Shown here: positions 1-64,000 of the stretch, piece after piece
Position numbering within the stretch: position 1 is the stretch's first letter
How the letters are laid out: each line of letters begins with the position of its first letter
Made by a program: the position numbers and the translations under genes
The notes under the pieces: model-generated
Database searches by the model: none
Told to the model about the DNA's origin: nothing
What the model saw: only the letters and a program-made list of their open reading frames with translations
Assembly (NCBI GenBank): GCA_032164245.1
Contig: JAVMKO010000001.1
Span: 251,419,644-251,483,643, forward strand
Length of the DNA stretch: 64,000 nucleotides
Source of the DNA: Sternotherus odoratus
Taxonomy: Eukaryota > Chordata > Testudines > Kinosternidae
Direction: 5' to 3'

Positions 1-788
1 AGTTTGATGGAGCATTTTTCCATTGAGCTTTCAACAAAAATCATGTTAAAGTGATGGTAGGATTTCCAGTGTCAAGAGAAACGGTGGAAGGTCTCAACAG
101 CTGGACATCACAGGGACAAGAGTTTGCACAGAAATGTCTCCAGGCTATGGTCTCTGGGAGCTCTAGCAGGGCATCCTGGCCTGGCAAAAATCCAGCATGT
201 GGACTAGGTGGTTCTTTATTCTGTTAGTTGAATTTCTAGACAAAATTGTGTCTTCTAAGTGCTGTGGGAGTAACTGGTGAGATGTCAGTGGCTGCTGGGT
301 AGCTCAGAAGAGAGAAGGTTTGAAATTTTTACAGTTTCATTTGTGTTCCTGCTTCTTTGGTGTGTGATAAACAATCCAGTATGTGTGTACTGACCTGTCC
401 CAAGTCAGAGGGAGAGACCTTTTACAGACACCTCTTGTTTTTCTGCTTTTATCCTATCTTTAATGCTATGATCCTGTTTTTTAAATAACATCTGAAGCCC
501 TTATGCTAGTGTTTGAGGCCCTGATAGCATGATATTTAGCTGGGCAAAATTCCTGTTAAAGTTGATAGGAATTTTCCAGGAGAAAGGAATGTTATAGGGT
601 CACCTCCCATCTGTTGTAAACCTGGAAAGTATTGTAAACAGCAATGACTTTGCATAAAGTTTTCTAGTAACCTTTAAGTAGTGAAATGTTGCTCAGGGAT
701 TGTTTGTAGATGTTAGCTGGTGATACAGTTCATTGATACGCTGTATCGATTGGCATTATTCCCACCCTGCAAACGTCTAGACAGTGAC
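1..788. other. Intergenic, nothing recognised
   Basis: AT-moderate sequence without long open frames, RNA genes or recognisable repeats. Confidence 0.6.
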
Positions 789-797
789 AATGTATTG

Positions 798-890
798 TGA
801 CATCTGAAGAAGTGGGTTTTTTACCCACGGAAGCTCATGCCCAAATAAATCTGTTAGTCTTTAAGGTGCCACTGGACTCCTTGTTGTTTT
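798..890 (-). mobile_element. 5'-truncated turtle tRNA-SINE
   Basis: SINE body in minus orientation, from TTCTTCAGATGT back to AAAACAACAAGGAGTCC. It is flanked by a 9-bp duplication AATGTATTG (789-797 and 891-899). It lacks the tRNA-like head and is truncated at the same internal point as the inverted arms of the fold-back copies. Confidence 0.8.
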
Positions 891-1474
891 AATGTATTGC
901 ACTGTGCTTACAGAAGTATAACCTAGTGTCCCGTCACAGAGTGTAATGAGTTTTGTGTAGAACTTTGGGAGCTATTTATCTTGGTCCAGATCAGGAGCAT
1001 CCCAGGGAAGAGGCTCTTTACCTCTGACTAGAATAGTGCTACTTTGTTTGAAGAGGAAAGCCTGGGACAAACACATCTGGTTTTGTACAGCACCAGTACA
1101 ATGGGGTCCATGACAGGTGCTTTGTGGCACTACTACAATATAGATAATGCAAAGTAATCAGTGCAAAGTGAAAATGCTGCACACTATTCCACCAGAGTGT
1201 AACTGACTGCGTGTAACCATCTTATTGAGCCGGTCACTCTGCATTGAATCTGGCAACTGGGTCAATAGCTGGTTTTTACTTCATGCTCACTTTCAAATAT
1301 ATTTGATATATGCAGTAAAACTGTACCATGTGAAGTGCAACATCAGAGCATCAGGAGTAGGCCTGCTTACCTATCCTTAATCCAGCCCTGATTTCCAGCT
1401 ATTCCTGGGAAACTACATGTCCTAGCAGCCCCTGTTTTCCACTCGAAACGGAGCTGTAATTTGGTAGATTGAGC

Positions 1475-1645
1475 ACAGACTAGGAGATGAGACTTTGAGG
1501 TTCTGTTCCTGGCTTTGCCGCTGGATTGCCTTAGCCAAGACCCTTAACACTGATGCCTCATTTGACCTATCTATAAAACTGGGATCCTGGTGCTTAGGCA
1601 GATTTGTAAAGCACTGTGAGACCTGTTTGAAATGTGCTGTATAAG
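1475..1645 (+). repeat. MIR-like ancient SINE
   Basis: It follows the MIR core: TTGAGGTTCTGTTCCTGGC, TTGCCGCTGGATTGCCTTAG, then a GCCTCATTTGACCTATCTA segment and GTAAAGCACTGTGAGA. It is highly diverged. Confidence 0.65.
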
Positions 1646-2954
1646 GCCACAGTAATAACATTAACTGATCCCAGTGCCCCAGATACAACTCGTTCAGCTT
1701 CCACCAGCAGCTGGGTGCCAGGAATGGACTGTACAGCCCCACACACCTCCTGCATCACTTGATGAACATTCTCATCAGACTTCACCATTCTCCTCCACTT
1801 GACAATTGATCGCTTTCCTTAATTGTCTGTGGCTGTTATGAGTTCCCATTGCCAGCTTCTGACTAACCCTTCCCAATCTGCTCCAAACAAAAAAAAAACT
1901 ACCTATGCCCAGCTCAAATAACTATAAATGAATACTCTCTGTCTCTGAAATGTGGGACATTAATGCAAATTCTACGTATAAAAATCTAAACCTCCAAAGA
2001 AAAAGCAGACCACAAGATTGGCAGGACTCTGCTTGATTCATTTATGAACTGCTGGACTTGGTTAGAAGTCTCTCTCTCTCTTCTTCCCCCTTACATTTTT
2101 ATTTGTCCACATATGTGCTGAACTGGGGTATACTCCTTTATCTTCAGACAGGAATCCACCGTCACAGGTTCTTAACAATAATCTAACCATGATATTAAAG
2201 ATGACCTGCAAATTTTTTTTTTTAAGTGTGTGACCTTTTTGTTTCTTCCTGATGTAAATGTTCTGGCTGGTTTTTGATTTGTTGATTTCTTTTCTGCTAT
2301 ATTACAAATATATATATGCTATATCCAAAGCCTTGCTTTGGAAGTGGGGTTAATTGGAGGCAGAGCTCTCACAGGCTTTCCTTTGGGGAAGTGAGTTGTT
2401 TAAATCTTTCCTAATGAGAGCTGTCACTTCAATATTTTTTATAAGCCCATTTAAATGAAAGAGTTTAAACCACCTGACCAAAAATCTCTTCTCCCCTCTC
2501 CATCAGGGGTTCTCACACAGCCACTAATTCTCCAAAGTGTCAGACTATTCCAGACTAACACGGCTACCACCCTGATTCTAATTCTCCAAAGTGTCTTCCA
2601 GCAAAAGAGAAGTCAATATGTGATATTTCTTATGGTGAGGGGGAGTATCCAAAAAATATTGGGGGTGGGGGATGAAGGCTTCTTATAGATTGTTAAGAAC
2701 TGAAAACAAACTAATGAAATGAAAAATGATGTGTGGGAGGGGCAGATTGCAGGGGGAGGGATGGAATATTCACTGGTTTCTTTTACGTGTCACTTACGCA
2801 GTTGCCTCTATCATTGGGAATTGTACGCCAGCCAGCTGGCATGTTTCCAGTGCCAGAATTACCAGTTGTCTCCCCCAGTCCAACAATATGGCCCTCTACC
2901 TCCCCCGTCGCCTCTTCTGTCAGGTATATGGCAAGGCAGCACACTGGAGTAGGT

Positions 2955-3110
2955 GTTATCCACACCCTACGGATGGGGAAACTGAAACACGGGAATGGTA
3001 CAAGGTAACACACCAGACCAACTGCTGATAGGGAATGGAGTCCAGGTCTCCGTATTACCAGTTCCCCTACTTTAACGCCATGGCAATTCTGCTTCCTCTA
3101 ACATAGGTCG
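2955..3110 (-). repeat. MIR-like ancient SINE
   Basis: It contains GATGGGGAAACTGAAACACG, GGTAACACACCAG and GGAGTCCAGGTCTCC, then CTACTTTAACGCCATGG. These are the minus-strand MIR landmarks. Confidence 0.6.
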
Positions 3111-3830
3111 ACTCTGTTATTACCCACAAGGGGTGACACTCATTGGCTCTACCAAAGGTGCAGACTGGGATGTGAGAGAAGCGAGAAGCATGACTGATGT
3201 GACTGCAGGATCGTATCCCACTGCTGGAGAGAGGTGAAATTTCCCCAGCCATCTCTTGGAAGAGGAAATGGAGTAAAATGAAGCCGTTTGTGATGGAGGG
3301 GGACAGGTAATAATACAGCATGATGGGGAAGAGTCTCCTCAGTACAGGGTGAGAAGGAAACGGTGCATACGCTAGTGGAGTTGTCTTATAAACAGCAGCG
3401 GAAGGCAAAAACACCCTCTTGGTTTAAAAATAAACAAAAGGTTTCCCCATAGTCCAAAAGTCTGTTTGCTGATAAACTCCCTCCCTTAGATGGCAGGAAA
3501 ACTGTACAAGGCTCAAGCTTCCCTGGGAAGAACCCAACATTACCCTGAGTCCTATTTGGCCCTTTGGTGAGGCTTCTGTCATTCTAGTTGTTATTCCCGC
3601 AATGAGAGGTGGTCCACTGCACTTCAGACAGGGAATAGATGTTGGTGGCTGGGAGTTATCACTGCGTGGCTGGGCTTTTGCTGTAGTGTTACAAGTGGAA
3701 GCCTGTGAGTGATCAGATGGCTTCTTCCCAAGCTATGACAGCAGCCTGTCCCCTAATTAGCACATGGATGGAATGTCCAGTGGGCAGCCACATTCCCTTT
3801 TACCTGTTTCATAAATATACACAGGGCAGC

Positions 3831-4606
3831 TGTACTGAATTGCCTTGCCTGTAAGGGGTTAATCAGTTGAATTAACCTATTGGGCACTTGACCAGAAGGA
3901 CCAATGGAGAAAGAAGATGCTTTCATATCTTATGGGGGGGGGCATTGTTTGTGCTCTTTGTTTGTTCCCTCTTTGGATGGAGAGAGAAACCAGGGCAGGA
4001 AAAAAATCTCCTAAAAACATACCTGAAATAGCATCTAAGATTACAAAAATTGTAAGTATGGCAAGAAAATGTGTTGGGTTATCTTTTGTTTTAGCTTGTA
4101 CATTTTCCTGTGTTAGGAGGGAGTTTTATTCCTGTTTTGTAACTTTGAAACTGAGCCTTGAGGGGAATCCTCTGTGTTTTTAAATCTTTTTTTTTTTTAC
4201 CCTGTAAAGTTACCTTCCATCCTGACTTTGCAGGTGTGATTCTCTTACTTTTTATTATAAATAAAATTCTTCTTTTAAGAATATGATTGATTTTCAGCAT
4301 CCTAAAAACCAAGGGGGTTGCTTTGTGCTCACATTGTAACCAAATGGTTGGTATCTTATTCTCAAGCCTCTCCAGAAAAGGAGGTAAAGGTGGGAGGGGA
4401 AATATTTTGGGGAAATAGGGACTCCAAGTGGCCCATTTCCTGAATCTTTGTCTAAATCACTTGGTGGTGGCAGCAGTACCGTCCAAGGACAAGGAGGGAT
4501 TTGTGCCTTGGGGAAGTTTTTAACCTAAGATGGTAGAAATAAGCTTAGTGGGTCTTTCATGTGGGTCCCCACATCTGTACCTCAGAGTGAGGAGGGAACC
4601 CTGACA
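3831..4606 (+). mobile_element. Probable solo LTR of an endogenous retroelement
   Basis: It begins TGTACTGAATTGCC and ends near GGAACCCTGACA. It contains an AATAAA signal (TTATAAATAAAATTC, about 4255) followed by a downstream R/U5-like segment that resembles a turtle LTR in my memory. No target duplication was found, so the boundaries are uncertain. The small open frame at 3917-4183 inside it is not a recognised protein. Confidence 0.45.
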
Positions 4607-5030
4607 ACCAGGCATTATTTTCCAGCAGGTGGCTGACAGCTGCTGTCCCTGCAGGACGCTCCTGCCATTTCCCATGCTGTTATATACCAGTGCTTCTAGC
4701 ACAGACTATAAGGCTGATAACCCCTCCATGTTTCCAGCTGCTTCTCTAAGCTATACCTTGCAATGAAGAACCTAGCCAATCCTAGAAGCAGCTGGAAATG
4801 GAGGAAGAGCCAACAGTATGTGATTTCTCTGCCCTAAATGGGCCATTGAGGAGGATGGGAACTGCTGAAATAAAGAATTCCTGCATGTTTCCCATATTGG
4901 TTTCCAGAATATGGGATTGGGAGAATAGATTTATGTAGATTAGGAATTAGTGGAACAAAATGACTCCAATGAGAGTTGTTTGCTATATTGTAGCCATGTT
5001 GATCCCAGGATATTAGGCTGTCGCAGAATC

Positions 5031-5106
5031 ATCGAATATCAGGGTTGGAAGGGACCTCTGGAGGTCATCTAGTCCGACCCCCTGCTTAAAGCAGAACCAA
5101 TCCCCA
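5031..5106 (-). mobile_element. CR1 LINE 3' end
   Basis: Minus-oriented CR1 3' terminus: AGAATCATCGAATATCAGGG, GGAAGGGACCTCTGGAGG and the ACCCCCTGCTTAAAGCAG block. It is the same subfamily as the copy ending at 42476. Confidence 0.85.
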
Positions 5107-5139
5107 TCTAAATCACTACAGACCTTACAGCGGCAGCTT

Positions 5140-5618
5140 TTAGACCTTACAGCGGCACATCTAAATCACTACAGACCTTACAGCGGCACAGCTGTACCAC
5201 TGTAAGGTCTCCCAGTTAGCCACTCTGCCAGCAGCAGATAGCTCTTTGGCCAGTATAATTAAGACACCCCTACCAAGCAAAAAAGACGATGAAGACTTGT
5301 GGCACGTTAGAGACTAACCAGTTTATTTCAGCATAAGCTTTTGTGGGCTATAGCCAAGTAGCCCACAAAAGCTTATGCTGAAATAAACTGGTTAGTCTCT
5401 AACATGCCACATGTCTTCATCGTCTTATTTACGGACACAGACTAACATCTGGCTGCTAATCTTAACCCTACCAAGCAGTGGTAGCTATGTTGGCCAGAGA
5501 GTCTCCACTGATACAATGCTGTCCACACCAGCGCTTTTGTTGGTCAGAGGTGTGGGGTTTTTTCATATCCCTGACTGACAAAAGTTGACCAACGAAAGTG
5601 CTAGTGTAGACAAAGCCT
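5140..5618. repeat. Turtle MITE-like repeat split by the fold-back SINE
   Basis: The left part has ACAGCTGTACCACTGTAAGG and a GCCAGTATAATTAAGACACC segment. The right part has AATGCTGTCCACACCAGCGC and GACAAAAGTTGACCAACG, then GTGCTAGTGTAGACAAAGCC. It is a non-coding repeat with internal dyads, interrupted at 5280-5465. The transposon class is uncertain. Confidence 0.5.
5280..5465. mobile_element. Fold-back (palindromic) tRNA-SINE insertion
   Basis: A plus-oriented SINE body (GACGATGAAGACTTGTGG to TGGGCTA) is followed by its own near-perfect reverse complement, extending to the full tRNA-like head at the right edge. A perfect 12-bp target duplication CCCTACCAAGCA flanks the whole unit (5268-5279 and 5466-5477). 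The insertion split an older MITE. Confidence 0.9.
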
Positions 5619-7786
5619 CAGAGACAAGATGGGTGAAGTAATATCTTTTACTGGACTAACTTCTGTTGGCAAGAGACAATCTTTCACACTACACAGTCTC
5701 CTGAAGAAGATCTCTGTGTAGCTGAAAAGTTGTTACCACCAATAGAAGTTGATCCAAGAAAAGATCTGACCTCACCCTGCTCGTCTCTTGAGTGACAGTT
5801 TTCTGTTGAGGCATAGCACGGGGGAGGGGAGAAGCCAAATTCCACAGGAAATTAGACACTGAAGGACAGTTGTCCTTGTCTTGTCACATACTAGCGAGAA
5901 GATATGCAAGTCTAGACAAGGCTTTGCCTTTACTTCCAAACTACTTTCCTACCAGTTTAATTACATCCATTTAAAAATCAGTCTAGGTAAATTGGTGCAA
6001 ATCCCTAATAGCGCCACTTAAACTGGTTTAACATATTTATACTGGCATAAGTCAGCCACAGGACGCATCATTGATATACATATGTCAGCTCCAGCCACTG
6101 ATGTATGAATCAGGATCAATCTCCTAGTAAATGTGCCCAGATTTTAAAAGGTATTTATGCACCTGGATCCCATTGATTTCAAAGGGAGTCAAGCACCTAA
6201 ATACCTTTCAGAGTCTGAGCCTAAGTCTTTGTACACAAATCTTTAAAGACAAAAAAATTCACCATTATTAAATACTCTCTTCTTCTGCCATATGTTAGTA
6301 ATTTAACAGGTATGTTAATAACCCCCCTTTTGGGGAGAATAGAACATCAGGGTGTTTTATGCTAGACTCAAAAATAAACGTTTGTAATGTCCCCTCCCTG
6401 TTTCAGCCGATTTATATTGTAGCATTCTTCCCCTGTATCTTATGTTGTTATAGTGTATTATAAAATCTTAGAAATACAATGTATAAACAGTAACATTCTG
6501 GTATATTGCCAGTAATTAATTAGGTGTGGAAGCAGTCAATTATGACTACTCTTGAATAGTTACTGTATCACAAAGGTGTCAGGAGGTAAAACATGAATGA
6601 AAGAAGGTTCTCTGCTGGCAGCCTAATTCATTACATATTCTTTCTGGACGTAACCCCCTCCTGTTCCTTTGTTATGTTCATCTTTTGGGTCCATGGGACC
6701 TGACCAAGATGCAGGGCCAGAAAATTTGCAGGGTCTTGATGTGAGGGCAGGCAGTTGGGCAATGAACTTGAAAAGAAAAAATAGTTGCCCTCAGAATGGA
6801 GTCAGGCCTCTCTTTTCACACACTATGTTCGGAGCCAGTTATTGGCTTGGAGTACAAGGAGGAGGGAGTGAAGAGGTTACTCATCTCTTTCCTTTCCGTG
6901 TGCCACAGCTTACTCAGGTTCACTTTGAACTGATGTCAGAAGTGGTATTTCCAAGTGTGCTGATGCAATAACACTGTGTTAGAAGCTGCACCCAATCTGT
7001 GTTGTCTGCCGTTAAACTCCGGGGTTCTAGTAGTATTATAGATACAGTACTTACCAGTCAATACTCAACTAATACTGGATATTAAAGTAATGATTTAAAA
7101 AACCCTTTATACCCCCAATTTAAATTAGGCTCAACTTCTCTTGGCACAGTGGAGCCGTGACCCTGATAAATAGCTAGATGAAGAGCTCCTACCAATTTAC
7201 TCCACAGCTCTTGGCAGCCTATAAGCTAATCTTCGAAGAACTACCCTTGTATTGCTGCTACCCACATTTTTTTCACTTCCCATGTCTTTGATCATTACTC
7301 TTCAAGAACCATCTTAATTTCAGGCCTGATCCCGAATACAGGAATAACTTTACTCATGTAATCCGAATGAGATTCTTAACATGGCTGCTTTTGTAGGGTA
7401 GACAAGGCCAAAGAGATTGATGTCTTGAATTAAACCTTGCCCTGCTCAGAGCACCTGAAGGGGAACACTGGGAAAGTTGCCAGTGCTCAGAGATTGACTA
7501 CTCATGTGAGTAAAATTATTCATGTCTTAAGTGTTAGCAGGATTGGGCCATTAGCTTGAATGGTATCTAGCACAGGCTGGCTTCTATATGTAAGGCATTA
7601 GTCACCTTTATGGTGCTTTATCAACAGTAACTTGGCACTATTCATATGGGGTGGGAGTTTGCAAAGCTCTTTAGCATCCACCTCACACTCCACCCATTAA
7701 AGTCAATGGTACTTTAATGGGAGTAGTCAGGCAAATGCTGGGTGTATTTGACCAACCCCACACAGGATTTTTTGGGCTTAGATCAC
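5619..7786. other. Intergenic, nothing recognised
   Basis: No supported gene. A segment near 5640-5760 (ACTTCTGTTGGCAAGAGACA, CACTACACAGTCTCCTGAAG) resembles a dispersed turtle repeat. The 100-codon frame at 6669 shows no family features. Confidence 0.5.
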
Positions 7787-7800
7787 TTTCTTCTGAATGT

Positions 7801-7904
7801 CAAGAATCAGAGAGGTAGCTTGCATCCGACGAAGTGGGTATTAGCCCACGAAAGCTTATGCTTCAAAACTTTATAGTTAGTCTTTAAGGTGCCACAGGAC
7901 TTTA
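7801..7904. mobile_element. Rearranged tRNA-SINE: head followed by inverted body
   Basis: A short plus-strand head fragment (TCAGAGAGGTAGC) is joined to a minus-strand body running from the 3' tail (GCATCCGACGAAGTGGG) to AGGACTTTAT. A perfect 14-bp duplication TTTCTTCTGAATGT bounds it (787-800 and 905-918 of this kilobase, i.e. 7787-7800 and 7905-7918). Confidence 0.85.
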
Positions 7905-8031
7905 TTTCTTCTGAATGTGTGTGGTCACTGAAGATTTCATTATTTGCTCTCAGAACAACTAACACTAGAGGCATTTCACTCCAGTATCAGTGATGGTTGG
8001 GAGTCACACAAGCATCAGTGGGATTGCATAT

Positions 8032-8771
8032 TGTGGCAGGGTGCTGGCCAGGAGGGCCTGAGCCAGCCCTGCTGGCCCTTTAAGAGGGAGAAAAGCCCTC
8101 TGCAAACCCCCGGGCAGGAAGGCTAATTAGCCACCTGAGGTGCAGGCCAATCAGCCTGCATGAGTTGCACCTGGCAGCCTCCTCTGGGGGATATAAGGCT
8201 GCCAGGAAGGAAGCCCAGGGTGGTGGTGGTGGTGTGTGAGCTATCAAGAGCTGTGTGTGTTTGTATCACTGTTAGCTGGACTACTTAGAGTCCATAGAGC
8301 TGGATCACTGTTAGCTGGACTATCTAGAGTCCCTAGAGCTGTGTTAACTGTTAGCTGGACTATCTAGAGTCCCTAGAGCTGTGTAAACTGTTAGCTGGAC
8401 TACATAGAGTCCCTAGAGCTGTGTAAACTGTTAGCTGGACTACATAGAGTCCCTAGAGCTGTGTTAACTGTTAGCTGGACTACATAGAGTCCCTAGAGCT
8501 GTGTAACTGTTAGCTGGACTACATAGAGTCCGTAGAGCTGGGTATTAATGAGCTATCAAGAGCTGAGTGGGTATTAATGAGCTATCAAGAGCTGAGTGTG
8601 TGTTTGAGCTATCAAGAGCTGAGTGTGTATTAATGAGCTGTTTATTAATGAACTGTTTAACCTGTATATATTGGTGGTGGGGTCCTGCACTGTAAATTAA
8701 AGGGCACTGTTGGAGCAAAAAAGGGTTTCCTGCCTGTGTTCCTGAGCGGGGTGAGAGAGCGGTCTGTCACA
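8032..8771 (+). mobile_element. Solo LTR (740 bp) with internal promoter and minisatellite
   Basis: It begins TGTGGCAGGGTGC and ends GCGGTCTGTCACA (TG...CA). A 4-bp duplication ATAT lies on each side (8028-8031 and 8772-8775). A TATA-like GGGATATAAGGCTGCC sits at about 8188, followed by GT repeats and the tandem array. No internal retroviral or Gypsy genes are nearby, so it is a solo LTR. The family is unknown. Confidence 0.75.
8276..8545 (+). repeat. Minisatellite of about 45 bp inside the solo LTR
   Basis: About six copies of a unit CTGTTAGCTGGACTACATAGAGTCC followed by a short GAGCTGTGTAA spacer. A second motif GAGCTATCAAGAGCTGAGTG repeats at about 8550-8630. Confidence 0.9.
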
Positions 8772-8991
8772 ATATTAACAAAACCAGCCCCAGGACAACT
8801 CTTGAATCTGTGTGCTGCCAGTCTTGGGTGCAGTTTGATACAGGAATTGGTTAAGCAAAATGAGCACGTTTTCAAGCAGGGCCTGTCAAGTTGAAAATCC
8901 AGTGAAAATTAAATAATTGGAGCAGGGACTAATTTAGCAAGGTTTTTTGCCATGACCTACAGGATTTTTTCTTCTTCTATTGAGACATGTG

Positions 8992-9365
8992 CAGTGGAGT
9001 CCCAGTATAATGTGAACCCGGATATAGCACAATTATACCATGGCTCCCAAGTCCTTGTTCTCTGTCCCCAGCACGCAGCTGCGCCTGCAAGGGACAGAGA
9101 ACTCAGGACTGCAGGCGCGGGGCTGCGGCTTCTCTCCTTGCTCCCAGCAGGGGAGAAAAGCTGCAGCCCCGCACCTGCCGGGACAGAGAACTCCGTGGCT
9201 GCAGTGGACACCGGCGCTTGCAGCCTTGGAGTCCCCTGTCCCAGCAGGCGTGGGGGCAGCAGATTCCACAGAGAACTCCCAGGCTGCAGCCCGGGAGTTT
9301 TCTGTCCCTGGCAGGCGGGGGACGCAGCTTCTTCTGGGAACTTAAATTCAGAACTTTGCTACACA
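8992..9365. repeat. GC-rich block, possibly a partial pogo-type element
   Basis: It starts CAGTGGAGTCCCAGTATAATG, similar in style to Tigger ends, but has no matching right end. It holds imperfect repeats of GGGACAGAGAACTC (five or so, both direct and inverted). These keep several frames open on both strands. Confidence 0.35.
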
Positions 9366-9943
9366 CTTAAAAATCATGGACTGAATGGATTTATGGCTTC
9401 TTACTACAACAATCCCTATCCCACTACCAGCTACCCCCTACCCCCATGACTGGACAAGTGTTAACAGGCCACTTAACTTTGAATGGTTCCATTAAATATG
9501 TTCTGACTACTTACCCTAAATAATCTGTCCCACCTCGTATTTAGCTCTGAGTTTCCCAGACCTGAAGAGCTGTGTGTGGCTCAAAACCTGGTCTCTCCAA
9601 CAGAAATTGGTCCAATAATCGCCTTGTCTCTACAACTAAGCTCACTTCACTCCTGAATGAGCATCCCCACAAGGGTTTAATGTGCTTGAACATGCATTGA
9701 CATCATTTAGCTGATTTTCCCCCACCCCCCTTTCCCAAGCAGACAAAGTGCTAAGGGGTGGTGACAATGCAAGGAGGAGTGCTGAAGGTTTATTTTTGGT
9801 TTAAAGCACTGAGCAGGAGTGGAGGTGGAGCCTATAGCGTTACTAGGTCACTGAGATGCTGAATTACATTTTGTACATGTGCTCAGTGGCAACATGGGAA
9901 AATAAAAGGTCGCTCACTATATTGCAGCTGGCATGGTTCATAT

Positions 9944-10243
9944 CAGTGGTGTCCAATATGTTTGCTACTAGTCACATGTGTGGCCAATAGGCTATTGAAT
10001 TGTGGCTATGCATGAGCAATGCGTGGTGTATTGAAGACAGCAGTACTAGAAGACAGATTGCATGTTTTGATATACAGCTTAACAGGGCCAGGACATAGTG
10101 CGAGAGAGACAACAGTGGATGTGTGTAATAGTGACAGGCGCTAGTGCATATGTGGAGTAGGTTTTTTAATCCTTTTTTATGTGGTGAATAAAAATTCAAA
10201 ACCACAAGTGTGGTTAGCATCAAATTTCTATTGGCCATTGCTG
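9944..10243. mobile_element. hAT-like MITE (300 bp)
   Basis: It begins CAGTGGTGTCCAATA and ends TATTGGCCATTGCTG. The flanks GTTCATAT and GTTTATAT match at 7/8. It is AT-rich with no coding capacity. Confidence 0.7.
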
Positions 10244-10251
10244 GTTTATAT

Positions 10252-13193
10252 TTTTAAAAAGCATTGCTATAGAAAGCCAGAGATCAAAAGATAAACATAA
10301 AAGCAGAGCTAGAGTTAAATAGGGTCCATGAACAGTTTCTCACCTCCCTGAACTTTCTCAGAAAACCCTTCCTTGCTTTTTCCTCACTTCCTTGGCACTT
10401 GCAATGCCCTAATCTTACTGGGCCATCAGCTGGCCATAGACTACACTTCCAGGATTACTTTCTCCATCCTAAAGAACCCAAACTTTTTTTATTCCTTCCT
10501 TTGCAGGGCCTCTTTAGCAATGCTCTTGGCTAAGGCAGCAGTCTTTGACTTAGCCCAGGGCATAGATGGGACAGTCATTTCTACGTTCCACAACTGATTG
10601 TACTAGGCCTCCTCTTCCACACCTGTAGTACCAGGATCTGCAGAGGAAAATAAAAAAAGGCTTGTAACTATAAGTATTAAACACCTAGGCTTTTCTAGTT
10701 TCTACGGAGGAATAAAGTAACAAGACCTAAAAGTCATAGCACTGGGAATAGCTACAGTTACATACTTCAGTTTAGTTAGAGATGTTACAGAGTCCAGATA
10801 ACAGGAACTGACTGAAACTTATGTAACCACCATGGTTTTCAAAGCTTCAGAAGCAGACTAGTGAAAAAAAGCCTGGATCCTGATAACCAGAAAGGAGCCA
10901 GGCTGCCACAGCTCCGAAGAATCTAGCTCTTCTCTAGCACCTGTTTTCTCTCTAACTACAAAACTACATAATGGAATAACCACCCTGCAGCAATTTATTA
11001 CAACCCAAATCTTGCTTTTACAAAACAGGATAGTATGGGATGAAGCTAGGAGGAGCTGGGGCATTTGGATTTTAGTAAGCTGAGGAAAGTATCTGAGACG
11101 GTCCATTTTTCAGTGGTATTTGGATTTTACATGAGTGAAGCACTGAATGCTAAAGGAACTGCAAAGCCTTGAGCATCATTTGTAGGGCTGGGAGATGATT
11201 GCAGCTGTGCTAGCAATGGGTCGTGAGCACTGAGTTAAGACAAAGAGACACAGCTGTGATAGAAAGCAATTAGGCTTAGACAAATGCAAGCTATTCATTG
11301 AAAGGAATAGAACTCATGTATGCACAACATGTATGAGGTGGCACACGACTAGGATTCATCACAGAATTTGGGTAAGTGGTTGGGTCATTATTTCCCTGGG
11401 CTGGCCAGGCCAGGCCAGGCACTGAGTGCAATTCCTTGAGGAATACCAAAAGGACACAATGCTGCTATGTTGTGCATAGCAGTTTCTGTGGCTACAGCCA
11501 AGAGTAATCCCCCCCCCACCCCATATACCAAACTCTCTCATTCATCCTGTATCATAATGTAAAGAGGGTTAAGATAAAGGGAGGGGAAGGGACATAGTTG
11601 CAGGGTTTACATGAATTATAGACTCTAGTCAGTCCACATTGCTTTGAAATTTTTGGGTGTTCACTTTCTGCAGCATGCCACTGCTTGCTTGCTGCACAAG
11701 ATCAGGCATCAGTGCTTGGTGGGGATGGACATCCATTTTTTGCAGCATTAATTTTGTAGTGACCAAAGCCAGATAGGGGAACTATTCTGGTTTGTTACCA
11801 AGTAACTTCCAGTTCTTAGGCCCCTCACCAAGAAGAAAACTTAAGGGGCAGGTATGGCTATGACTGCATGGCTGAAACTGCATGTTCAACACCTACAAGT
11901 GTAAGGAAATAGGATTTCAGTTCAGCTGCTCAATCCTCTTTTATTCAAACTTTTGACAAAAGACTCAGGAGAAAAATCCTTTCAGTGAAGAGGCAGGATG
12001 GCTGTCACGTGTGACCCACCTGTATTTTAGAACAGGGCCAAAAATGGCTTGGTAAGCAGAGGGGTAGCTATGTTAAATCTGTATCCATAGAAACAACAAA
12101 GAGGGGGGTAGTACCTTCAAGACTAACATTTATTTGGGGATAAGCTTTTCCCCAAATAAATATGTTAAGTCTTGACGGTGCCACCAACCTCTGTTTTTGT
12201 AAGCAGAATTTAGACTGAATGTACATTTAAGTTACACAATGGGAATTGTCACTTTGGGGTGAGATCTAAAATCATTGTAACTGTACAAACCCATGTGTTA
12301 TAGCTGATGAGTTCAGTCCTCAGCCTGAACTGCAATCCACTATAAACTTTTGTACTCATTAAGTTGGTCCCCATGAGGGAGCTACTGCTTCATATAGTGG
12401 GTACAGCTGAACCTACAAAACTTTCAAGACTAAAGCTTTCATTCTTCATCACTGAGGTCACTTAGTGGGTGGTCAGATTAAGTGGAAAGCAGCCAATGAT
12501 ATTTGAATGGACCATGATTGCACTAGGAAGAGTAGCTGGCTGTAAACATTACACAAAATGGTCAGAAGTCCTGCTACACAACCCACCCCAGCTCTACTGA
12601 ACCATGATGCAGCTTCATGCCCTATCTTGGGTACATAAGGTGAAAAATAAGGACTAACCTTATGACTCAACCTAGCACCCAACACAACAGCTACTTCAAC
12701 AAGGACAGATTAAAGCCAGTCACTCCAGAGGGGAAGGAGGCAAGCACCCCCTAGCAATGCATGGGGTTTGCCTCCCATTACCTCTCTCCCTGAAAGAGCT
12801 GCTACTGGGAGGGGGGGGGGGGAGGGGTGCGCCACGCCACAGGGAGAGTGCACACAGGATGCAAATTTAAGGTAACAGCTTTCCTCCCAGGAATAAAGCT
12901 TATGATTGTAGGCTAGATGGAATTGAATGCATAACTAGAAGATTGAGTCTGTAACTGGCCTTCACATTTGTTGATAACCATAAATCCATTGTGGGAAAAA
13001 GAGTCAATCTTTATTTCCATAGTGTGACAGCTCTAGGCTAACCACAACCTGCTCTGAAACACCCTAAACTGATCAGTTAGCAGAAACCCATTGAAGAGGC
13101 TATTGTGATCAGCAAAGTACACCCTATCCTTCTACCTCTTGCCCAGCTTGTTTAGGTCAAGCTATTTTAGTTGATCAGTAATTGCTCTAGGCT
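10252..13193. other. Intergenic 3' of TPT1, mostly unannotated
   Basis: Apart from the fold-back SINE at 12061, I see only low-complexity tracts (G10 near 12812, GGCCA repeats at 11400) and short chance frames. Confidence 0.5.
12061..12198. mobile_element. Fold-back tRNA-SINE insertion
   Basis: The plus-strand head (GGGGTAGCTATGTTAAATCTG) and body reach GGGGATAAGCTTTT. The sequence then inverts (CCCCAAATAAATATGTTAAG) and returns to ACCTCTGTTTTT. A 9-bp duplication GTAAGCAGA lies on both sides (12052-12060 and 12199-12207). Confidence 0.85.
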
Positions 13194-13329
13194 AGCTGTA
13201 TTCCCTTCTTCAATCTGGACTGCCACAGGCTGACAGGCAGAAAGCGCAAGGAACCGTTTTACTCTTGCATCCTAGTGTGGACCAGAAAAGCAATGGTCAT
13301 ATGCTCCAGGTCTGTCAAGTAGATGCATT
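13194..13329 (-). ncRNA. Second H/ACA box snoRNA, paralogue of the intron 5 copy
   Basis: On the minus strand hairpin 1 is closed by TGCAT/ATGCA, then comes the H box AGAGTA. Hairpin 2 is closed by GGTTCCTT with AAGGGAAT and shares the core CTTTCTGCCTGTCAGCCTG...TGGCAG with the intron 5 copy. The ACA box sits 3 nt from the end (ACAGCT). It lies about 0.9 kb beyond the TPT1 poly(A) signal, so it needs a read-through or alternative TPT1 transcript, or its own host. Confidence 0.65.
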
Positions 13330-13945
13330 GTTAGTGACAATCCTCTAGCAGAGACTAAGACCAAAATAAAAGCTGGGTACTCTATTGAAGGGGTTATATA
13401 AGGTATAACCCCAGCCCCGCATCCTTTACTTAAGTAGCAAGGTGGTCTCTACTGCCTTTCTCCAATGCATCATTTTCCTGTCAAAACCTACTTCCTATTT
13501 TCATTAGGAATATTTCAGCTAGTTAGTGTCTCCCACCTATAAAGCCAGCTGCACATCTACTTAATCTTACCACAGATCACTTATGCACTGCTGCTCAGTG
13601 AGAATAATGCTTGGTTCAGGGATAGCTCTGGACAGTCCATAAAAGCATTATTTAATTTTATATTAGCTGCATTCCCTATACCTTCCCCATGTACACACAT
13701 GCACTTGCTCAACATCTGCAGTCTGGTCTTGTTACAGAGATGATCTTCCCCTGGTTTAAGCTTGCTGTGCAATGTAAAGAAACCAAATATCCTTGCCTGA
13801 TAAAGAAGCTCAGCCAATACTCCATATTAATAGCTTTAAACTCAGTTTTGTTTTATTGTTTTTTGGTATCTCTTCCAGAGAGTTAATGACTTCAGTTTGT
13901 AGAACTGCGAGATGCAGAAGGTCCACTTCATTATGATGGCACTTC

Positions 13946-14040
13946 TCTGGACATTTCCCTTATTCACTTCAGACTGCTAGGCAGGCAGAAGTTAGGAGCC
14001 TGCACTTGCATTCCAGTGTCTCAAGTAGTGACTTGCACGA
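13946..14040 (-). pseudogene. Decayed third copy of the TPT1-linked H/ACA snoRNA
   Basis: It shares the block CTTCTGCCTGCCTAGCAG and the preceding GGAATGCA with the two better copies, in the same orientation and between them. The terminal ACA is replaced by AAT, and no ANANNA H box is seen at the expected place. It is probably a dead duplicate. Confidence 0.35.
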
Positions 14041-14179
14041 AGTCTCTCTGAAGACAGTCTTAAGTTGCAGAGTACTAGGATCAGGCTACATTACTGACAA
14101 GGTCCTTGGGCACAAGACTTGCAGCAAGCTTACTGTAGAAGTTCAGCTTAAGAAACACATTAGACCAACAGGCATTACC

Positions 14180-14402
14180 TAGAATGGGTTTAATGAGTTT
14201 TATTTTAGACAACCTACATGACAAGTTTTTTTTAAAACAATGCCTCCACTCCAAATCAGGGTCAAAAAATAAGTGACTAAAGCTCAAGATGGTATCAGTC
14301 CAGTTGGCAGACACTGCTGAGTCCTGGTGTTTGTGTTGATGAGGAAAGAGCAGCAGCAAGTTAGGACGATTGGTGATCCAAAATAGTTGCTCCGTTTTGT
14401 TA
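14180..14402 (-). other. TPT1: TPT1 exon 6: stop codon and 3' UTR
   Basis: The acceptor is TTGTTACAG, immediately followed by the stop codon TAA at 14402-14400. The downstream sequence closely resembles the TPT1 3' UTR as I remember it from mammals, including stretches around GGAGTGGAGGCATTGTTTT and CATGTAGGTTGTCTAAAATA. The 3' end at about 14180 is estimated from the poly(A) signal. Strong 3' UTR conservation is typical of this gene. Confidence 0.9.
14199..14204 (-). terminator. TPT1: TPT1 poly(A) signal AATAAA
   Basis: AATAAA on the minus strand follows the conserved CATGTAGGTTGTCTAAA block of the 3' UTR. Cleavage is expected 15-25 nt further on, near 14180. Confidence 0.85.
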
Positions 14403-17400
14403 CTGTAACAAGAATAGAATGGTTATTTCAGGTTCAGCCAATCAATGGTCTCTAAACTCTGCATGTGTTCCCCAATTCAGTCTGAGCTGCCACATGATCA
14501 GGCAGGCAGAAAGCACAAGGAAGTTCCTTTTGCATCACAGTGCAAACCCAGGAGCAGCAGGAGAATTGCTCAGGGTCCATCAGAGGATGCGTAACAGTCT
14601 ACAGGTTTTCAGAGCTATTGACCCTGAGCTTTCTAAAGGTACCAGACAGAACAATGGCCACCTAGATTTCACCCTGCCGCCCCCCTCTCCTCCCCCTTGC
14701 TGGCAAGGCAATGTGACGGAGCTCATCTTATGCTACATCCTGAATACAAGTTCAAGATCACAGGGAACATAAGTGCTTAACCTTTACAGAATATGGCACA
14801 TATCTGATAAAGTCAAGAGGAGCTGTGAGACTGTTTCAAGGGACAGCATTCCAAGAGAACAAAATTTTCCTGCTACCCACCCTAGGAATCAATAGTGTTT
14901 ACCAGTGCACTGAAGGTCTGAGAAGCATAAAAAAAAGTTCTCTCAGCCCAAGTGATGGTGATTCCCATTTTCACTAATTTATTTTAACAGTTAAAGCCAC
15001 ATGACCCTGAGAAATCAGAGCTGCAGGAGCTAACAGGCATATTTAGTTCTGTATCAACTTGGTCTGATACTCTCCAGTAGGAAAAAAAATTAGCTGGCTA
15101 CCTTTAAAACACGTTCATACCAAAAAATTTACACTAGACATTACGTAATACAAGTTTAATGCCTTGCACCTGATTTTCATGGATTTGTGAAGTTAAAGTG
15201 CCTGTGAATAATATTAACTAAACGTCATCTTCCAGTATTGGCCCCACCAAAGTAATCTAAAGGAAGGGATTTGCTGTGGCACAATATAATGAGATACTAG
15301 CGTCACTTATGTTCTTACTAAGATACCTAGTCTGACCTCATATCTCAGAAACTATTAAATTTTACCAGCTATCCCTTCATGGAGCCTGATAACCAGTGCT
15401 GTCACATCTACATTTCGACCAGTGATTCTAGTTCCAAAGCTACTCTGAATGCTACACTTACATTTTATAGTACCCTAACTTGCTGGCTAATGGGGCGTGA
15501 AAAATCACCCCTCTGACTGCAAGAAGTTTGAGCACTTTTAAAGCCCTAGTGTGGACAGCTCCCAGCACTCTGAGTTATTCCTCTTGTGGAGGTGGATTAC
15601 CAGGAGTGCTGGGAGAGCTCTCTCAGCACTCACATGTGACCACACTCACTTCAAAGCACTGCCACAGGAGTGCTCCCATGGCAGTGCATTCAAGTTTCTA
15701 GTGTAGACATAGACTTAGTAACTTGCAACATTTATATTGCAACAGTGGACACAAGGGAAGTTAGCTACAGGCTTAGCTAGGTTAATAATTTGACTCAAGA
15801 ACTCAGTACTTACACACTTCTCAGTTTCTAAACCATCCTTAAAGAAAATCATATATGGAGTTACTCCATCTTCACGGAAGTCCAGGAGACCCACCATGCC
15901 ATCTGGATTCATGTTCTCACCTACAAAGAACTTTGAAAAAGCATTGGTTTTACTACAATTAGTGTACTAGGAATTAAAGACTGAGTAATGAAAATACTCC
16001 TGAGACAGAATTTGAAAAAACCTGGTCATCCCACACCAGAAAGTTTTCTTGGCCAAGTGCCATCAATTTGTAATGAATCTAATCCCATTTTGGAAGAGCT
16101 TTAGCTCTTATGGTTAGAATCTTCCAAATAAGTCAATACAATCATTGCCTTTGGGCTCCTCTTCACTCCCACGGTGCGGGATCGATCTTCTGGCGATCAA
16201 TTTATCGCATCTGGTTAAGACGCAATAAAGCGATCGCTTGTGGCTCCCGTCGACTCCATAACTCCAGCTTGCCGGGAGGCGCAAGCTGGAGTTGACGGGG
16301 GAGCACGTCGCCGACATGGGGATGGTAGGTAAGTTGGCGGCAGATACATATCTGCTGTTGATATCTCCTCCCCCCCCTCCCCGTGAGGACAAGCCCCAAG
16401 TAAGCCAGCTTCAAGGCTTCTACTGTATATTCAACCGCTGAGAAAAGCCGTGATAGCTTGACTTTGGTCAACTGTGCTATGTCTACTCAGAGCCCTGTAG
16501 ACAGTGCAAGTCAAGAGTCGGGTCAACTCCATTCTGCTGCTGCTCAAGAAAGCCATGAGCAACAAACACAGAGCCATTTATAAAGTAGGACAAGACAGCC
16601 TGAAAAAAGGTAGATTTATGGTTCCCCCAACCACCGCCCTTCACAGCGGTCAGGAGGTTCAAAGTCTAAGGTGCATGCAATAAATAGCAGGACAAATCTC
16701 AGCTGAGGTCTGTTTTATACTACAAAATAGTTAGCTATTTATGCTTACTTGGTAATTTTTGAAGTTTGCAAGGATGTGTTTGACTTGTTCTGCAGCCCCC
16801 ATCATGAAAGGCTTTACTCTCTCTGGCTTGTGTTCCTCAAGTCTGGCTTTGATTCTGAGAGAAAGAAAACAAGCTCTTAACTAGAATCTAACAACAAAGG
16901 AGTTCAGCAGACCAGGGTCATTTTATGCCCAAGGTGAAGACTTCTGCCTGCTGTTGCTGAACCTCTGCTCAGCAGCATTCCTAATATCCCCAGCTCCCTG
17001 ACTATTGACATTTGCAAGGCAAAATGCTCTGGCTGTTCAAAAAGCAACTAACAGTACTTCATGAGACTCCCAAGTTGGAGGGAACACTGGTCCACTTAGA
17101 GGGAAGAAAGTTAGAAGTCTGGATACTGGGCAGTTAGATAATTAGAACAGTTTAGTTACATGCATAATTTTAGGCAATGAAACATTTTCTGTTGTGTCAA
17201 ATTGACCAGCTTCCTGGAAATCTAGATTGCTTGTGTTATAAACTGTATTTACCTACAAATATTCTAGACTTACTAGTTCTAGAATGCCTCTGATCTCAGG
17301 CAATGAGGCCAAATAAGTGTTAGTGCATCAAGCCTCACCATGTGGGGTAGATGAAAAATTCCTGTTTTCCACATCAAGCCTGGAACAGGAAGGAAAGGGT

Positions 17401-19411
17401 AAGACATACCCTCATGAACAAGTCCTATAGCTTAGCTAAGACCACTTTCTGAAGTGCCCCCCTATAGTTCAAGTCTCAAATGATGGCAAACAATTGGAGC
17501 ACTAACAATGAGGAGCCCTTGTGGTACCTTAGAGACTAACCAATTTATTTGGGTACAAGCTTTTGTGGGCTAAAACCCACTTTGTCAGATGCACTGAAGT
17601 TATCCAAGTGTCAAACTGACCACACCACATACCAGCATCTACCATGACCTATACTTGCTTTATTTAGAGAATGATACCCAAGAAGGTGAAATTCATGATG
17701 TACCATTCACAGGAGAGTTCTAGGGTAACACCCAATTTTCACTTACGCTTTCATGTAGTCCCTAATATACTTCTTGTAGGATTCTTTTGTAAAGCTAGTT
17801 TCCTGAAGATGGTGATTCATTACTATATCAACACCAGTCATAACTGTGGGATCTGTTCCTTCATCAGCAGTTTCAGAGGAGGCATTGCCACCAATTAACG
17901 CATCAGCAATCTGACCTTCTGTCCTGGTGACCATCTGGATTGAAAGAGAACATCAAAAGCTTATTAAAGAAAAGGGCCACAGAATCAAATGTCAGAGTAG
18001 TAGCTGTGTTAGTCTGTATCTGCTAAAAGAATGAGGAGTCCTTGTGGCACCTTAGAGACCAACAAATTCAGTCTCTAAGGTGGCACAATTACTACTTGTT
18101 CTTTCTACAGAATCAAATGATACTTACACTGTTCAGAAAAGCATCATTAACTCAGCCACACTGCTGCTGTCAGTCAATTCAGGAACTGCTCATTTTAGAG
18201 CCAAAGTGAACTACAGAACTACCCCATTATTTAACAATAACAGCGCTGAATTCTTGAGACTGTCCTATCAGATGAGTAGGGCTAGTACATCCATACAGGT
18301 TAAAGATACATCAGTACTGGGATACTAGTCCTGTATCAAGTCCTGATAAGACTGATAAACCACCCCCAAAAGCTACACAGACTACTGGAGCTGAAGTATT
18401 CTCAGGTAGGTCAATCCACTATCTGGGGTATTCCCAGACATACCAGTCACTTCAGTGGTTTGCTTCCCTTTAGTCACTAGCAACAAGTCAGGCTGTTAAC
18501 CACTTCAAGAAAGGACTAAGAACCATAGTTCATGGATCTGCTAGCAGGAGGGGCCAGAATAAGAAGTTCAAATGAACCTCTTGGCACCCCCTCTCCTGGT
18601 TAGGCTAAACTAACAGTTACCCCTGTGAGGGTCAAGTCACAGACTAGATCAGGGTACTAGCCCCACACCCTCTCTTCAGAGTGGGACCAATCAGCCCCCT
18701 CAAGGGTTGAACTCACACCCCTGGCTTTAGCCGGCCGATGGTCCAACCACCGAGCTACCCCTCCCTCTGGCTTGGCCAGAGCTGCCCCCGCACCCCAGCA
18801 GCCTCGCTCCAGAACCTGCCTCTGGTCCCCCCGGCAGGGCCGAGCGAGCAGCTGATGCTGGGGGCCGAGGAGGCCCCAGGCCGCCTTGCGGGTGACACCG
18901 CGGCGCGGCTGGGCCTCTGGCGAGAGCCGCCCGGGTGGGGGTGGGGGGGTTCCGTGGCCGAGCTCCGCGCCCCGGGGACGCGCTCGCGGCCGGGAGCAGC
19001 AGCGGCCCCCGCAGCGCCCAGGCGGCGGCGCCAGGACACGTGTCCCCCCGCCCCGGGCGGGCCCCGCCGCGGTGACTCACCTTCCCCTCCACTTCCAGGC
19101 AGAGCCCGTCGGCCACCTCCCGGATGCGGTAGATATCGGAGAACATCTCGTCCTCTGCGGGGAGAGCGCGGCGTCAGCCCGGCCCCACAACCCCCCCATC
19201 TCCAGCCCCGCGGCCCAGGCACCGCCCCCGGCCGCTCCCCGCCGGGCCGCTCCCCTCCCCCCGCCGCAGAGCTCCGCATTCCCCGCCCGGCCTGCTCATG
19301 CGCGGGGCCCTGGCGGCGCGGCCGGTCCCGCAGCGCCCCGCCGCCCCCCTCCCCCGCCCGGCCCGGCGCGGCGCGGCGCTCACGGCTGATGCAGTCCCGG
19401 TAGATGATCAT
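14400..19411 (-). CDS. TPT1: TPT1, translationally controlled tumour protein (TCTP), complete, six exons
   Basis: Coding segments on the minus strand are 19411-19384, 19154-19081, 17934-17747, 16854-16749, 15930-15814 and the stop codon at 14402-14400. They sum to 516 nt, i.e. 171 residues plus TAA, against 172 in mammals. All introns are GT-AG and phases match. The product begins MIIYRDCIS, has the first TCTP signature (IGGNASSE, from residue 48) and the second (GENMNPDG, in exon 5), and ends in EKC. TCTP is an abundant cytosolic protein with roles in growth control, calcium and tubulin binding and anti-apoptosis (family knowledge). The mRNA start is pyrimidine-rich (TOP type), which fits mTOR-dependent translation. 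H/ACA snoRNA candidates lie in intron 5 and just past the 3' end. Intron 2 carries a fold-back SINE; introns 4 and 5 carry MITE-like repeats. Residue 10 is Gln, split across exons 1 and 2, where I remember His in mammals. Confidence 0.97.
14463..14592 (-). ncRNA. H/ACA box snoRNA (SNORA31-like) in TPT1 intron 5
   Basis: Read on the minus strand, a first hairpin is closed by GCATC/GATGC and followed by an H box AAAGGA (ANANNA). A second hairpin follows, with the core CTTTCTGCCTGCC...GTGGCAG, and an ACA box sits exactly 3 nt before the expected 3' end (ACACAT). It is about 130 nt long, in an intron and in the sense of its host, as expected for this class. TPT1 hosts SNORA31 in mammals, as I remember, so that is the likely identity. 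The fold was judged by eye only. Confidence 0.7.
15500..15712. repeat. MITE-like repeat in TPT1 intron 5
   Basis: It is bounded by AGCCCTAGTGTGGACAGC and TTTCTAGTGTAGACATAG, and contains CAGGAGTGCTGGGAGAGC and its partial complement. It belongs to a group of turtle repeats ending in a GTGTAGACA motif. Confidence 0.4.
15814..15930 (-). CDS. TPT1: TPT1 coding exon 5, last amino-acid-coding exon
   Basis: The acceptor is TTCAAAG. The exon encodes [18 protein letters not shown] onward to GLETEKC and holds the second TCTP signature. It ends exactly after the terminal Cys codon, followed by the donor GTAAGT. The stop codon is supplied entirely by exon 6. Confidence 0.96.
16140..16500. repeat. MITE-like repeat in TPT1 intron 4
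   Basis: CpG-rich insert with CACGGTGCGGGATCGATC and a 34-bp imperfect palindrome centred near 16276 (AACTCCAGCTTGC ... GCAAGCTGGAGTT). It ends near CTATGTCTACTCAGAG. The small open frames here are not genes. Confidence 0.45.
16749..16854 (-). CDS. TPT1: TPT1 coding exon 4
   Basis: The acceptor is TCTCAG and the donor GTAAGC. It encodes the helical hairpin ([16 protein letters not shown] and then [19 protein letters not shown]), the alpha-helical tubulin-binding region in the family. Confidence 0.96.
17514..17598 (+). mobile_element. 5'-truncated tRNA-SINE in TPT1 intron 3
   Basis: The body begins AACAATGAGGAGCCC, the common truncation point, and ends CTTTGTCAGATGCACTG. It lies in plus orientation, antisense to TPT1. 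Confidence 0.8.
17747..17934 (-). CDS. TPT1: TPT1 coding exon 3
   Basis: The acceptor is ATCCAG and the donor GTAAGT. It encodes residues 35-97, starting MVTRTEGQ. It includes the TCTP signature IGGNASSE, the acidic loop, and the [15 protein letters not shown] segment leading into the helical hairpin. Confidence 0.97.
17992..18106. mobile_element. Fold-back tRNA-SINE insertion in TPT1 intron 2
   Basis: Plus head and body (TCAGAGTAGTAGCTGTGTT to AGAGACCAACAAATT) are followed by the inverted copy (CAGTCTCTAAGGTGGCACAA) back to TTCTTTCT. A perfect 13-bp duplication ACAGAATCAAATG flanks it (17979-17991 and 18107-18119). Confidence 0.9.
19081..19154 (-). CDS. TPT1: TPT1 coding exon 2
   Basis: The acceptor is CCCCGCAG and the donor GTGAGT. 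The exon starts with the last two bases of codon 10 and encodes [16 protein letters not shown] and then LCLEVEGK, the conserved N-terminal TCTP beta-strand region. Confidence 0.96.
19384..19411 (-). CDS. TPT1: TPT1 coding exon 1
   Basis: Start codon at 19411-19409 in the context GCCGCCGCCATGA. The exon encodes MIIYRDCIS plus one base and is followed by the donor GTGAGC at 19383. The reading frame continues through the intron without a stop, so longer open frames here are not real exons. Confidence 0.96.
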
Positions 19412-19480
19412 GGCGGCGGCGGGGGCGGCGCGGCTCGGTCTGTGCGCGCGGCGAGCGACCCGAGAGCGGGAGGGAGCGAG

Positions 19481-19519
19481 GCGGAAAGGGCCGAGTCAGC
19501 GGCTTCCAGAGCTCATATA
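19481..19519 (-). promoter_or_regulatory. TPT1: TPT1 core promoter: TATA-like box and TOP transcription start
   Basis: On the minus strand a TATATGA box lies at 19519-19513. About 30 nt downstream, at 19490-19488, begins a pyrimidine tract CCCTTTCCGCC. This is a 5' terminal oligopyrimidine start as known for TPT1 mRNA. A CRE-like TGACGTA lies further upstream at about 19577. The 5' UTR runs from about 19489 to 19412. Confidence 0.8.
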
Positions 19520-20097
19520 GCGGGCACGTCCCTGGCGCGTCACCAATCCCTGCGCTCCTCGCCGCGCCGAAAAGCGTGACGTAGAACACACCGCCCGCAG
19601 CGCGGCGCCACCTCGCGGCCAAAGCGGAGGCGGCGTTGGCTACAGCGAGAGGGGGAAGCCCCGCGCCGCACTGCGCCTGCGCGCCTGCTGGGGTCTCTCT
19701 CTCTCCCCCTCCCCCCCGCCCTCCCTCCCTCTCGGCAAAGCTGTCCCTGAGTTCAGGGGGCACGACCCAGGCCTGCAGCCTGTGCTGGGGCATCATCTCC
19801 AGCTGGGGCTGCAGCTGCACCATGAGCAGCCCCAGCCTGCTGATGGCAGCTCAGAAACAGGCTGGTGGCAAGTCCAATTTGACCCAAACCCACAAACTAA
19901 ATATATGGTGAAAAGAGTGTCAAGTTTTCACTCCTTCTTCCAGCCAGCTCCGCTCAGTGCCCAGAGCTACATAGGCCAGCCAGTACATGGGCCTGGTCAA
20001 CAGCTATCAGCTACCTCGCTCAGAGCTGTGAAAAGTTTCATGCACTGTAGTTAGGTCGGCCCACTCCCCACTGTAAATGTAGTAGAATTTTTATGTA

Positions 20098-20224
20098 TCA
20101 GAGGGGTAGCCATGTTAGTCTGGATCTGCAAGAGCGACAAAGAGACCTGTGGCACCTTATAGACTGACAGACGTATTGGAGCATAAGCTTTCGTGGGTGA
20201 ATACCCACTTCGTCAGCTGCATGC
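20098..20224 (+). mobile_element. Full-length turtle tRNA-SINE
   Basis: Reads in one orientation from the head TCAGAGGGGTAGCCATGTTA through GTGGCACCTTATAGACTGAC to CCCACTTCGTCAGCTGCATG. It is a useful reference for the rearranged copies in this window. Confidence 0.88.
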
Positions 20225-21834
20225 AGTGGAAATGACAGTGGAAGAGTCAAGCTTTCAAGGCTCACAGAGACCCTCAGGTCTCAGAATTCGTATGTTGACC
20301 AAGGTGATGCTGTATAGACATACCCACAGAGGGAGAAAGAGTCGGTTTATATCTGCTAACAAGATGACCACAGACTCCTTTTCCTGACCCTGGGCAATAA
20401 TCCCGCCTCCTCCGCTTTGTAGGGGGACAGGCAGTGAGTGAGAGTTATTGCTACTATTATTGTTTGTTTATTTATACAATGTCCCACCCCCAAAAGTCAG
20501 GTCCATGCCCTGAGGAGTTTACACTCTAGGACCGCAGAGTAAGGAAAGAACATTTTGTACTCAACTTTGCACGGGTATAAATGACTACACAAGTCATAGG
20601 ACTGTGGAGAATTTGACTCCTTCTTTATAAGCATGCAACTGGAAACATCATGTTTGTAAACTGCAGATGTGTTGTTGAAGACCTGAGGAAGAGCTCTGGG
20701 AGGCTTGAAAGCTTGACCCTTCTATCAACAGAAGCTGGGCCAGTAAAAGATATTACCTACCTTGTCTCTCTAATATCCTGGGACCAGCACAGCTACAACA
20801 ACACTTCAAAAACCAATTAGAATAGAATGACAGGTGATAGATGACAGATCATTATTTTCTTACTCAAGTAAGAGGTACATTTTTTAAACACCACACAATC
20901 CCCATTCAACTGCATCACGCATGAACAACAAAGGACAACTATAGCTGTGACTCTGTAGGGCCAGCTCCCTGGAAAGAAAATTATGTAGGCCATGAGTATA
21001 GGAAGTGGGGACGCTGAGATGGAGATGAATGTGCCGAAAGACACAAGGGATATTATGATTGCACCCTCAAAGGAGCAGGTGCAAATGAAACTACTTGTTG
21101 TTATACCAATATTGTACAATAGTGGTTTGGGTGGAAGTGGGGGAGTTGAAGGGAGGGATTTTAAAATGTAGCGCTTGTGAGAAAACAGTTAAAAATGTGA
21201 AGTCCAAAATCCCAATTATCACTAAGCACACTCAGTGTATAGTTACACTGGGCCCAAGATCCAGTCTGGAGAGGCACTGAGTGCAATCAGTTCCCATGAA
21301 AGGATACTGATAAGAATGAGCCTGTGTCCCTAGAAACTCTTTGTTCTCTACTGCAGAAACTCAGGGCTATGACAGACTGTGACTTTGTAGCCTTAACTCT
21401 ACTCTGTACATAAAATTGAAACATTGTAGCCTTAACTGGGCATTTAAAACTTTTTACAGTAAGGAGTTATCAGGAGGTAAGTGGCTCGGTTTTTCCAGGT
21501 GCTGAACTATGTTAGCCAATGGGAATTGTGTGTGGTTAGCACCTCTGAAAATCAGACTACTTTGTTTGTTGGGGTGTTTTAATTAAGCCTGCATAATCTA
21601 GTCTTTCTCCGTCCCTGTCAATCATTGGGGAATTTCAGATTAGGTCCAGAATTTGAGCCTATCTTCATAAATTACATTTATTTCTACAATGAGCCAAGCC
21701 AGAACGTTAGATCTAAAGACTCTGAAAGTTTTGAGAATTTTCAAATTTGGTTTCAATGTGACTCAGAAGCATTTCTCATCTATTGATATATAATAGACTA
21801 GTCTAAAAGCCCGTGTACACAGGCCAACGGTAAT
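20225..21834. other. Intergenic upstream of TPT1
   Basis: No gene. There is a diverged ancient-SINE-like stretch near 20460-20560 (CCATGCCCTGAGGAGTTTACA). Short frames only. Confidence 0.5.
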
Positions 21835-21842
21835 GGCTCGTG

Positions 21843-21986
21843 TAGGGTTGCCAGACATCAAATGTGAAAAATCGGGACAGGGTGTGTGTGTGTGTGTGTG
21901 TGGGGGGGGGTAATAGGAGCTTATATAAGAAAAAGACCCCAAAAATCGGGACTGTCCCTATAAAATCGGGACATCTGGTCACCCTA
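21843..21986. mobile_element. Short hAT-type MITE (144 bp)
   Basis: The ends are TAGGGTTGCCAGAC and ATCTGGTCACCCTA, with a perfect 8-bp target duplication GGCTCGTG (21835-21842 and 21987-21994). It contains a (TG)n tract and a G10 run. Confidence 0.88.
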
Positions 21987-21994
21987 GGCTCGTG

Positions 21995-22320
21995 GCCCCC
22001 CCCCACTCACTCAGCTCTCTCACCCTTCCCCACTCCAAGGGCCCCCCTCCCCCCCCACTCCAAGGGCCCCCCCGCTCGCTCAGCCCCCCTCCATTCGCTC
22101 AGCCCCCCTCCCCACCACTCCAAGGGCCCCCCTCCACTTGCTCAGCCCCCCTCCCCCCACTCCAAGGGCCCCCCTCCACTCACTCAGCCTCCCCGTCCCT
22201 CACTCCAAGGGCCCCCCTCCACTCACTCAGCCTCTCCTCCCCCCCACTCCAAGGCCCCCCCGCTCACTCAGCTCCCCTCCCCCCCACTCCAAGGCCCCCC
22301 CTGCCTGTGCCTCCTGCGCC
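21995..22320. repeat. C-rich minisatellite next to a hAT MITE
   Basis: Irregular repeats of CACTCCAAGGGCCCCCC and CACTCACTCAGCCCCCCTCC, about 25-50 bp period. Proline/serine-rich open frames here are artefacts. The array starts right at the target duplication of the MITE ending at 21986. Confidence 0.85.
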
Positions 22321-22504
22321 CACCCACCCTCCTGCCCGCACTCTCTGATCCAGCCCTGCTTCCCTCCCGGCGGCACACACACGGCGGCCATGTTCTGCTG
22401 CCGAACTACACCTCCCAGCATGCCGTTCGTCTGGGCCGTCTCTACTGCGCATGACGGCTTCACACACACTTCTCTAGCCGATTATTATATAGGATTATAT
22501 TAGA

Positions 22505-24640
22505 TAAAATATTAGGTTATTTTGGATAGACAGCAAAGAAAAAGGCTTCATTTATGAGGTATAGTGAGGGCCTTTACCTCATAAGTTGGAGTTTGCCTCT
22601 CCTGCACTCTAAGCAAAGGATCCAGGAACAAATGTATATATTTTTGTTCTACAGTTTAGTTTATTTCCTTTCCATTGCTTACTTCCTTCTCTGCAGTACC
22701 GTTAAGGTTACAGAGAAAACAGTGGCATTAGGCCTGTTGCATGAGTAGGAAACCCATTAAGGGTTTTTTAGATTCTCAGTCAAAACAATAATTGTTTTTA
22801 TATTTTCGGAAGGGCTACTATCCTCCCCAGGGCTGTCAGAGCCATGAGGGTTGTCTCATTTTTCCATCACTTTACATTGTAGACCCTAGAGATCCTGCAT
22901 CACCCTCCTTTTTGACTAGGACAGCTGAATGCCACTTCAGACAGGGAGCTGTAGTCTTAGTACCTTTACTGGCATGTAAACTCAGAATACTAACCAAACT
23001 TTTCCTTCCTGTAACTACTATCTCAATAAACTGTTGAATTTCACAGAGGTGAATGTTTTCATTATTTGAATATGCCATGGGATGGGAAGGGAATGGAGTC
23101 GCTGCTGGAGACCGTTCCGAGCAGGCAGGCAGAGTTTGAGAGGTGGGAGCATTCGCTAGGCAGGACATATGGGGAAAGGGAAAGGAAAATAGGTAGGTGG
23201 GTATGTACCATCTGTGTTATGGGCTTATAAACAGTTGATGTCAAGGCTTTAGCATGAGATAGAAGCTGATTGGCTGGCTGGAGTGGGTGCCACTTTGAAA
23301 ATACATATCACGGGGAGGAGGGGGAAGCCTGAATGGATTGTGTGGGTCGAGGGAGGGAGGACAGCTGGGGCTGGAGACCTGGAAAGGTTCCTTGCTCACA
23401 TCTGCTAAAAATGGCTGCAGCCATGGGGCACCCAGAACAGAAGTTAGCACAGGGTTGTAGTTAATAATACATTGTAATGATAGATACTTACATGAGGAAA
23501 ATAAAAATAGGATCTGCTTCCTTGATCCCAGCCTGAGGTTTTTGGCTGGGATTGGGCTTGCTTCCTACATAGCCCCTCTCAGAGTCCTGAGTCCAAAGAG
23601 ATCCTGGCTTTCTGGGGAGAGCTCTTCACTGCCCTCCTTGTGTTTCTCCTCCAATGATTCCTTCTGCTTATCCTTAGGAGGAGTTGCAAGGGAACTGCAG
23701 GGTTCAGTAGTGGTGTAATTGCAGAATATTTCATACAGTTCCTCAGAAAATGGCCAGCTTACATTTCTACTGCTGGTGTGTTTCCTGGTATCCCTAGTTT
23801 TATAGTAAGTTCTCCTGAGCTGTTTGGTCCTTAGTACTGATTGTCATCCCGGTTGTGACAACTCATGACTCTCTGACTAGCAATGTCCACAAGCACATAT
23901 TTCTGGTGGTGGCTTACAAGCTTCCCAGGCTCCAAGCAGCTGCTTGAGGTATGTTCTAAGGCTGCTTAGAATCCAGGAGCAAACAGACAAATTCTGTTCC
24001 CATACCACCTTTTAAACAGGGATGAGAACATCCAATCAACTTGATCCCAGAGGACTGGAGGGCACAAACAGGTCAGTTATGGACATCCGGGGCCGGGAGG
24101 GTCATTTGGCCTGGGCCTCATGCTCAAAGGGGACCTCAAATTTAGACACTTGTTAATTTTTTGACATTTGATAAGTTTCACAACTTGTTTTTATGTTCAT
24201 CATCCCTATTGGACCAAAATGTGACACTCTCAGTTTAGAGCTGCATATTTAAGCAAATAAGAGATGTGCTTTGGTAAATGACTTTTTTTTGTTAACTGAT
24301 ATAGATTTTGTCATATTAAAGAGTAAAAAATGTTCATCAATATTAATAAAATATATCGGTTCTGATGGCACAAGATTAGACCATGTGGAATCATTTTTTA
24401 TTTTTATTATGGCTAAGGGCCTCAAAAGCTGGAAGTGACCTGGGCTTCTCTGGACCTCTGAGAGGACCTGTGGACATCTGTAAAGCAGTGTGGGATAGCA
24501 GTTCCAGGACTGACAAAGCACTGTGCAGCAAGCAACACTGCATACACACAAGCAATAGATGGCACTAACTCAATTTGCCCTAAATATAGACAACCTCTAA
24601 AGGACTCCAGAGTACACAATAAATGCAGAGTTAGTGAGCT
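22505..24640. other. Intergenic, nothing recognised
   Basis: No supported gene or repeat boundary. The sequence before the Gypsy relic (23.5-24.5 kb) could include more of that element but shows no readable domain. Confidence 0.45.
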
Positions 24641-24649
24641 CTGAGGAAT

Positions 24650-25020
24650 TGTATTGTGTGTAAATTTAGAAATACAATAGCCCTTTGTAAGGTCAATGGT
24701 ACTGAGGTATTGTGCTGGGCCCAAGTACTCTAACTGCTTGTCCAGCCTTGGCATTGGGTAAGCATCATACTTTGTGATGGCTTTAACCATGCATCCGATG
24801 AAGTGGGTATTAGCCCACGAAAGCTTATGCTTCAAAACTTTATAGTTAGTCTTTAAGGTGCCACAGGACTTTGTTAACTTAACCATGCAGCAGTCTATAC
24901 AAAATTGGACCATCCCATCTGCTTTGAGGATCAGACTCTAGAGCTCCTCCATTCTATAGCAATTCCTCAGTAACTCCCATTCTCAGCATTACCTAAATCT
25001 CTTCTCTTATTTGTGTCCCA
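24650..25020 (-). pseudogene. Gypsy-type LTR retrotransposon reverse transcriptase relic
   Basis: On the minus strand, MVQFCIDCC resembles the RFCIDYRKLN motif of Gypsy reverse transcriptases. After a SINE insertion the frame resumes as KAITKYDAYPMPRLDKQLEY and LGPAQYLSTIDLTKGY. LSTIDLTKGY is the first catalytic aspartate region. Upstream, MLRMGVTEELL fits the segment before it, but stops and frameshifts abound. Only about 100 residues remain. Confidence 0.8.
24794..24878 (-). mobile_element. 5'-truncated tRNA-SINE inside a Gypsy relic
   Basis: Minus-oriented body from CATCCGATGAAGTGGG to AGGACTTTG, with an 11-bp duplication TTAACCATGCA (24783-24793 and 24879-24889). It interrupts the Gypsy reverse transcriptase frame. 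Confidence 0.85.
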
Positions 25021-25071
25021 CATACTTTTGTGAAGGGCCAGGGATTCTCCTTAACCAAATGTCCTAGTGCT

Positions 25072-25292
25072 AGGTTCAAGACTAGCAGCCGTGTTAGTCT
25101 GTATCCATAAAGAAAGCGAGGAAAACTTGTTGCACCTTAGAGACTGTTTTTCCTAGCACCTTAGAGACTAACTAGTTTATTTCAGCATAAGCTTTCATGG
25201 GCTATATCCGATGAAGTGAGCTATGGCCCACAAAAGCTTATGCTGAAATAAATTAGCTAGTCTCTAAGGTGCTACAAGTTTTCCTCGCTTTC
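25072..25292. mobile_element. Fold-back tRNA-SINE insertion (longest)
   Basis: The complete plus head and body (CTAGCAGCCGTGTTAGTCTG to CCGATGAAGTGA), with a small internal duplication, are followed by an inverted body ending TTTTCCTCGCTTTC. Both arms share the private sequence AGCGAGGAAAAC. A perfect 12-bp duplication TGTCCTAGTGCT flanks it (25060-25071 and 25293-25304). Confidence 0.9.
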
Positions 25293-25384
25293 TGTCCTAG
25301 TGCTGTTTCCGGATGATGTTGTATTACCTGTGTTCTGTATGGACTTGGCGAGAACATGGTAGTGACATCTCAGCTCAGAAATAT

Positions 25385-25465
25385 TGGAGGATGGCTAGCG
25401 GGGCAGAGTGACTAGCAGGATGACTGGCAGGGAGGAATGGTTAGCAGGATGGCTAGCGGGGAGGA
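25385..25465 (+). repeat. Short degenerate tandem repeat
   Basis: GGATGGCTAGCGGGG and GGATGACTGGCAGGG units, about 25-30 bp period, three to four copies. Confidence 0.6.
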
Positions 25466-25559
25466 GCAGCTCATGGTGAAGACTGCAGCAGAACTGTACA
25501 AAGAGGGCGTGGCAATCACCCGTTGACATGAGCAGCAAAGCATGTAAGGGGCCTTAATA

Positions 25560-26010
25560 CCTCCCCCTCCCCATTTCCACCCAGGTGGGGAGGTAAACTC
25601 TCCAGATGAATTTCTGAACTCTGGGGGGTGGCACTGACCAAGGACAGAAACTGTGGGAGGGGCAACTGTTGGGTTGCTGGAGACTTAAAACCCGGAGAGG
25701 AAAAGATACTAACACACTTACTTGGGGGTGGGTCTTTTGCTCGTGGTTTGTGTTACGAATCCTGTTTGTGGTGTTTTCCCAACATAATGCTGCATTGTTT
25801 CTCTCTGTTATTAAAAGGCTTTTGCTATACTCAGACTCTGCTTGCGACAGGGGAAGTATTGCCTCTTAGAGGCACCCAGGAGAGTGGTATGTATTTGTGC
25901 CAGGTCACTGGGTGGAGTCTTGAGCTGGTTTTGCATTGTGTTATTGGAACAGAACCCCCTAGATACTGAACCTGGCCTTTGTTGCTGCCAATTCTGACAC
26001 GAAGAAGGGT
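25560..26010 (+). repeat. LTR-like repeat fragment
   Basis: The segment with TTATTAAAAGGCTTTTGC and the downstream GGAAGTATTGCCTCTTAGAGG and GAAGGGTTACA resembles the R/U5 part of a turtle LTR in my memory. No boundaries or target duplication were found. Confidence 0.4.
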
Positions 26011-26888
26011 TACATCTATACAGTGAACCAATTTAAAAACACCTGGGTCTATATACCTATGAGTCAGCCGGACATGTAGCGACATGCCTGTGGACAGGGG
26101 ATTCCAGGTACTTTCCCATGTTCATGTGCTATGAGCTTGTGTTTGGGATAAAGGATCCACAAGCCAGGCATTTCCTCACACACCCTCTATTGGGGGTGTA
26201 CATCCTCCCTGAATTTTCCTAACCATCTCCCTCCCCCCCCCCTTTTGTGAACTAGTTACATGCAGTCTTGTCAATTTAGTGATTGTTTGGAAATTTGAAT
26301 TGAAATTGAAACATTAACACACACTTTAAAAGCATATAAAGTAGGTGATAAAATACATGTATCTGAAAAAGTATAATAGATTTGAAAAGTATGAACACAG
26401 CTTCCTTATACAGTTTTTGTTTTTTGTGACACTGTCAGTGCATTCTTTTTGGTGATGCTGGCCAACCTAATAATTTCAAATTAAGATTTGTAAGCAAAGT
26501 CTGAATGAGCTCTCCCTGACAGCTAGTGATGAGCTGGGCTTTGTGGGGAAAGGCTCCAGGACCAGATTGTATTTACATTCACACCTAATCTACCTAGGTG
26601 TCCAGCAAACAGAGCTGTTGCCCAAGTGATAGATTTTGGCTGGAGTTGGGTTACAAAGCACTTGAATGTGTGTGTGTGTTGGGGGGGGGGAATGAAATGT
26701 TGTTCTTATTGGATGAGTAAAAGGCTGTAGAACTGTACTTAGCCTGTGCTAAGTGAAAGACTCAGGAGGTGAAAAAGTGAAGAACTCTCTAATATGTGCA
26801 TATATGGCTGACGAATGCACCAATGAAAATAGGCATCAAGTACTAAGTCATTGCGTATGTTATCTTGATGTCTTTGGTAAGCCCATAG

Positions 26889-27598
26889 ATGTATTCTAGA
26901 TGTTCAGGTTATAGGAGACACATCAGCTGCATCTGTGACATCTTAGAAGAGTTAAATGCTTGTAAATTCACTATCCTGTTCCCATTGCCACTTGCTGATC
27001 GCCATCAGACTTTTGACTTGTGCAAATGTTATTCCCTCTCCAAAAAAATGGAAGATGCCTGTGCAAAACTTCTTTTAAAGTGGGGAAACTGGTGTACAAT
27101 AGTCACCACACTCTCTTTGACAGGTAGAAGACTTGAAACCAATGGCATGGACACCATGACGATTGGAAATCCTCTATTTGCTGCAGTCTTCATCCACCTT
27201 CACAGCTGTTGTAACATTACACAATAGTTTCACCTCCATTGTGCAGTGATCCTCTGTCTGCTCTGCTGTTAGGGACATCTTGGATCACACTTTGTCTGGA
27301 ACTAAGACGAGGAAGACTTTGTAGCACCTTAGAGACTAACCAGTTTATTTCAGCATAAGCTTTCGTGGGCTGGTTAGTCTCTAAGGTGCTACAAAGTCTT
27401 CTTCATCTTATTTACGGATACAGACTAGCACGGCTGCTAATCTTAAATTTGTCTGGAACCTCGTCCTTGACTGTTCTGCCATGGGTAGCCCTAAAAGAGT
27501 ACATGACTCCAGGCAGCATCTCGCTCGGGGTCATTGAGACACACAAGCCTCTCCACCACTACAAGGTGGTGATCCATGGAGAGGAGATGATAATATAA
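26889..27598 (+). pseudogene. Possible unidentified coding relic split by a fold-back SINE
   Basis: Open segments are 26889-27227 (including LADRHQTFDLCKCYSLSKKM) and, after stops and the SINE, a segment resuming in frame across the insertion as DHTLSGT then SSLTVLPWVALKEYMTPGSI and SLGVIETHKPLHHYKVVIHG. Amino-acid composition looks less random than neighbours, but I recognise no family. It may be a transposon-derived relic or chance. Confidence 0.25.
27303..27447. mobile_element. Fold-back tRNA-SINE insertion
   Basis: The plus body (TAAGACGAGGAAGACTTTG to CTTTCGTGGGC) is followed by a minus body and full head ending in GCACGGCTGCTAATC. A perfect 12-bp duplication TTTGTCTGGAAC flanks it (27291-27302 and 27448-27459). 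Confidence 0.9.
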
Positions 27599-27715
27599 GA
27601 ACATAAGAATGGCCACACTGGGTCAGACCAATTGTTCATCTAGCCCAGCTGCCTGTCTTCCGACAGTGGCTGGTGCCAGATGTTTGAGAGAGGAATAAAC
27701 ACAACAGGGCAATTT
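27594..27715 (-). mobile_element. CR1 LINE 3' end, second subfamily
   Basis: It contains AAGAACATAAGAATGGCCAC, CTGGGTCAGACCAATTG and TCTTCCGACAGTGGCTGG, the minus-strand form of the 3' end of a widespread turtle CR1. Confidence 0.85.
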
Positions 27716-28075
27716 ATAAAGTGATAAGTCATAAGAGTGAAATGCCAGTGAGCTGCATGGTAACTTTTAAAAAATACCACATTAGAGTCTCAGATTAAAT
27801 GTATACTCCCAAATTAAAAAGAATAGCGAGAAGACCAAAAAATGGCACTGTGGCTAAACAGAGTAAAAGAAGTGGTTAGAGACAAAAAGGCAGCCATTAA
27901 AAATGAAAGTCGAATCCTGCTGAAGAAGCTAGAAAGGAGCATAAACTCTGGCAAGTCAAGTTTAGAAGTATAATTAGGCAGGCCAAGAATTTAAAGAACA
28001 ACTAGCAAAAGACACAAAAACTAAATGTGAATGGGATCCCAGGGAAGCCATACTGAGGTTACTCAATTAGGATAC

Positions 28076-29186
28076 TCTGCAAAGAATGGGGCAGACAATT
28101 CCAATGCTGATAAATATTCCAATACTTAGATTTACCAAGTCAGCACAGAACAGCTTCTATAATACCTTATTGGTTACCCAGAAGCCTACAACACAGTTCC
28201 CTTAAAACAACCCAGCCTCAGACCTCCACCCAGACACCCAAGTCGAATATGATGAGGATTACTGAAAATCATATTCATCATATAAAAAAGTTCTACCAAT
28301 CCCAAAGGATCAGACACATTACCTCCCAGGTTAATGAGTATGCCCGATTTTACTCAAATACATGCTTACAGACAATCCTTATTAACTAAACTAAATTTTA
28401 TTAAAAAAGAAAAGAGAGAGTGTATTGGTTAAAAGATCAATGTACATACGGACATGAGTACAGTCTTGAGATTCAAATTCATAGTAGAGATGGTGAGCTT
28501 TGTAGCTACAAAAAGTTCTTTCAGAATTAGTCCATAGGTTGTAGTCCAAATCCATATTCAGGGTGATCCAGATAGGACTGGAGATCTCAGTCTTATGCCT
28601 TAAGCTTCCCCTGCATGAAGCATCAAGCAAATCTGAGATTAAAAGGATCAGGACCCAAGACATCTTTATACAGTTCCAGGCCTTCTTTAGACAGCTCGGA
28701 GTCCTTAGCGAACAATAGGCAATCAAGGAGACTTTGAAATAGACCTATTTCCTAAGCATCACCGGTAATTAGCTACGGGGATTAACATAAAGGAATTGCC
28801 TGTTTTCCAGCATCCGCAGGTGATTTGCTATACATTTCAATGAGAGATTAATAAAATATCATCATATTTACAGTTAATTTAAATATTAATATTTCCTTTT
28901 GATCTCTGAATTAACAGAATTCAGTATAGATAGGGACTGCTCAATTACAGTGTTAACCTCTAACCAGATATGTGTAAACACACAAAACACAAACATTATC
29001 ATTATGTCCCTAAAAGTTGAATCTGGGCCATTTATTCTGCAGGATGCGTAACCCTTTCTGGCCATATGTCACACTTTGTATAAGGTTTGTTTCAATTATA
29101 TAACCGTGGTAGCAACAATTATTTGCATGGTCATATGCTAATCAGATATCTGTTAGTCACACTAACAGCAACATTTTTTTTAAATA
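28076..29186. repeat. Unclassified 1.1-kb insertion inside the CR1
   Basis: CR1 homology stops near 28076 and resumes at 29187 (TTTAAATACATAAAATCCAGG). The intervening AT-rich sequence resembles a dispersed turtle repeat in my memory. It has no protein motif and I could not define termini. Confidence 0.45.
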
Positions 29187-30515
29187 CATAAAATCCAGGA
29201 AGCCTGCCAAACAATTGATGGGCCACTGGGTGGCTGAGATGCTAAAGAAGCACTCAAGGAAGATAAGACCATTGAGGAGAAGCTGAATGAGTTCTTTGCA
29301 TCAGTCTTCTCTGTAGAGAGTCCTACAACTGAGCCATTGTTTTCAGATTACAAACCTGAGGAATTGTCCTAGACTGAGGTGTCAGTAGAGGAGGTTTTGG
29401 AACAAATAGATAAATTAAACAATAATAAGGCACCAGGACTAGATAGTATTCACCCAAGAGTTCTGAAAGAACTCAAATGTGAAATTGCATAACAACTAAT
29501 TGTGGTATATAACCTATCACTTAAATCAGCTTTGTACCAGATGGCTGGAGGATAGCTAATGTGACACCAATTTTTAAAAAAGGCTCCAGAGATAATCCTG
29601 GCAATTACAAACCAGAAAGCCCAACTTCAGTATCAGACAACTTGGTTGAAACTATAGTTAAGAACAGAATTATAAGACACATAGATGAACATGATTTGTT
29701 GAGGAAGAGTCAACATGACTTTGTAAAAGGAAATCATGCCTCACCAATCTATTAGAATTCTTTAAGGGGGGTCAACAAATATGGACTAGGGTGATCCAGT
29801 GGATATAGCATACTTGGACTTTCAGAAAACCTTTGACAAGGTCCCTCACCAAAGTCTCTTAAGCAAACTAAGCAGTCATGGGATAAGAGGCAAAATCTTC
29901 TCCTGGATCAGTAACTGGTTAAAAGACAGGAATCAAGGAGTAGGAATAAATGGTCAGTTTTCAGAATGGAGAGAGGTAAATAGCACCGGGATATGTTCTG
30001 GGACCAGCACAGATCCTTAGTGAGGTGGCAAAATTTGCAGGTGATACAAAATTACTCAAGATAGCTAAATCCAAAGCAGACGGCAAAGAGTTACAAAGGG
30101 ATCTCACAAAACTGGGTGACTAGGCAACAAAATGGTAGATGAAATTCAATATTTATAAATGCAAATGAATCCACAATGGAAAACATAAACTCAACGGTAC
30201 ACACAAAATGATGGAGTCTAAATTAGCCTTTACCAAGAAACAGATCTTGGAGCTTTTGTGGATAGTTCTCAGAAAACATCTGTTCAATGTGCAGCAGCAG
30301 TCAAAACCGAATAGAATGTTAAGAACCATTAGGAAAGGGATAGTTAATAAAATAGAAACTATCAGAATGCCACTATAGAAATTGATGGTACTTTCACACC
30401 TGGAATACTGTATGCAGTTCTGGTCACCTCATCTCAAAAAAGAGATATTAGAACTGGAAATGGTACAGAGAAAGGCAACAAAAATTATTAAGGGTATGGA
30501 AGAGCTTCCACATGA

Positions 30516-31020
30516 GTGGTGGGTGAAGCTTCCCTTTCGGGAGATAAGCCCCTTGCCCTGACTCTTCTGGCCAAGGCCCCACTCCTTCCGGCCAAGGCCA
30601 TGCCACTGCTTGTTGCTCTCAGCCCTCCAATGGCTCTGGCCAGGGCGGGATGGGGATGAGAGCTTGTTTGGCACCATGTGGGGAGGAGACTGGGAGCTCA
30701 ACCCCGGCCTGGGTCAAGCTCTCAGCCTTGGCCAGGACTGCGATGGAGCTCTCAGCCGTGGCTGGAGCTCCAAGCCTGAGCCCCTCCCCTATTCTGCCCC
30801 TTTCCCTTTAGCCCCACTCTTGTTCCACCCCCACTCTACCTCTTCCCCTGGAGATCCCACCTCTTGCTGTGGCTCTGAGATTGGAAAAGCTCTGTGTCCC
30901 TGGGGCCATGGTGGGATTTTTCTGGCACCCCCCACATTTTCCACTGCCTCTCCCCCCTCTGGCAATGTGAGGTTTGGGGAGGCATAGCCTCCTGCAGCCT
31001 CCATTACGCTCTGCCCATGA
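30516..31020. repeat. GC-rich insertion inside the CR1
   Basis: CR1 sequence breaks at GCTTCCACATGAG (about 30503-30515) and resumes after GGTTCCATATGAAG (about 31021-31034). These look like a diverged target duplication of about 13 bp. The insert is C/T-rich (CCCCACTCCTTCC-type blocks), and open frames in it are compositional. Confidence 0.5.
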
Positions 31021-31078
31021 GGTTCCATATGAAGAGGTTATAAAGACTGGGACTGTTCAGCTTGGAAAGGAGATGACC

Positions 31079-31234
31079 ACTTTCTCCACACCATTCATGA
31101 TTTTTTAGACCTCTATTATATCCCCTTTAGTTGTCTCTTTTCTAAGCTGAACAGTCCCAGACTTTTTAAACTCTCCTCATACGGAAGCTGTTCCATATCC
31201 CTAAGCATTTGTGTTGCCCTTCTCTGTACTTTTG
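31079..31234 (-). mobile_element. Inverted CR1 segment joined to the plus CR1
   Basis: Minus-strand CR1 sequence (translation includes [20 protein letters not shown] and [17 protein letters not shown]) covers the same ORF2 end as the plus CR1 it abuts at about 31078. Together they form a head-to-head LINE inverted repeat. Confidence 0.75.
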
Positions 31235-31510
31235 GACTAATAGTTAATGGACTAATGGTTGAGGATTCACATTTCATTCTGTATAAATGTTGTTTTAATG
31301 TATGAGTTCCTAGCTTGTCAGTGTTTGCTTTGTGAAGAAACACACTTGAGTTTGCTTAACACTACGTATGGCCTCCTATTAAACGACATCTTACTATTTC
31401 TGAACTGTAACAACTGCATTATCTGATGTAATGCTGACCATGGCTTGTGTTGGTCAGTATTGACAGTGAAACCTTTTTCAGCATTGTGTCAGCTAATCTG
31501 TGAAGACACT

Positions 31511-31633
31511 AAAACAATGAGGAGTCCGCTGGCACCTTAAAAACTAACAGATTTATTTGGCATAAGCTTTTGTGGGTAAAAAACCCACTTCTTCAGTTGC
31601 ATGGAGTCCATGGCTAGGCTACCCCTCTGAAAC
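31511..31633. mobile_element. Rearranged tRNA-SINE: body followed by inverted head
   Basis: The plus body (AAAACAATGAGGAGTCCGC to CTTCTTCAGTTGCATGG) is followed by a minus head (GGCTAGGCTACCCCTCTGAA). The flanks CTGTGAAGACACT and CTGTTAAGACACT form a 12/13 duplication. The architecture is the mirror image of the 7801 copy. Confidence 0.82.
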
Positions 31634-31646
31634 CTGTTAAGACACT

Positions 31647-33559
31647 GTAAAAATTTACAGTAGAGACAAGATCTGAGTTAGCGAAGTTGTGTATGGGAAT
31701 CACACAGTTAACTTGCAATAAAACTGGTTAAAATGAGAGAAACACAGAGAGATCTTTACAGAGTCCTATATTTTCTCTGCAAACCTAGGCAAAAATCTTT
31801 GTAAACTTCCCTAATACTTTCCACGGATTTCTTGTGACTTTTGTTTGTATTTTTTGTTTGGTTATTATCAGCGATAACTGACACATTAATCAATGAAAGT
31901 AAGCACTGAAGTGTAAAGCCAAAACCGAGAAGCTTAATTTTTAACATGGCAGTACAGAGTGTGCCAAAATAAAGTCAAACTATTTGAGCTGGCTTCAGTT
32001 TATGGTCAGGAGAGGCTTTTAGGAATCTGGTTTTAGAATCTGGCACAAAGTCGATCTGTCATGTGCTCTGGGGGGAAAGGTTCAAGTTTTAAACGTGATT
32101 TTGAAATGCACAGCAGAACTTAGATTTACTCCTAAGAGATGAGGATCACTGTATAATGTTTTTATCTCCGTCCCATAGAGCTGTTGATTGAGTCCTGAAC
32201 CTTTCAACATTAGGCTCTGGAGCACTTTTCAAGTCTTAGGGCTCTGGGTGTGAAACATTCAGCTATGGCAGATAAAAGGAGTTCAGGAGACTGGAAGAAT
32301 TATAGGGCTAATGGCAAAAATGTCAGTGTAAGCTTGAAAAGATTTTAAAATTGAGTCACATGTAGGCCTGCTGTACACTAGGAAAAATTGGACACAATTC
32401 ATCATTGGCACAACTCCGTGAGTGGCAGTAACAATGTAGACTGGTGTGTTTTACACTATGTCATTTAACGTCATTTAGGCTTTGTCTAGAGTGAGTAGGA
32501 TAAAAGGTGTGCTAGGTTGTGGCAGCTAATGTGTTCTAAAATTCTAGTGTAGACAAGGCAGTTTATACTTCACTCAACCATCTTAGCCTATATTACAGCC
32601 TAGAGGCAAGCCTAGGCTTTAACTTGATCAGCTTAGTACATGTTACTGTCTACATTGTCTGCCATCTCCAGACTTTCAGAACATGTTTGTTGGAATGGTG
32701 ATAGCTAACACATTATAGAAAAACACCTTTAAATCCTACTCTAGATAAAACCTGAGAGTAGTGAATTGCAGGTCCCAATTTTGCCATTGTAGATGCAGTT
32801 GTAATAAGTAAAATGGCAATGGCTGTTTCCCTCAAACAAAGAACAGAGGGGAAGGGGAAACAGCTATTTAATAAAGCCGGTGTCTAAGTTACTGGAGTCC
32901 AGAGTCTGATTTCACCATTACTGTACATGTACGGGACAACGTAGATATCTCGGAACCTGATGAATTCACTTTGGACTTGCTAGAAAAATAGAGAAAGAAG
33001 ATAGTGGATGGGGGAGAAGAAACTGGAGGTTGTTTCATAGGAAGTAGAAGAGAAATCTAATCTAGTTCTTCAGTCTGATTAAACAGATTTTGGAAGAGAA
33101 CTTTGTTCTATAAAAGTGTGAGAATATTTTGATTGCTGCTTATGCAAAAGAGCAAACTAAAAATCTGTGGCACTAGAGGGCAGAATGACCTAGAGGCCAT
33201 AATGTTCATCAAATATTGGCATGTATTCTGATTTGGACATATCAAAACTTTCCTGTAAGGAGAAGCAAAACTACATTAATACTAGAGTTCCATCTACTTA
33301 ATCTCTAACTAGGCCTTTCTCCTACACCTAGGAGGTTTTCTTTGGAGAAATCCAATTACTGTTCCAAACTTTGCTTTGCCATACTTTTCTTGCGCAATCT
33401 GATGGGAATCACAGCACAAAGTGGGATTGCTAACGGGGCTACATTAGGTTAAGTACATTTTAAAAAACATTTCATGGCTAGTGTCCAATAAAAGCTTCGA
33501 GCTACATTTATAGGTCTTTCACACTGACATCATCTGCCAAGTGGCATCTTATGATTGGG
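31647..33559. other. Intergenic, nothing recognised
   Basis: Largely AT-rich unique-looking sequence. A GTCTAGAGTGAGTAGGATAA-type diverged MITE segment lies near 32480-32750. Confidence 0.45.
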
Positions 33560-34250
33560 TGTCCACCCTACACAGAAGTAGAAGGGGTTAATAGAGGCCA
33601 GATGGGCCAGTTAACCTGGTATATTGAATGCTGAGTGGAAAACCCTAATTAAAGGAACAGGCTCACTTGTGCAGGAACAGCTGAGGCCTGTATAAAGCTA
33701 GGTAGCTGGCTGCAGGCAAAGGCTATAGGAAAGTAGACTGCAGTCACTCCCTGAATAGAGGGAGTTGGTAGGCTGGCAAACCAGGGTGCGATGGGAAGCC
33801 AGATAGGCAGGAAGAAGCATAGAGAAACAGCAGCAAGGGGTAGGATAATACATAGACCTTGACTATTTTTATAGGGTCCCTAGACTGGAATACAGTGTAG
33901 AGGGTGGCCTTATTTCCCCAACCAGGTGTTGGGAAGTGGCAAGGGCATTGGAGATGCCAGCCAGATATTGGGTCTGAAAAGATTGTGAATTCCTCACAAA
34001 GGGAGGATGTTAGTGACTTGGCCGTAGTGCCATGCCATGAAGAGATAGCAGATCTGGGAGTGAGCGGGACTACAGAGCGAAACAGGCTGGGGAAGATACC
34101 ACCAGAAGGAGAGTGCAAGCCTGGTGGAGCTAATTCCCAGGATGGCCAGGAGGAGGCACTGCTCAAAATTAGTGTATTCCATGACAAATCTCTTGACCTT
34201 AGGGAAGTTAGTGCTTGGATCAAAAATCTGGATTGCCTGTTAGGGTAACA
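33560..34250 (+). repeat. Possible LTR-like dispersed repeat
   Basis: It contains a TATA-like CTGTATAAAGCTAGGTAGCTGG and purine-rich G/A tracts typical of turtle LTRs. Open frames on both strands match no family I recognise. Termini were not defined. Confidence 0.3.
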
Positions 34251-34259
34251 TGCTATCAA

Positions 34260-36910
34260 AGGCCCCCGCCAGTTCAGTTTGGGGATTGCTAACCTAGATT
34301 TCCCATCCTCCCTACCCCATAGCTATGATCTAGATGATTTTTAGATTAGATTCTGCTTCACTGATTAAAGACTTGTTGAGCTGATTGTCTAAAATTAGCC
34401 AAGTTCAGATAAATAAGCTAGAGCTGCTAAGTCTATATCCTCTCATCCTTGTGTCAAGATATGATCCTATATGCTCTCTTTGGTTTTCACTATAGAGGGG
34501 GAAAACAGATTACTCTGTGCAGATATCATTATTCTTATTTCTTACCAGTCACTGACTCTCTCTGCTAACAAACTCTCTTCATATCCTACTTATGCTCCTA
34601 TCTTTGTGCCTTCTTCTACACTTCTACACCCAGAATTACCTCCCTATTCCAATGTTCCAGATACACACTCTGGTCTTTAAGATCCCCTTTCAAAACTCAA
34701 CTATGAAGCCAACAAATAGTCATCCACATCAGCAAAAGTGCTGTCATCACCCATTATTAAGGGGGGGGAGGGGAAGATGCTCTTAGATAGAACCTCTGGG
34801 CCTCCCCCTATATTTTGTATAGCCCATATATTTTGGTAAGCTCTTCAGGGCAGGTATTATGTTTTGTAAAGAGCAGAGCACTTAGCACATACAAATAATA
34901 AAAGCAGTGGACTCAAAGGCTGTGAAGAATCCAGCAGAAGTTCAGCCTGTGTTAGAACTTCCAAGTTTGGTCCAATCTCCCATAAAAGTTACAGATACTA
35001 AAAACCAAAAGTTGAACACCCTCAAGGAGGTGTCATAGCATCTGCTATTTCCTGTTCTCCAAACGAGTGCACAGGGGGGGTCTAATCATCATACTGGGAA
35101 TGAGAATCTACAGGGCTAGGACCTACATCTCCTGGTTCCATGGTGACTGTTGCATGCATGCTCCACTTGGTAAAACACTGATTGATAGGCTGTAGGCCCA
35201 AGAGCCACTGGATGTGTTGGCCATAAATGGCCTGATTGGTCTAGGTGCACTACTTAAGCCTGGAGGGAACAGCAGGAAGTTGTCCATTGTAATTAGCTGA
35301 ATCCTCAACAGGCTGCTGTGATGGACCCTGCTCCTTTGCCTTGCTGCTGGTTCCTGGCTTCTGACTCTCAGCTATGGTTCCTGGGCCACTGTCTCTGACC
35401 CTGGGGTCTGGTCCTAGGCCCCTTACTCTTGTTCCACCCATTAGACATGTCTGCTGATGCTCCAACTGTGATACTGGGTCTTTTGAGAGATGGCATCACA
35501 ATGTTTCTACAACCCCAGTTTGTTTGGGATAATCAGGTTGTGAGGTCAGGCTACATTTCCCAGTTTTTGATCCAATGGCAAGCTGGTGACTGTCTCTCCC
35601 CCTCACACACAGTATACCATTCTGAGGTATGGCTACGCTGCCGCGCACAGTGAGCCTCCTAACCCAGCCAGACAAACTCAGGTTGGCTCAGAGTGCACTA
35701 GTACGCTAAAAAAAGGAGTCTGAATGTAGTGGCTCAGGCAACAGCTTGGGCTCTGAAGCCCACCTGAGCCCCTGGGTCTGAGCTGAGGTGGCTAGCCTGA
35801 ACCGCCACTGGAGCTGCAAAGTCCACACTGCTATTTTTAGCACACTAGACTAGCTGGAGCTGAGTGAGTGTGAGTCTGTCTGCCTGGGCAGGAAGGCATG
35901 GTCCCTGCTGCAATGTAGACCATACCTTTGTGGTCTTTGTATTCTTGGCTCATGAATGACTGCCAGGATTGCTGTTCCCCCCTCTCTGGCTTGGTCTCCT
36001 TCTCTGCATTTGGACTTTCTTTGGGAACTTCAGCTTGGCCTCCAATCACCTTCCTAAGCAGTTTGCAGAATCAACAACAGTTTGGTTCTAAAAAGGCTGT
36101 GAAAGGTGTTAGTGCCCTGGCTCTCAACTGTGGGTCCGGGGCCTCCTGGGGAGCTGCGAGCACATTTCAGGAGGTCTGCTAAGGGTGAGACTTAAGCCCC
36201 AGGTGGCAGGGCTTGGCCTCAGCCCCACTACATGGGGCTGGAGGAGGGAGTACCACCTCCACCCTCTGACTCACCTTAAGAGGCCACCCAGCCTGGCTGG
36301 GTTGGGAGCTAAGTTCCCTGGAAGCTGTGCGGCTGCGTAGCAGCCTATTGAGTGCCATTCAGGCGCTCAAGGAATCCACCCAGCTGGGACCTGCCGCGGC
36401 TGGGAGACAGGCACCCCTCCACCAGCTCAAACACAGCCCCAGCCTGGACCTGCCACGGCCGGAGCACCTCTCTCCTCAAGCCAGGCACTGTTGTAGGGAC
36501 AGAGAGCTGGGGGGAGTCCTCTCCCTCTGCTGTAGCCCTGGGGCAGCCTGCACCCCAAACCCCGCATCCCCGGCTCCACCCCAGAGCCCGCACCCCAACC
36601 CTCTGCCCCAGCCCTGAGCCCGTCATCCTCAGCACCACCCCAGAGCCAGTCCCCCCAGCCCTGAGCCCCTCCCACATTCTGAACCCCCCACCCCACCCCC
36701 ACCACAAGAATTTTGTTATGTGCACCAATATGGAGGTGATGTGTTGCATATGATTGTTTTTCTTTGTTTACAGTCTATCTGCTACACGCTATCTGAAATT
36801 CCATGTGGGATGAAAGCTTCTGTGATGCAATTGTTATGAATATTTGGCAGCCAATCAAAAGATAACAGCCTACTTTTCAAATCTCTTGTCGTTATTGAAA
36901 AGTATTACAT
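34260..36910. other. Intergenic with compositional GC-rich patches
   Basis: Besides the MITE-like repeat at 35628, a C/T-rich stretch at 36330-36700 (CCCCAGCCCTGAGCCC-type blocks) keeps frames open on both strands without any protein signature. Confidence 0.45.
35628..35931. repeat. MITE-like repeat with short inverted ends
   Basis: The left end GTATGGCTACGCTGC pairs imperfectly with the right end GCTGCAATGTAGACCATAC. The interior is rich in GAGCC and TGGCTCAGG repeats. No target duplication was identified. Confidence 0.4.
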
Positions 36911-37671
36911 CAGTGGTTCTCAAACTTTTTGTAGTGGTGACCCCTTTCCCATACTGGGCCTTAAGCGCGAAACCCCCTGTAGGGAGGCACTGCGGCCTCC
37001 CTCCGAGCTGGAGGGTAAAGAAACACTCTCTCAGCCAGAGTGGGCGGGGCCAGCTTGGTCTGGGCCCGCCCACTCTGGCTGAGAGAGTGTTTCTTTACCC
37101 TCCAGCTCGGAGGGAGGCCGCAGTGCCTCCCTACACCCCTCCCCCAGGGGTCAGGCGGGGGGGGGAGGGGGAGGGTGGCATGCCTGCAGCCCACTGCGGC
37201 AGGGGCTGGGATGGGGGGGTTCCAGAAGCCCCCCCAGGGCACGGGTCGGGATTATGGGGGGGTTCCAGCAGCCCCCGAGGCCAGTGGGGGGGAGGTTCCA
37301 GCAGCCCCACGGAGGCGCCGGCAGCCCATTGCGGCAGGGGCCGGGTTCACGGGGGTGCCGGAAGCCCACCTCAGCAGGCGCCAGGGCTGGGTCGGGCACG
37401 TGGCAGTGCCAGCAACCCGCTGCAGCCGGAGCCAGGGTCCAGACCAGACTTGCAGGGCCGGCAGGAGCCGCGGCCGGGGCCGGCCTTATGGGGGCGCCGG
37501 CAGCCCACCACAGCAGGGGCACGGGCTGCCTGCAGCAGCAGGATCCGGATGCCAGCAGCCCGCAGCAGCAGCATGGTGCGGGTCCGGCTGCTGGCAGCAG
37601 GGGCTCTGGACCCCCACAGAACTGGCTCGTGACCCCCAGAGTGGTCCCGACCCCCTATTTGAGAACCAATG
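36911..37671. mobile_element. hAT-type transposon with large internal palindrome (761 bp)
   Basis: It begins CAGTGGTTCTCAAAC and ends ...TTTGAGAACCAATG. The flanking 8 bp are TATTACAT and TATTACAC, a 7/8 target duplication. It is non-autonomous. The interior is GC-rich and holds a 70-bp inverted repeat. It is related by its ends to the elements at 44160 and 63724. Confidence 0.87.
36979..37134. repeat. Perfect 70-bp inverted repeat with 16-nt spacer
   Basis: The left arm is 36979-37048, starting GTAGGGAGGCACTGCGG, and the right arm 37065-37134 is its reverse complement. I found no mismatch by eye. It would fold into a long hairpin as RNA or cruciform DNA. Confidence 0.9.
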
Positions 37672-38744
37672 TATTACACAGTATTAAGTAGTACTTCTAT
37701 AGCACCCTCTATCTGAGACTCTCAATGTCTTTTCATACATTCATTAATTAAACCTCATAAATCCAGCACACTGTGAACTAGGTAGGAATTAATATCGCTG
37801 TTTAGAGATGAGGGATGTGATTAGCCTAAGTCTATGTAGGAAAGCTGTGACATTGCCAGAAAGGGTTTGTTTAGATTACAGATTTACATTGACTGAGGCT
37901 ACCTCAAAAGAACCCAGGACTTTTGTCTCTCAGTCCTGCACTCTGAACACAACACTATTCTACCTTTCTCTCTACAAACAATACAAAAGAACATTTTCTG
38001 AGCACCATGCTTATTCGAATGGTATACCCACAAAACTAGTACTTGACAAAAACTTCTCCAACACAGAAGTCTCATAGGTGAGATCAAATCATCAAAATAT
38101 TTATTGGCATAAAAAGCTATGCAGTCACATTGAGTGTCCTTCAGGAAGTAACTCAACACATCAAACATCTTCCCAGACTAGAACTTCATAATAATAAATA
38201 TGCAGGATTTTAGCCTGTATCAATTTAGCAATATATTCCATTTCCTTGGAGGTGGGTATGTAATATGATGCTATTTCTGCTGTCTCTTTCCTTTCTCCCT
38301 TGATTTATGAACAGGTCAGTCTTTTACTAAATCTGATAATATCAGGAAGTATCTTTAGATAACAGGCTGGGAAATATCTCTTGGGTTCAATCTCACCTGT
38401 GTCCCCACTGGTTTTACAGGTGTTCCTCTCTGGGTTTCCATTGTGCTTTGTGTCTCCCAGTTTCTTTTTTTGTTTCAACATCTGAAGAGGCTCTGCGTGG
38501 GTTTTGAGTATTTCGCTATGGCTAAGTAGTCTGCAGAGGGCTACTTTTGTCTATTCGTCTCAGGGCTTATATCGTATTCTTTGGTTTTTGGCCACTGTGT
38601 AGAGTCAGGTCGATGTAGTCAGGTCAATGCAATGTCACTGTAAACACTACACTACTTACATCAACTGTTACTGGCCTCCAGGAGCATTTCCCATAATGCC
38701 CCATCCTGACTGCTCTGGTTACCATTTTGAACTCTGCTGCCCAT

Positions 38745-38802
38745 CCCTTTAAAGCCCATCCCTTTAAAGGTGAGGGAACTGCCCATCCCTTTAAAGCCCT
38801 GT
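38745..38802 (+). repeat. Small GCCCATCCCTTTAAA repeat
   Basis: Three copies of GCCCATCCCTTTAAA at about 38742, 38756 and 38783, within a GTGTAGA-type turtle repeat. Confidence 0.7.
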
Positions 38803-39289
38803 GAATTTTTTAAATTCCTTTTCCTGGTTGCCCGGCTTGTCAAGAACACCTAGCAACTCTTGAGCACACCTGGCATCTGTCCAGCTGCCCATGGCAGCTA
38901 CACGCTGTAGACACTTTCCTGTCTGGAGTACACAGAAGGTGGTGGATCTCCTGGGTCTGTGGGGAGAAGAGGCTGTGCAGGCTGTAGAAACATCGACATC
39001 TGCAAGCAGATTGCTTGGGGCATGGAGGAGAAGGGCTACAAGAGGGACCAGCAGCAATACCATGTGAAAGCAAAGAGCTGTGGCAGGCACACCAGAAGGC
39101 CAGAGAGACCAACAATTGATCTTGTGCAGAGCCAAAGTAGCAGGACATATCTGTTGATTTTCTTTTTTACTTGTGCTAGAAGAGGTAGTAAAACAGCCAA
39201 TAGCGGTAGAGTTGCTATCAACTTTTCATTCTCTTGTAGAGTTAGGCAGAGGGGGTTACCCAGAGCAGTTTGTTTATGAAAACCAGAAT

Positions 39290-39414
39290 TAGGGTGACCA
39301 GATGTCCCAATTTTATAGGGACAGTCCCGATTTTTGGGTCTTTTTCTTATATAGTCTCCTATTACACCCCTCACCCCTGTCCTGATTTTTCACACTTGCT
39401 GTCTGGTCACCCTA
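39290..39414. mobile_element. Short hAT-type MITE (125 bp)
   Basis: The ends are TAGGGTGACCAGATGTCCC and GTCTGGTCACCCTA. The flanks ACCAGAAT and ACCAGGAT form a 7/8 target duplication. It is the same family as 21843, in the opposite orientation. Confidence 0.85.
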
Positions 39415-39649
39415 ACCAGGATGTCCTTTGAATCCTCTGTAGAGATCTCAATAAAACTTCTAAGGGGGTACTCTGCAATCCACTACCCCTACCACTGAAC
39501 CCCAGGGGACATTAAAGACAATCACAGCAGTACATACACTGACTTGTGAAACACATGGTTGGTGTATGTATATCTGAAATTGAAATGACAGTTCTTTCCC
39601 TTCGTAAAATTCTGTTCCCTTAATTTATTCAGTTTTATTATGTTACTAG

Positions 39650-40290
39650 CATAAGTGCCCGGCGCTGCTCGGGTCAGTCGGAGGTGGGGAGGGGACAGAC
39701 AGCTGACACCCCCTGACCAACCCCAACACCCCCCCCGGCTCACTTACCCCCCCGACCAAACCCGACACCAAACCCGACAAAAAAAAAAAAAAAAAAAAAA
39801 ACCCGACACCTCCACCTCACCCCCCCAAGCAAACCCAATACCCCCACCTCACCCCCCGACCGAACCCGACACCCCCACCTCACTTACCGTCCCACCAAAC
39901 CCAACTCGGATCCTTCGCAGGCGGGGAGGAGGCCCAGAGCCGAGGGATTACGGGGACCTACAAAAAAGTTGGGGGGGGGGCACAGAGCTGATGGAGTCCA
40001 GGGTTCTGTTGGAGGAGGGAGGGGTGAGCTGAGTGAGTGCGGTGTCTGTTGGAGGGGGTATTATGACATCATCACCACCCAGCTGCCCAGCCGATGTGAT
40101 TGGCCCTGAAAGACTTTCACCCCTGGGGGGCGTCAGAGGTGAGATCCAAAAATTTTTCGACCCTTATGACCATCTAGACCCCAAGACCCCTCACTGTACC
40201 AAATTTCAAGCCTCTGGCTCAAACGGTGCGGGAGGAGTTCGCACTCATACATACATACATACACCACTTGACTTTTATATATATAGATAC
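39650..40290 (+). repeat. Unclassified dispersed repeat with microsatellite tail
   Basis: It begins near CTAGCATAAGTGCCCGGCGC, holds CACCCCCCCGACC-type repeats and an A22 run (39780 on), and ends with (CATA)n and TTTTATATATATAGATA. The closing motif resembles a widespread repeat tail, but I could not assign a class. Confidence 0.5.
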
Positions 40291-40689
40291 ATTTCTTTTA
40301 TTGCATGGTTAAGAATAAAATTCTATTTTCTGAAACACAAGTCATCTTTATTAGTTCACAACATATGCTGGCTGGTGCTGAGCATGTCTGACATCCACCA
40401 ATTTCCTGTTACTTCATTTTGCCTCAGAACCCATAACATCCTTCTCAGACAATATTAATAGGTGCCTTGGCAATGTTATGTTCCTAAACACACAGCATTT
40501 GCTACAAGATTCATACCATGCTGCAAAAGAGCACGGCCAAGTACAGAACACTACAGCAATACACACTACTCTGTCTCACTATTAAAATTATCTTTCAAAG
40601 CCCCTATGAGCTTTGTAGCTCCACATTGACCTCTTCTTATAGCCCTTGTATCTAGCTGTTCAAATTCAGCCCTGCACGCTGGTAGAAAC

Positions 40690-41150
40690 TTCTCCCCCTT
40701 TGCTTCACAGATCAGTCAGCTTAACTTCTGTACCTGGAAAGATAATGGAGCAAATAATTAAGCAATACATTTGTAAACAGCTAGAAGATAATAAGGTGAT
40801 AAATAACAGTCAGCATGGATTTGTTAATGATGAATCATGTCAAACCACCCTGATAGCTTTCTTTGACAGGGTAATGAGCCTTGTGGATAGGGGGGAAGCA
40901 GTAGACGTAGTATAGCTTGACTTTAGTAAGACTTTTGATACTCTCTCGCATGACCGTCTCATAAACAACTAGGGAAATACAACCTAAATGGAGCTACTAT
41001 AAGGTGGGTGCATAACTGGTTGGAAAATCATTCCCCGAGCATAGTTATCAGTGATTCGCAGTCATGCTGGAAGGGTTTAATGAGTGGGGTCCCTGATGGA
41101 TCTGCTCTGGGTTTGGTTCTGTTCAATATCTTCATCAATTGCCAGTCACC
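40690..41150 (+). mobile_element. CR1 LINE reverse transcriptase fragment, 5'-most copy
   Basis: Frames include LTSVPGKIMEQIIKQYICKQ, NSQHGFVNDESCQTTLIAFF and, after a stop, LDFSKTFDTLSHDRLINN. It breaks off near 41147, where a second CR1 copy begins with the same motif. Confidence 0.85.
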
Positions 41151-42476
41151 CTAAACCTCAGTCCCTGGAAAAATCATGGAGCAGGTCCTCAAGGAATCAA
41201 TTCTGAAGCTCTTTGAGGAGAGGAAAGTGATCAGAAACAGTCAGCATAGATTCACCCAGGGCAAGTCATGCCTGACTAATCTAATTACCTTCTATGACAA
41301 GATAACTGGCTCTGTGGATGAGGGGATAGCAGTGGACATGTTATTTCTTGACTTTAGCAAAGCTTTTGATATGGTATTCCACAGTATTCTTGCCAGCAAG
41401 TTAAAGAAGTATGGGCTGGATGAATGGACTATGAGGTGGATACAAAGCTGGTTAGATCATCAATGGCTCCATGTCTAGTTGGCAGCCGGTATCAAGTGGA
41501 GTGTCTCAAGGGTCAGTCCTGGGAATCGGATTTGTTCAATATCTTCATTAATGATCTGGATGATGGCATGGAATGCACCCTCAGCAAGTTTGCAGATGAC
41601 ACTATACTGGGAGGAGTGGGAGATACACTGGAGGGTAGGGATAGGATACAGAGGGACCTAGACAAATTAGAGGATTGGGCCAAAAGAAATCTGATGAGGT
41701 TCAACAAGGACAAGTGCAGAGTCCTGCGTTTAGGGTGGAATAATCCCATGCACTGCTACAGACTAGAGACTGAGTGGCTATGCAGCAGTTCTGGAGAAAA
41801 GGACCTAGGGGTTACAGTGGATGAGAAGCTGAACATGAGCCAACAGTATGCCTTTGTTTCCAAGAAGGCTAACAGCATTTTGGGCTGTATAAGTAGGAAC
41901 ATTGCCAGCAGATCAAAGGACATGATCATTCCCCTCTGTTCAGCATTGGTGAGGCCTCATCTGAAATATTGTGTCCAGTTTTTGGCCCCAGCCTACGAGA
42001 AGGATGTGGAAAAATAGGAAAGAGTCCAGCGGAAGGCAACAAAAATGATTAGGGGGCTGGAGCACATGACTTATGAGGAGAGGCAGAGGGAACTGGGATT
42101 ATTTAGTCCGCAGAAGAGGAGGGGGAATTTTATAGCTGTTTTCAACTACCTGAAAGGGGGTTCCACAGAGGATGGATCTAGACTGTTCTCAGTGGTGGCA
42201 GATGACAGAACAAGGAGTAATGCAAGGAGTTGCAGTGCGGGAGGTTTAGGTTGGATATTAGGAAAAAAACTTTTTCACTAAGAGGGTGGTGAAGCATTGG
42301 AATGGGTTACCTAGGGAGGTGGTGGAATCTTCTTCCTTAGAGGTTTTTACGGTCAGGCTTGACAAAGCCCTGGCGGGGATGATTTAGCTGGGGATTGGTC
42401 CTGCTTTGAGCAGAGGGTTGGACTAGATCACCACCTGAGGTCCCTTCCAACATTGATGTTCTATGATTCTCAATTG
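41151..42476 (+). mobile_element. CR1 LINE, ORF2 end through intact 3' terminus
   Basis: Reverse transcriptase motifs are [73 protein letters not shown] and the catalytic FADDTILGG. Downstream are [20 protein letters not shown] and HLKYCVQF, then [20 protein letters not shown]. Two stops or frameshifts disrupt it. The 3' end has the CR1 terminus CCAACATTGATGTTCTATGATTCT-like tail. Confidence 0.9.
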
Positions 42477-44151
42477 TCAGTGTGGATCTCATTTTGGTAT
42501 AGCTACACTGGAGGGCTGGAGGTGAGCTCTGCACACAGATCCAGGAAAGTGGCCTTGCACATTCAAAAGTTCTACAGCCACTACTAGTCATCCCAAACCT
42601 GCATGACAGGTTGAAATGTGATCCCACCAGTCAGTACTTGTTTCTTGGGTCCAGAAACGGCACTCCACTATCTTGAGCAGCTCCATGGATGCCAACAACA
42701 ACTTTGAATCCCAGGAGTCAACTTTCAGTTTTCCCCAGGGAAAACCCCTCCACTTGGCCCTGCTCCACTCCGTCCCTTCCCAGAAGGCCCCACCCTCACT
42801 CCACCTCTTCCAGGCCCTGCTCTGCCCTCCCTAAGGCTCCACCCCTACCCCTCCTCTTTTTGACCCATTCTTCCCCCTCCCCTGAGAATGTCCCATCCTT
42901 GCTCAGTCTCTTACCACCCCTGCTCCTTCTTTTCCCCACAGCTCCTCCCACCCACCACTGAACAGCTGACTGGCATGTGGTTGCTGAGTCCTGAGTACCC
43001 ACAATTTTTTTCATGTGGGTGCTCCAGTCCCAGAGCATCCACAGAGTTGCTGCTTATGCTTTGAATTGTTTCTTTCTATGTCCCACGGCAAGTTAGCCTC
43101 CAAGGAATCATGTTTCCTGTGACTCCTCTTGTGGCTCTACAGATATTACAGGATTAAGCGCCCCATGCTCACAGTGCTCATCAGAATAGTACAGAGTTGT
43201 GCAGGATCCATATCAAAGATGGCAGACAGCGAGGAGAGACATGCAGGTTTGCATGGGTGATTTTGAAAAGAAATTCAAAATATTATGGGATGCAGATGAA
43301 ATTATGGGATGCAGAACACTGCATTATGGGATGCTGAACCCATGCTCTGAATCACCCCTGAGCGACTCTTTTTAGCCCCATGAGGCATTGCAAAAATTTC
43401 CAAAACACTGCAGAATGGGGGTGAGATGCACGATGGAACAGCTATCTATGGTGCACTGCTCTCTGCATCAATACAAGTGCTCCTGGTGTGGATGCGCATA
43501 AGCCATGTAGTAACTGTGGCAGCTGTCAGCCAAAGTAACTTAGGTCGACATAATTTTGTAGTACAGGCATGGCCTAAAATGTGATAACAGGTGAATGACC
43601 TAGTTGGAAGAGTTCCACTGTATGCAACGTATTTGTTTACAGACTACAGCTGGAGGGTTCTGACTGCTTGGGGCTTCCTCTGGAAGATTGTTATTCTTGC
43701 AGATTTACATGAAGTACAATTTAATGTAATGTAATTTCCTCTGAATGCTATAAAAGATCCTTTCTTTGGAATCAGTGTCATGTGACAGTGGTAAGAATTC
43801 TGTAAGGAGTTGCTTTTTTCTAACCTTGAAAAAGGTTCTTTACTACAATACAAAAAAAAGTTTAATCCTTAAAGCTACTTTCTTTTTTTCAGCTTTGCTG
43901 TGTGTAGAGCATCTATGTAGAACCTTCCCCAGCCCACATATGCCTGGCTTCCTATGACAGATTTAAAGAAACAGAACGCATATCCTTACGCACAGTGCAG
44001 GTTTTTTCTGGGAGACGGGGTTCAGGGATCATGGCCATCCAACTTTAATATGTGGAAAAGAATCTATGTCTCTATAGTTGGTGACTGGCAGGCAGGTGAG
44101 GGGAGGAGGGGAACAGAAGGTGGAAGGAGGAGCAAGATCTGCTCCTTAATG
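42477..44151. other. Intergenic, repeat-derived fragments
   Basis: GTGTAGA/TAGCTACACTGG-type turtle repeat debris (42480-42600 and 43000-43575) and a C-rich patch at 42700-42960. No gene. Confidence 0.45.
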
Positions 44152-44159
44152 GGGTAGAG

Positions 44160-44732
44160 CAGTGGTTCTCAAACTTTTTGTATTGGCAACCCCTTTTGAA
44201 CACCAAGCCTCTTAGTGCAACCCCCCATTAGAAATTAAAAACACATTTTTTATATTTAACACTATGTTAAATACTAGATTTAAACCCTATGCTTAAAATG
44301 AAGTTTGTCACTGCTTTTCTCACTGCTTTTAAATCAAGAGTGAAACATATTTTTATGGAATTAAATATAAGTGGAAAGTTATTTTTAAGTAAAATTTTAT
44401 TTTAATACTTGACAGTAATTAATGACCTGAAGCAATCCTGGTCAGGGTTCATAGCCTGGTGCAGGAATCGGGATTTGGGGGGCACAGGAGCTCTCAGCCC
44501 AATGCAAGGCTTGTGGTCAGGGCAGCTTACACCCAGCTTGGGGCTCAGGCTCACATCCACCCGCGGGCACTGGAGTCTGGCGACTGCGGCTCCCAACCAA
44601 CAGCCCCGCCGCTGCTGCAGGGATCGGGCTAGAGCTGGCAGCCCACTGTCATGGTCAGGGCTTGCTCGCGACCCCCACATAAGCGGGCCGCGACCCCCCA
44701 AGGGGTCGCGACCCACAGTTTGAGAACCAATG
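44160..44732. mobile_element. hAT-type transposon (573 bp)
   Basis: The ends are CAGTGGTTCTCAAAC and GTTTGAGAACCAATG. A perfect 8-bp target duplication GGGTAGAG lies on both sides (44152-44159 and 44733-44740). It is AT-rich in the left half, GC-rich in the right, and has no transposase. Confidence 0.9.
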
Positions 44733-45247
44733 GGGTAGAGTTTAAATACCTGACAGACCTGCGTCCATCACGTTGAATAGTATCAGAAAAAAAAAATCTT
44801 AAATGCGCAGGGTAAAATGCCATTCTAGTAACATCTTGAAATAGACCTCTCAGAATAGTGACAGGGGAGGTTAATTTTTGTCCAAGGTAATATATAGGAA
44901 TGACTTTCATTTGACCTCTGCTCCAGGGATTCTTGACACAAGCTGTAAGGTTTTCAATTGTATATTTCTTTACTCAGACAGGTCTGTTTCAGTTTTCACT
45001 CTTGTGCAGGGCCAAGTACATTGCTGAACCTTAATAAATAACTACACCCAACAAACTACACCACAGGGACATTACTGAGGTTGCAAAGTCAAGCAGTCAA
45101 ATGCCAGAATTAAGATTGGCTGTACAACCTTATTTCAGTCTCCTTATGCATATGCATTAGGATACAGTCTTTAATTATATGATCACATACTCATTTTTTT
45201 CTAGAGGAACCTTGCCTCATTCAGTCCACATGGTTCCTACTCGCAGT

Positions 45248-45671
45248 CAGGGCCGGTGACAGGAATTTTGGGGCCCGGTATGGCAGATCGTATGCCCCCC
45301 CCTGTCTCCCGCCACCCGCGGGCCCCCCCCGCCAGTCTCCTGCCGCCCGCGCCCCACCCCCCCCGGCTGGTCTCCCGCCGCCGCCCCCCCCCCCCGCCGG
45401 TCTCCCGCTGCCCGCGGGCCCCAACCCCTGCATGCGCTGTGGCCACGTGGCCCGGCCGGGAGAAGCAAAAGGGGGCGGGGGGAGGGGGCTGGCTGCCGGG
45501 GGAGGGGGCTGGTGAGTGCAGCAGTGGCTGCCCGGAGCCGCGCCTTGCTCACAGGCCGGGCGACAAGGGGGTACAGCTGCGTACCGGGCCCGCCCCGGAC
45601 TTCAGGGGACCCCCCTGAAGTCCGGGGCCCAGTACAGCTGTACCCGTTGTACCCCCCTGTCGCCGGCCCTG
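45248..45671. mobile_element. hAT-type transposon, GC-rich (424 bp)
   Basis: The 16-bp terminal inverted repeats CAGGGCCGGTGACAGG and CCTGTCGCCGGCCCTG differ at one base. A perfect 8-bp target duplication CTCGCAGT flanks it (45240-45247 and 45672-45679). Near the right end an inner inverted repeat (about 45570-45645) pairs ACTTCAGGGG with CCCCTGAAGT and the adjoining GTAC-rich arms. Confidence 0.9.
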
Positions 45672-45679
45672 CTCGCAGT

Positions 45680-47521
45680 CTCCTTATCCAGGTAGTCCCA
45701 AGCTCCACAACTCCTCATCTGATCTCAGTCCCTTCCAAACTCCCAGTCACAGCCTCCTAGAGCAGCCAGTCCCAGTTTCTGTCTCTCTAGTCCATTCCCA
45801 GTCACAGCAGCAGGCTTGTCTCAGTATTCCCCTCCTCCTCCAGCTTTTGTCCCCTCTGCATTTGAATCAGGAAGCTTCCTCCTCCACATTGAGTGGGTCC
45901 CAGCAGCAGGGTGATTAAGAGCACAAGAAAAACAGGTTCCCTTCTCTCAGTTCCAGTGCCTGCTTGCCCCACCCTACCCCAGAGCAACCATTACAGGGAA
46001 AATCTAGTTTTGCTCCAGTCTCTCTGTGGGGATGGTGAATGTGCGTCAGTTCACATACAGAAGCGTGTTCTGAGAATGGCACATGCACTGTCCTGTCATT
46101 CACAAGCTGTGAGGGGATGGCATATGAAGTTTGGTCAGTACTAGGTGCTGTGAGGGGCTTGAGGATGCTCAGTAAGGGCTGAATCTTCAGAGATTTAGCT
46201 GATTTTTAGCTCTAAGTCTTGACTCAGATTTGTTAAAGGCTTATAACTTGGCCAAATGTAGGTGGATTTTCATGGGGATGCCAAATTTCAAGTCCCTGCT
46301 GCAGAGCATGGGAGTGCTGGAGCTGTTCAAAAATTGGTCATCAGAATTTGTAACTTGTAGCAAATATTTTTTCCCTATGGGTGGCGGATATCGAAGGCCA
46401 GGGGAGGCTAAGCTAAGGCTAAGCCTCCCCTAACCCAGGCTGTGGACCAGCCTACACTCCGCCACGAGTCCCCACTCTGGGGTGGGCTAGCAGGGGCTCC
46501 TCCAGCTGTTAGGGGCACTTGGGATTGTGTGGGTGGGAGGCAGGGCCTGGGTGCTAGCCTCCCTAAGGGGGATTTCACTGCTGCCCATGTTCCCTACTCT
46601 GATTCTTGGAAATAGCGACACTATTTTGGCTGAAAATTCCAAAAACTCATGCTGAGACAGAGTTCCACATGGAAAATTTCAGCCCAAACAGCTATTATTT
46701 GCTACCAAAGAGGTACCAGTTCTACCTGTAATAATGAAGGGCAACCCGAATGAAGGTGGTTTCTAGTACTGGAAAGTGTAGGGCTCTGTCATCACTACCA
46801 TTCATTCCTCCTGCTTCTCAAGAATCACCTGTATGCATGTGTCTGTGTTGGCTGGAGGGGATGGGGCAGGACTTATTTAAAACTGTTCTGAAGACTAGCT
46901 TGTAGCCTGGCCATCTAACTGCTGTGGGGCCCATTGGCTCCTGGGGTTAGTGGTCTAAGTGGTCCTGAGCCCAGGAGCTAACACCAGTGCCCTAAGTGTT
47001 CAGTCAGCACCCATCATCATTAGTAGGGTTGTTGCAAAAACTGCTTCATCCCTTTGGAGGCTTATCCCAATATTCCCTCAAAGGACAGGCATGACTCAGT
47101 AGGCTTCTGGAAAACAAGATTTATTGCAAGCAATAGGAGCCAGAGGTGTTAAAACCCAAAACAACTGACTCAACTTGATACATTTGTGAGGCTATTTTAT
47201 ACCCCCGGGTTGATAAGGGAGGGGGGCCTTCAATACACTTACACAATAACACTTAATGGCTATCACACCCTTTGTTCAGTATTAATCTATTCCATTTACC
47301 TGTCTGGCACTCTTTCAGGACAGGAGGTTCAGGGTACTCAGACACAGTGTCTCCTGCCTTGTGAAAAGCACAGCGGGGGCAGGATGAAGATGAATTTAAG
47401 ATACATGCAGGGCAGGGGTCAGGAGTGCATAGATAAGGGTGAGACTATAATCTAAGGCTGTTTTTAAAATCATACTACACAACATTCATAATACAGTTGC
47501 TTCTAAATTACATTATTCTAA
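45680..47521. other. Intergenic upstream of SLC25A30
   Basis: No supported gene. A TTATTGC-containing stretch near 47120 could be a minus-strand LTR poly(A) region, but no boundary is visible. Confidence 0.4.
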
Positions 47522-47646
47522 CAGGGTGACCAGCTGTCCCAATTTTATAGGGACAGTCCCGATTTTGGAGTCTTTTTCTTATATAGGCTCCTATTACCCC
47601 GCATTCCCTGTCCTGATTTTTCACACTTTGCTGTCTGGTCACCCTA
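47522..47646. mobile_element. Short hAT-type MITE (about 125 bp), target duplication not evident
   Basis: It is nearly identical along its length to the element at 39290 (CAGGGTGACCAGCTGTCCC ... GTCTGGTCACCCTA). The flanking 8 bp do not match, so an end may have mutated. Confidence 0.75.
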
Positions 47647-47814
47647 ATCATCAGGTGTAAGCACAAGAGGGTGGGCTTGGGTCTCACTTTATCAACCAGG
47701 TTGCAGTTGGGGTTTGCTGGTGGGTGCAGCCCAGTTGTGTGTATAAAAGAGAGTTCTGCTGCAGGAGCCGGGTGCTTTTCATCAGTCAATCTCAAAGTGT
47801 GTTACAAAGGTCAG

Positions 47815-47905
47815 TGCCAGTATTCCCATTCTACAGAGGGGGGAAACTGAGGCACGCACAGAGGCGCAAGTGACTTGTCCAAGGCCTCCCAGTGCCACAA
47901 GAACC
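47815..47905 (-). repeat. MIR-like ancient SINE
   Basis: CCATTCTACAGAGGGGGGAAACTGAGGCACGC and GTGACTTGTCCAAGGCC-type segments in minus orientation. It lies just upstream of the SLC25A30 CpG island. Confidence 0.6.
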
Positions 47906-48247
47906 CGGCTCTCCTGAAGAAAGGCATCGTTTGCTTGGAGACACAGGGGCAGTGCCCCCCTCCCCCCCGGAAGGGCCTAGTGTGCGCATGGCTGAGTGTA
48001 GACAGGCCTGTGCGGCGCGGTGGGGGGAGGGGGTAGATCTAGATGCCCCCCCCGGCAGCCCCTGTACAGAACCCCAGGGGCAGCAGCCGCCTCAGCCCAG
48101 CCGCGCTCCGCCCCGCCCACTCGCCAGCCGGCACTGACGGGCAGCCCCGCCCCGCTCCACCAATGGGCGGACGAGGCGTGGCTCGCGGCTCGGGAGTTGG
48201 CGGCGGCGGCACGCGCGGGCCGGTCTACGCAGGGCGGGGCCGCTGGC

Positions 48248-48253
48248 TATAAA
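48248..48253 (+). promoter_or_regulatory. SLC25A30: SLC25A30 TATA box
   Basis: TATAAA in the context GGCTATAAATCC, inside a CpG island and about 90 nt upstream of the exon 1 donor. GC boxes (GGGCGGGGC) lie just upstream. Confidence 0.65.
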
Positions 48254-48277
48254 TCCCCGCACCAGAGCAGCCGTCCG

Positions 48278-48336
48278 CGCCCGAGTCCTCGGCGGGGCGG
48301 CGAGGTTGCTAGGACCCGGCGGGGCGGGAGCCGCCG
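48278..48336 (+). other. SLC25A30: SLC25A30 non-coding exon 1 (5' UTR)
   Basis: The start is estimated about 30 nt after the TATA box. The exon ends in GAGCCGCCG before a good donor GTAAGC at 48337. The next acceptor (TTAAAAG) is near 49805, so the 5' UTR continues at about 49806-49842. Confidence 0.65.
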
Positions 48337-49842
48337 GTAAGCGCCTGTCGGGCGGGGAGTGGGCGGCCGGCCGGGCTGTGGCGGGGCCCTGCTGCCCGCG
48401 GGGGCTTCCCCCGGCACGGGCTCGCTAAGTCCCGGCCGGGCGGGTCACTGGGGCGCAGCCACCCACGGCGGGTAGCGGCCACGGGTGCTGGGCCGTGCCC
48501 GGTGCGCGCCTCCAGCCGGTCTGGTTTCCTGCCCGCAGCCCGGCGGGGGTCGCGTTGCTCTTGAGAGGGGCGCGTGGAAAGCGGGTGGACTTGTCGTTCC
48601 CGGGGCGTCCCTCCCCTCGCCCCGGTGAGCGCTCCAGCTCCGCTCTCTTGAGCGCAAACCGCCCCGCTCCGCGGCGTCCGTCCAGAGCGGTGCTGCTGCG
48701 CGGCCTTGCTTTGGGCAGCGGAGCTCTGCTCCCCGCCAGCGTCTTCCCACGTGTTCAGGCGAGAGGACCAGGGCAGCCTCTGGAGACTGAGCAGGGTAGG
48801 GAACAAAGAGGGTTTAACTTTGTACCACAAACACAACACTCGTCCTGTTTGGAAAACGACTAACTTGTGCTGTCAGCTGTGTTGAAAGCTAGCGCGGTAG
48901 TGGGGAGCAGAGGATGAATTCCGATGCAGATTTCGGCATCGGGTAAAATATTTGACATCTGTTTCTACTGGCTTTTTCTTGTACTGAGACAGTTGGAAAA
49001 CTGGTGTTGCAAATAATTCCTGCATAAAAGTGTGATAGGAGGGAAGTTGAGTTACTTTGGCTCTGCCTTCAGTCTTGCTGCGGGGCTGTTACTTTCAGTA
49101 ACTTCATTTGGAGTTCTAGATTCGCTGCACTTCTAAACATAAGACCCGAGATTAAAAAGTCTTCATTTTTTATTTTTGCTTTGGCAAATATGGAAGATAC
49201 CAACATTAGCAACTCTGTGCTGGCCTCCTGCCCTCCCTCCTTCAGGTTTATAAAATTAATGTTGTCTATAATGAAGGTAGGTCATGTATTGTACCCAACT
49301 CTGCATATGAAGCCATAGTCAGATTAATATTAGCTCAACTAGAATTGCAGGAAAATGGGTGGGGAGGCATTTTTTCGATCTTAATAGTCAATCATAATAC
49401 AGTAGTATTGAGTTCTGTGTTCCAAAAATTATCCCTGATAAGTATTTGTTCTAGCCTTTTACAATCAAGGTATTGGTTGACTATCCTGGTTCAAATCCAG
49501 ATGTGACAGCATCGTTAACTGTCTTTCTGGTAACCAGAAAGTCAGTTAAATATCACATTAGTCTTTTAAATTTTCTGAAGGTTAGTTTTAATTGATCATG
49601 CATTTGAGTTTGTTTTAAAATGTTAAGTGTGCCAAGCTTCCTAATGTGACAGTGGTTTGCTGTCTGTTTACTGTACATTATAGTCTAGATCTGCTGTATT
49701 AAAAATGTGTTTGAAGGAGGAATACTAGTAACAAGTTCAAAATATTGGGCAATGTAGTTCTCCTAAAATACTAATATTTTATATCTTTTGAATACCTATT
49801 AAAAGCCATCGTTGCCTCTTGAAGAAAGAAGAATCCAGAAGA

Positions 49843-49906
49843 ATGTCAGCACTGAACTGGAAGCCATTTGTTTATGGAGGCTTAGCTTCAATCACTGCAG
49901 AATGTG
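49843..49906 (+). CDS. SLC25A30: SLC25A30 first coding exon
   Basis: The ATG at 49843 follows AATCCAGAAGA. It encodes [20 protein letters not shown] and Cys, and ends in phase 1 before the donor GTAAGT. Confidence 0.95.
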
Positions 49907-52900
49907 GTAAGTAATTGTTCTAACTGTTTGCATGATTTATTCTACATTAGGAGGTTCAGTTTCAACTCCCAAACTTTTTTAAAAAATCGAAAAATTAAGT
50001 TGCTACTGCAGTAGATTTCTAACTACTTTTAAAGTGATTCCAGAAGTACTTAAATGTTGAAGGGTTATTGTTGCTTTTTGTCTACCTTTACTTTCTTTAA
50101 GTAAAGGAAAGAAATAGTTGCCAACCCAATTGATGATACTCAAGTGTTCTTTCATATTGCCAAATAAAAGTTTCCCGTATCAACTTTTTTTTGGGGGGGG
50201 GGGGGGGAGAAGAAAAAGGAATTGTTTGCTCCAAGATATCCTTGAGTGCTTCTTACATTTTTATTAAAGAGGAAGCCTTGAAAGTTGGATCTTTTTGTGT
50301 GAATTTGTGGCATTGATATCTGGAAATATGGTATTGAAAATAGTACTGACTTTATTGGCTTTAGGTCTCATGTGACAAGAAGCTTCAATTTAGTCTGTTG
50401 CATTTTTGAACAGAATTTTACAGATATAGAAAAGAGAAATAACAGCAGTCAGGTAAATGGTGAGCTAGGGTGTTGCAGCAATGCTTATTTATATGAGAAT
50501 TTTCATGGTTATTTATAGCTGTCCACTAGAGTATTATGATAAAATATGGTAATAATCTCATCACAAGGTTAAAGCACAAATAGAGATGATAGGAGGCAGA
50601 TGGGAAGAAGCAGCCATGTCATCTTTGGGCCTTGAGAGAATTTGTGTAGCACATTATCAGGAGCAATTCTTTTTTTTTTTAAAGAAATAATTTTCATGAG
50701 ATAGTAGACAATAAGTGCCCATACAGTTTGATTCCCAAAATAAAATGTTTGCCCTTGTGTACAGCTTGAAATGTCTAACAGCAAAATAAAATTGATAGCC
50801 TTTCAATTCACTTAACATAATGAGTATAATTTAGTGCACACAGTCTAGATCAGCTGAATCAATTTTTTCACTAACTACAAGTAACACAATACAGCTATTG
50901 ATGTATAATCTCACAGAAAATGAATTTGGAGAGTCTGCTCTTCAGATTGAACCCATTTAGAGCCAAATTCTGAAGACCATTATTGATACAAGTAATCCTT
51001 TTGCATGTTTATAGTTGCACTCATGTCAGTGGGAACTAATCACATGATCTAGGGGATTTGCAGGTCTAGGCCTTCAGTTTGTGGTTTGTTGCAGAAGTTC
51101 CTGTTTTGAGTCTCAATAACTTGATATTGAAGCACTGGCTGCCACTGTAGAGAGCTCTCTATAAAGCCATCTGTTATGGTTCTTCATTTAAATACAAAGG
51201 ACTAGTTCTGTTAGCCTGCAACTTATTATACATTTTATTTTGTCTTTAGAAAAGAGAGGTTCTACATTATGTTAACATTTTGGTTTATTATGTATCTGCT
51301 TTGGATAGATGTTTCATGTTAAATTAATATACTTTTTCCTCCCCTGACTTTAAGGTACTTTTCCAATTGATCTCACCAAAACACGTCTCCAGGTTCAAGG
51401 TCAAACTAATGATGCCAAATTTAAAGAGATCCGTTACAGAGGAATGGTGCATGCACTAGTGAGGATATGGAAAGAAGAAGGATTGAAAGCACTATATTCT
51501 GGGTAAAATAAAATATACTTTATGTAACCAGTTTGCATTTGTAATGTTTGGGGGACAGTTTATGAAAAAAGTGTTGCATACAATGGTATTGGATTTTATA
51601 AATTAGTTTCTTTAAGTCCCACTTAAAGAGATCATGGGGAGAGTCAGGTCACATCTGACAAAATATTTGAATAGAAATGGTTCTAAATATAGTGCATAAT
51701 TAAATACAATGTTTTTACACCATGGTAACTGCTATGTGTGAATGGCATTTTTATTTTTAATAAACTTACCCACTGTAGTAGAAGGGAGGTTTTTCATAGT
51801 TTGCTTTGAGATAGTACACGTACTATTATAACTGTACTTCACAATGCATTATATTTTGGAAACTGCATCCAAATAGACCAATAAAATACCAAACAACTTC
51901 AGTAAGTTATTGAAGTCATTTTTTTTACTACTATATCATACGATAAACCCTCTATCAGCTAATGTAAATCAGATACTTCATTTCATATTAATTGTGGCAA
52001 AAGTAAATTTAAATCCAACATCCTTCACCAAGTGATAACTAACTTCATTTGTGTGGTGTCGTTGGGAATCCATTTGTAGGGTTAACATCTCTACTGAACT
52101 GATTAATACAAGCATGAGCTAGCATAGAAATGAAGAATGTGTGGTACGTTTGTATTTGAGCTCAGGTGTAGTAAACTTATAGTAGCAAAATCCTCTTATA
52201 TCCCAGTATATTGTCACATGTGCAATGCATCAACTAGAACAGTAGCAGTAAAAATCCATTTGGCTTTCACTGTTGTGATTTTTATAAGGCATTAGATTAA
52301 AAAAAATAATCCTGTTCTTATGACATCAGTGACCATATTTTTTGAGAGATTTGTCTTCCTACACAAGTGAGAATCTGGTATTCTCTCATTGTAGCTGACC
52401 GAATATTGAAACATACATGTGCTGTGCATATTTGTATTCAAAAGTAGCTTTTGTACTTTAGTGACCTCAAGTTTAAAACTGCCACTGTTAATGTCAGGTG
52501 ATGCTTTCAAAGTACCACATCAAGTTACAGGAAATCATAATTACTGTTTGAAAACATTATTCAGATATCTTCTGTTCTGTATACACTGATTTTTAGATTT
52601 TTCAGCTAGTGGCCAACTAGGAAATGATTGCCAAATCAGTACAGATATTCATTATGGCAGTCACTGTGGTCAGGGTTTTTCCTCAGCCCTTTTAAAAGGG
52701 TTGGTAGTATCACTGCCCTTTCATTTCTTTCATGCTTGAATATCATCTTTACTGAAAGCCTTCATCTTATCTGGACTAGTTCTGAAATCTGGTTTAAATG
52801 AACAAACCTTTCAGGTTTTGTGCATAGCCTAAGTTCAGTCTATCCTACTCTAAAAAAAATCATTAACCTTATTTGTGGTTACTGAGACTTCAGGGAGCTT

Positions 52901-55900
52901 TGAATGTATACATGATCTGTTTCTTGCTATTTTTATAGGATTGCCCCTGCAATGTTACGCCAGGCTTCATATGGAACAATAAAAATAGGCACGTATCAAA
53001 GCTTAAAGAGAATGTTTGTTGAGCAGCCAGAAGGTGAGTGGATTTTCAGCTTTACCACTGCTTGGTAATATTTCATCTAGAGTTGTCTGTATTGTTTCCA
53101 TATCAGTCCTATGTAGGCTGACCATATTTCCTTGAGACAAAAACGGGACATTGGGATGGCAAAAACGGGACAGGGTTGGGGGGTCTCACCAGATGAAGTC
53201 GTGCAGTGGCTGCAAAACGTGGGCTGAGGGGCGCACGGGGGGTGGTCTGGGGGCTCTGGGCGGTCTGGGGGGGCTCTGGGGAGGCTCTAGGGGGTCTCAC
53301 CAGATGAAGTCGGTGCAGTGGCTGCAGAACATGGGCTGCTTGAAGAAGCATGCCATGAATTTGTGGCTCTTGACCTCGTGGATCACCTTCAGGCACAGCG
53401 CCACCTTGTGGCAGAACAGCGGCTTGGCCAGGCACTCCAGCTCGGTGGGCGAGGTGACCAGCGCCATGGCCCCACCTGGCCCCCCAGCACTGGCGGGGGG
53501 TAGATGGGGGGGGGGGGGGGGAATGGAGGAATAAACAGAGATGGGGGGGATGGAGTGGGGGGGATGGAGAGGGGGGGAGCGGCGGCGGGCTAAAGCCGAC
53601 TGAGCTGTCTGGAGCCGCAGCCGGGGGCCGAGGTGGGGACGGGCGCGCCAGTGGGGGAGCTGCTCACTGGAAGTTATTAGAAATAAATAGTTCTCGGGCA
53701 TCTTTTCCATCACCCGTCCAGCGGTGGGACACTGGTGCTGGGCTGGCGAGATGCAGTTTGCTCATCGGCGATTTTGATCTCTTTGCCTTTCTCCCTCTCT
53801 CTGCTGCCTGCACCTTGCCTGCATTTTCAGGCACTTCTGCTGAGCTCCAATACCGGGGGGAGGTGTGACCCTTTGTGTCCTCTGCAAAGACAGACCCTCT
53901 GCAGGTGCATTTTTGAGCCCCGGAGCATGGGGTGGCCGTGTGGGGCCAGATCTCGGCTCTCGCTCCGTAGGCTGCTGGCTCAAGAGCTACTGAACAGGGA
54001 GGGAGGGTAGTGTCCACAGAGCGGCCCCAGTCTGGTTAGTTCAAGGGCCCTGCTCCCACTGAAGTGTTGCTACTGATCGCAGTGAGGGCAGGATGGGTCC
54101 CTACACGTTTGTCTCTGGAAAGGATAAAGGCGAGTAAAGCCACGTTCCGTTTTTTACAAAAAACTGAACAAAATTGATATTTGTATTAAAAAGACGGGAC
54201 GGTCCGAAAATATGTAAAAAACGGGACTGTCCCGTTCAAAATGGGACGTATGGTCAGCCTAGTCCTATGATGCATAGGTACATTGTATTGTATCAATGAA
54301 ATGTATGTATGCATCAGCTTTACATTTATTCATTTTAAAAAATGGTTCTGCAAATAAAATTCCAACAAATTGAGCTGTCTTAAAAAGAAAGTGTTTAGCT
54401 CCTTCCTTTCAACTGCCTCTTTCATTGAACAACGTAAAGCATTGATTTGCACTTGATGTCTTATCACAGTGTAAAAGCCTGTGGCTGAGAATTTGTTTTT
54501 GCTTCTGGAATAGATGAAACCCTGGTGATAAATGTATTATGTGGCATTCTGTCGGGGGTGATTTCATCATCGATTGCCAACCCTACAGATGTTTTGAAGG
54601 TATGTTGGTGTGTTTTTATCAAGTTTTTATTTTTTGGTATAGGTTCCTTTGTATTCTTGATGAGAACAGTCTACTGATCATTGTGTGCTATATTCTGTTG
54701 CTTTTCAATATACTTAAATTACTTAATTTAGAAAGGCTCCAGGGGAAGAACTGAACTGTAGAAATTTCCTTCCAGGCATGCTGGTCAGATGGAGGCATGC
54801 AATTTGATGAAATCCGTGTTCTTGGGGGCGAGGAGAATCATTTGATTACTTTTTTCTTGCTTCAGAGCACAGTGAACTACAGTAAACGCTCGATTTAACG
54901 GACTTCGGATGCAACGGACAAAATTTCTGAGCAAGTCTGATGCATTCCTGATCCATTTCTGGCGGGCTGGCTGCCGGCTCCCGGCTGTCGCCTGGGTCAT
55001 GGCAGCGGGCGGGCTGGCTGCCGGCTCCTGCCCGGGTCCCGGCAGCGGGCGGGCTGCAGAGCTGCCGCCCAGACCCTGTGGCAGGTGGGCTGCTGCTCCG
55101 ACAGCTCATTTTTTTTATTATTATTAAATAACTGACTTCTTGATTTAACGGACACCCCCTTGCCCGAATTAGTCCGTTAAATGGAGGTTTTACTGTACTC
55201 AAGTTGCTGTTGCCCCTCCTCTTTCCCCAAACTTGACTAGTGCTGAAGCTGTACTCTAAATTTTAAAAATCGGTGTGAGTTGACCTATGTTGCTTAAAAT
55301 GCTGGTCATTTGCAAGTGTGTAAAGGACCACTTACCCAGCACTGACATCCAGAAATCTTTAGGTTGGAAAAAGTAATAGGGTTCTAGAAAAAATCCAGTA
55401 GGCCATGCTCTCTCTTTTTTTTTCTTTTCTCCTGTGGAAAAACTAGTAGCACAATGCCCTTGCACGGTGCATTAGTGACTTGAGCCAAGTGCCACCTAGT
55501 GAAATCACCAACACCACATTTTCATCAATGGTTTAAAAATTTGTGGGTATCTCCTGTCCCAAGTACTGGTAAGGTTGATCCTAGTTAGTTTACAAGACCG
55601 TGGCCTGAGATTACTTGGCTGCTTCTGTACATGCTGTAGTTTCCTGAGAATTGAGGGGAAAAATAATCTTGCTTTTTATGTAGTGCCTAATTTTAGGCCT
55701 TCATCGCAAATAAAATAGAATAAAAATAAATGGTTTACAACTTCCCATTTCATAGAAGGGGTCGGAGAAATAGCAACATAGGCAAGCCTTTATTGGCTCC
55801 ATTCTGGAATTATAGTGTACAGTGTGATGCAGGACAATACCCTGAACAAACTTTAATGAGTTAAGTTAAATGTCACTGGAGGTGCATTGTATTAAAAAGG

Positions 55901-58900
55901 CAATTTTGTGTTTGTAACTTTTTAGGAGGGTGACACTAACAATTCCTCTGACTATTGGCCCTTTGAAACCACCTCTGCAGAGCTTCATATATCAGGTCAA
56001 ACTAGTTTCTTCCAGAACCAGTGGACAAGAGGAGGATTTCTGGATACATAGCCTGTTTAAAACCAGGCTTAGGGCCTTCTGATCTGCAAATGGACAGGAT
56101 TTCTGGTCCAAAGTGGGCCCCAATCTTTAGGGAAGAGTTAAAGGACTGTGACCTACTGAGGCCACAAGACTGAGCAGTTGTTCTGAGTTGAGGGTGTGAT
56201 AAAGCACTGCTATGTGGGTGGGGTTTGAAGGATTAATCACCAATCCGAGTCCTTGTTGTAGCATGGGGGTGATCTCTGGCAAGCTTATTAGCATGCATAT
56301 AGGTTTTAGTGTTTTTAGTATTTTCTGTAATGCTTTCTACCTTAAGAATAAATCTGCTTGCTTAGAGGTAGCAATGTGGGAACTCATAACTGACCGTCAC
56401 ACTGTGTGCTCTCTCAGAGGAGAGACTTGAATTGTGTGTGCTTAGACAGCCTCTTTTGCTGAGAAAATCACATGGTCAGAAATCTGTGCAGCCTGTAAAT
56501 CCCCCAGTGAGAAGCGGGAGAGATGCATGTCTCCCCCGAAGAGGCAGTGGTTGGGGAGCTAGAAACCTAGATGTGGGTGCCCTTGCTGGACTGTAGAGGA
56601 AGAATACAGCTGCAGTTGCCCTGAACTTGTGACAGGCTCCACTGCAGAGTGATGGTATGCATTGAGTGACAGCGCTAACTCCTAAAATTCGAGATGTATA
56701 CTCATTTGCTTGTGCCACTTACCATGAGTTGAGCAGTTTGTCCTTGAAAAAGCAGTCTTCAATTTCAAGCCCAAAAGTTAAGTACATAGTTCTTCCCAGC
56801 TGACATTCTTAGTGACCTTTTGTGTTAAGATGTCACTGGTGAGTTCAAGGGATAGCACTGTAAAGGACACCATGCAGAAGTTGTCTGTCAATCTAATCTA
56901 CTACATGTTAGTGCACCAATACAAAAATAGCAGTGATTTGTAGTAACTAATTTTGAAAGCTACACCAAGTACTAGTTCAGATTCAATTGTTCCAAATATA
57001 GCAGCTGTACTTGAAGAGTGAGTTACTTACTTACTTATGCCCGTCACCCCATACATATCTACAGATATGGTACTACCATGATGCAGTCAGTCAATACTTG
57101 TATAGTTAAGCAGATATCATCCTATTTTGAAAATGTTTTTAACGATTTTGCAGCACCTCTTTGTAATGTTGACTCTTTTCAGTGTTTGAAAACTGATAAC
57201 TGCTTTTTTTGGGGGGGCTGCCTTAGATCAGAATGCAGGCCCAAGGCAGTGTGATTCAAGGAGGAATGATGGGCAATTTCATACACATTTACCAAAAAGA
57301 AGGCACTAGAGGACTATGGAAAGTAAGTTCTTCAGCTATTACACTAACTCGTCTGAGGTTGTTCTTGCAATAGCAAGTTTAAAAAAATCAATTTACTATT
57401 GTAAATATTGTTGCATGTAGCTCTACAATGTGGGCCAAAATATTGGTTTAAGATGTACCTGAAGTTGTATATATGTATAGTTAATACTTTTAACTACTAT
57501 ATGACTTACCATGCAAAGATTTTAAAAGTACTTAATTTTTAATGTACATAAACTCACCACTTTGGAATATTATCTTCATTTAACGAAAGGAGTGCAGTGT
57601 ACAAGAGTGTTATGGATATACTTTGGTAGAGTCCTGGTTTTCAGAGGTGAGAGGGAGAGATATCTCTCTCTCATATATCTATCTATCTATCTATCTATCT
57701 ATATCTATTTGTGCGGAGTTAGTGGTCATTTACGCTCGTGTAGTTATTTCATAGGTTTGCAGCTGAGATGCTACCATAGCTGTTGGTGAGATATAGCTTA
57801 TAGCATTTTTTAATCAGATCAATAAACACTTCACAATGGAAGTTAACATTTTGATGATCACCTGGCAGGTCAGTAGCATAGACAGAAATAGATCCCAGGT
57901 CTTCTGAGTCCAAGTTCTGTGCTCTGTCTACCAGGCCACGTGGTTGTGATTTCTATGTATGCTTCCACCTTCCTGTGCACTCTGTTATAGTGGAATAGGG
58001 GGCAGGGGTCATGCTTTGAAATCTTTTGGAGGGTATAATTGCTGACAGGGCTGGTGAGAGCAATCAGACATAGTTTGTCCCAAACTCTTGATAGTTTTAT
58101 GACATGGTATTCTCAGTAACTAAGTGAATAAAGACTGGTCTCTGTCCTTCTCCACTCTTTCCCCACCATCTCCTGCAACATCTAGCCCTAAGCCAGCATC
58201 TAGCTCACCTTACTTTTCCAGTCCCATTTAGCCATGAGCACATAGAAGGTTGTTCCTTGCTGCATAAATATGTGGCACCTTCTGCTGCATACACATGATG
58301 GGCAGCAGCTTACTGGAGGATTGCACACTTCCTTGGTTAGACTGAGCCCCCTTTGCCCCTGCTTCAGGCAGGTTTCCCCATATTTCCCCTAACCTGTCTG
58401 GTCTACCCCCTACAGGGGAGTCGCCTTGACTCATTTCCTGGTCTTTAGAGGTTTTAATTTGCTTTACTTTTGGGAGCGCCTTGATCCTGGCTCACATGGA
58501 GAGCAGAGAGGGGCTTCTGTCCCCAAATGGGTAGAACTTTCCCACATCCTGGTGCACACAGCTATCCATTTTCCCCTCCTAACAGGCACCCTGCCTTCTA
58601 CTCCCTCTGACTTGAGCCCCCAACCTCTTCCTCTCCTCTTCCTGTACCTCAGCACCCCCCACTCCTCTGGCTCTAATCCTCCTAACAATTGTTTGCCTAT
58701 GTAACTTATTTTTTCCTCAAAATAGTTTGAGCACCTTCTGAATTACCTGTCGTATTCAGATTATATTTTCCCAAAACAAAAAAATACCTTGGTACAAGGA
58801 GATTGGAAATATTTGTATGCATATTTTGTACAAAGATTTCTGCCAACTGCGGGTTTCAAATTTATTGCCTGTGTGTAGCTCAAGTTCAGTGACCTTAGCA

Positions 58901-61900
58901 TGTCCCCATGAGCCACCCAAGTCATGCGGAAACTGGCTGACTAGAAACCTCTTGGCTAGATTTTCTGCATGTGTACTTTGTAATCTATTTGGCACATGAA
59001 CATTGAGTTCAGTCCTCTCTAGAAAGTTTAACTCTTTTTTTTTTTTTTTTTTTTTGATCACCATTTTCAATTACGTCCTCAAAGAGGTAGTGCTAGTGCA
59101 TGGAAAGCACTACCATAACAATCTGGGGTATGATCAGAGCCATGATTTGAACCTTATATGTGCACAAAACACATTAGTAGAATTTGTTAACATTAAACGC
59201 TGCCTTTAAGATTTTTTTTTCCCCCTCAAGGACTCCTTTGTTTAAGTGACCTCAAATTCGGATACTTAACTCAGATCACCCAGCTAATTTCAAGACAATC
59301 TGAATAAGCATGTGGCTATTGGAACCCTTGGAGTTAGCTTTTAAATGGGGCTTCTCAACCTTAGCTCTGCTATTAGTTAACAAAAGTTATCCTCTCTTCA
59401 GCTGAAAACTATTACGTGTATTGGTGAGGGTAAAATATTTCCTTGACACAGGGAATATAACTCTTCCATTAACTAACAAATTAACCAAGTTATAACACTT
59501 ACAAGGAGTATTGCAACAGTGTAGAATTTATTTTAACAGCTTTCCGAGCTGACTTAAAATGGAAAGACACCTTTCTATATATTATAGCCTGGTTCAAGAG
59601 CAGGGCTGGTTTTGTTAAATAGCTTCAATATGGGGAGTCTGGCACTGTTAGATGAATGTCTGAAAGCAGGGAGCAGATATTCTGGGAGGGGTTTGGTAAT
59701 TTGAATAGTCTCTTGATTTATAATTTTCTGGTTCAAACTTTGACCACTGAACAACTCCTCTACCACCCTGGGATGTTTCTTGTGATCCGGTGGGTTAAGA
59801 CATGGGTTTAGGAGAATGAGATTTTATTCCAACTTCTACCACAAACCATGTGAACTGAAGTAGTTACTTAAGCTGTGCACATCTTTTTCCCATCAACAAA
59901 ACTGGAATAGTTTCTGCAGTGTGGAGGAATTAGGTACTAGCCATTTAAATGGTGTGGGAAGTCCTTTGTAAAACATGTTATGATTTGCTGATGAAAAGCA
60001 CTACAGGATTTAAAATAAACTGTACCTGGTTGGAATTGAATAATATTTAATGAACTTCTTCTCACCTGTAACTATAATCAGGGGTTTTCAAATTTTCAGT
60101 TTGCATCATATCTTAGAGTGGCATGGACTGCCTTGTAAGCCATTCATTACTACAGAAAATCTCTGTGGCCACTACTGAAATTCTATGCATGACCAATATT
60201 TGCATTTCCATCTGTTGAGAAACATTAGTGGTTAGTCTTCGAAAAATGCAGTCAGTCTACTTTTGCTCTCCATTTTCTCTCCCCCCTCAATATTGTTGGT
60301 CTCTCTCAGACTGTAAGATGAGCCAGCACAAGCCTGCCATCTCTCCGCAGACTACCAGCTGCAAGTCCAAAGATTTCAGTCTGAGAACGTCTGCTTGTAG
60401 ATCAGTGATGGCGAACCCGTGGCACGCGTGCCACTGCCGGCACGCCGAGCCATCTCTGTGGGCACGCCGCTCGTGAGCCAGATGTGGCTCTTTTGAGTCT
60501 GTCATCTGGCTCGCGTGGCGCTCTCTGTCCGCGAGGCTGGGGGGCGGGGGAGGCGGTGTGGCGCGGCGCTCTCTGTCCGCGAGGCTGGGGGGCGGGGGAG
60601 GCGGTGTGGCGCGGCGCTCTCTGTCCGCGAGGCTGGGGGGCGGGGGAGGCGGTGTGGCGCGGCGCTCTCTGACCGCGAGGCTGGGGGGCGGGGGAGGTGG
60701 TGTGGCGCTCTCTGACCGCGAGGCTGGGGGGCGGGGGAGGCGGTGTGGCGCGGCGCTGCTGTGACCGCGAGGCTGGGGGGCGTGTCGCTCTTCTCCTTCC
60801 CTCGCTGGAGTCGGGTCACAGCAGCGTGACCCAGCGAACAAGTAAGTGCCGGGGGGGGGGGTAAGCGGTGTGCAAGGGGGTGTTGGGGGAAGGCTGGGCT
60901 GGGAGCGGGGGTAAGCGGTGTGGGGGAGAGACCGGGCTGGGTGGGTCAGTTGGGGGGGGTTGGAGGAAAGGAGGTTTGGGGGGGAGAGACCGGGCTGGGT
61001 GGGTCAGTTGGGGGGGGTTGGAGGAAAGGAGGTTTGGGGGGGAGAGACCGGGCTGGGTGGGTCAGTTGGGGGGGGTTGGAGGAAAGGAGGTTTGGGGGGG
61101 AGAGACCGGGCTGGGTGGGTCAGTTGGGGGGGGTTGGAGGAAAGGAGGTTTGGGGGGGAGAGACCGGGCTGGGTGGGTCAGTTGGGGGGGGTTGGAGGAA
61201 AGGAGGTTTGGGGGGGAGAGACCGGGCTGGGTGGGTCAGTTGGGGGGTTGGAGGAAAGGAGGTTTGGGGGGGAGAGACCGGGCTGGGTGGGTCAGTTGGG
61301 GGGGGTTGGAGGAAAGGAAGTTTGGGGGGGAGAGGGCTGGGTGGGTCAGTTGGGGGGGGTTGGAGGAAAGGAAGTTTGGGGGGGAGAGACCTGGCTGGGT
61401 GGGTCAGTTGGGGGGTTGGAGGAAAGGAGGTTTGGGGGGGAGAGACCGGGCTGGGTGGGTCAGTTGGGGGGGGTTGGAGGAAAGGAGGTTTGGGGGGGAG
61501 AGACCGGGCTGGGTGGGTCAGTTGGGGGGGGTTGGAGGAAAGGAGGTTTGGGGGGGAGAGACCGGGCTGGGTGGGTCAGTTGGGGGGGGTTGGAGGAAAG
61601 GAGGTTTGGGGGGGAGAGACCGGGCTGGGTGGGTCAGTTGGGGGGGGTTGGAGGAAAGGAGGTTTGGGGGGGAGAGACCGGGGTGGGTGGGAGGGAAGGA
61701 GGTTTTGGGGGGAGAGACCGGGCTGGGTGGGAGGGAAGGAGGTTTTGGGGGGAGAGACCGGGATGAGTGGGTCAGTTGGGGGGGGGGTGTACAGTTGTTG
61801 TTTTTTGTTTTGTTTTTTGTTTTTTTGTTTTTTTCAATTAAAAAAATGTTTAATGGAAAGCTCTGTTATTGTGTTTTTCTTTTTAAACAAAAGCTGTTAA

Positions 61901-63704
61901 TTAGTTTGAAAAACTGTACGAATTGTTTTTTCTAAACTAAAACCTCGTTATTCAGGTTTAATTGCAGTGTTGGCACTTTGAAAAAAACAAGTCGTTTTGG
62001 TTTGCAGTTTGGGCACTCGGGCTCAAAAAGGTTTGCCATCACTGTTGTAGATGATGGCTGAGATGTTGGTGGGGCAATATGGGGAAGCTTAGATTGCTGC
62101 TGTGCTTTCACCAGGGTGGTCTGTCTGGGATCTTTTACAAGAACTACATTTATACACCTTAATACCATATACCACTTTATAAAGTTTTTTTAAAAAGTGT
62201 TTTCTCAGTATCCAAATCTTGTTCTGGGAATATTTCATAGGTGCTTTTAATCTAAAATGTAATGGTATTTCTGACATCTTCAATCAGATGTACAAAAGAT
62301 GCCACTTTTAAAATCTCTAACATTATACATTTGTTTTGCCAGGGGGTGTCCCTAACAGCTCAGAGAGCTGCTATTGTTGTAGGAGTGGAGCTGCCAGTCT
62401 ATGATCTCACCAAGAAGCACATAATTATGTCTGGACTCATGGGAGACACTGTGTATACTCACTTCCTGTAAGCTTGAACAGGCATAAGAGTGAAGTTTAC
62501 AAAGATCTAGTTCAGGGGTCTCAAACTCAAATGACCATGAGGGCCGCATGAGGGCTAGTGCACTGGCTCGAGGGCCGCACCACTGACACACACACACACC
62601 CTCGCTGCCCCGGCTGTGCCCCCACTCCACCCCTTCCATGAGGACTAGTGCACTGGCCCGAGGGCCGCACCACTGACATACACCCCGCCCTTGCTGCCCC
62701 GGCTCCGCCCCCACTCCACCCCTTCCAAGAGGTCCCACCCCTGCCCCACCTCCTCCTCTGAGCACGCAGCTCCCCATTCCCTCCTGGAAAGCGCTAGGCA
62801 CCACCAACAGCTGTTTGGCAAACAAAGCAAGAGCAATCTAGGAAGTCCAGAGCTAGAAACACACACGGCCCAGCCAGGCAGCAGAGAAGCCTCCACTTCT
62901 GGCCCCTCCGTCCTGCAAACTGCTATGGGGGGACCGGGGGGGGGGGGGGGGGCGCCAGGAAGCTTGGCGGGCCGCAGGGAAGGGCTTTGCGGGCCGCATG
63001 TGGCCCCCGGGCCGCATGTTTGAGACCCCTGATCTAGTTGTATGATCCCCTTACAGAAGTTGCACTAATTTTAATGTTGGACTTTTCAGAGAATAAATTA
63101 ATTTCACATTTCGTTTTTTCTCACCATCAGTTGGTGTATATATTTACTTCTAGTGTATTTAAATGGTTACTTGCAGTATTTCAATGACATTTCATGCTCT
63201 GAAAGCCAATAGTGTTTTTTGTGCTGTTCATGTATTTTTTGACCTGTATAGACATTTTTATGGTTCAAAATACCTACATTGGGTGTGTATATAAAGGATG
63301 AAACTAAAAATCCATCCTGATATTTTAAGAGTAGTAAAGACATTTTAAAGTATGAAATTTCTTCCTGATGGTTACTCTGTGTGTGTATAAGTCTTCGCCT
63401 GTGATGTATTTTTTCAGGTAAACTAACTGAAAAAGTAGTTTATTAATAGAAATGCAAAAACAACTTTTAGCCATAGCAGAAATTTTTAATTTTCCATAAG
63501 GTGTTTCTGTATATTTCTAAGTTGCTGGGAGTAGGTCATTTTTCTAATGGTTTATCTTTCATTAGCTCAAGCTTCACCTGTGGATTAGCTGGAGCACTTG
63601 CATCAAATCCAGTTGATGTTGTGAGGACACGGCTGATGAACCAGCGAAGATTTCAAGATGGAACACATTCAGGGTATAAGAATACTTTGGATTGCTTGTT
63701 ACAA
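49843..63704 (+). CDS. SLC25A30: SLC25A30, kidney mitochondrial carrier protein 1, 3' end outside window
   Basis: Coding exons are 49843-49906, 51355-51502, 52939-53033, 54514-54599, 57227-57322, 62343-62467 and 63566-63704. They give 753 nt (251 codons) in a continuous frame with GT-AG introns. The human protein is 291 residues as I remember it, so one exon of about 40 codons lies beyond the window. The product begins [20 protein letters not shown] and has the three SLC25 repeats with signatures PIDLTK (residues 25-30), PTDVLK (126-131) and PVDVVR (220-225). It should be a six-helix carrier of the inner mitochondrial membrane, in the SLC25A14/SLC25A30 branch related to uncoupling proteins. 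The very short N-terminus favours SLC25A30 over SLC25A14. Three introns carry hAT elements within about 20-80 bp of a splice donor. Confidence 0.96.
49907..51354 (+). other. SLC25A30 intron between coding exons 1 and 2
   Basis: AT-rich; one G15 tract near 50191 and a T10 tract near 50671. No recognisable repeat or RNA. Confidence 0.6.
51355..51502 (+). CDS. SLC25A30: SLC25A30 coding exon 2
   Basis: The acceptor is GACTTTAAG and the donor GTAAAA. It encodes the first carrier signature [14 protein letters not shown] and runs through GLKALYS. Confidence 0.95.
52939..53033 (+). CDS. SLC25A30: SLC25A30 coding exon 3
   Basis: The acceptor is TTTTATAG and the donor GTGAGT. It encodes [20 protein letters not shown] and then [12 protein letters not shown] hAT carrying a kinase exon begins 80 bp after this exon. 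Confidence 0.95.
53180..53345. repeat. Partial tandem duplication of the captured PKC exon end
   Basis: The block starting GGGTCTCACCAGATGAAGTC occurs near 53181 and again near 53292. Both copies continue with GTGCAGTGGCTGCA and an AAC/TGGGCTG tail. Between them are short GGGGCTCTGGG-type repeats. The exon end and donor were thus duplicated inside the hAT. Confidence 0.75.
53298..53467 (-). pseudogene. Captured first coding exon of a conventional protein kinase C (PKC-gamma-like)
   Basis: On the minus strand an ATG at 53467 opens [19 protein letters not shown], followed by [11 protein letters not shown] and then [16 protein letters not shown]. This is the N-terminus and first zinc-binding part of a PKC C1A domain. 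KPLFC and KSHKF fit PKC-gamma better than alpha or beta (from memory of human proteins). Directly after the exon lies a splice-donor-like CTG/GTGAGA, so genomic DNA, not mRNA, was captured. The rest of the kinase is absent, so it cannot make a kinase. Confidence 0.85.
54514..54599 (+). CDS. SLC25A30: SLC25A30 coding exon 4
   Basis: The acceptor is CTGGAATAG and the donor GTATGT. It encodes [20 protein letters not shown] and then IANPTDVLK, ending with the second carrier signature. Confidence 0.95.
54880..55195. mobile_element. Tigger/pogo-type MITE (316 bp)
   Basis: The ends CAGTAAACGCTCGATTTAACG and its near complement at 55172-55195 form imperfect inverted repeats, flanked by TA on both sides (54878-54879 and 55196-55197). 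This is as expected for Tc1/mariner-pogo elements. The interior is GC-rich with a GGGCGGGCTGGCTGCCGGCTC block repeated. Confidence 0.8.
55198..57226 (+). other. SLC25A30 intron segment, mostly unclassified
   Basis: A stretch at about 55920-56550 resembles a dispersed turtle repeat, but I cannot define its ends. Otherwise unique-looking. Confidence 0.4.
57227..57322 (+). CDS. SLC25A30: SLC25A30 coding exon 5
   Basis: The acceptor CTGCCTTAG follows an odd G7 run; the donor is GTAAGT. It encodes [18 protein letters not shown] and then [14 protein letters not shown]. Confidence 0.95.
57672..57711 (+). repeat. (ATCT)n microsatellite
   Basis: CATATATCTATCTATCTATC and continuing, about 40 bp, in SLC25A30 intron 6. 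Confidence 0.9.
57855..57955 (-). repeat. MIR-like ancient SINE fragment in SLC25A30 intron 6
   Basis: CAGGTCAGTAGCATAGACAG, GATCCCAGGTCTTCTGAG and TGCTCTGTCTACCAGGCCACG match the minus-strand right part of MIR. Confidence 0.55.
57956..60394 (+). other. SLC25A30 intron segment, nothing recognised
   Basis: AT-rich, with a T22 run near 59033. Short open frames only. Confidence 0.5.
60515..60780. repeat. 48-bp minisatellite inside hAT
   Basis: About five to six copies of a unit beginning CTCTCTGTCCGCGAGGCTGG (starts at 60521, 60569, 60617, 60665 and on). The period of 48 is a multiple of 3, which gives a repetitive open frame that is not evidence of a gene. Confidence 0.9.
60927..61785. repeat. 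58-bp G-rich minisatellite inside hAT, about 16 copies
   Basis: The unit contains ACCGGGCTGGGTGGGTCAG; starts are at 60931, 60989, 61047, 61105, 61163, 61221 and on, with slightly shorter or damaged copies near 61277-61445 and 61677-61757. The unit has no stop codon, and a period of 58 shifts frame at every copy, so all three plus-strand frames stay open. Many G-runs per unit suggest quadruplex potential. Confidence 0.95.
62343..62467 (+). CDS. SLC25A30: SLC25A30 coding exon 6
   Basis: The acceptor is TTTTGCCAG and the donor GTAAGC. It encodes [20 protein letters not shown], then [16 protein letters not shown] and VYTHF. A hAT begins 46 bp after this exon. Confidence 0.95.
62513..63031. mobile_element. 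hAT-type transposon (519 bp) next to SLC25A30 coding exon 6
   Basis: The ends are CAGGGGTCTCAAAC and GTTTGAGACCCCTG, perfect inverted repeats. The 8-bp target duplication ATCTAGTT is perfect (62505-62512 and 63032-63039). The interior repeats a GAGGGCCGCACCACTGACA block twice and has a G15 run at about 62937. Confidence 0.92.
63566..63704 (+). CDS. SLC25A30: SLC25A30 coding exon 7 (penultimate)
   Basis: The acceptor is TTTCATTAG and the donor GTAAGT. It encodes [20 protein letters not shown] and on to NTLDCLLQ, with the third carrier signature. A partial hAT starts only about 20 bp after the exon. Confidence 0.95.
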
Positions 63705-63723
63705 GTAAGTGTAAAGTGTATAG

Positions 63724-63889
63724 CCAGGTTTCTCAAACTGGGGGTCGCGACCCCCCGGGGGGTTGCACAGCGCTCCCCGGGGGGTTTGCGAGCTCCTGCC
63801 GCTGCAACTCGTGGCGGCGGGGCTGGCGGGCAGCTGGCCGGCCGCAACTCGCGGCGGGGCTGGCGGGCAGCCGGCCGGCCGCAACTTTC
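63724..63889. mobile_element. Partial hAT-type element 20 bp after SLC25A30 coding exon 7
   Basis: It begins CAGGTTTCTCAAACTGGGGG, like the ends of the 36911 and 44160 elements, followed by GTCGCGACCCCC. It contains two or three copies of a GGCGGGGCTGGCGGGCAGC block, and stops where CR1 sequence begins. No right terminus is seen. Confidence 0.65.
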
Positions 63890-64000
63890 CCAATGAAATT
63901 CATAGGCTGCAGGATTAAAACACACAAAGACTTCACGTAGTGCACTGTCAACCCATGGAACTCGTTGCCAGAGGATGCTGTGAAGGCTAAAAGTAAAACT
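63890..64000 (+). mobile_element. CR1 LINE 3' region fragment, continues past window
   Basis: AATGAAATTCATAGGCTGCAG, CTTCACGTAGTGCACTGTCAA, CCATGGAACTCGTTGCCAG and GATGCTGTGAAGGCTAAAAG follow a turtle CR1 3' region as I remember it. It directly abuts the partial hAT. Confidence 0.8.

Follow-up and report, generated by a model that had tools for sequence, protein, structure and literature searches.

Pack-TIRs and related elements in animals

The capture of host DNA by TIR transposons of animals has been catalogued in the only systematic survey of animal Pack-TIRs that was found, which applies a 90% identity rule and reports 370 Pack-TIRs in 100 genomes, 208 of them belonging to hAT, the commonest superfamily (Tan et al., 2021, PMC8277862). 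Exonic sequence is given for 13.4%, and four are multicopy, a figure given as 1.4%; single-copy Pack-TIRs tend to sit near their donor, and microhomology is seen at one or more breakpoints in 67.6% (PMC8277862). The American alligator accounts for 38 Pack-TIRs of all superfamilies, and such counts do not support the original prediction on one point, namely that few captures of this kind are known in vertebrates (PMC8277862).

The turtle element described here is very probably a Pack-TIR of the hAT superfamily (Pack-hAT), that is, a non-autonomous MITE whose own interior has given way to ~0.96 kb of host sequence, with the first coding exon of a PRKCG gene in it. Like the Pack-hATs known from animals, it holds host DNA between the two ends of one TIR element with a target duplication; its filler of ~0.96 kb, in contrast, compares with a survey median of 224 bp and contains an exon, a splice donor and a partial internal repeat (PMC8277862). 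A close counterpart is Pack-hAT-N8_XT of the western clawed frog, likewise a hAT with a 5'-end piece of a host gene (the 5' UTR of CAPSL), although this frog element occurs in three copies with different target duplications while the turtle element is known from one locus (PMC8277862). Turmoil-1 of Caenorhabditis elegans is also a transposable element that has taken up host coding sequence (transduplication), but carries it in the terminal repeats rather than in the interior (PMC2572040). Finally, hAT-6_XT, found in turtles, fishes and a frog, resembles the present element in being a hAT that resides in turtle genomes and has 8-bp target duplications, and differs in encoding a transposase (PMC11008031).

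No account naming the present element was found among the titles and starts of abstracts listed, nor did literature searches return anything joining PRKCG with hAT and turtle, or protein kinase C with hAT capture. The string TAGGGTGACCA returned publications that, by title, do not concern transposons, and neither PRKCG nor SLC25A30 is named in the main text of the survey (PMC8277862).

The element, its setting and its sister MITEs

The element spans 1148 bp at positions 53114-54261 of the window, the whole stretch of 64,000 nucleotides that was analyzed (Table 1). Its TIR, TAGGCTGACCATA, is inverted at both ends, with 13 bp exact and 18 nt at 89%, and a perfect 8-bp duplication, GTCCTATG, stands on both sides. 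When the whole window was scanned for perfect 13-bp inverted repeats at most 5 kb apart and enclosed by a perfect 8-bp direct repeat, two places were recovered (53114-54261 and 62513-63031), as opposed to none in 200 dinucleotide-preserving shuffles; with 10-bp ends, the window yielded three places and the 200 shuffles together yielded one. The inverted ends and perfect 8-bp duplication of the original prediction are confirmed at these coordinates, beyond what shuffled sequence produces by chance.

Table 1. Features of the element, its host gene and its relatives in the window
Feature	Position	Strand	Basis
Left target-site duplication GTCCTATG	53106..53113	.	Sequence read and window scan
Left transposon shell: TIR TAGGCTGACCATA and CAAAAACGGGAC repeats, into the G-run at the junction	53114..53183	+	Exact TIR, repeats
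Partial second copy of the PRKCG exon-1 end with donor, 48 bp, 1-bp deletion, keeps ACG	53179..53226	-	Repeats, alignment
Presumed start of PRKCG intron 1: GT donor, then C-rich stretch	53227..53300	-	Sequence read
PRKCG first coding exon, captured, with an open frame of 55 codons and two bases of the split Trp codon; 7 derived replacements	53301..53467	-	Protein searches, alignments
Remaining filler, GC-rich	53468..54141	-	Composition, frame searches
Right transposon shell, made up of the TIR and AT-rich subterminal sequence	54142..54261	-	BLAST, alignment; inner bound inferred from composition
Right target-site duplication GTCCTATG	54262..54269	.	Sequence read and window scan
Sister MITE, 125 bp, duplication ACCAGAAT/ACCAGGAT (7/8)	39290..39414	.	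Inverted repeats, alignment
Sister MITE, 144 bp, perfect 8-bp duplication GGCTCGTG	21843..21986	.	Alignment
Sister MITE with a changed first base and no visible target duplication	47522..47646	.	Alignment
Host coding exon, mitochondrial carrier (approximate bounds)	52939..53032	+	Pfam Mito_carr E 0.016, below cut-off
Following coding exon of the host gene (mitochondrial carrier; bounds approximate)	54515..54600	+	Pfam Mito_carr E 0.00027, just below cut-off
Two SNORA31 snoRNA genes	13194-13328 and 14461-14592	-	A few kb from the TCTP (TPT1) match

With regard to superfamily, short TIRs (15 bp) are stated for hAT elements (PMC11008031). The turtle element possesses both an 8-bp target duplication and short TIRs (13 bp exact), a combination that, judged from sequence, fits a non-autonomous member of the hAT superfamily, while the duplication is uninformative as to which hAT group the element belongs to. 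In the TIRs of hAT elements, position 2 favors A and position 5 favors G; the present TIR agrees at position 2, whereas at position 5 it has C at both ends and so differs from its sister MITEs, which carry G there. Pfam scans of 12 frames showed no transposase, and mobility of the element would depend upon a hAT transposase supplied in trans. An exact 18-base pattern of the right end gave no match in viral contigs.

The element is intronic, lying between two mitochondrial-carrier coding exons, and a third mitochondrial-carrier frame, close to the right end of the window, scores above the Pfam cut-off (E 9.1e-6). A TCTP/TPT1 match is located in the frame at 18727-19173 (E 4.5e-5; 24.2 bits, the cut-off being 24.3). 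In vertebrates, SNORA31 is hosted by TPT1, and TPT1 neighbors SLC25A30. Given the carrier matches together with TPT1 and SNORA31 nearby, the host gene is probably SLC25A30.

The shells that enclose the interior differ in how closely they resemble the three sister MITEs of the window, two of which bear 8-bp duplications (one perfect, one 7/8). Specifically, the last 44-46 bp of the right shell are 80-83% identical to all three, while past the TIR of the left shell 24 bp (53161-53184) are 83% like one of these MITEs (39290-39414) at its opposite end, a weak match (E 0.73 when the window is compared with itself by BLAST) of which a longer version contains gaps. The inner bounds of both shells are drawn from composition and MITE matches, and the left shell overlaps the adjoining 48-bp repeat by a common G-run. 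With its right end well matched to the MITEs and its left end only weakly, the element as a whole has the appearance of a TAGGSTGACC-group MITE into which foreign DNA has been placed.

The poor match of the left shell, and the frequency of MITEs of this group (three others in 64 kb), might suggest instead that two separate MITEs came to flank an older duplicated PRKCG fragment by chance. This is, however, very improbable: the two outer ends share 13 identical bp and lie within a single perfect target duplication, and both shells thus belong to one TIR element.

Several further repeats are present in the window. An intact hAT-like element with a GC-rich interior occupies 62513-63031, its ends, CAGGGGTCTCAAA, being exact inverted repeats within a perfect 8-bp duplication, ATCTAGTT. 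Another hAT-like element, at 60403-62044, has 10-bp ends, CAGTGATGGC, and a perfect 8-bp duplication, TTGTAGAT (such 10-bp pairs arose once in 200 shuffles), and holds a 48-bp array as well as a 13-copy tandem array of 58 bp. On the plus strand, a 197-aa open frame at 41424-42017 matches RVT_1 just below the cut-off (E 2.4e-6) and is probably a LINE remnant, and a tandem array of ~7 copies of a 40-bp unit, with 94% matches, lies at 8268-8540.

The captured interior

The interior contains an open first coding exon whose ATG (53467-53465, minus strand) stands in a favorable context, GGGGCCATGG, and whose donor is intact (CTG/GTGAGA, with GT at 53300-53299). We take exon 1 of PRKCG to end at a split Trp codon, which is where the donor stands here. 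Protein comparisons point to the same origin. Firstly, 40 residues of the frame align with PKC beta of solved structure (E 2.5e-14). Secondly, in a search scored on the exon and aimed at full-length proteins, 35 of 35 candidates matched at E<=1e-6, none of them named as another PKC isoform, although several are called simply 'Protein kinase C' and one 'hypothetical protein'. A search of short proteins with the 154-aa frame gave two matches at E<=0.01 among 46 candidates, namely monitor lizard PRKCG and an unverified gecko protein. With respect to PKC profiles, expected to recognize the protein, the outcome was divided: the match to PKC beta stands, while Pfam C1_1 scores 16 bits (E 0.011), short of the 26.5 that its cut-off demands, and is covered from position 1 to 22 of its 53. 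The strict form of the test fails, as would be expected of half a C1 domain, which is what the exon encodes.

The best full-length match is PRKCG of Pelodiscus sinensis, which aligns without gaps over 56 of 56 residues and is identical at 48 (86% over the whole exon). V4, T5, L10 and A14 are common to the element and Pelodiscus, where squamates have L4, S5, T10 and T14, and this argues for a turtle-like parent; Pelusios, another turtle with a differing annotated start, shares only L10 and A14 of the four. The original prediction of a first coding exon of a PKC with its ATG and donor, taken from a turtle source, is accordingly borne out as to the exon and supported as to a turtle-like parent, and the PKC-like stretch, rather than continuing past the hAT ends, lies wholly within them (53301-53467). 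Since the exon is followed by a donor and non-coding bases, its capture would have taken place at the DNA level. A retrocopy was considered and rejected: the donor GTGAGA is succeeded by non-coding C-rich sequence, and no exon 2 is present.

Beyond the presumed start of intron 1, a second exon end of 48 bp, with two substitutions and one deleted base, adjoins the left shell. The left junction itself sits in a G-run (on the strand opposite to GTGAGACCCCCC), and the MITE is G-rich at the matching place. The simplest reading is that the 48-bp copy was left by a slip during template-switching repair, although the repeat could already have been present in the parental intron. Folded as single-stranded DNA, the junction gives a z of -3.3, with an equal or better fold in 1 of 200 shuffles.

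On the other side of the exon, the ~670 bp upstream of the ATG most likely represent 5' UTR and promoter-side DNA of PRKCG. CpG is raised at ~53500-53700; three open frames from the right half of the filler gave no Pfam match at E<=0.1, and one of these frames, compared with proteins, gave none at E<=1 (five candidates). Exon 1 and the intron start together provide a non-TE host interior of more than 100 bp, one of the properties by which Pack-TIRs are recognized.

The exon does not retain all the conserved residues of PRKCG. Compared with that protein it carries seven replacements (R20H, G22V, R25C, Q26L, T38M, R40C and T46M). The parental residue is present at positions 22, 25, 40 and 46 in 37 of 37 compared proteins, at position 20 in all 36 that cover it, and at position 38 in 36 of 37 (the gecko protein has Ala), while position 26 holds either Gln or, among birds, His; all seven replacements are derived and fall at sites that hardly vary. 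Cys12, the one remaining difference from Pelodiscus, is probably ancestral, as Pelusios and squamates also have Cys. Five of the seven fit one CpG transition each, with parental codons inferred. At codon 46, such a transition is supported from within the element, since the short second exon end still reads ACG (Thr46) where the main copy has ATG. The exon is decaying. The right shell, however, remains CpG-rich (observed/expected 1.56 and 0.98 in two 100-bp steps, versus 0.42 and 0.36 in the flanks), which argues against even CpG decay across the element.

That the exon might nevertheless serve as a functional alternative first exon, or as a gene of its own, is suggested by the open frame, the favorable start context, the donor and the raised CpG upstream. 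We regard such a role as highly unlikely, in view of replacements at residues almost invariant in PRKCG, an orientation antisense to the mitochondrial-carrier host gene, and an exon that stops in the middle of a C1 domain. The captured exon is today probably inert passenger DNA.

Order of events and significance

Under the Pack-hAT explanation, the filler would stem from a turtle-like PRKCG gene and take in its first coding exon with the beginning of intron 1, and probably its 5' UTR and promoter side as well. A break inside a MITE would have been repaired by template switching with the help of microhomology in the G-run, and one slip during this repair would have given rise to the 48-bp copy of the exon end. 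Two orders of events can be accommodated within this explanation. In one, the SLC25A30-like intron first received an ordinary hAT MITE, and break repair afterwards copied the PRKCG piece into that MITE, such that the chimera never moved and exists as one copy; we give this order an even chance. Consistent with it are the junction in a G-run and the slip-like partial repeat. Against it, the donor probably lay on another chromosome, human PRKCG and SLC25A30 being on different chromosomes. The survey bears on this order in both directions: its Pack-TIRs are as a rule single-copy, in keeping with gap filling, while gap-filled cases favor nearby donors (59.8% on the same chromosome) and the ~0.96 kb filler is long against the 224-bp median (PMC8277862).

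In the other order, which is plausible but held with less than even confidence, the chimera formed at another hAT copy and moved as a unit, in which case further copies may exist. Perfect TIRs and a perfect 8-bp duplication surround the unit, as this order would have it, though they would stand equally after filling in place. Published multicopy cases lie far from their donor, and yet multicopy elements are rare in the survey, numbering four or 1.4% (PMC8277862). Nothing like a second copy turned up among annotated proteins, the 46 candidates for the 154-aa frame yielding just the monitor lizard and gecko proteins and the five for one right-half frame yielding no match, which is weak evidence because such copies would rarely be annotated. 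Base rates thus favor filling in place, while the length of the filler and the probable location of the donor on another chromosome lean the other way.

It is unlikely that the element belongs to a multicopy Pack-hAT family that has carried promoter-side DNA of PRKCG, together with its start codon and first splice donor, to many places in turtle genomes; were this so, ready-made first exons could provide other genes with half a C1 domain or a neuronal promoter.

The turtle element is a real, well-formed Pack-hAT with a decayed first exon of turtle-like PRKCG, and represents a kind of capture already known in animals. What is new here is the decay of the exon, the 48-bp second exon end at the left junction, and the position of that junction in a G-run. 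As a vertebrate case the locus is a clean one, in which a signaling gene's first coding exon is kept, along with its splice donor, inside a DNA transposon. As the second, shorter exon end at the junction has diverged independently, the locus may record both a repair slip and the decay that came later, and comparison across turtles could tell whether capture preceded or followed insertion, thereby separating models of gap filling from models of transposition.
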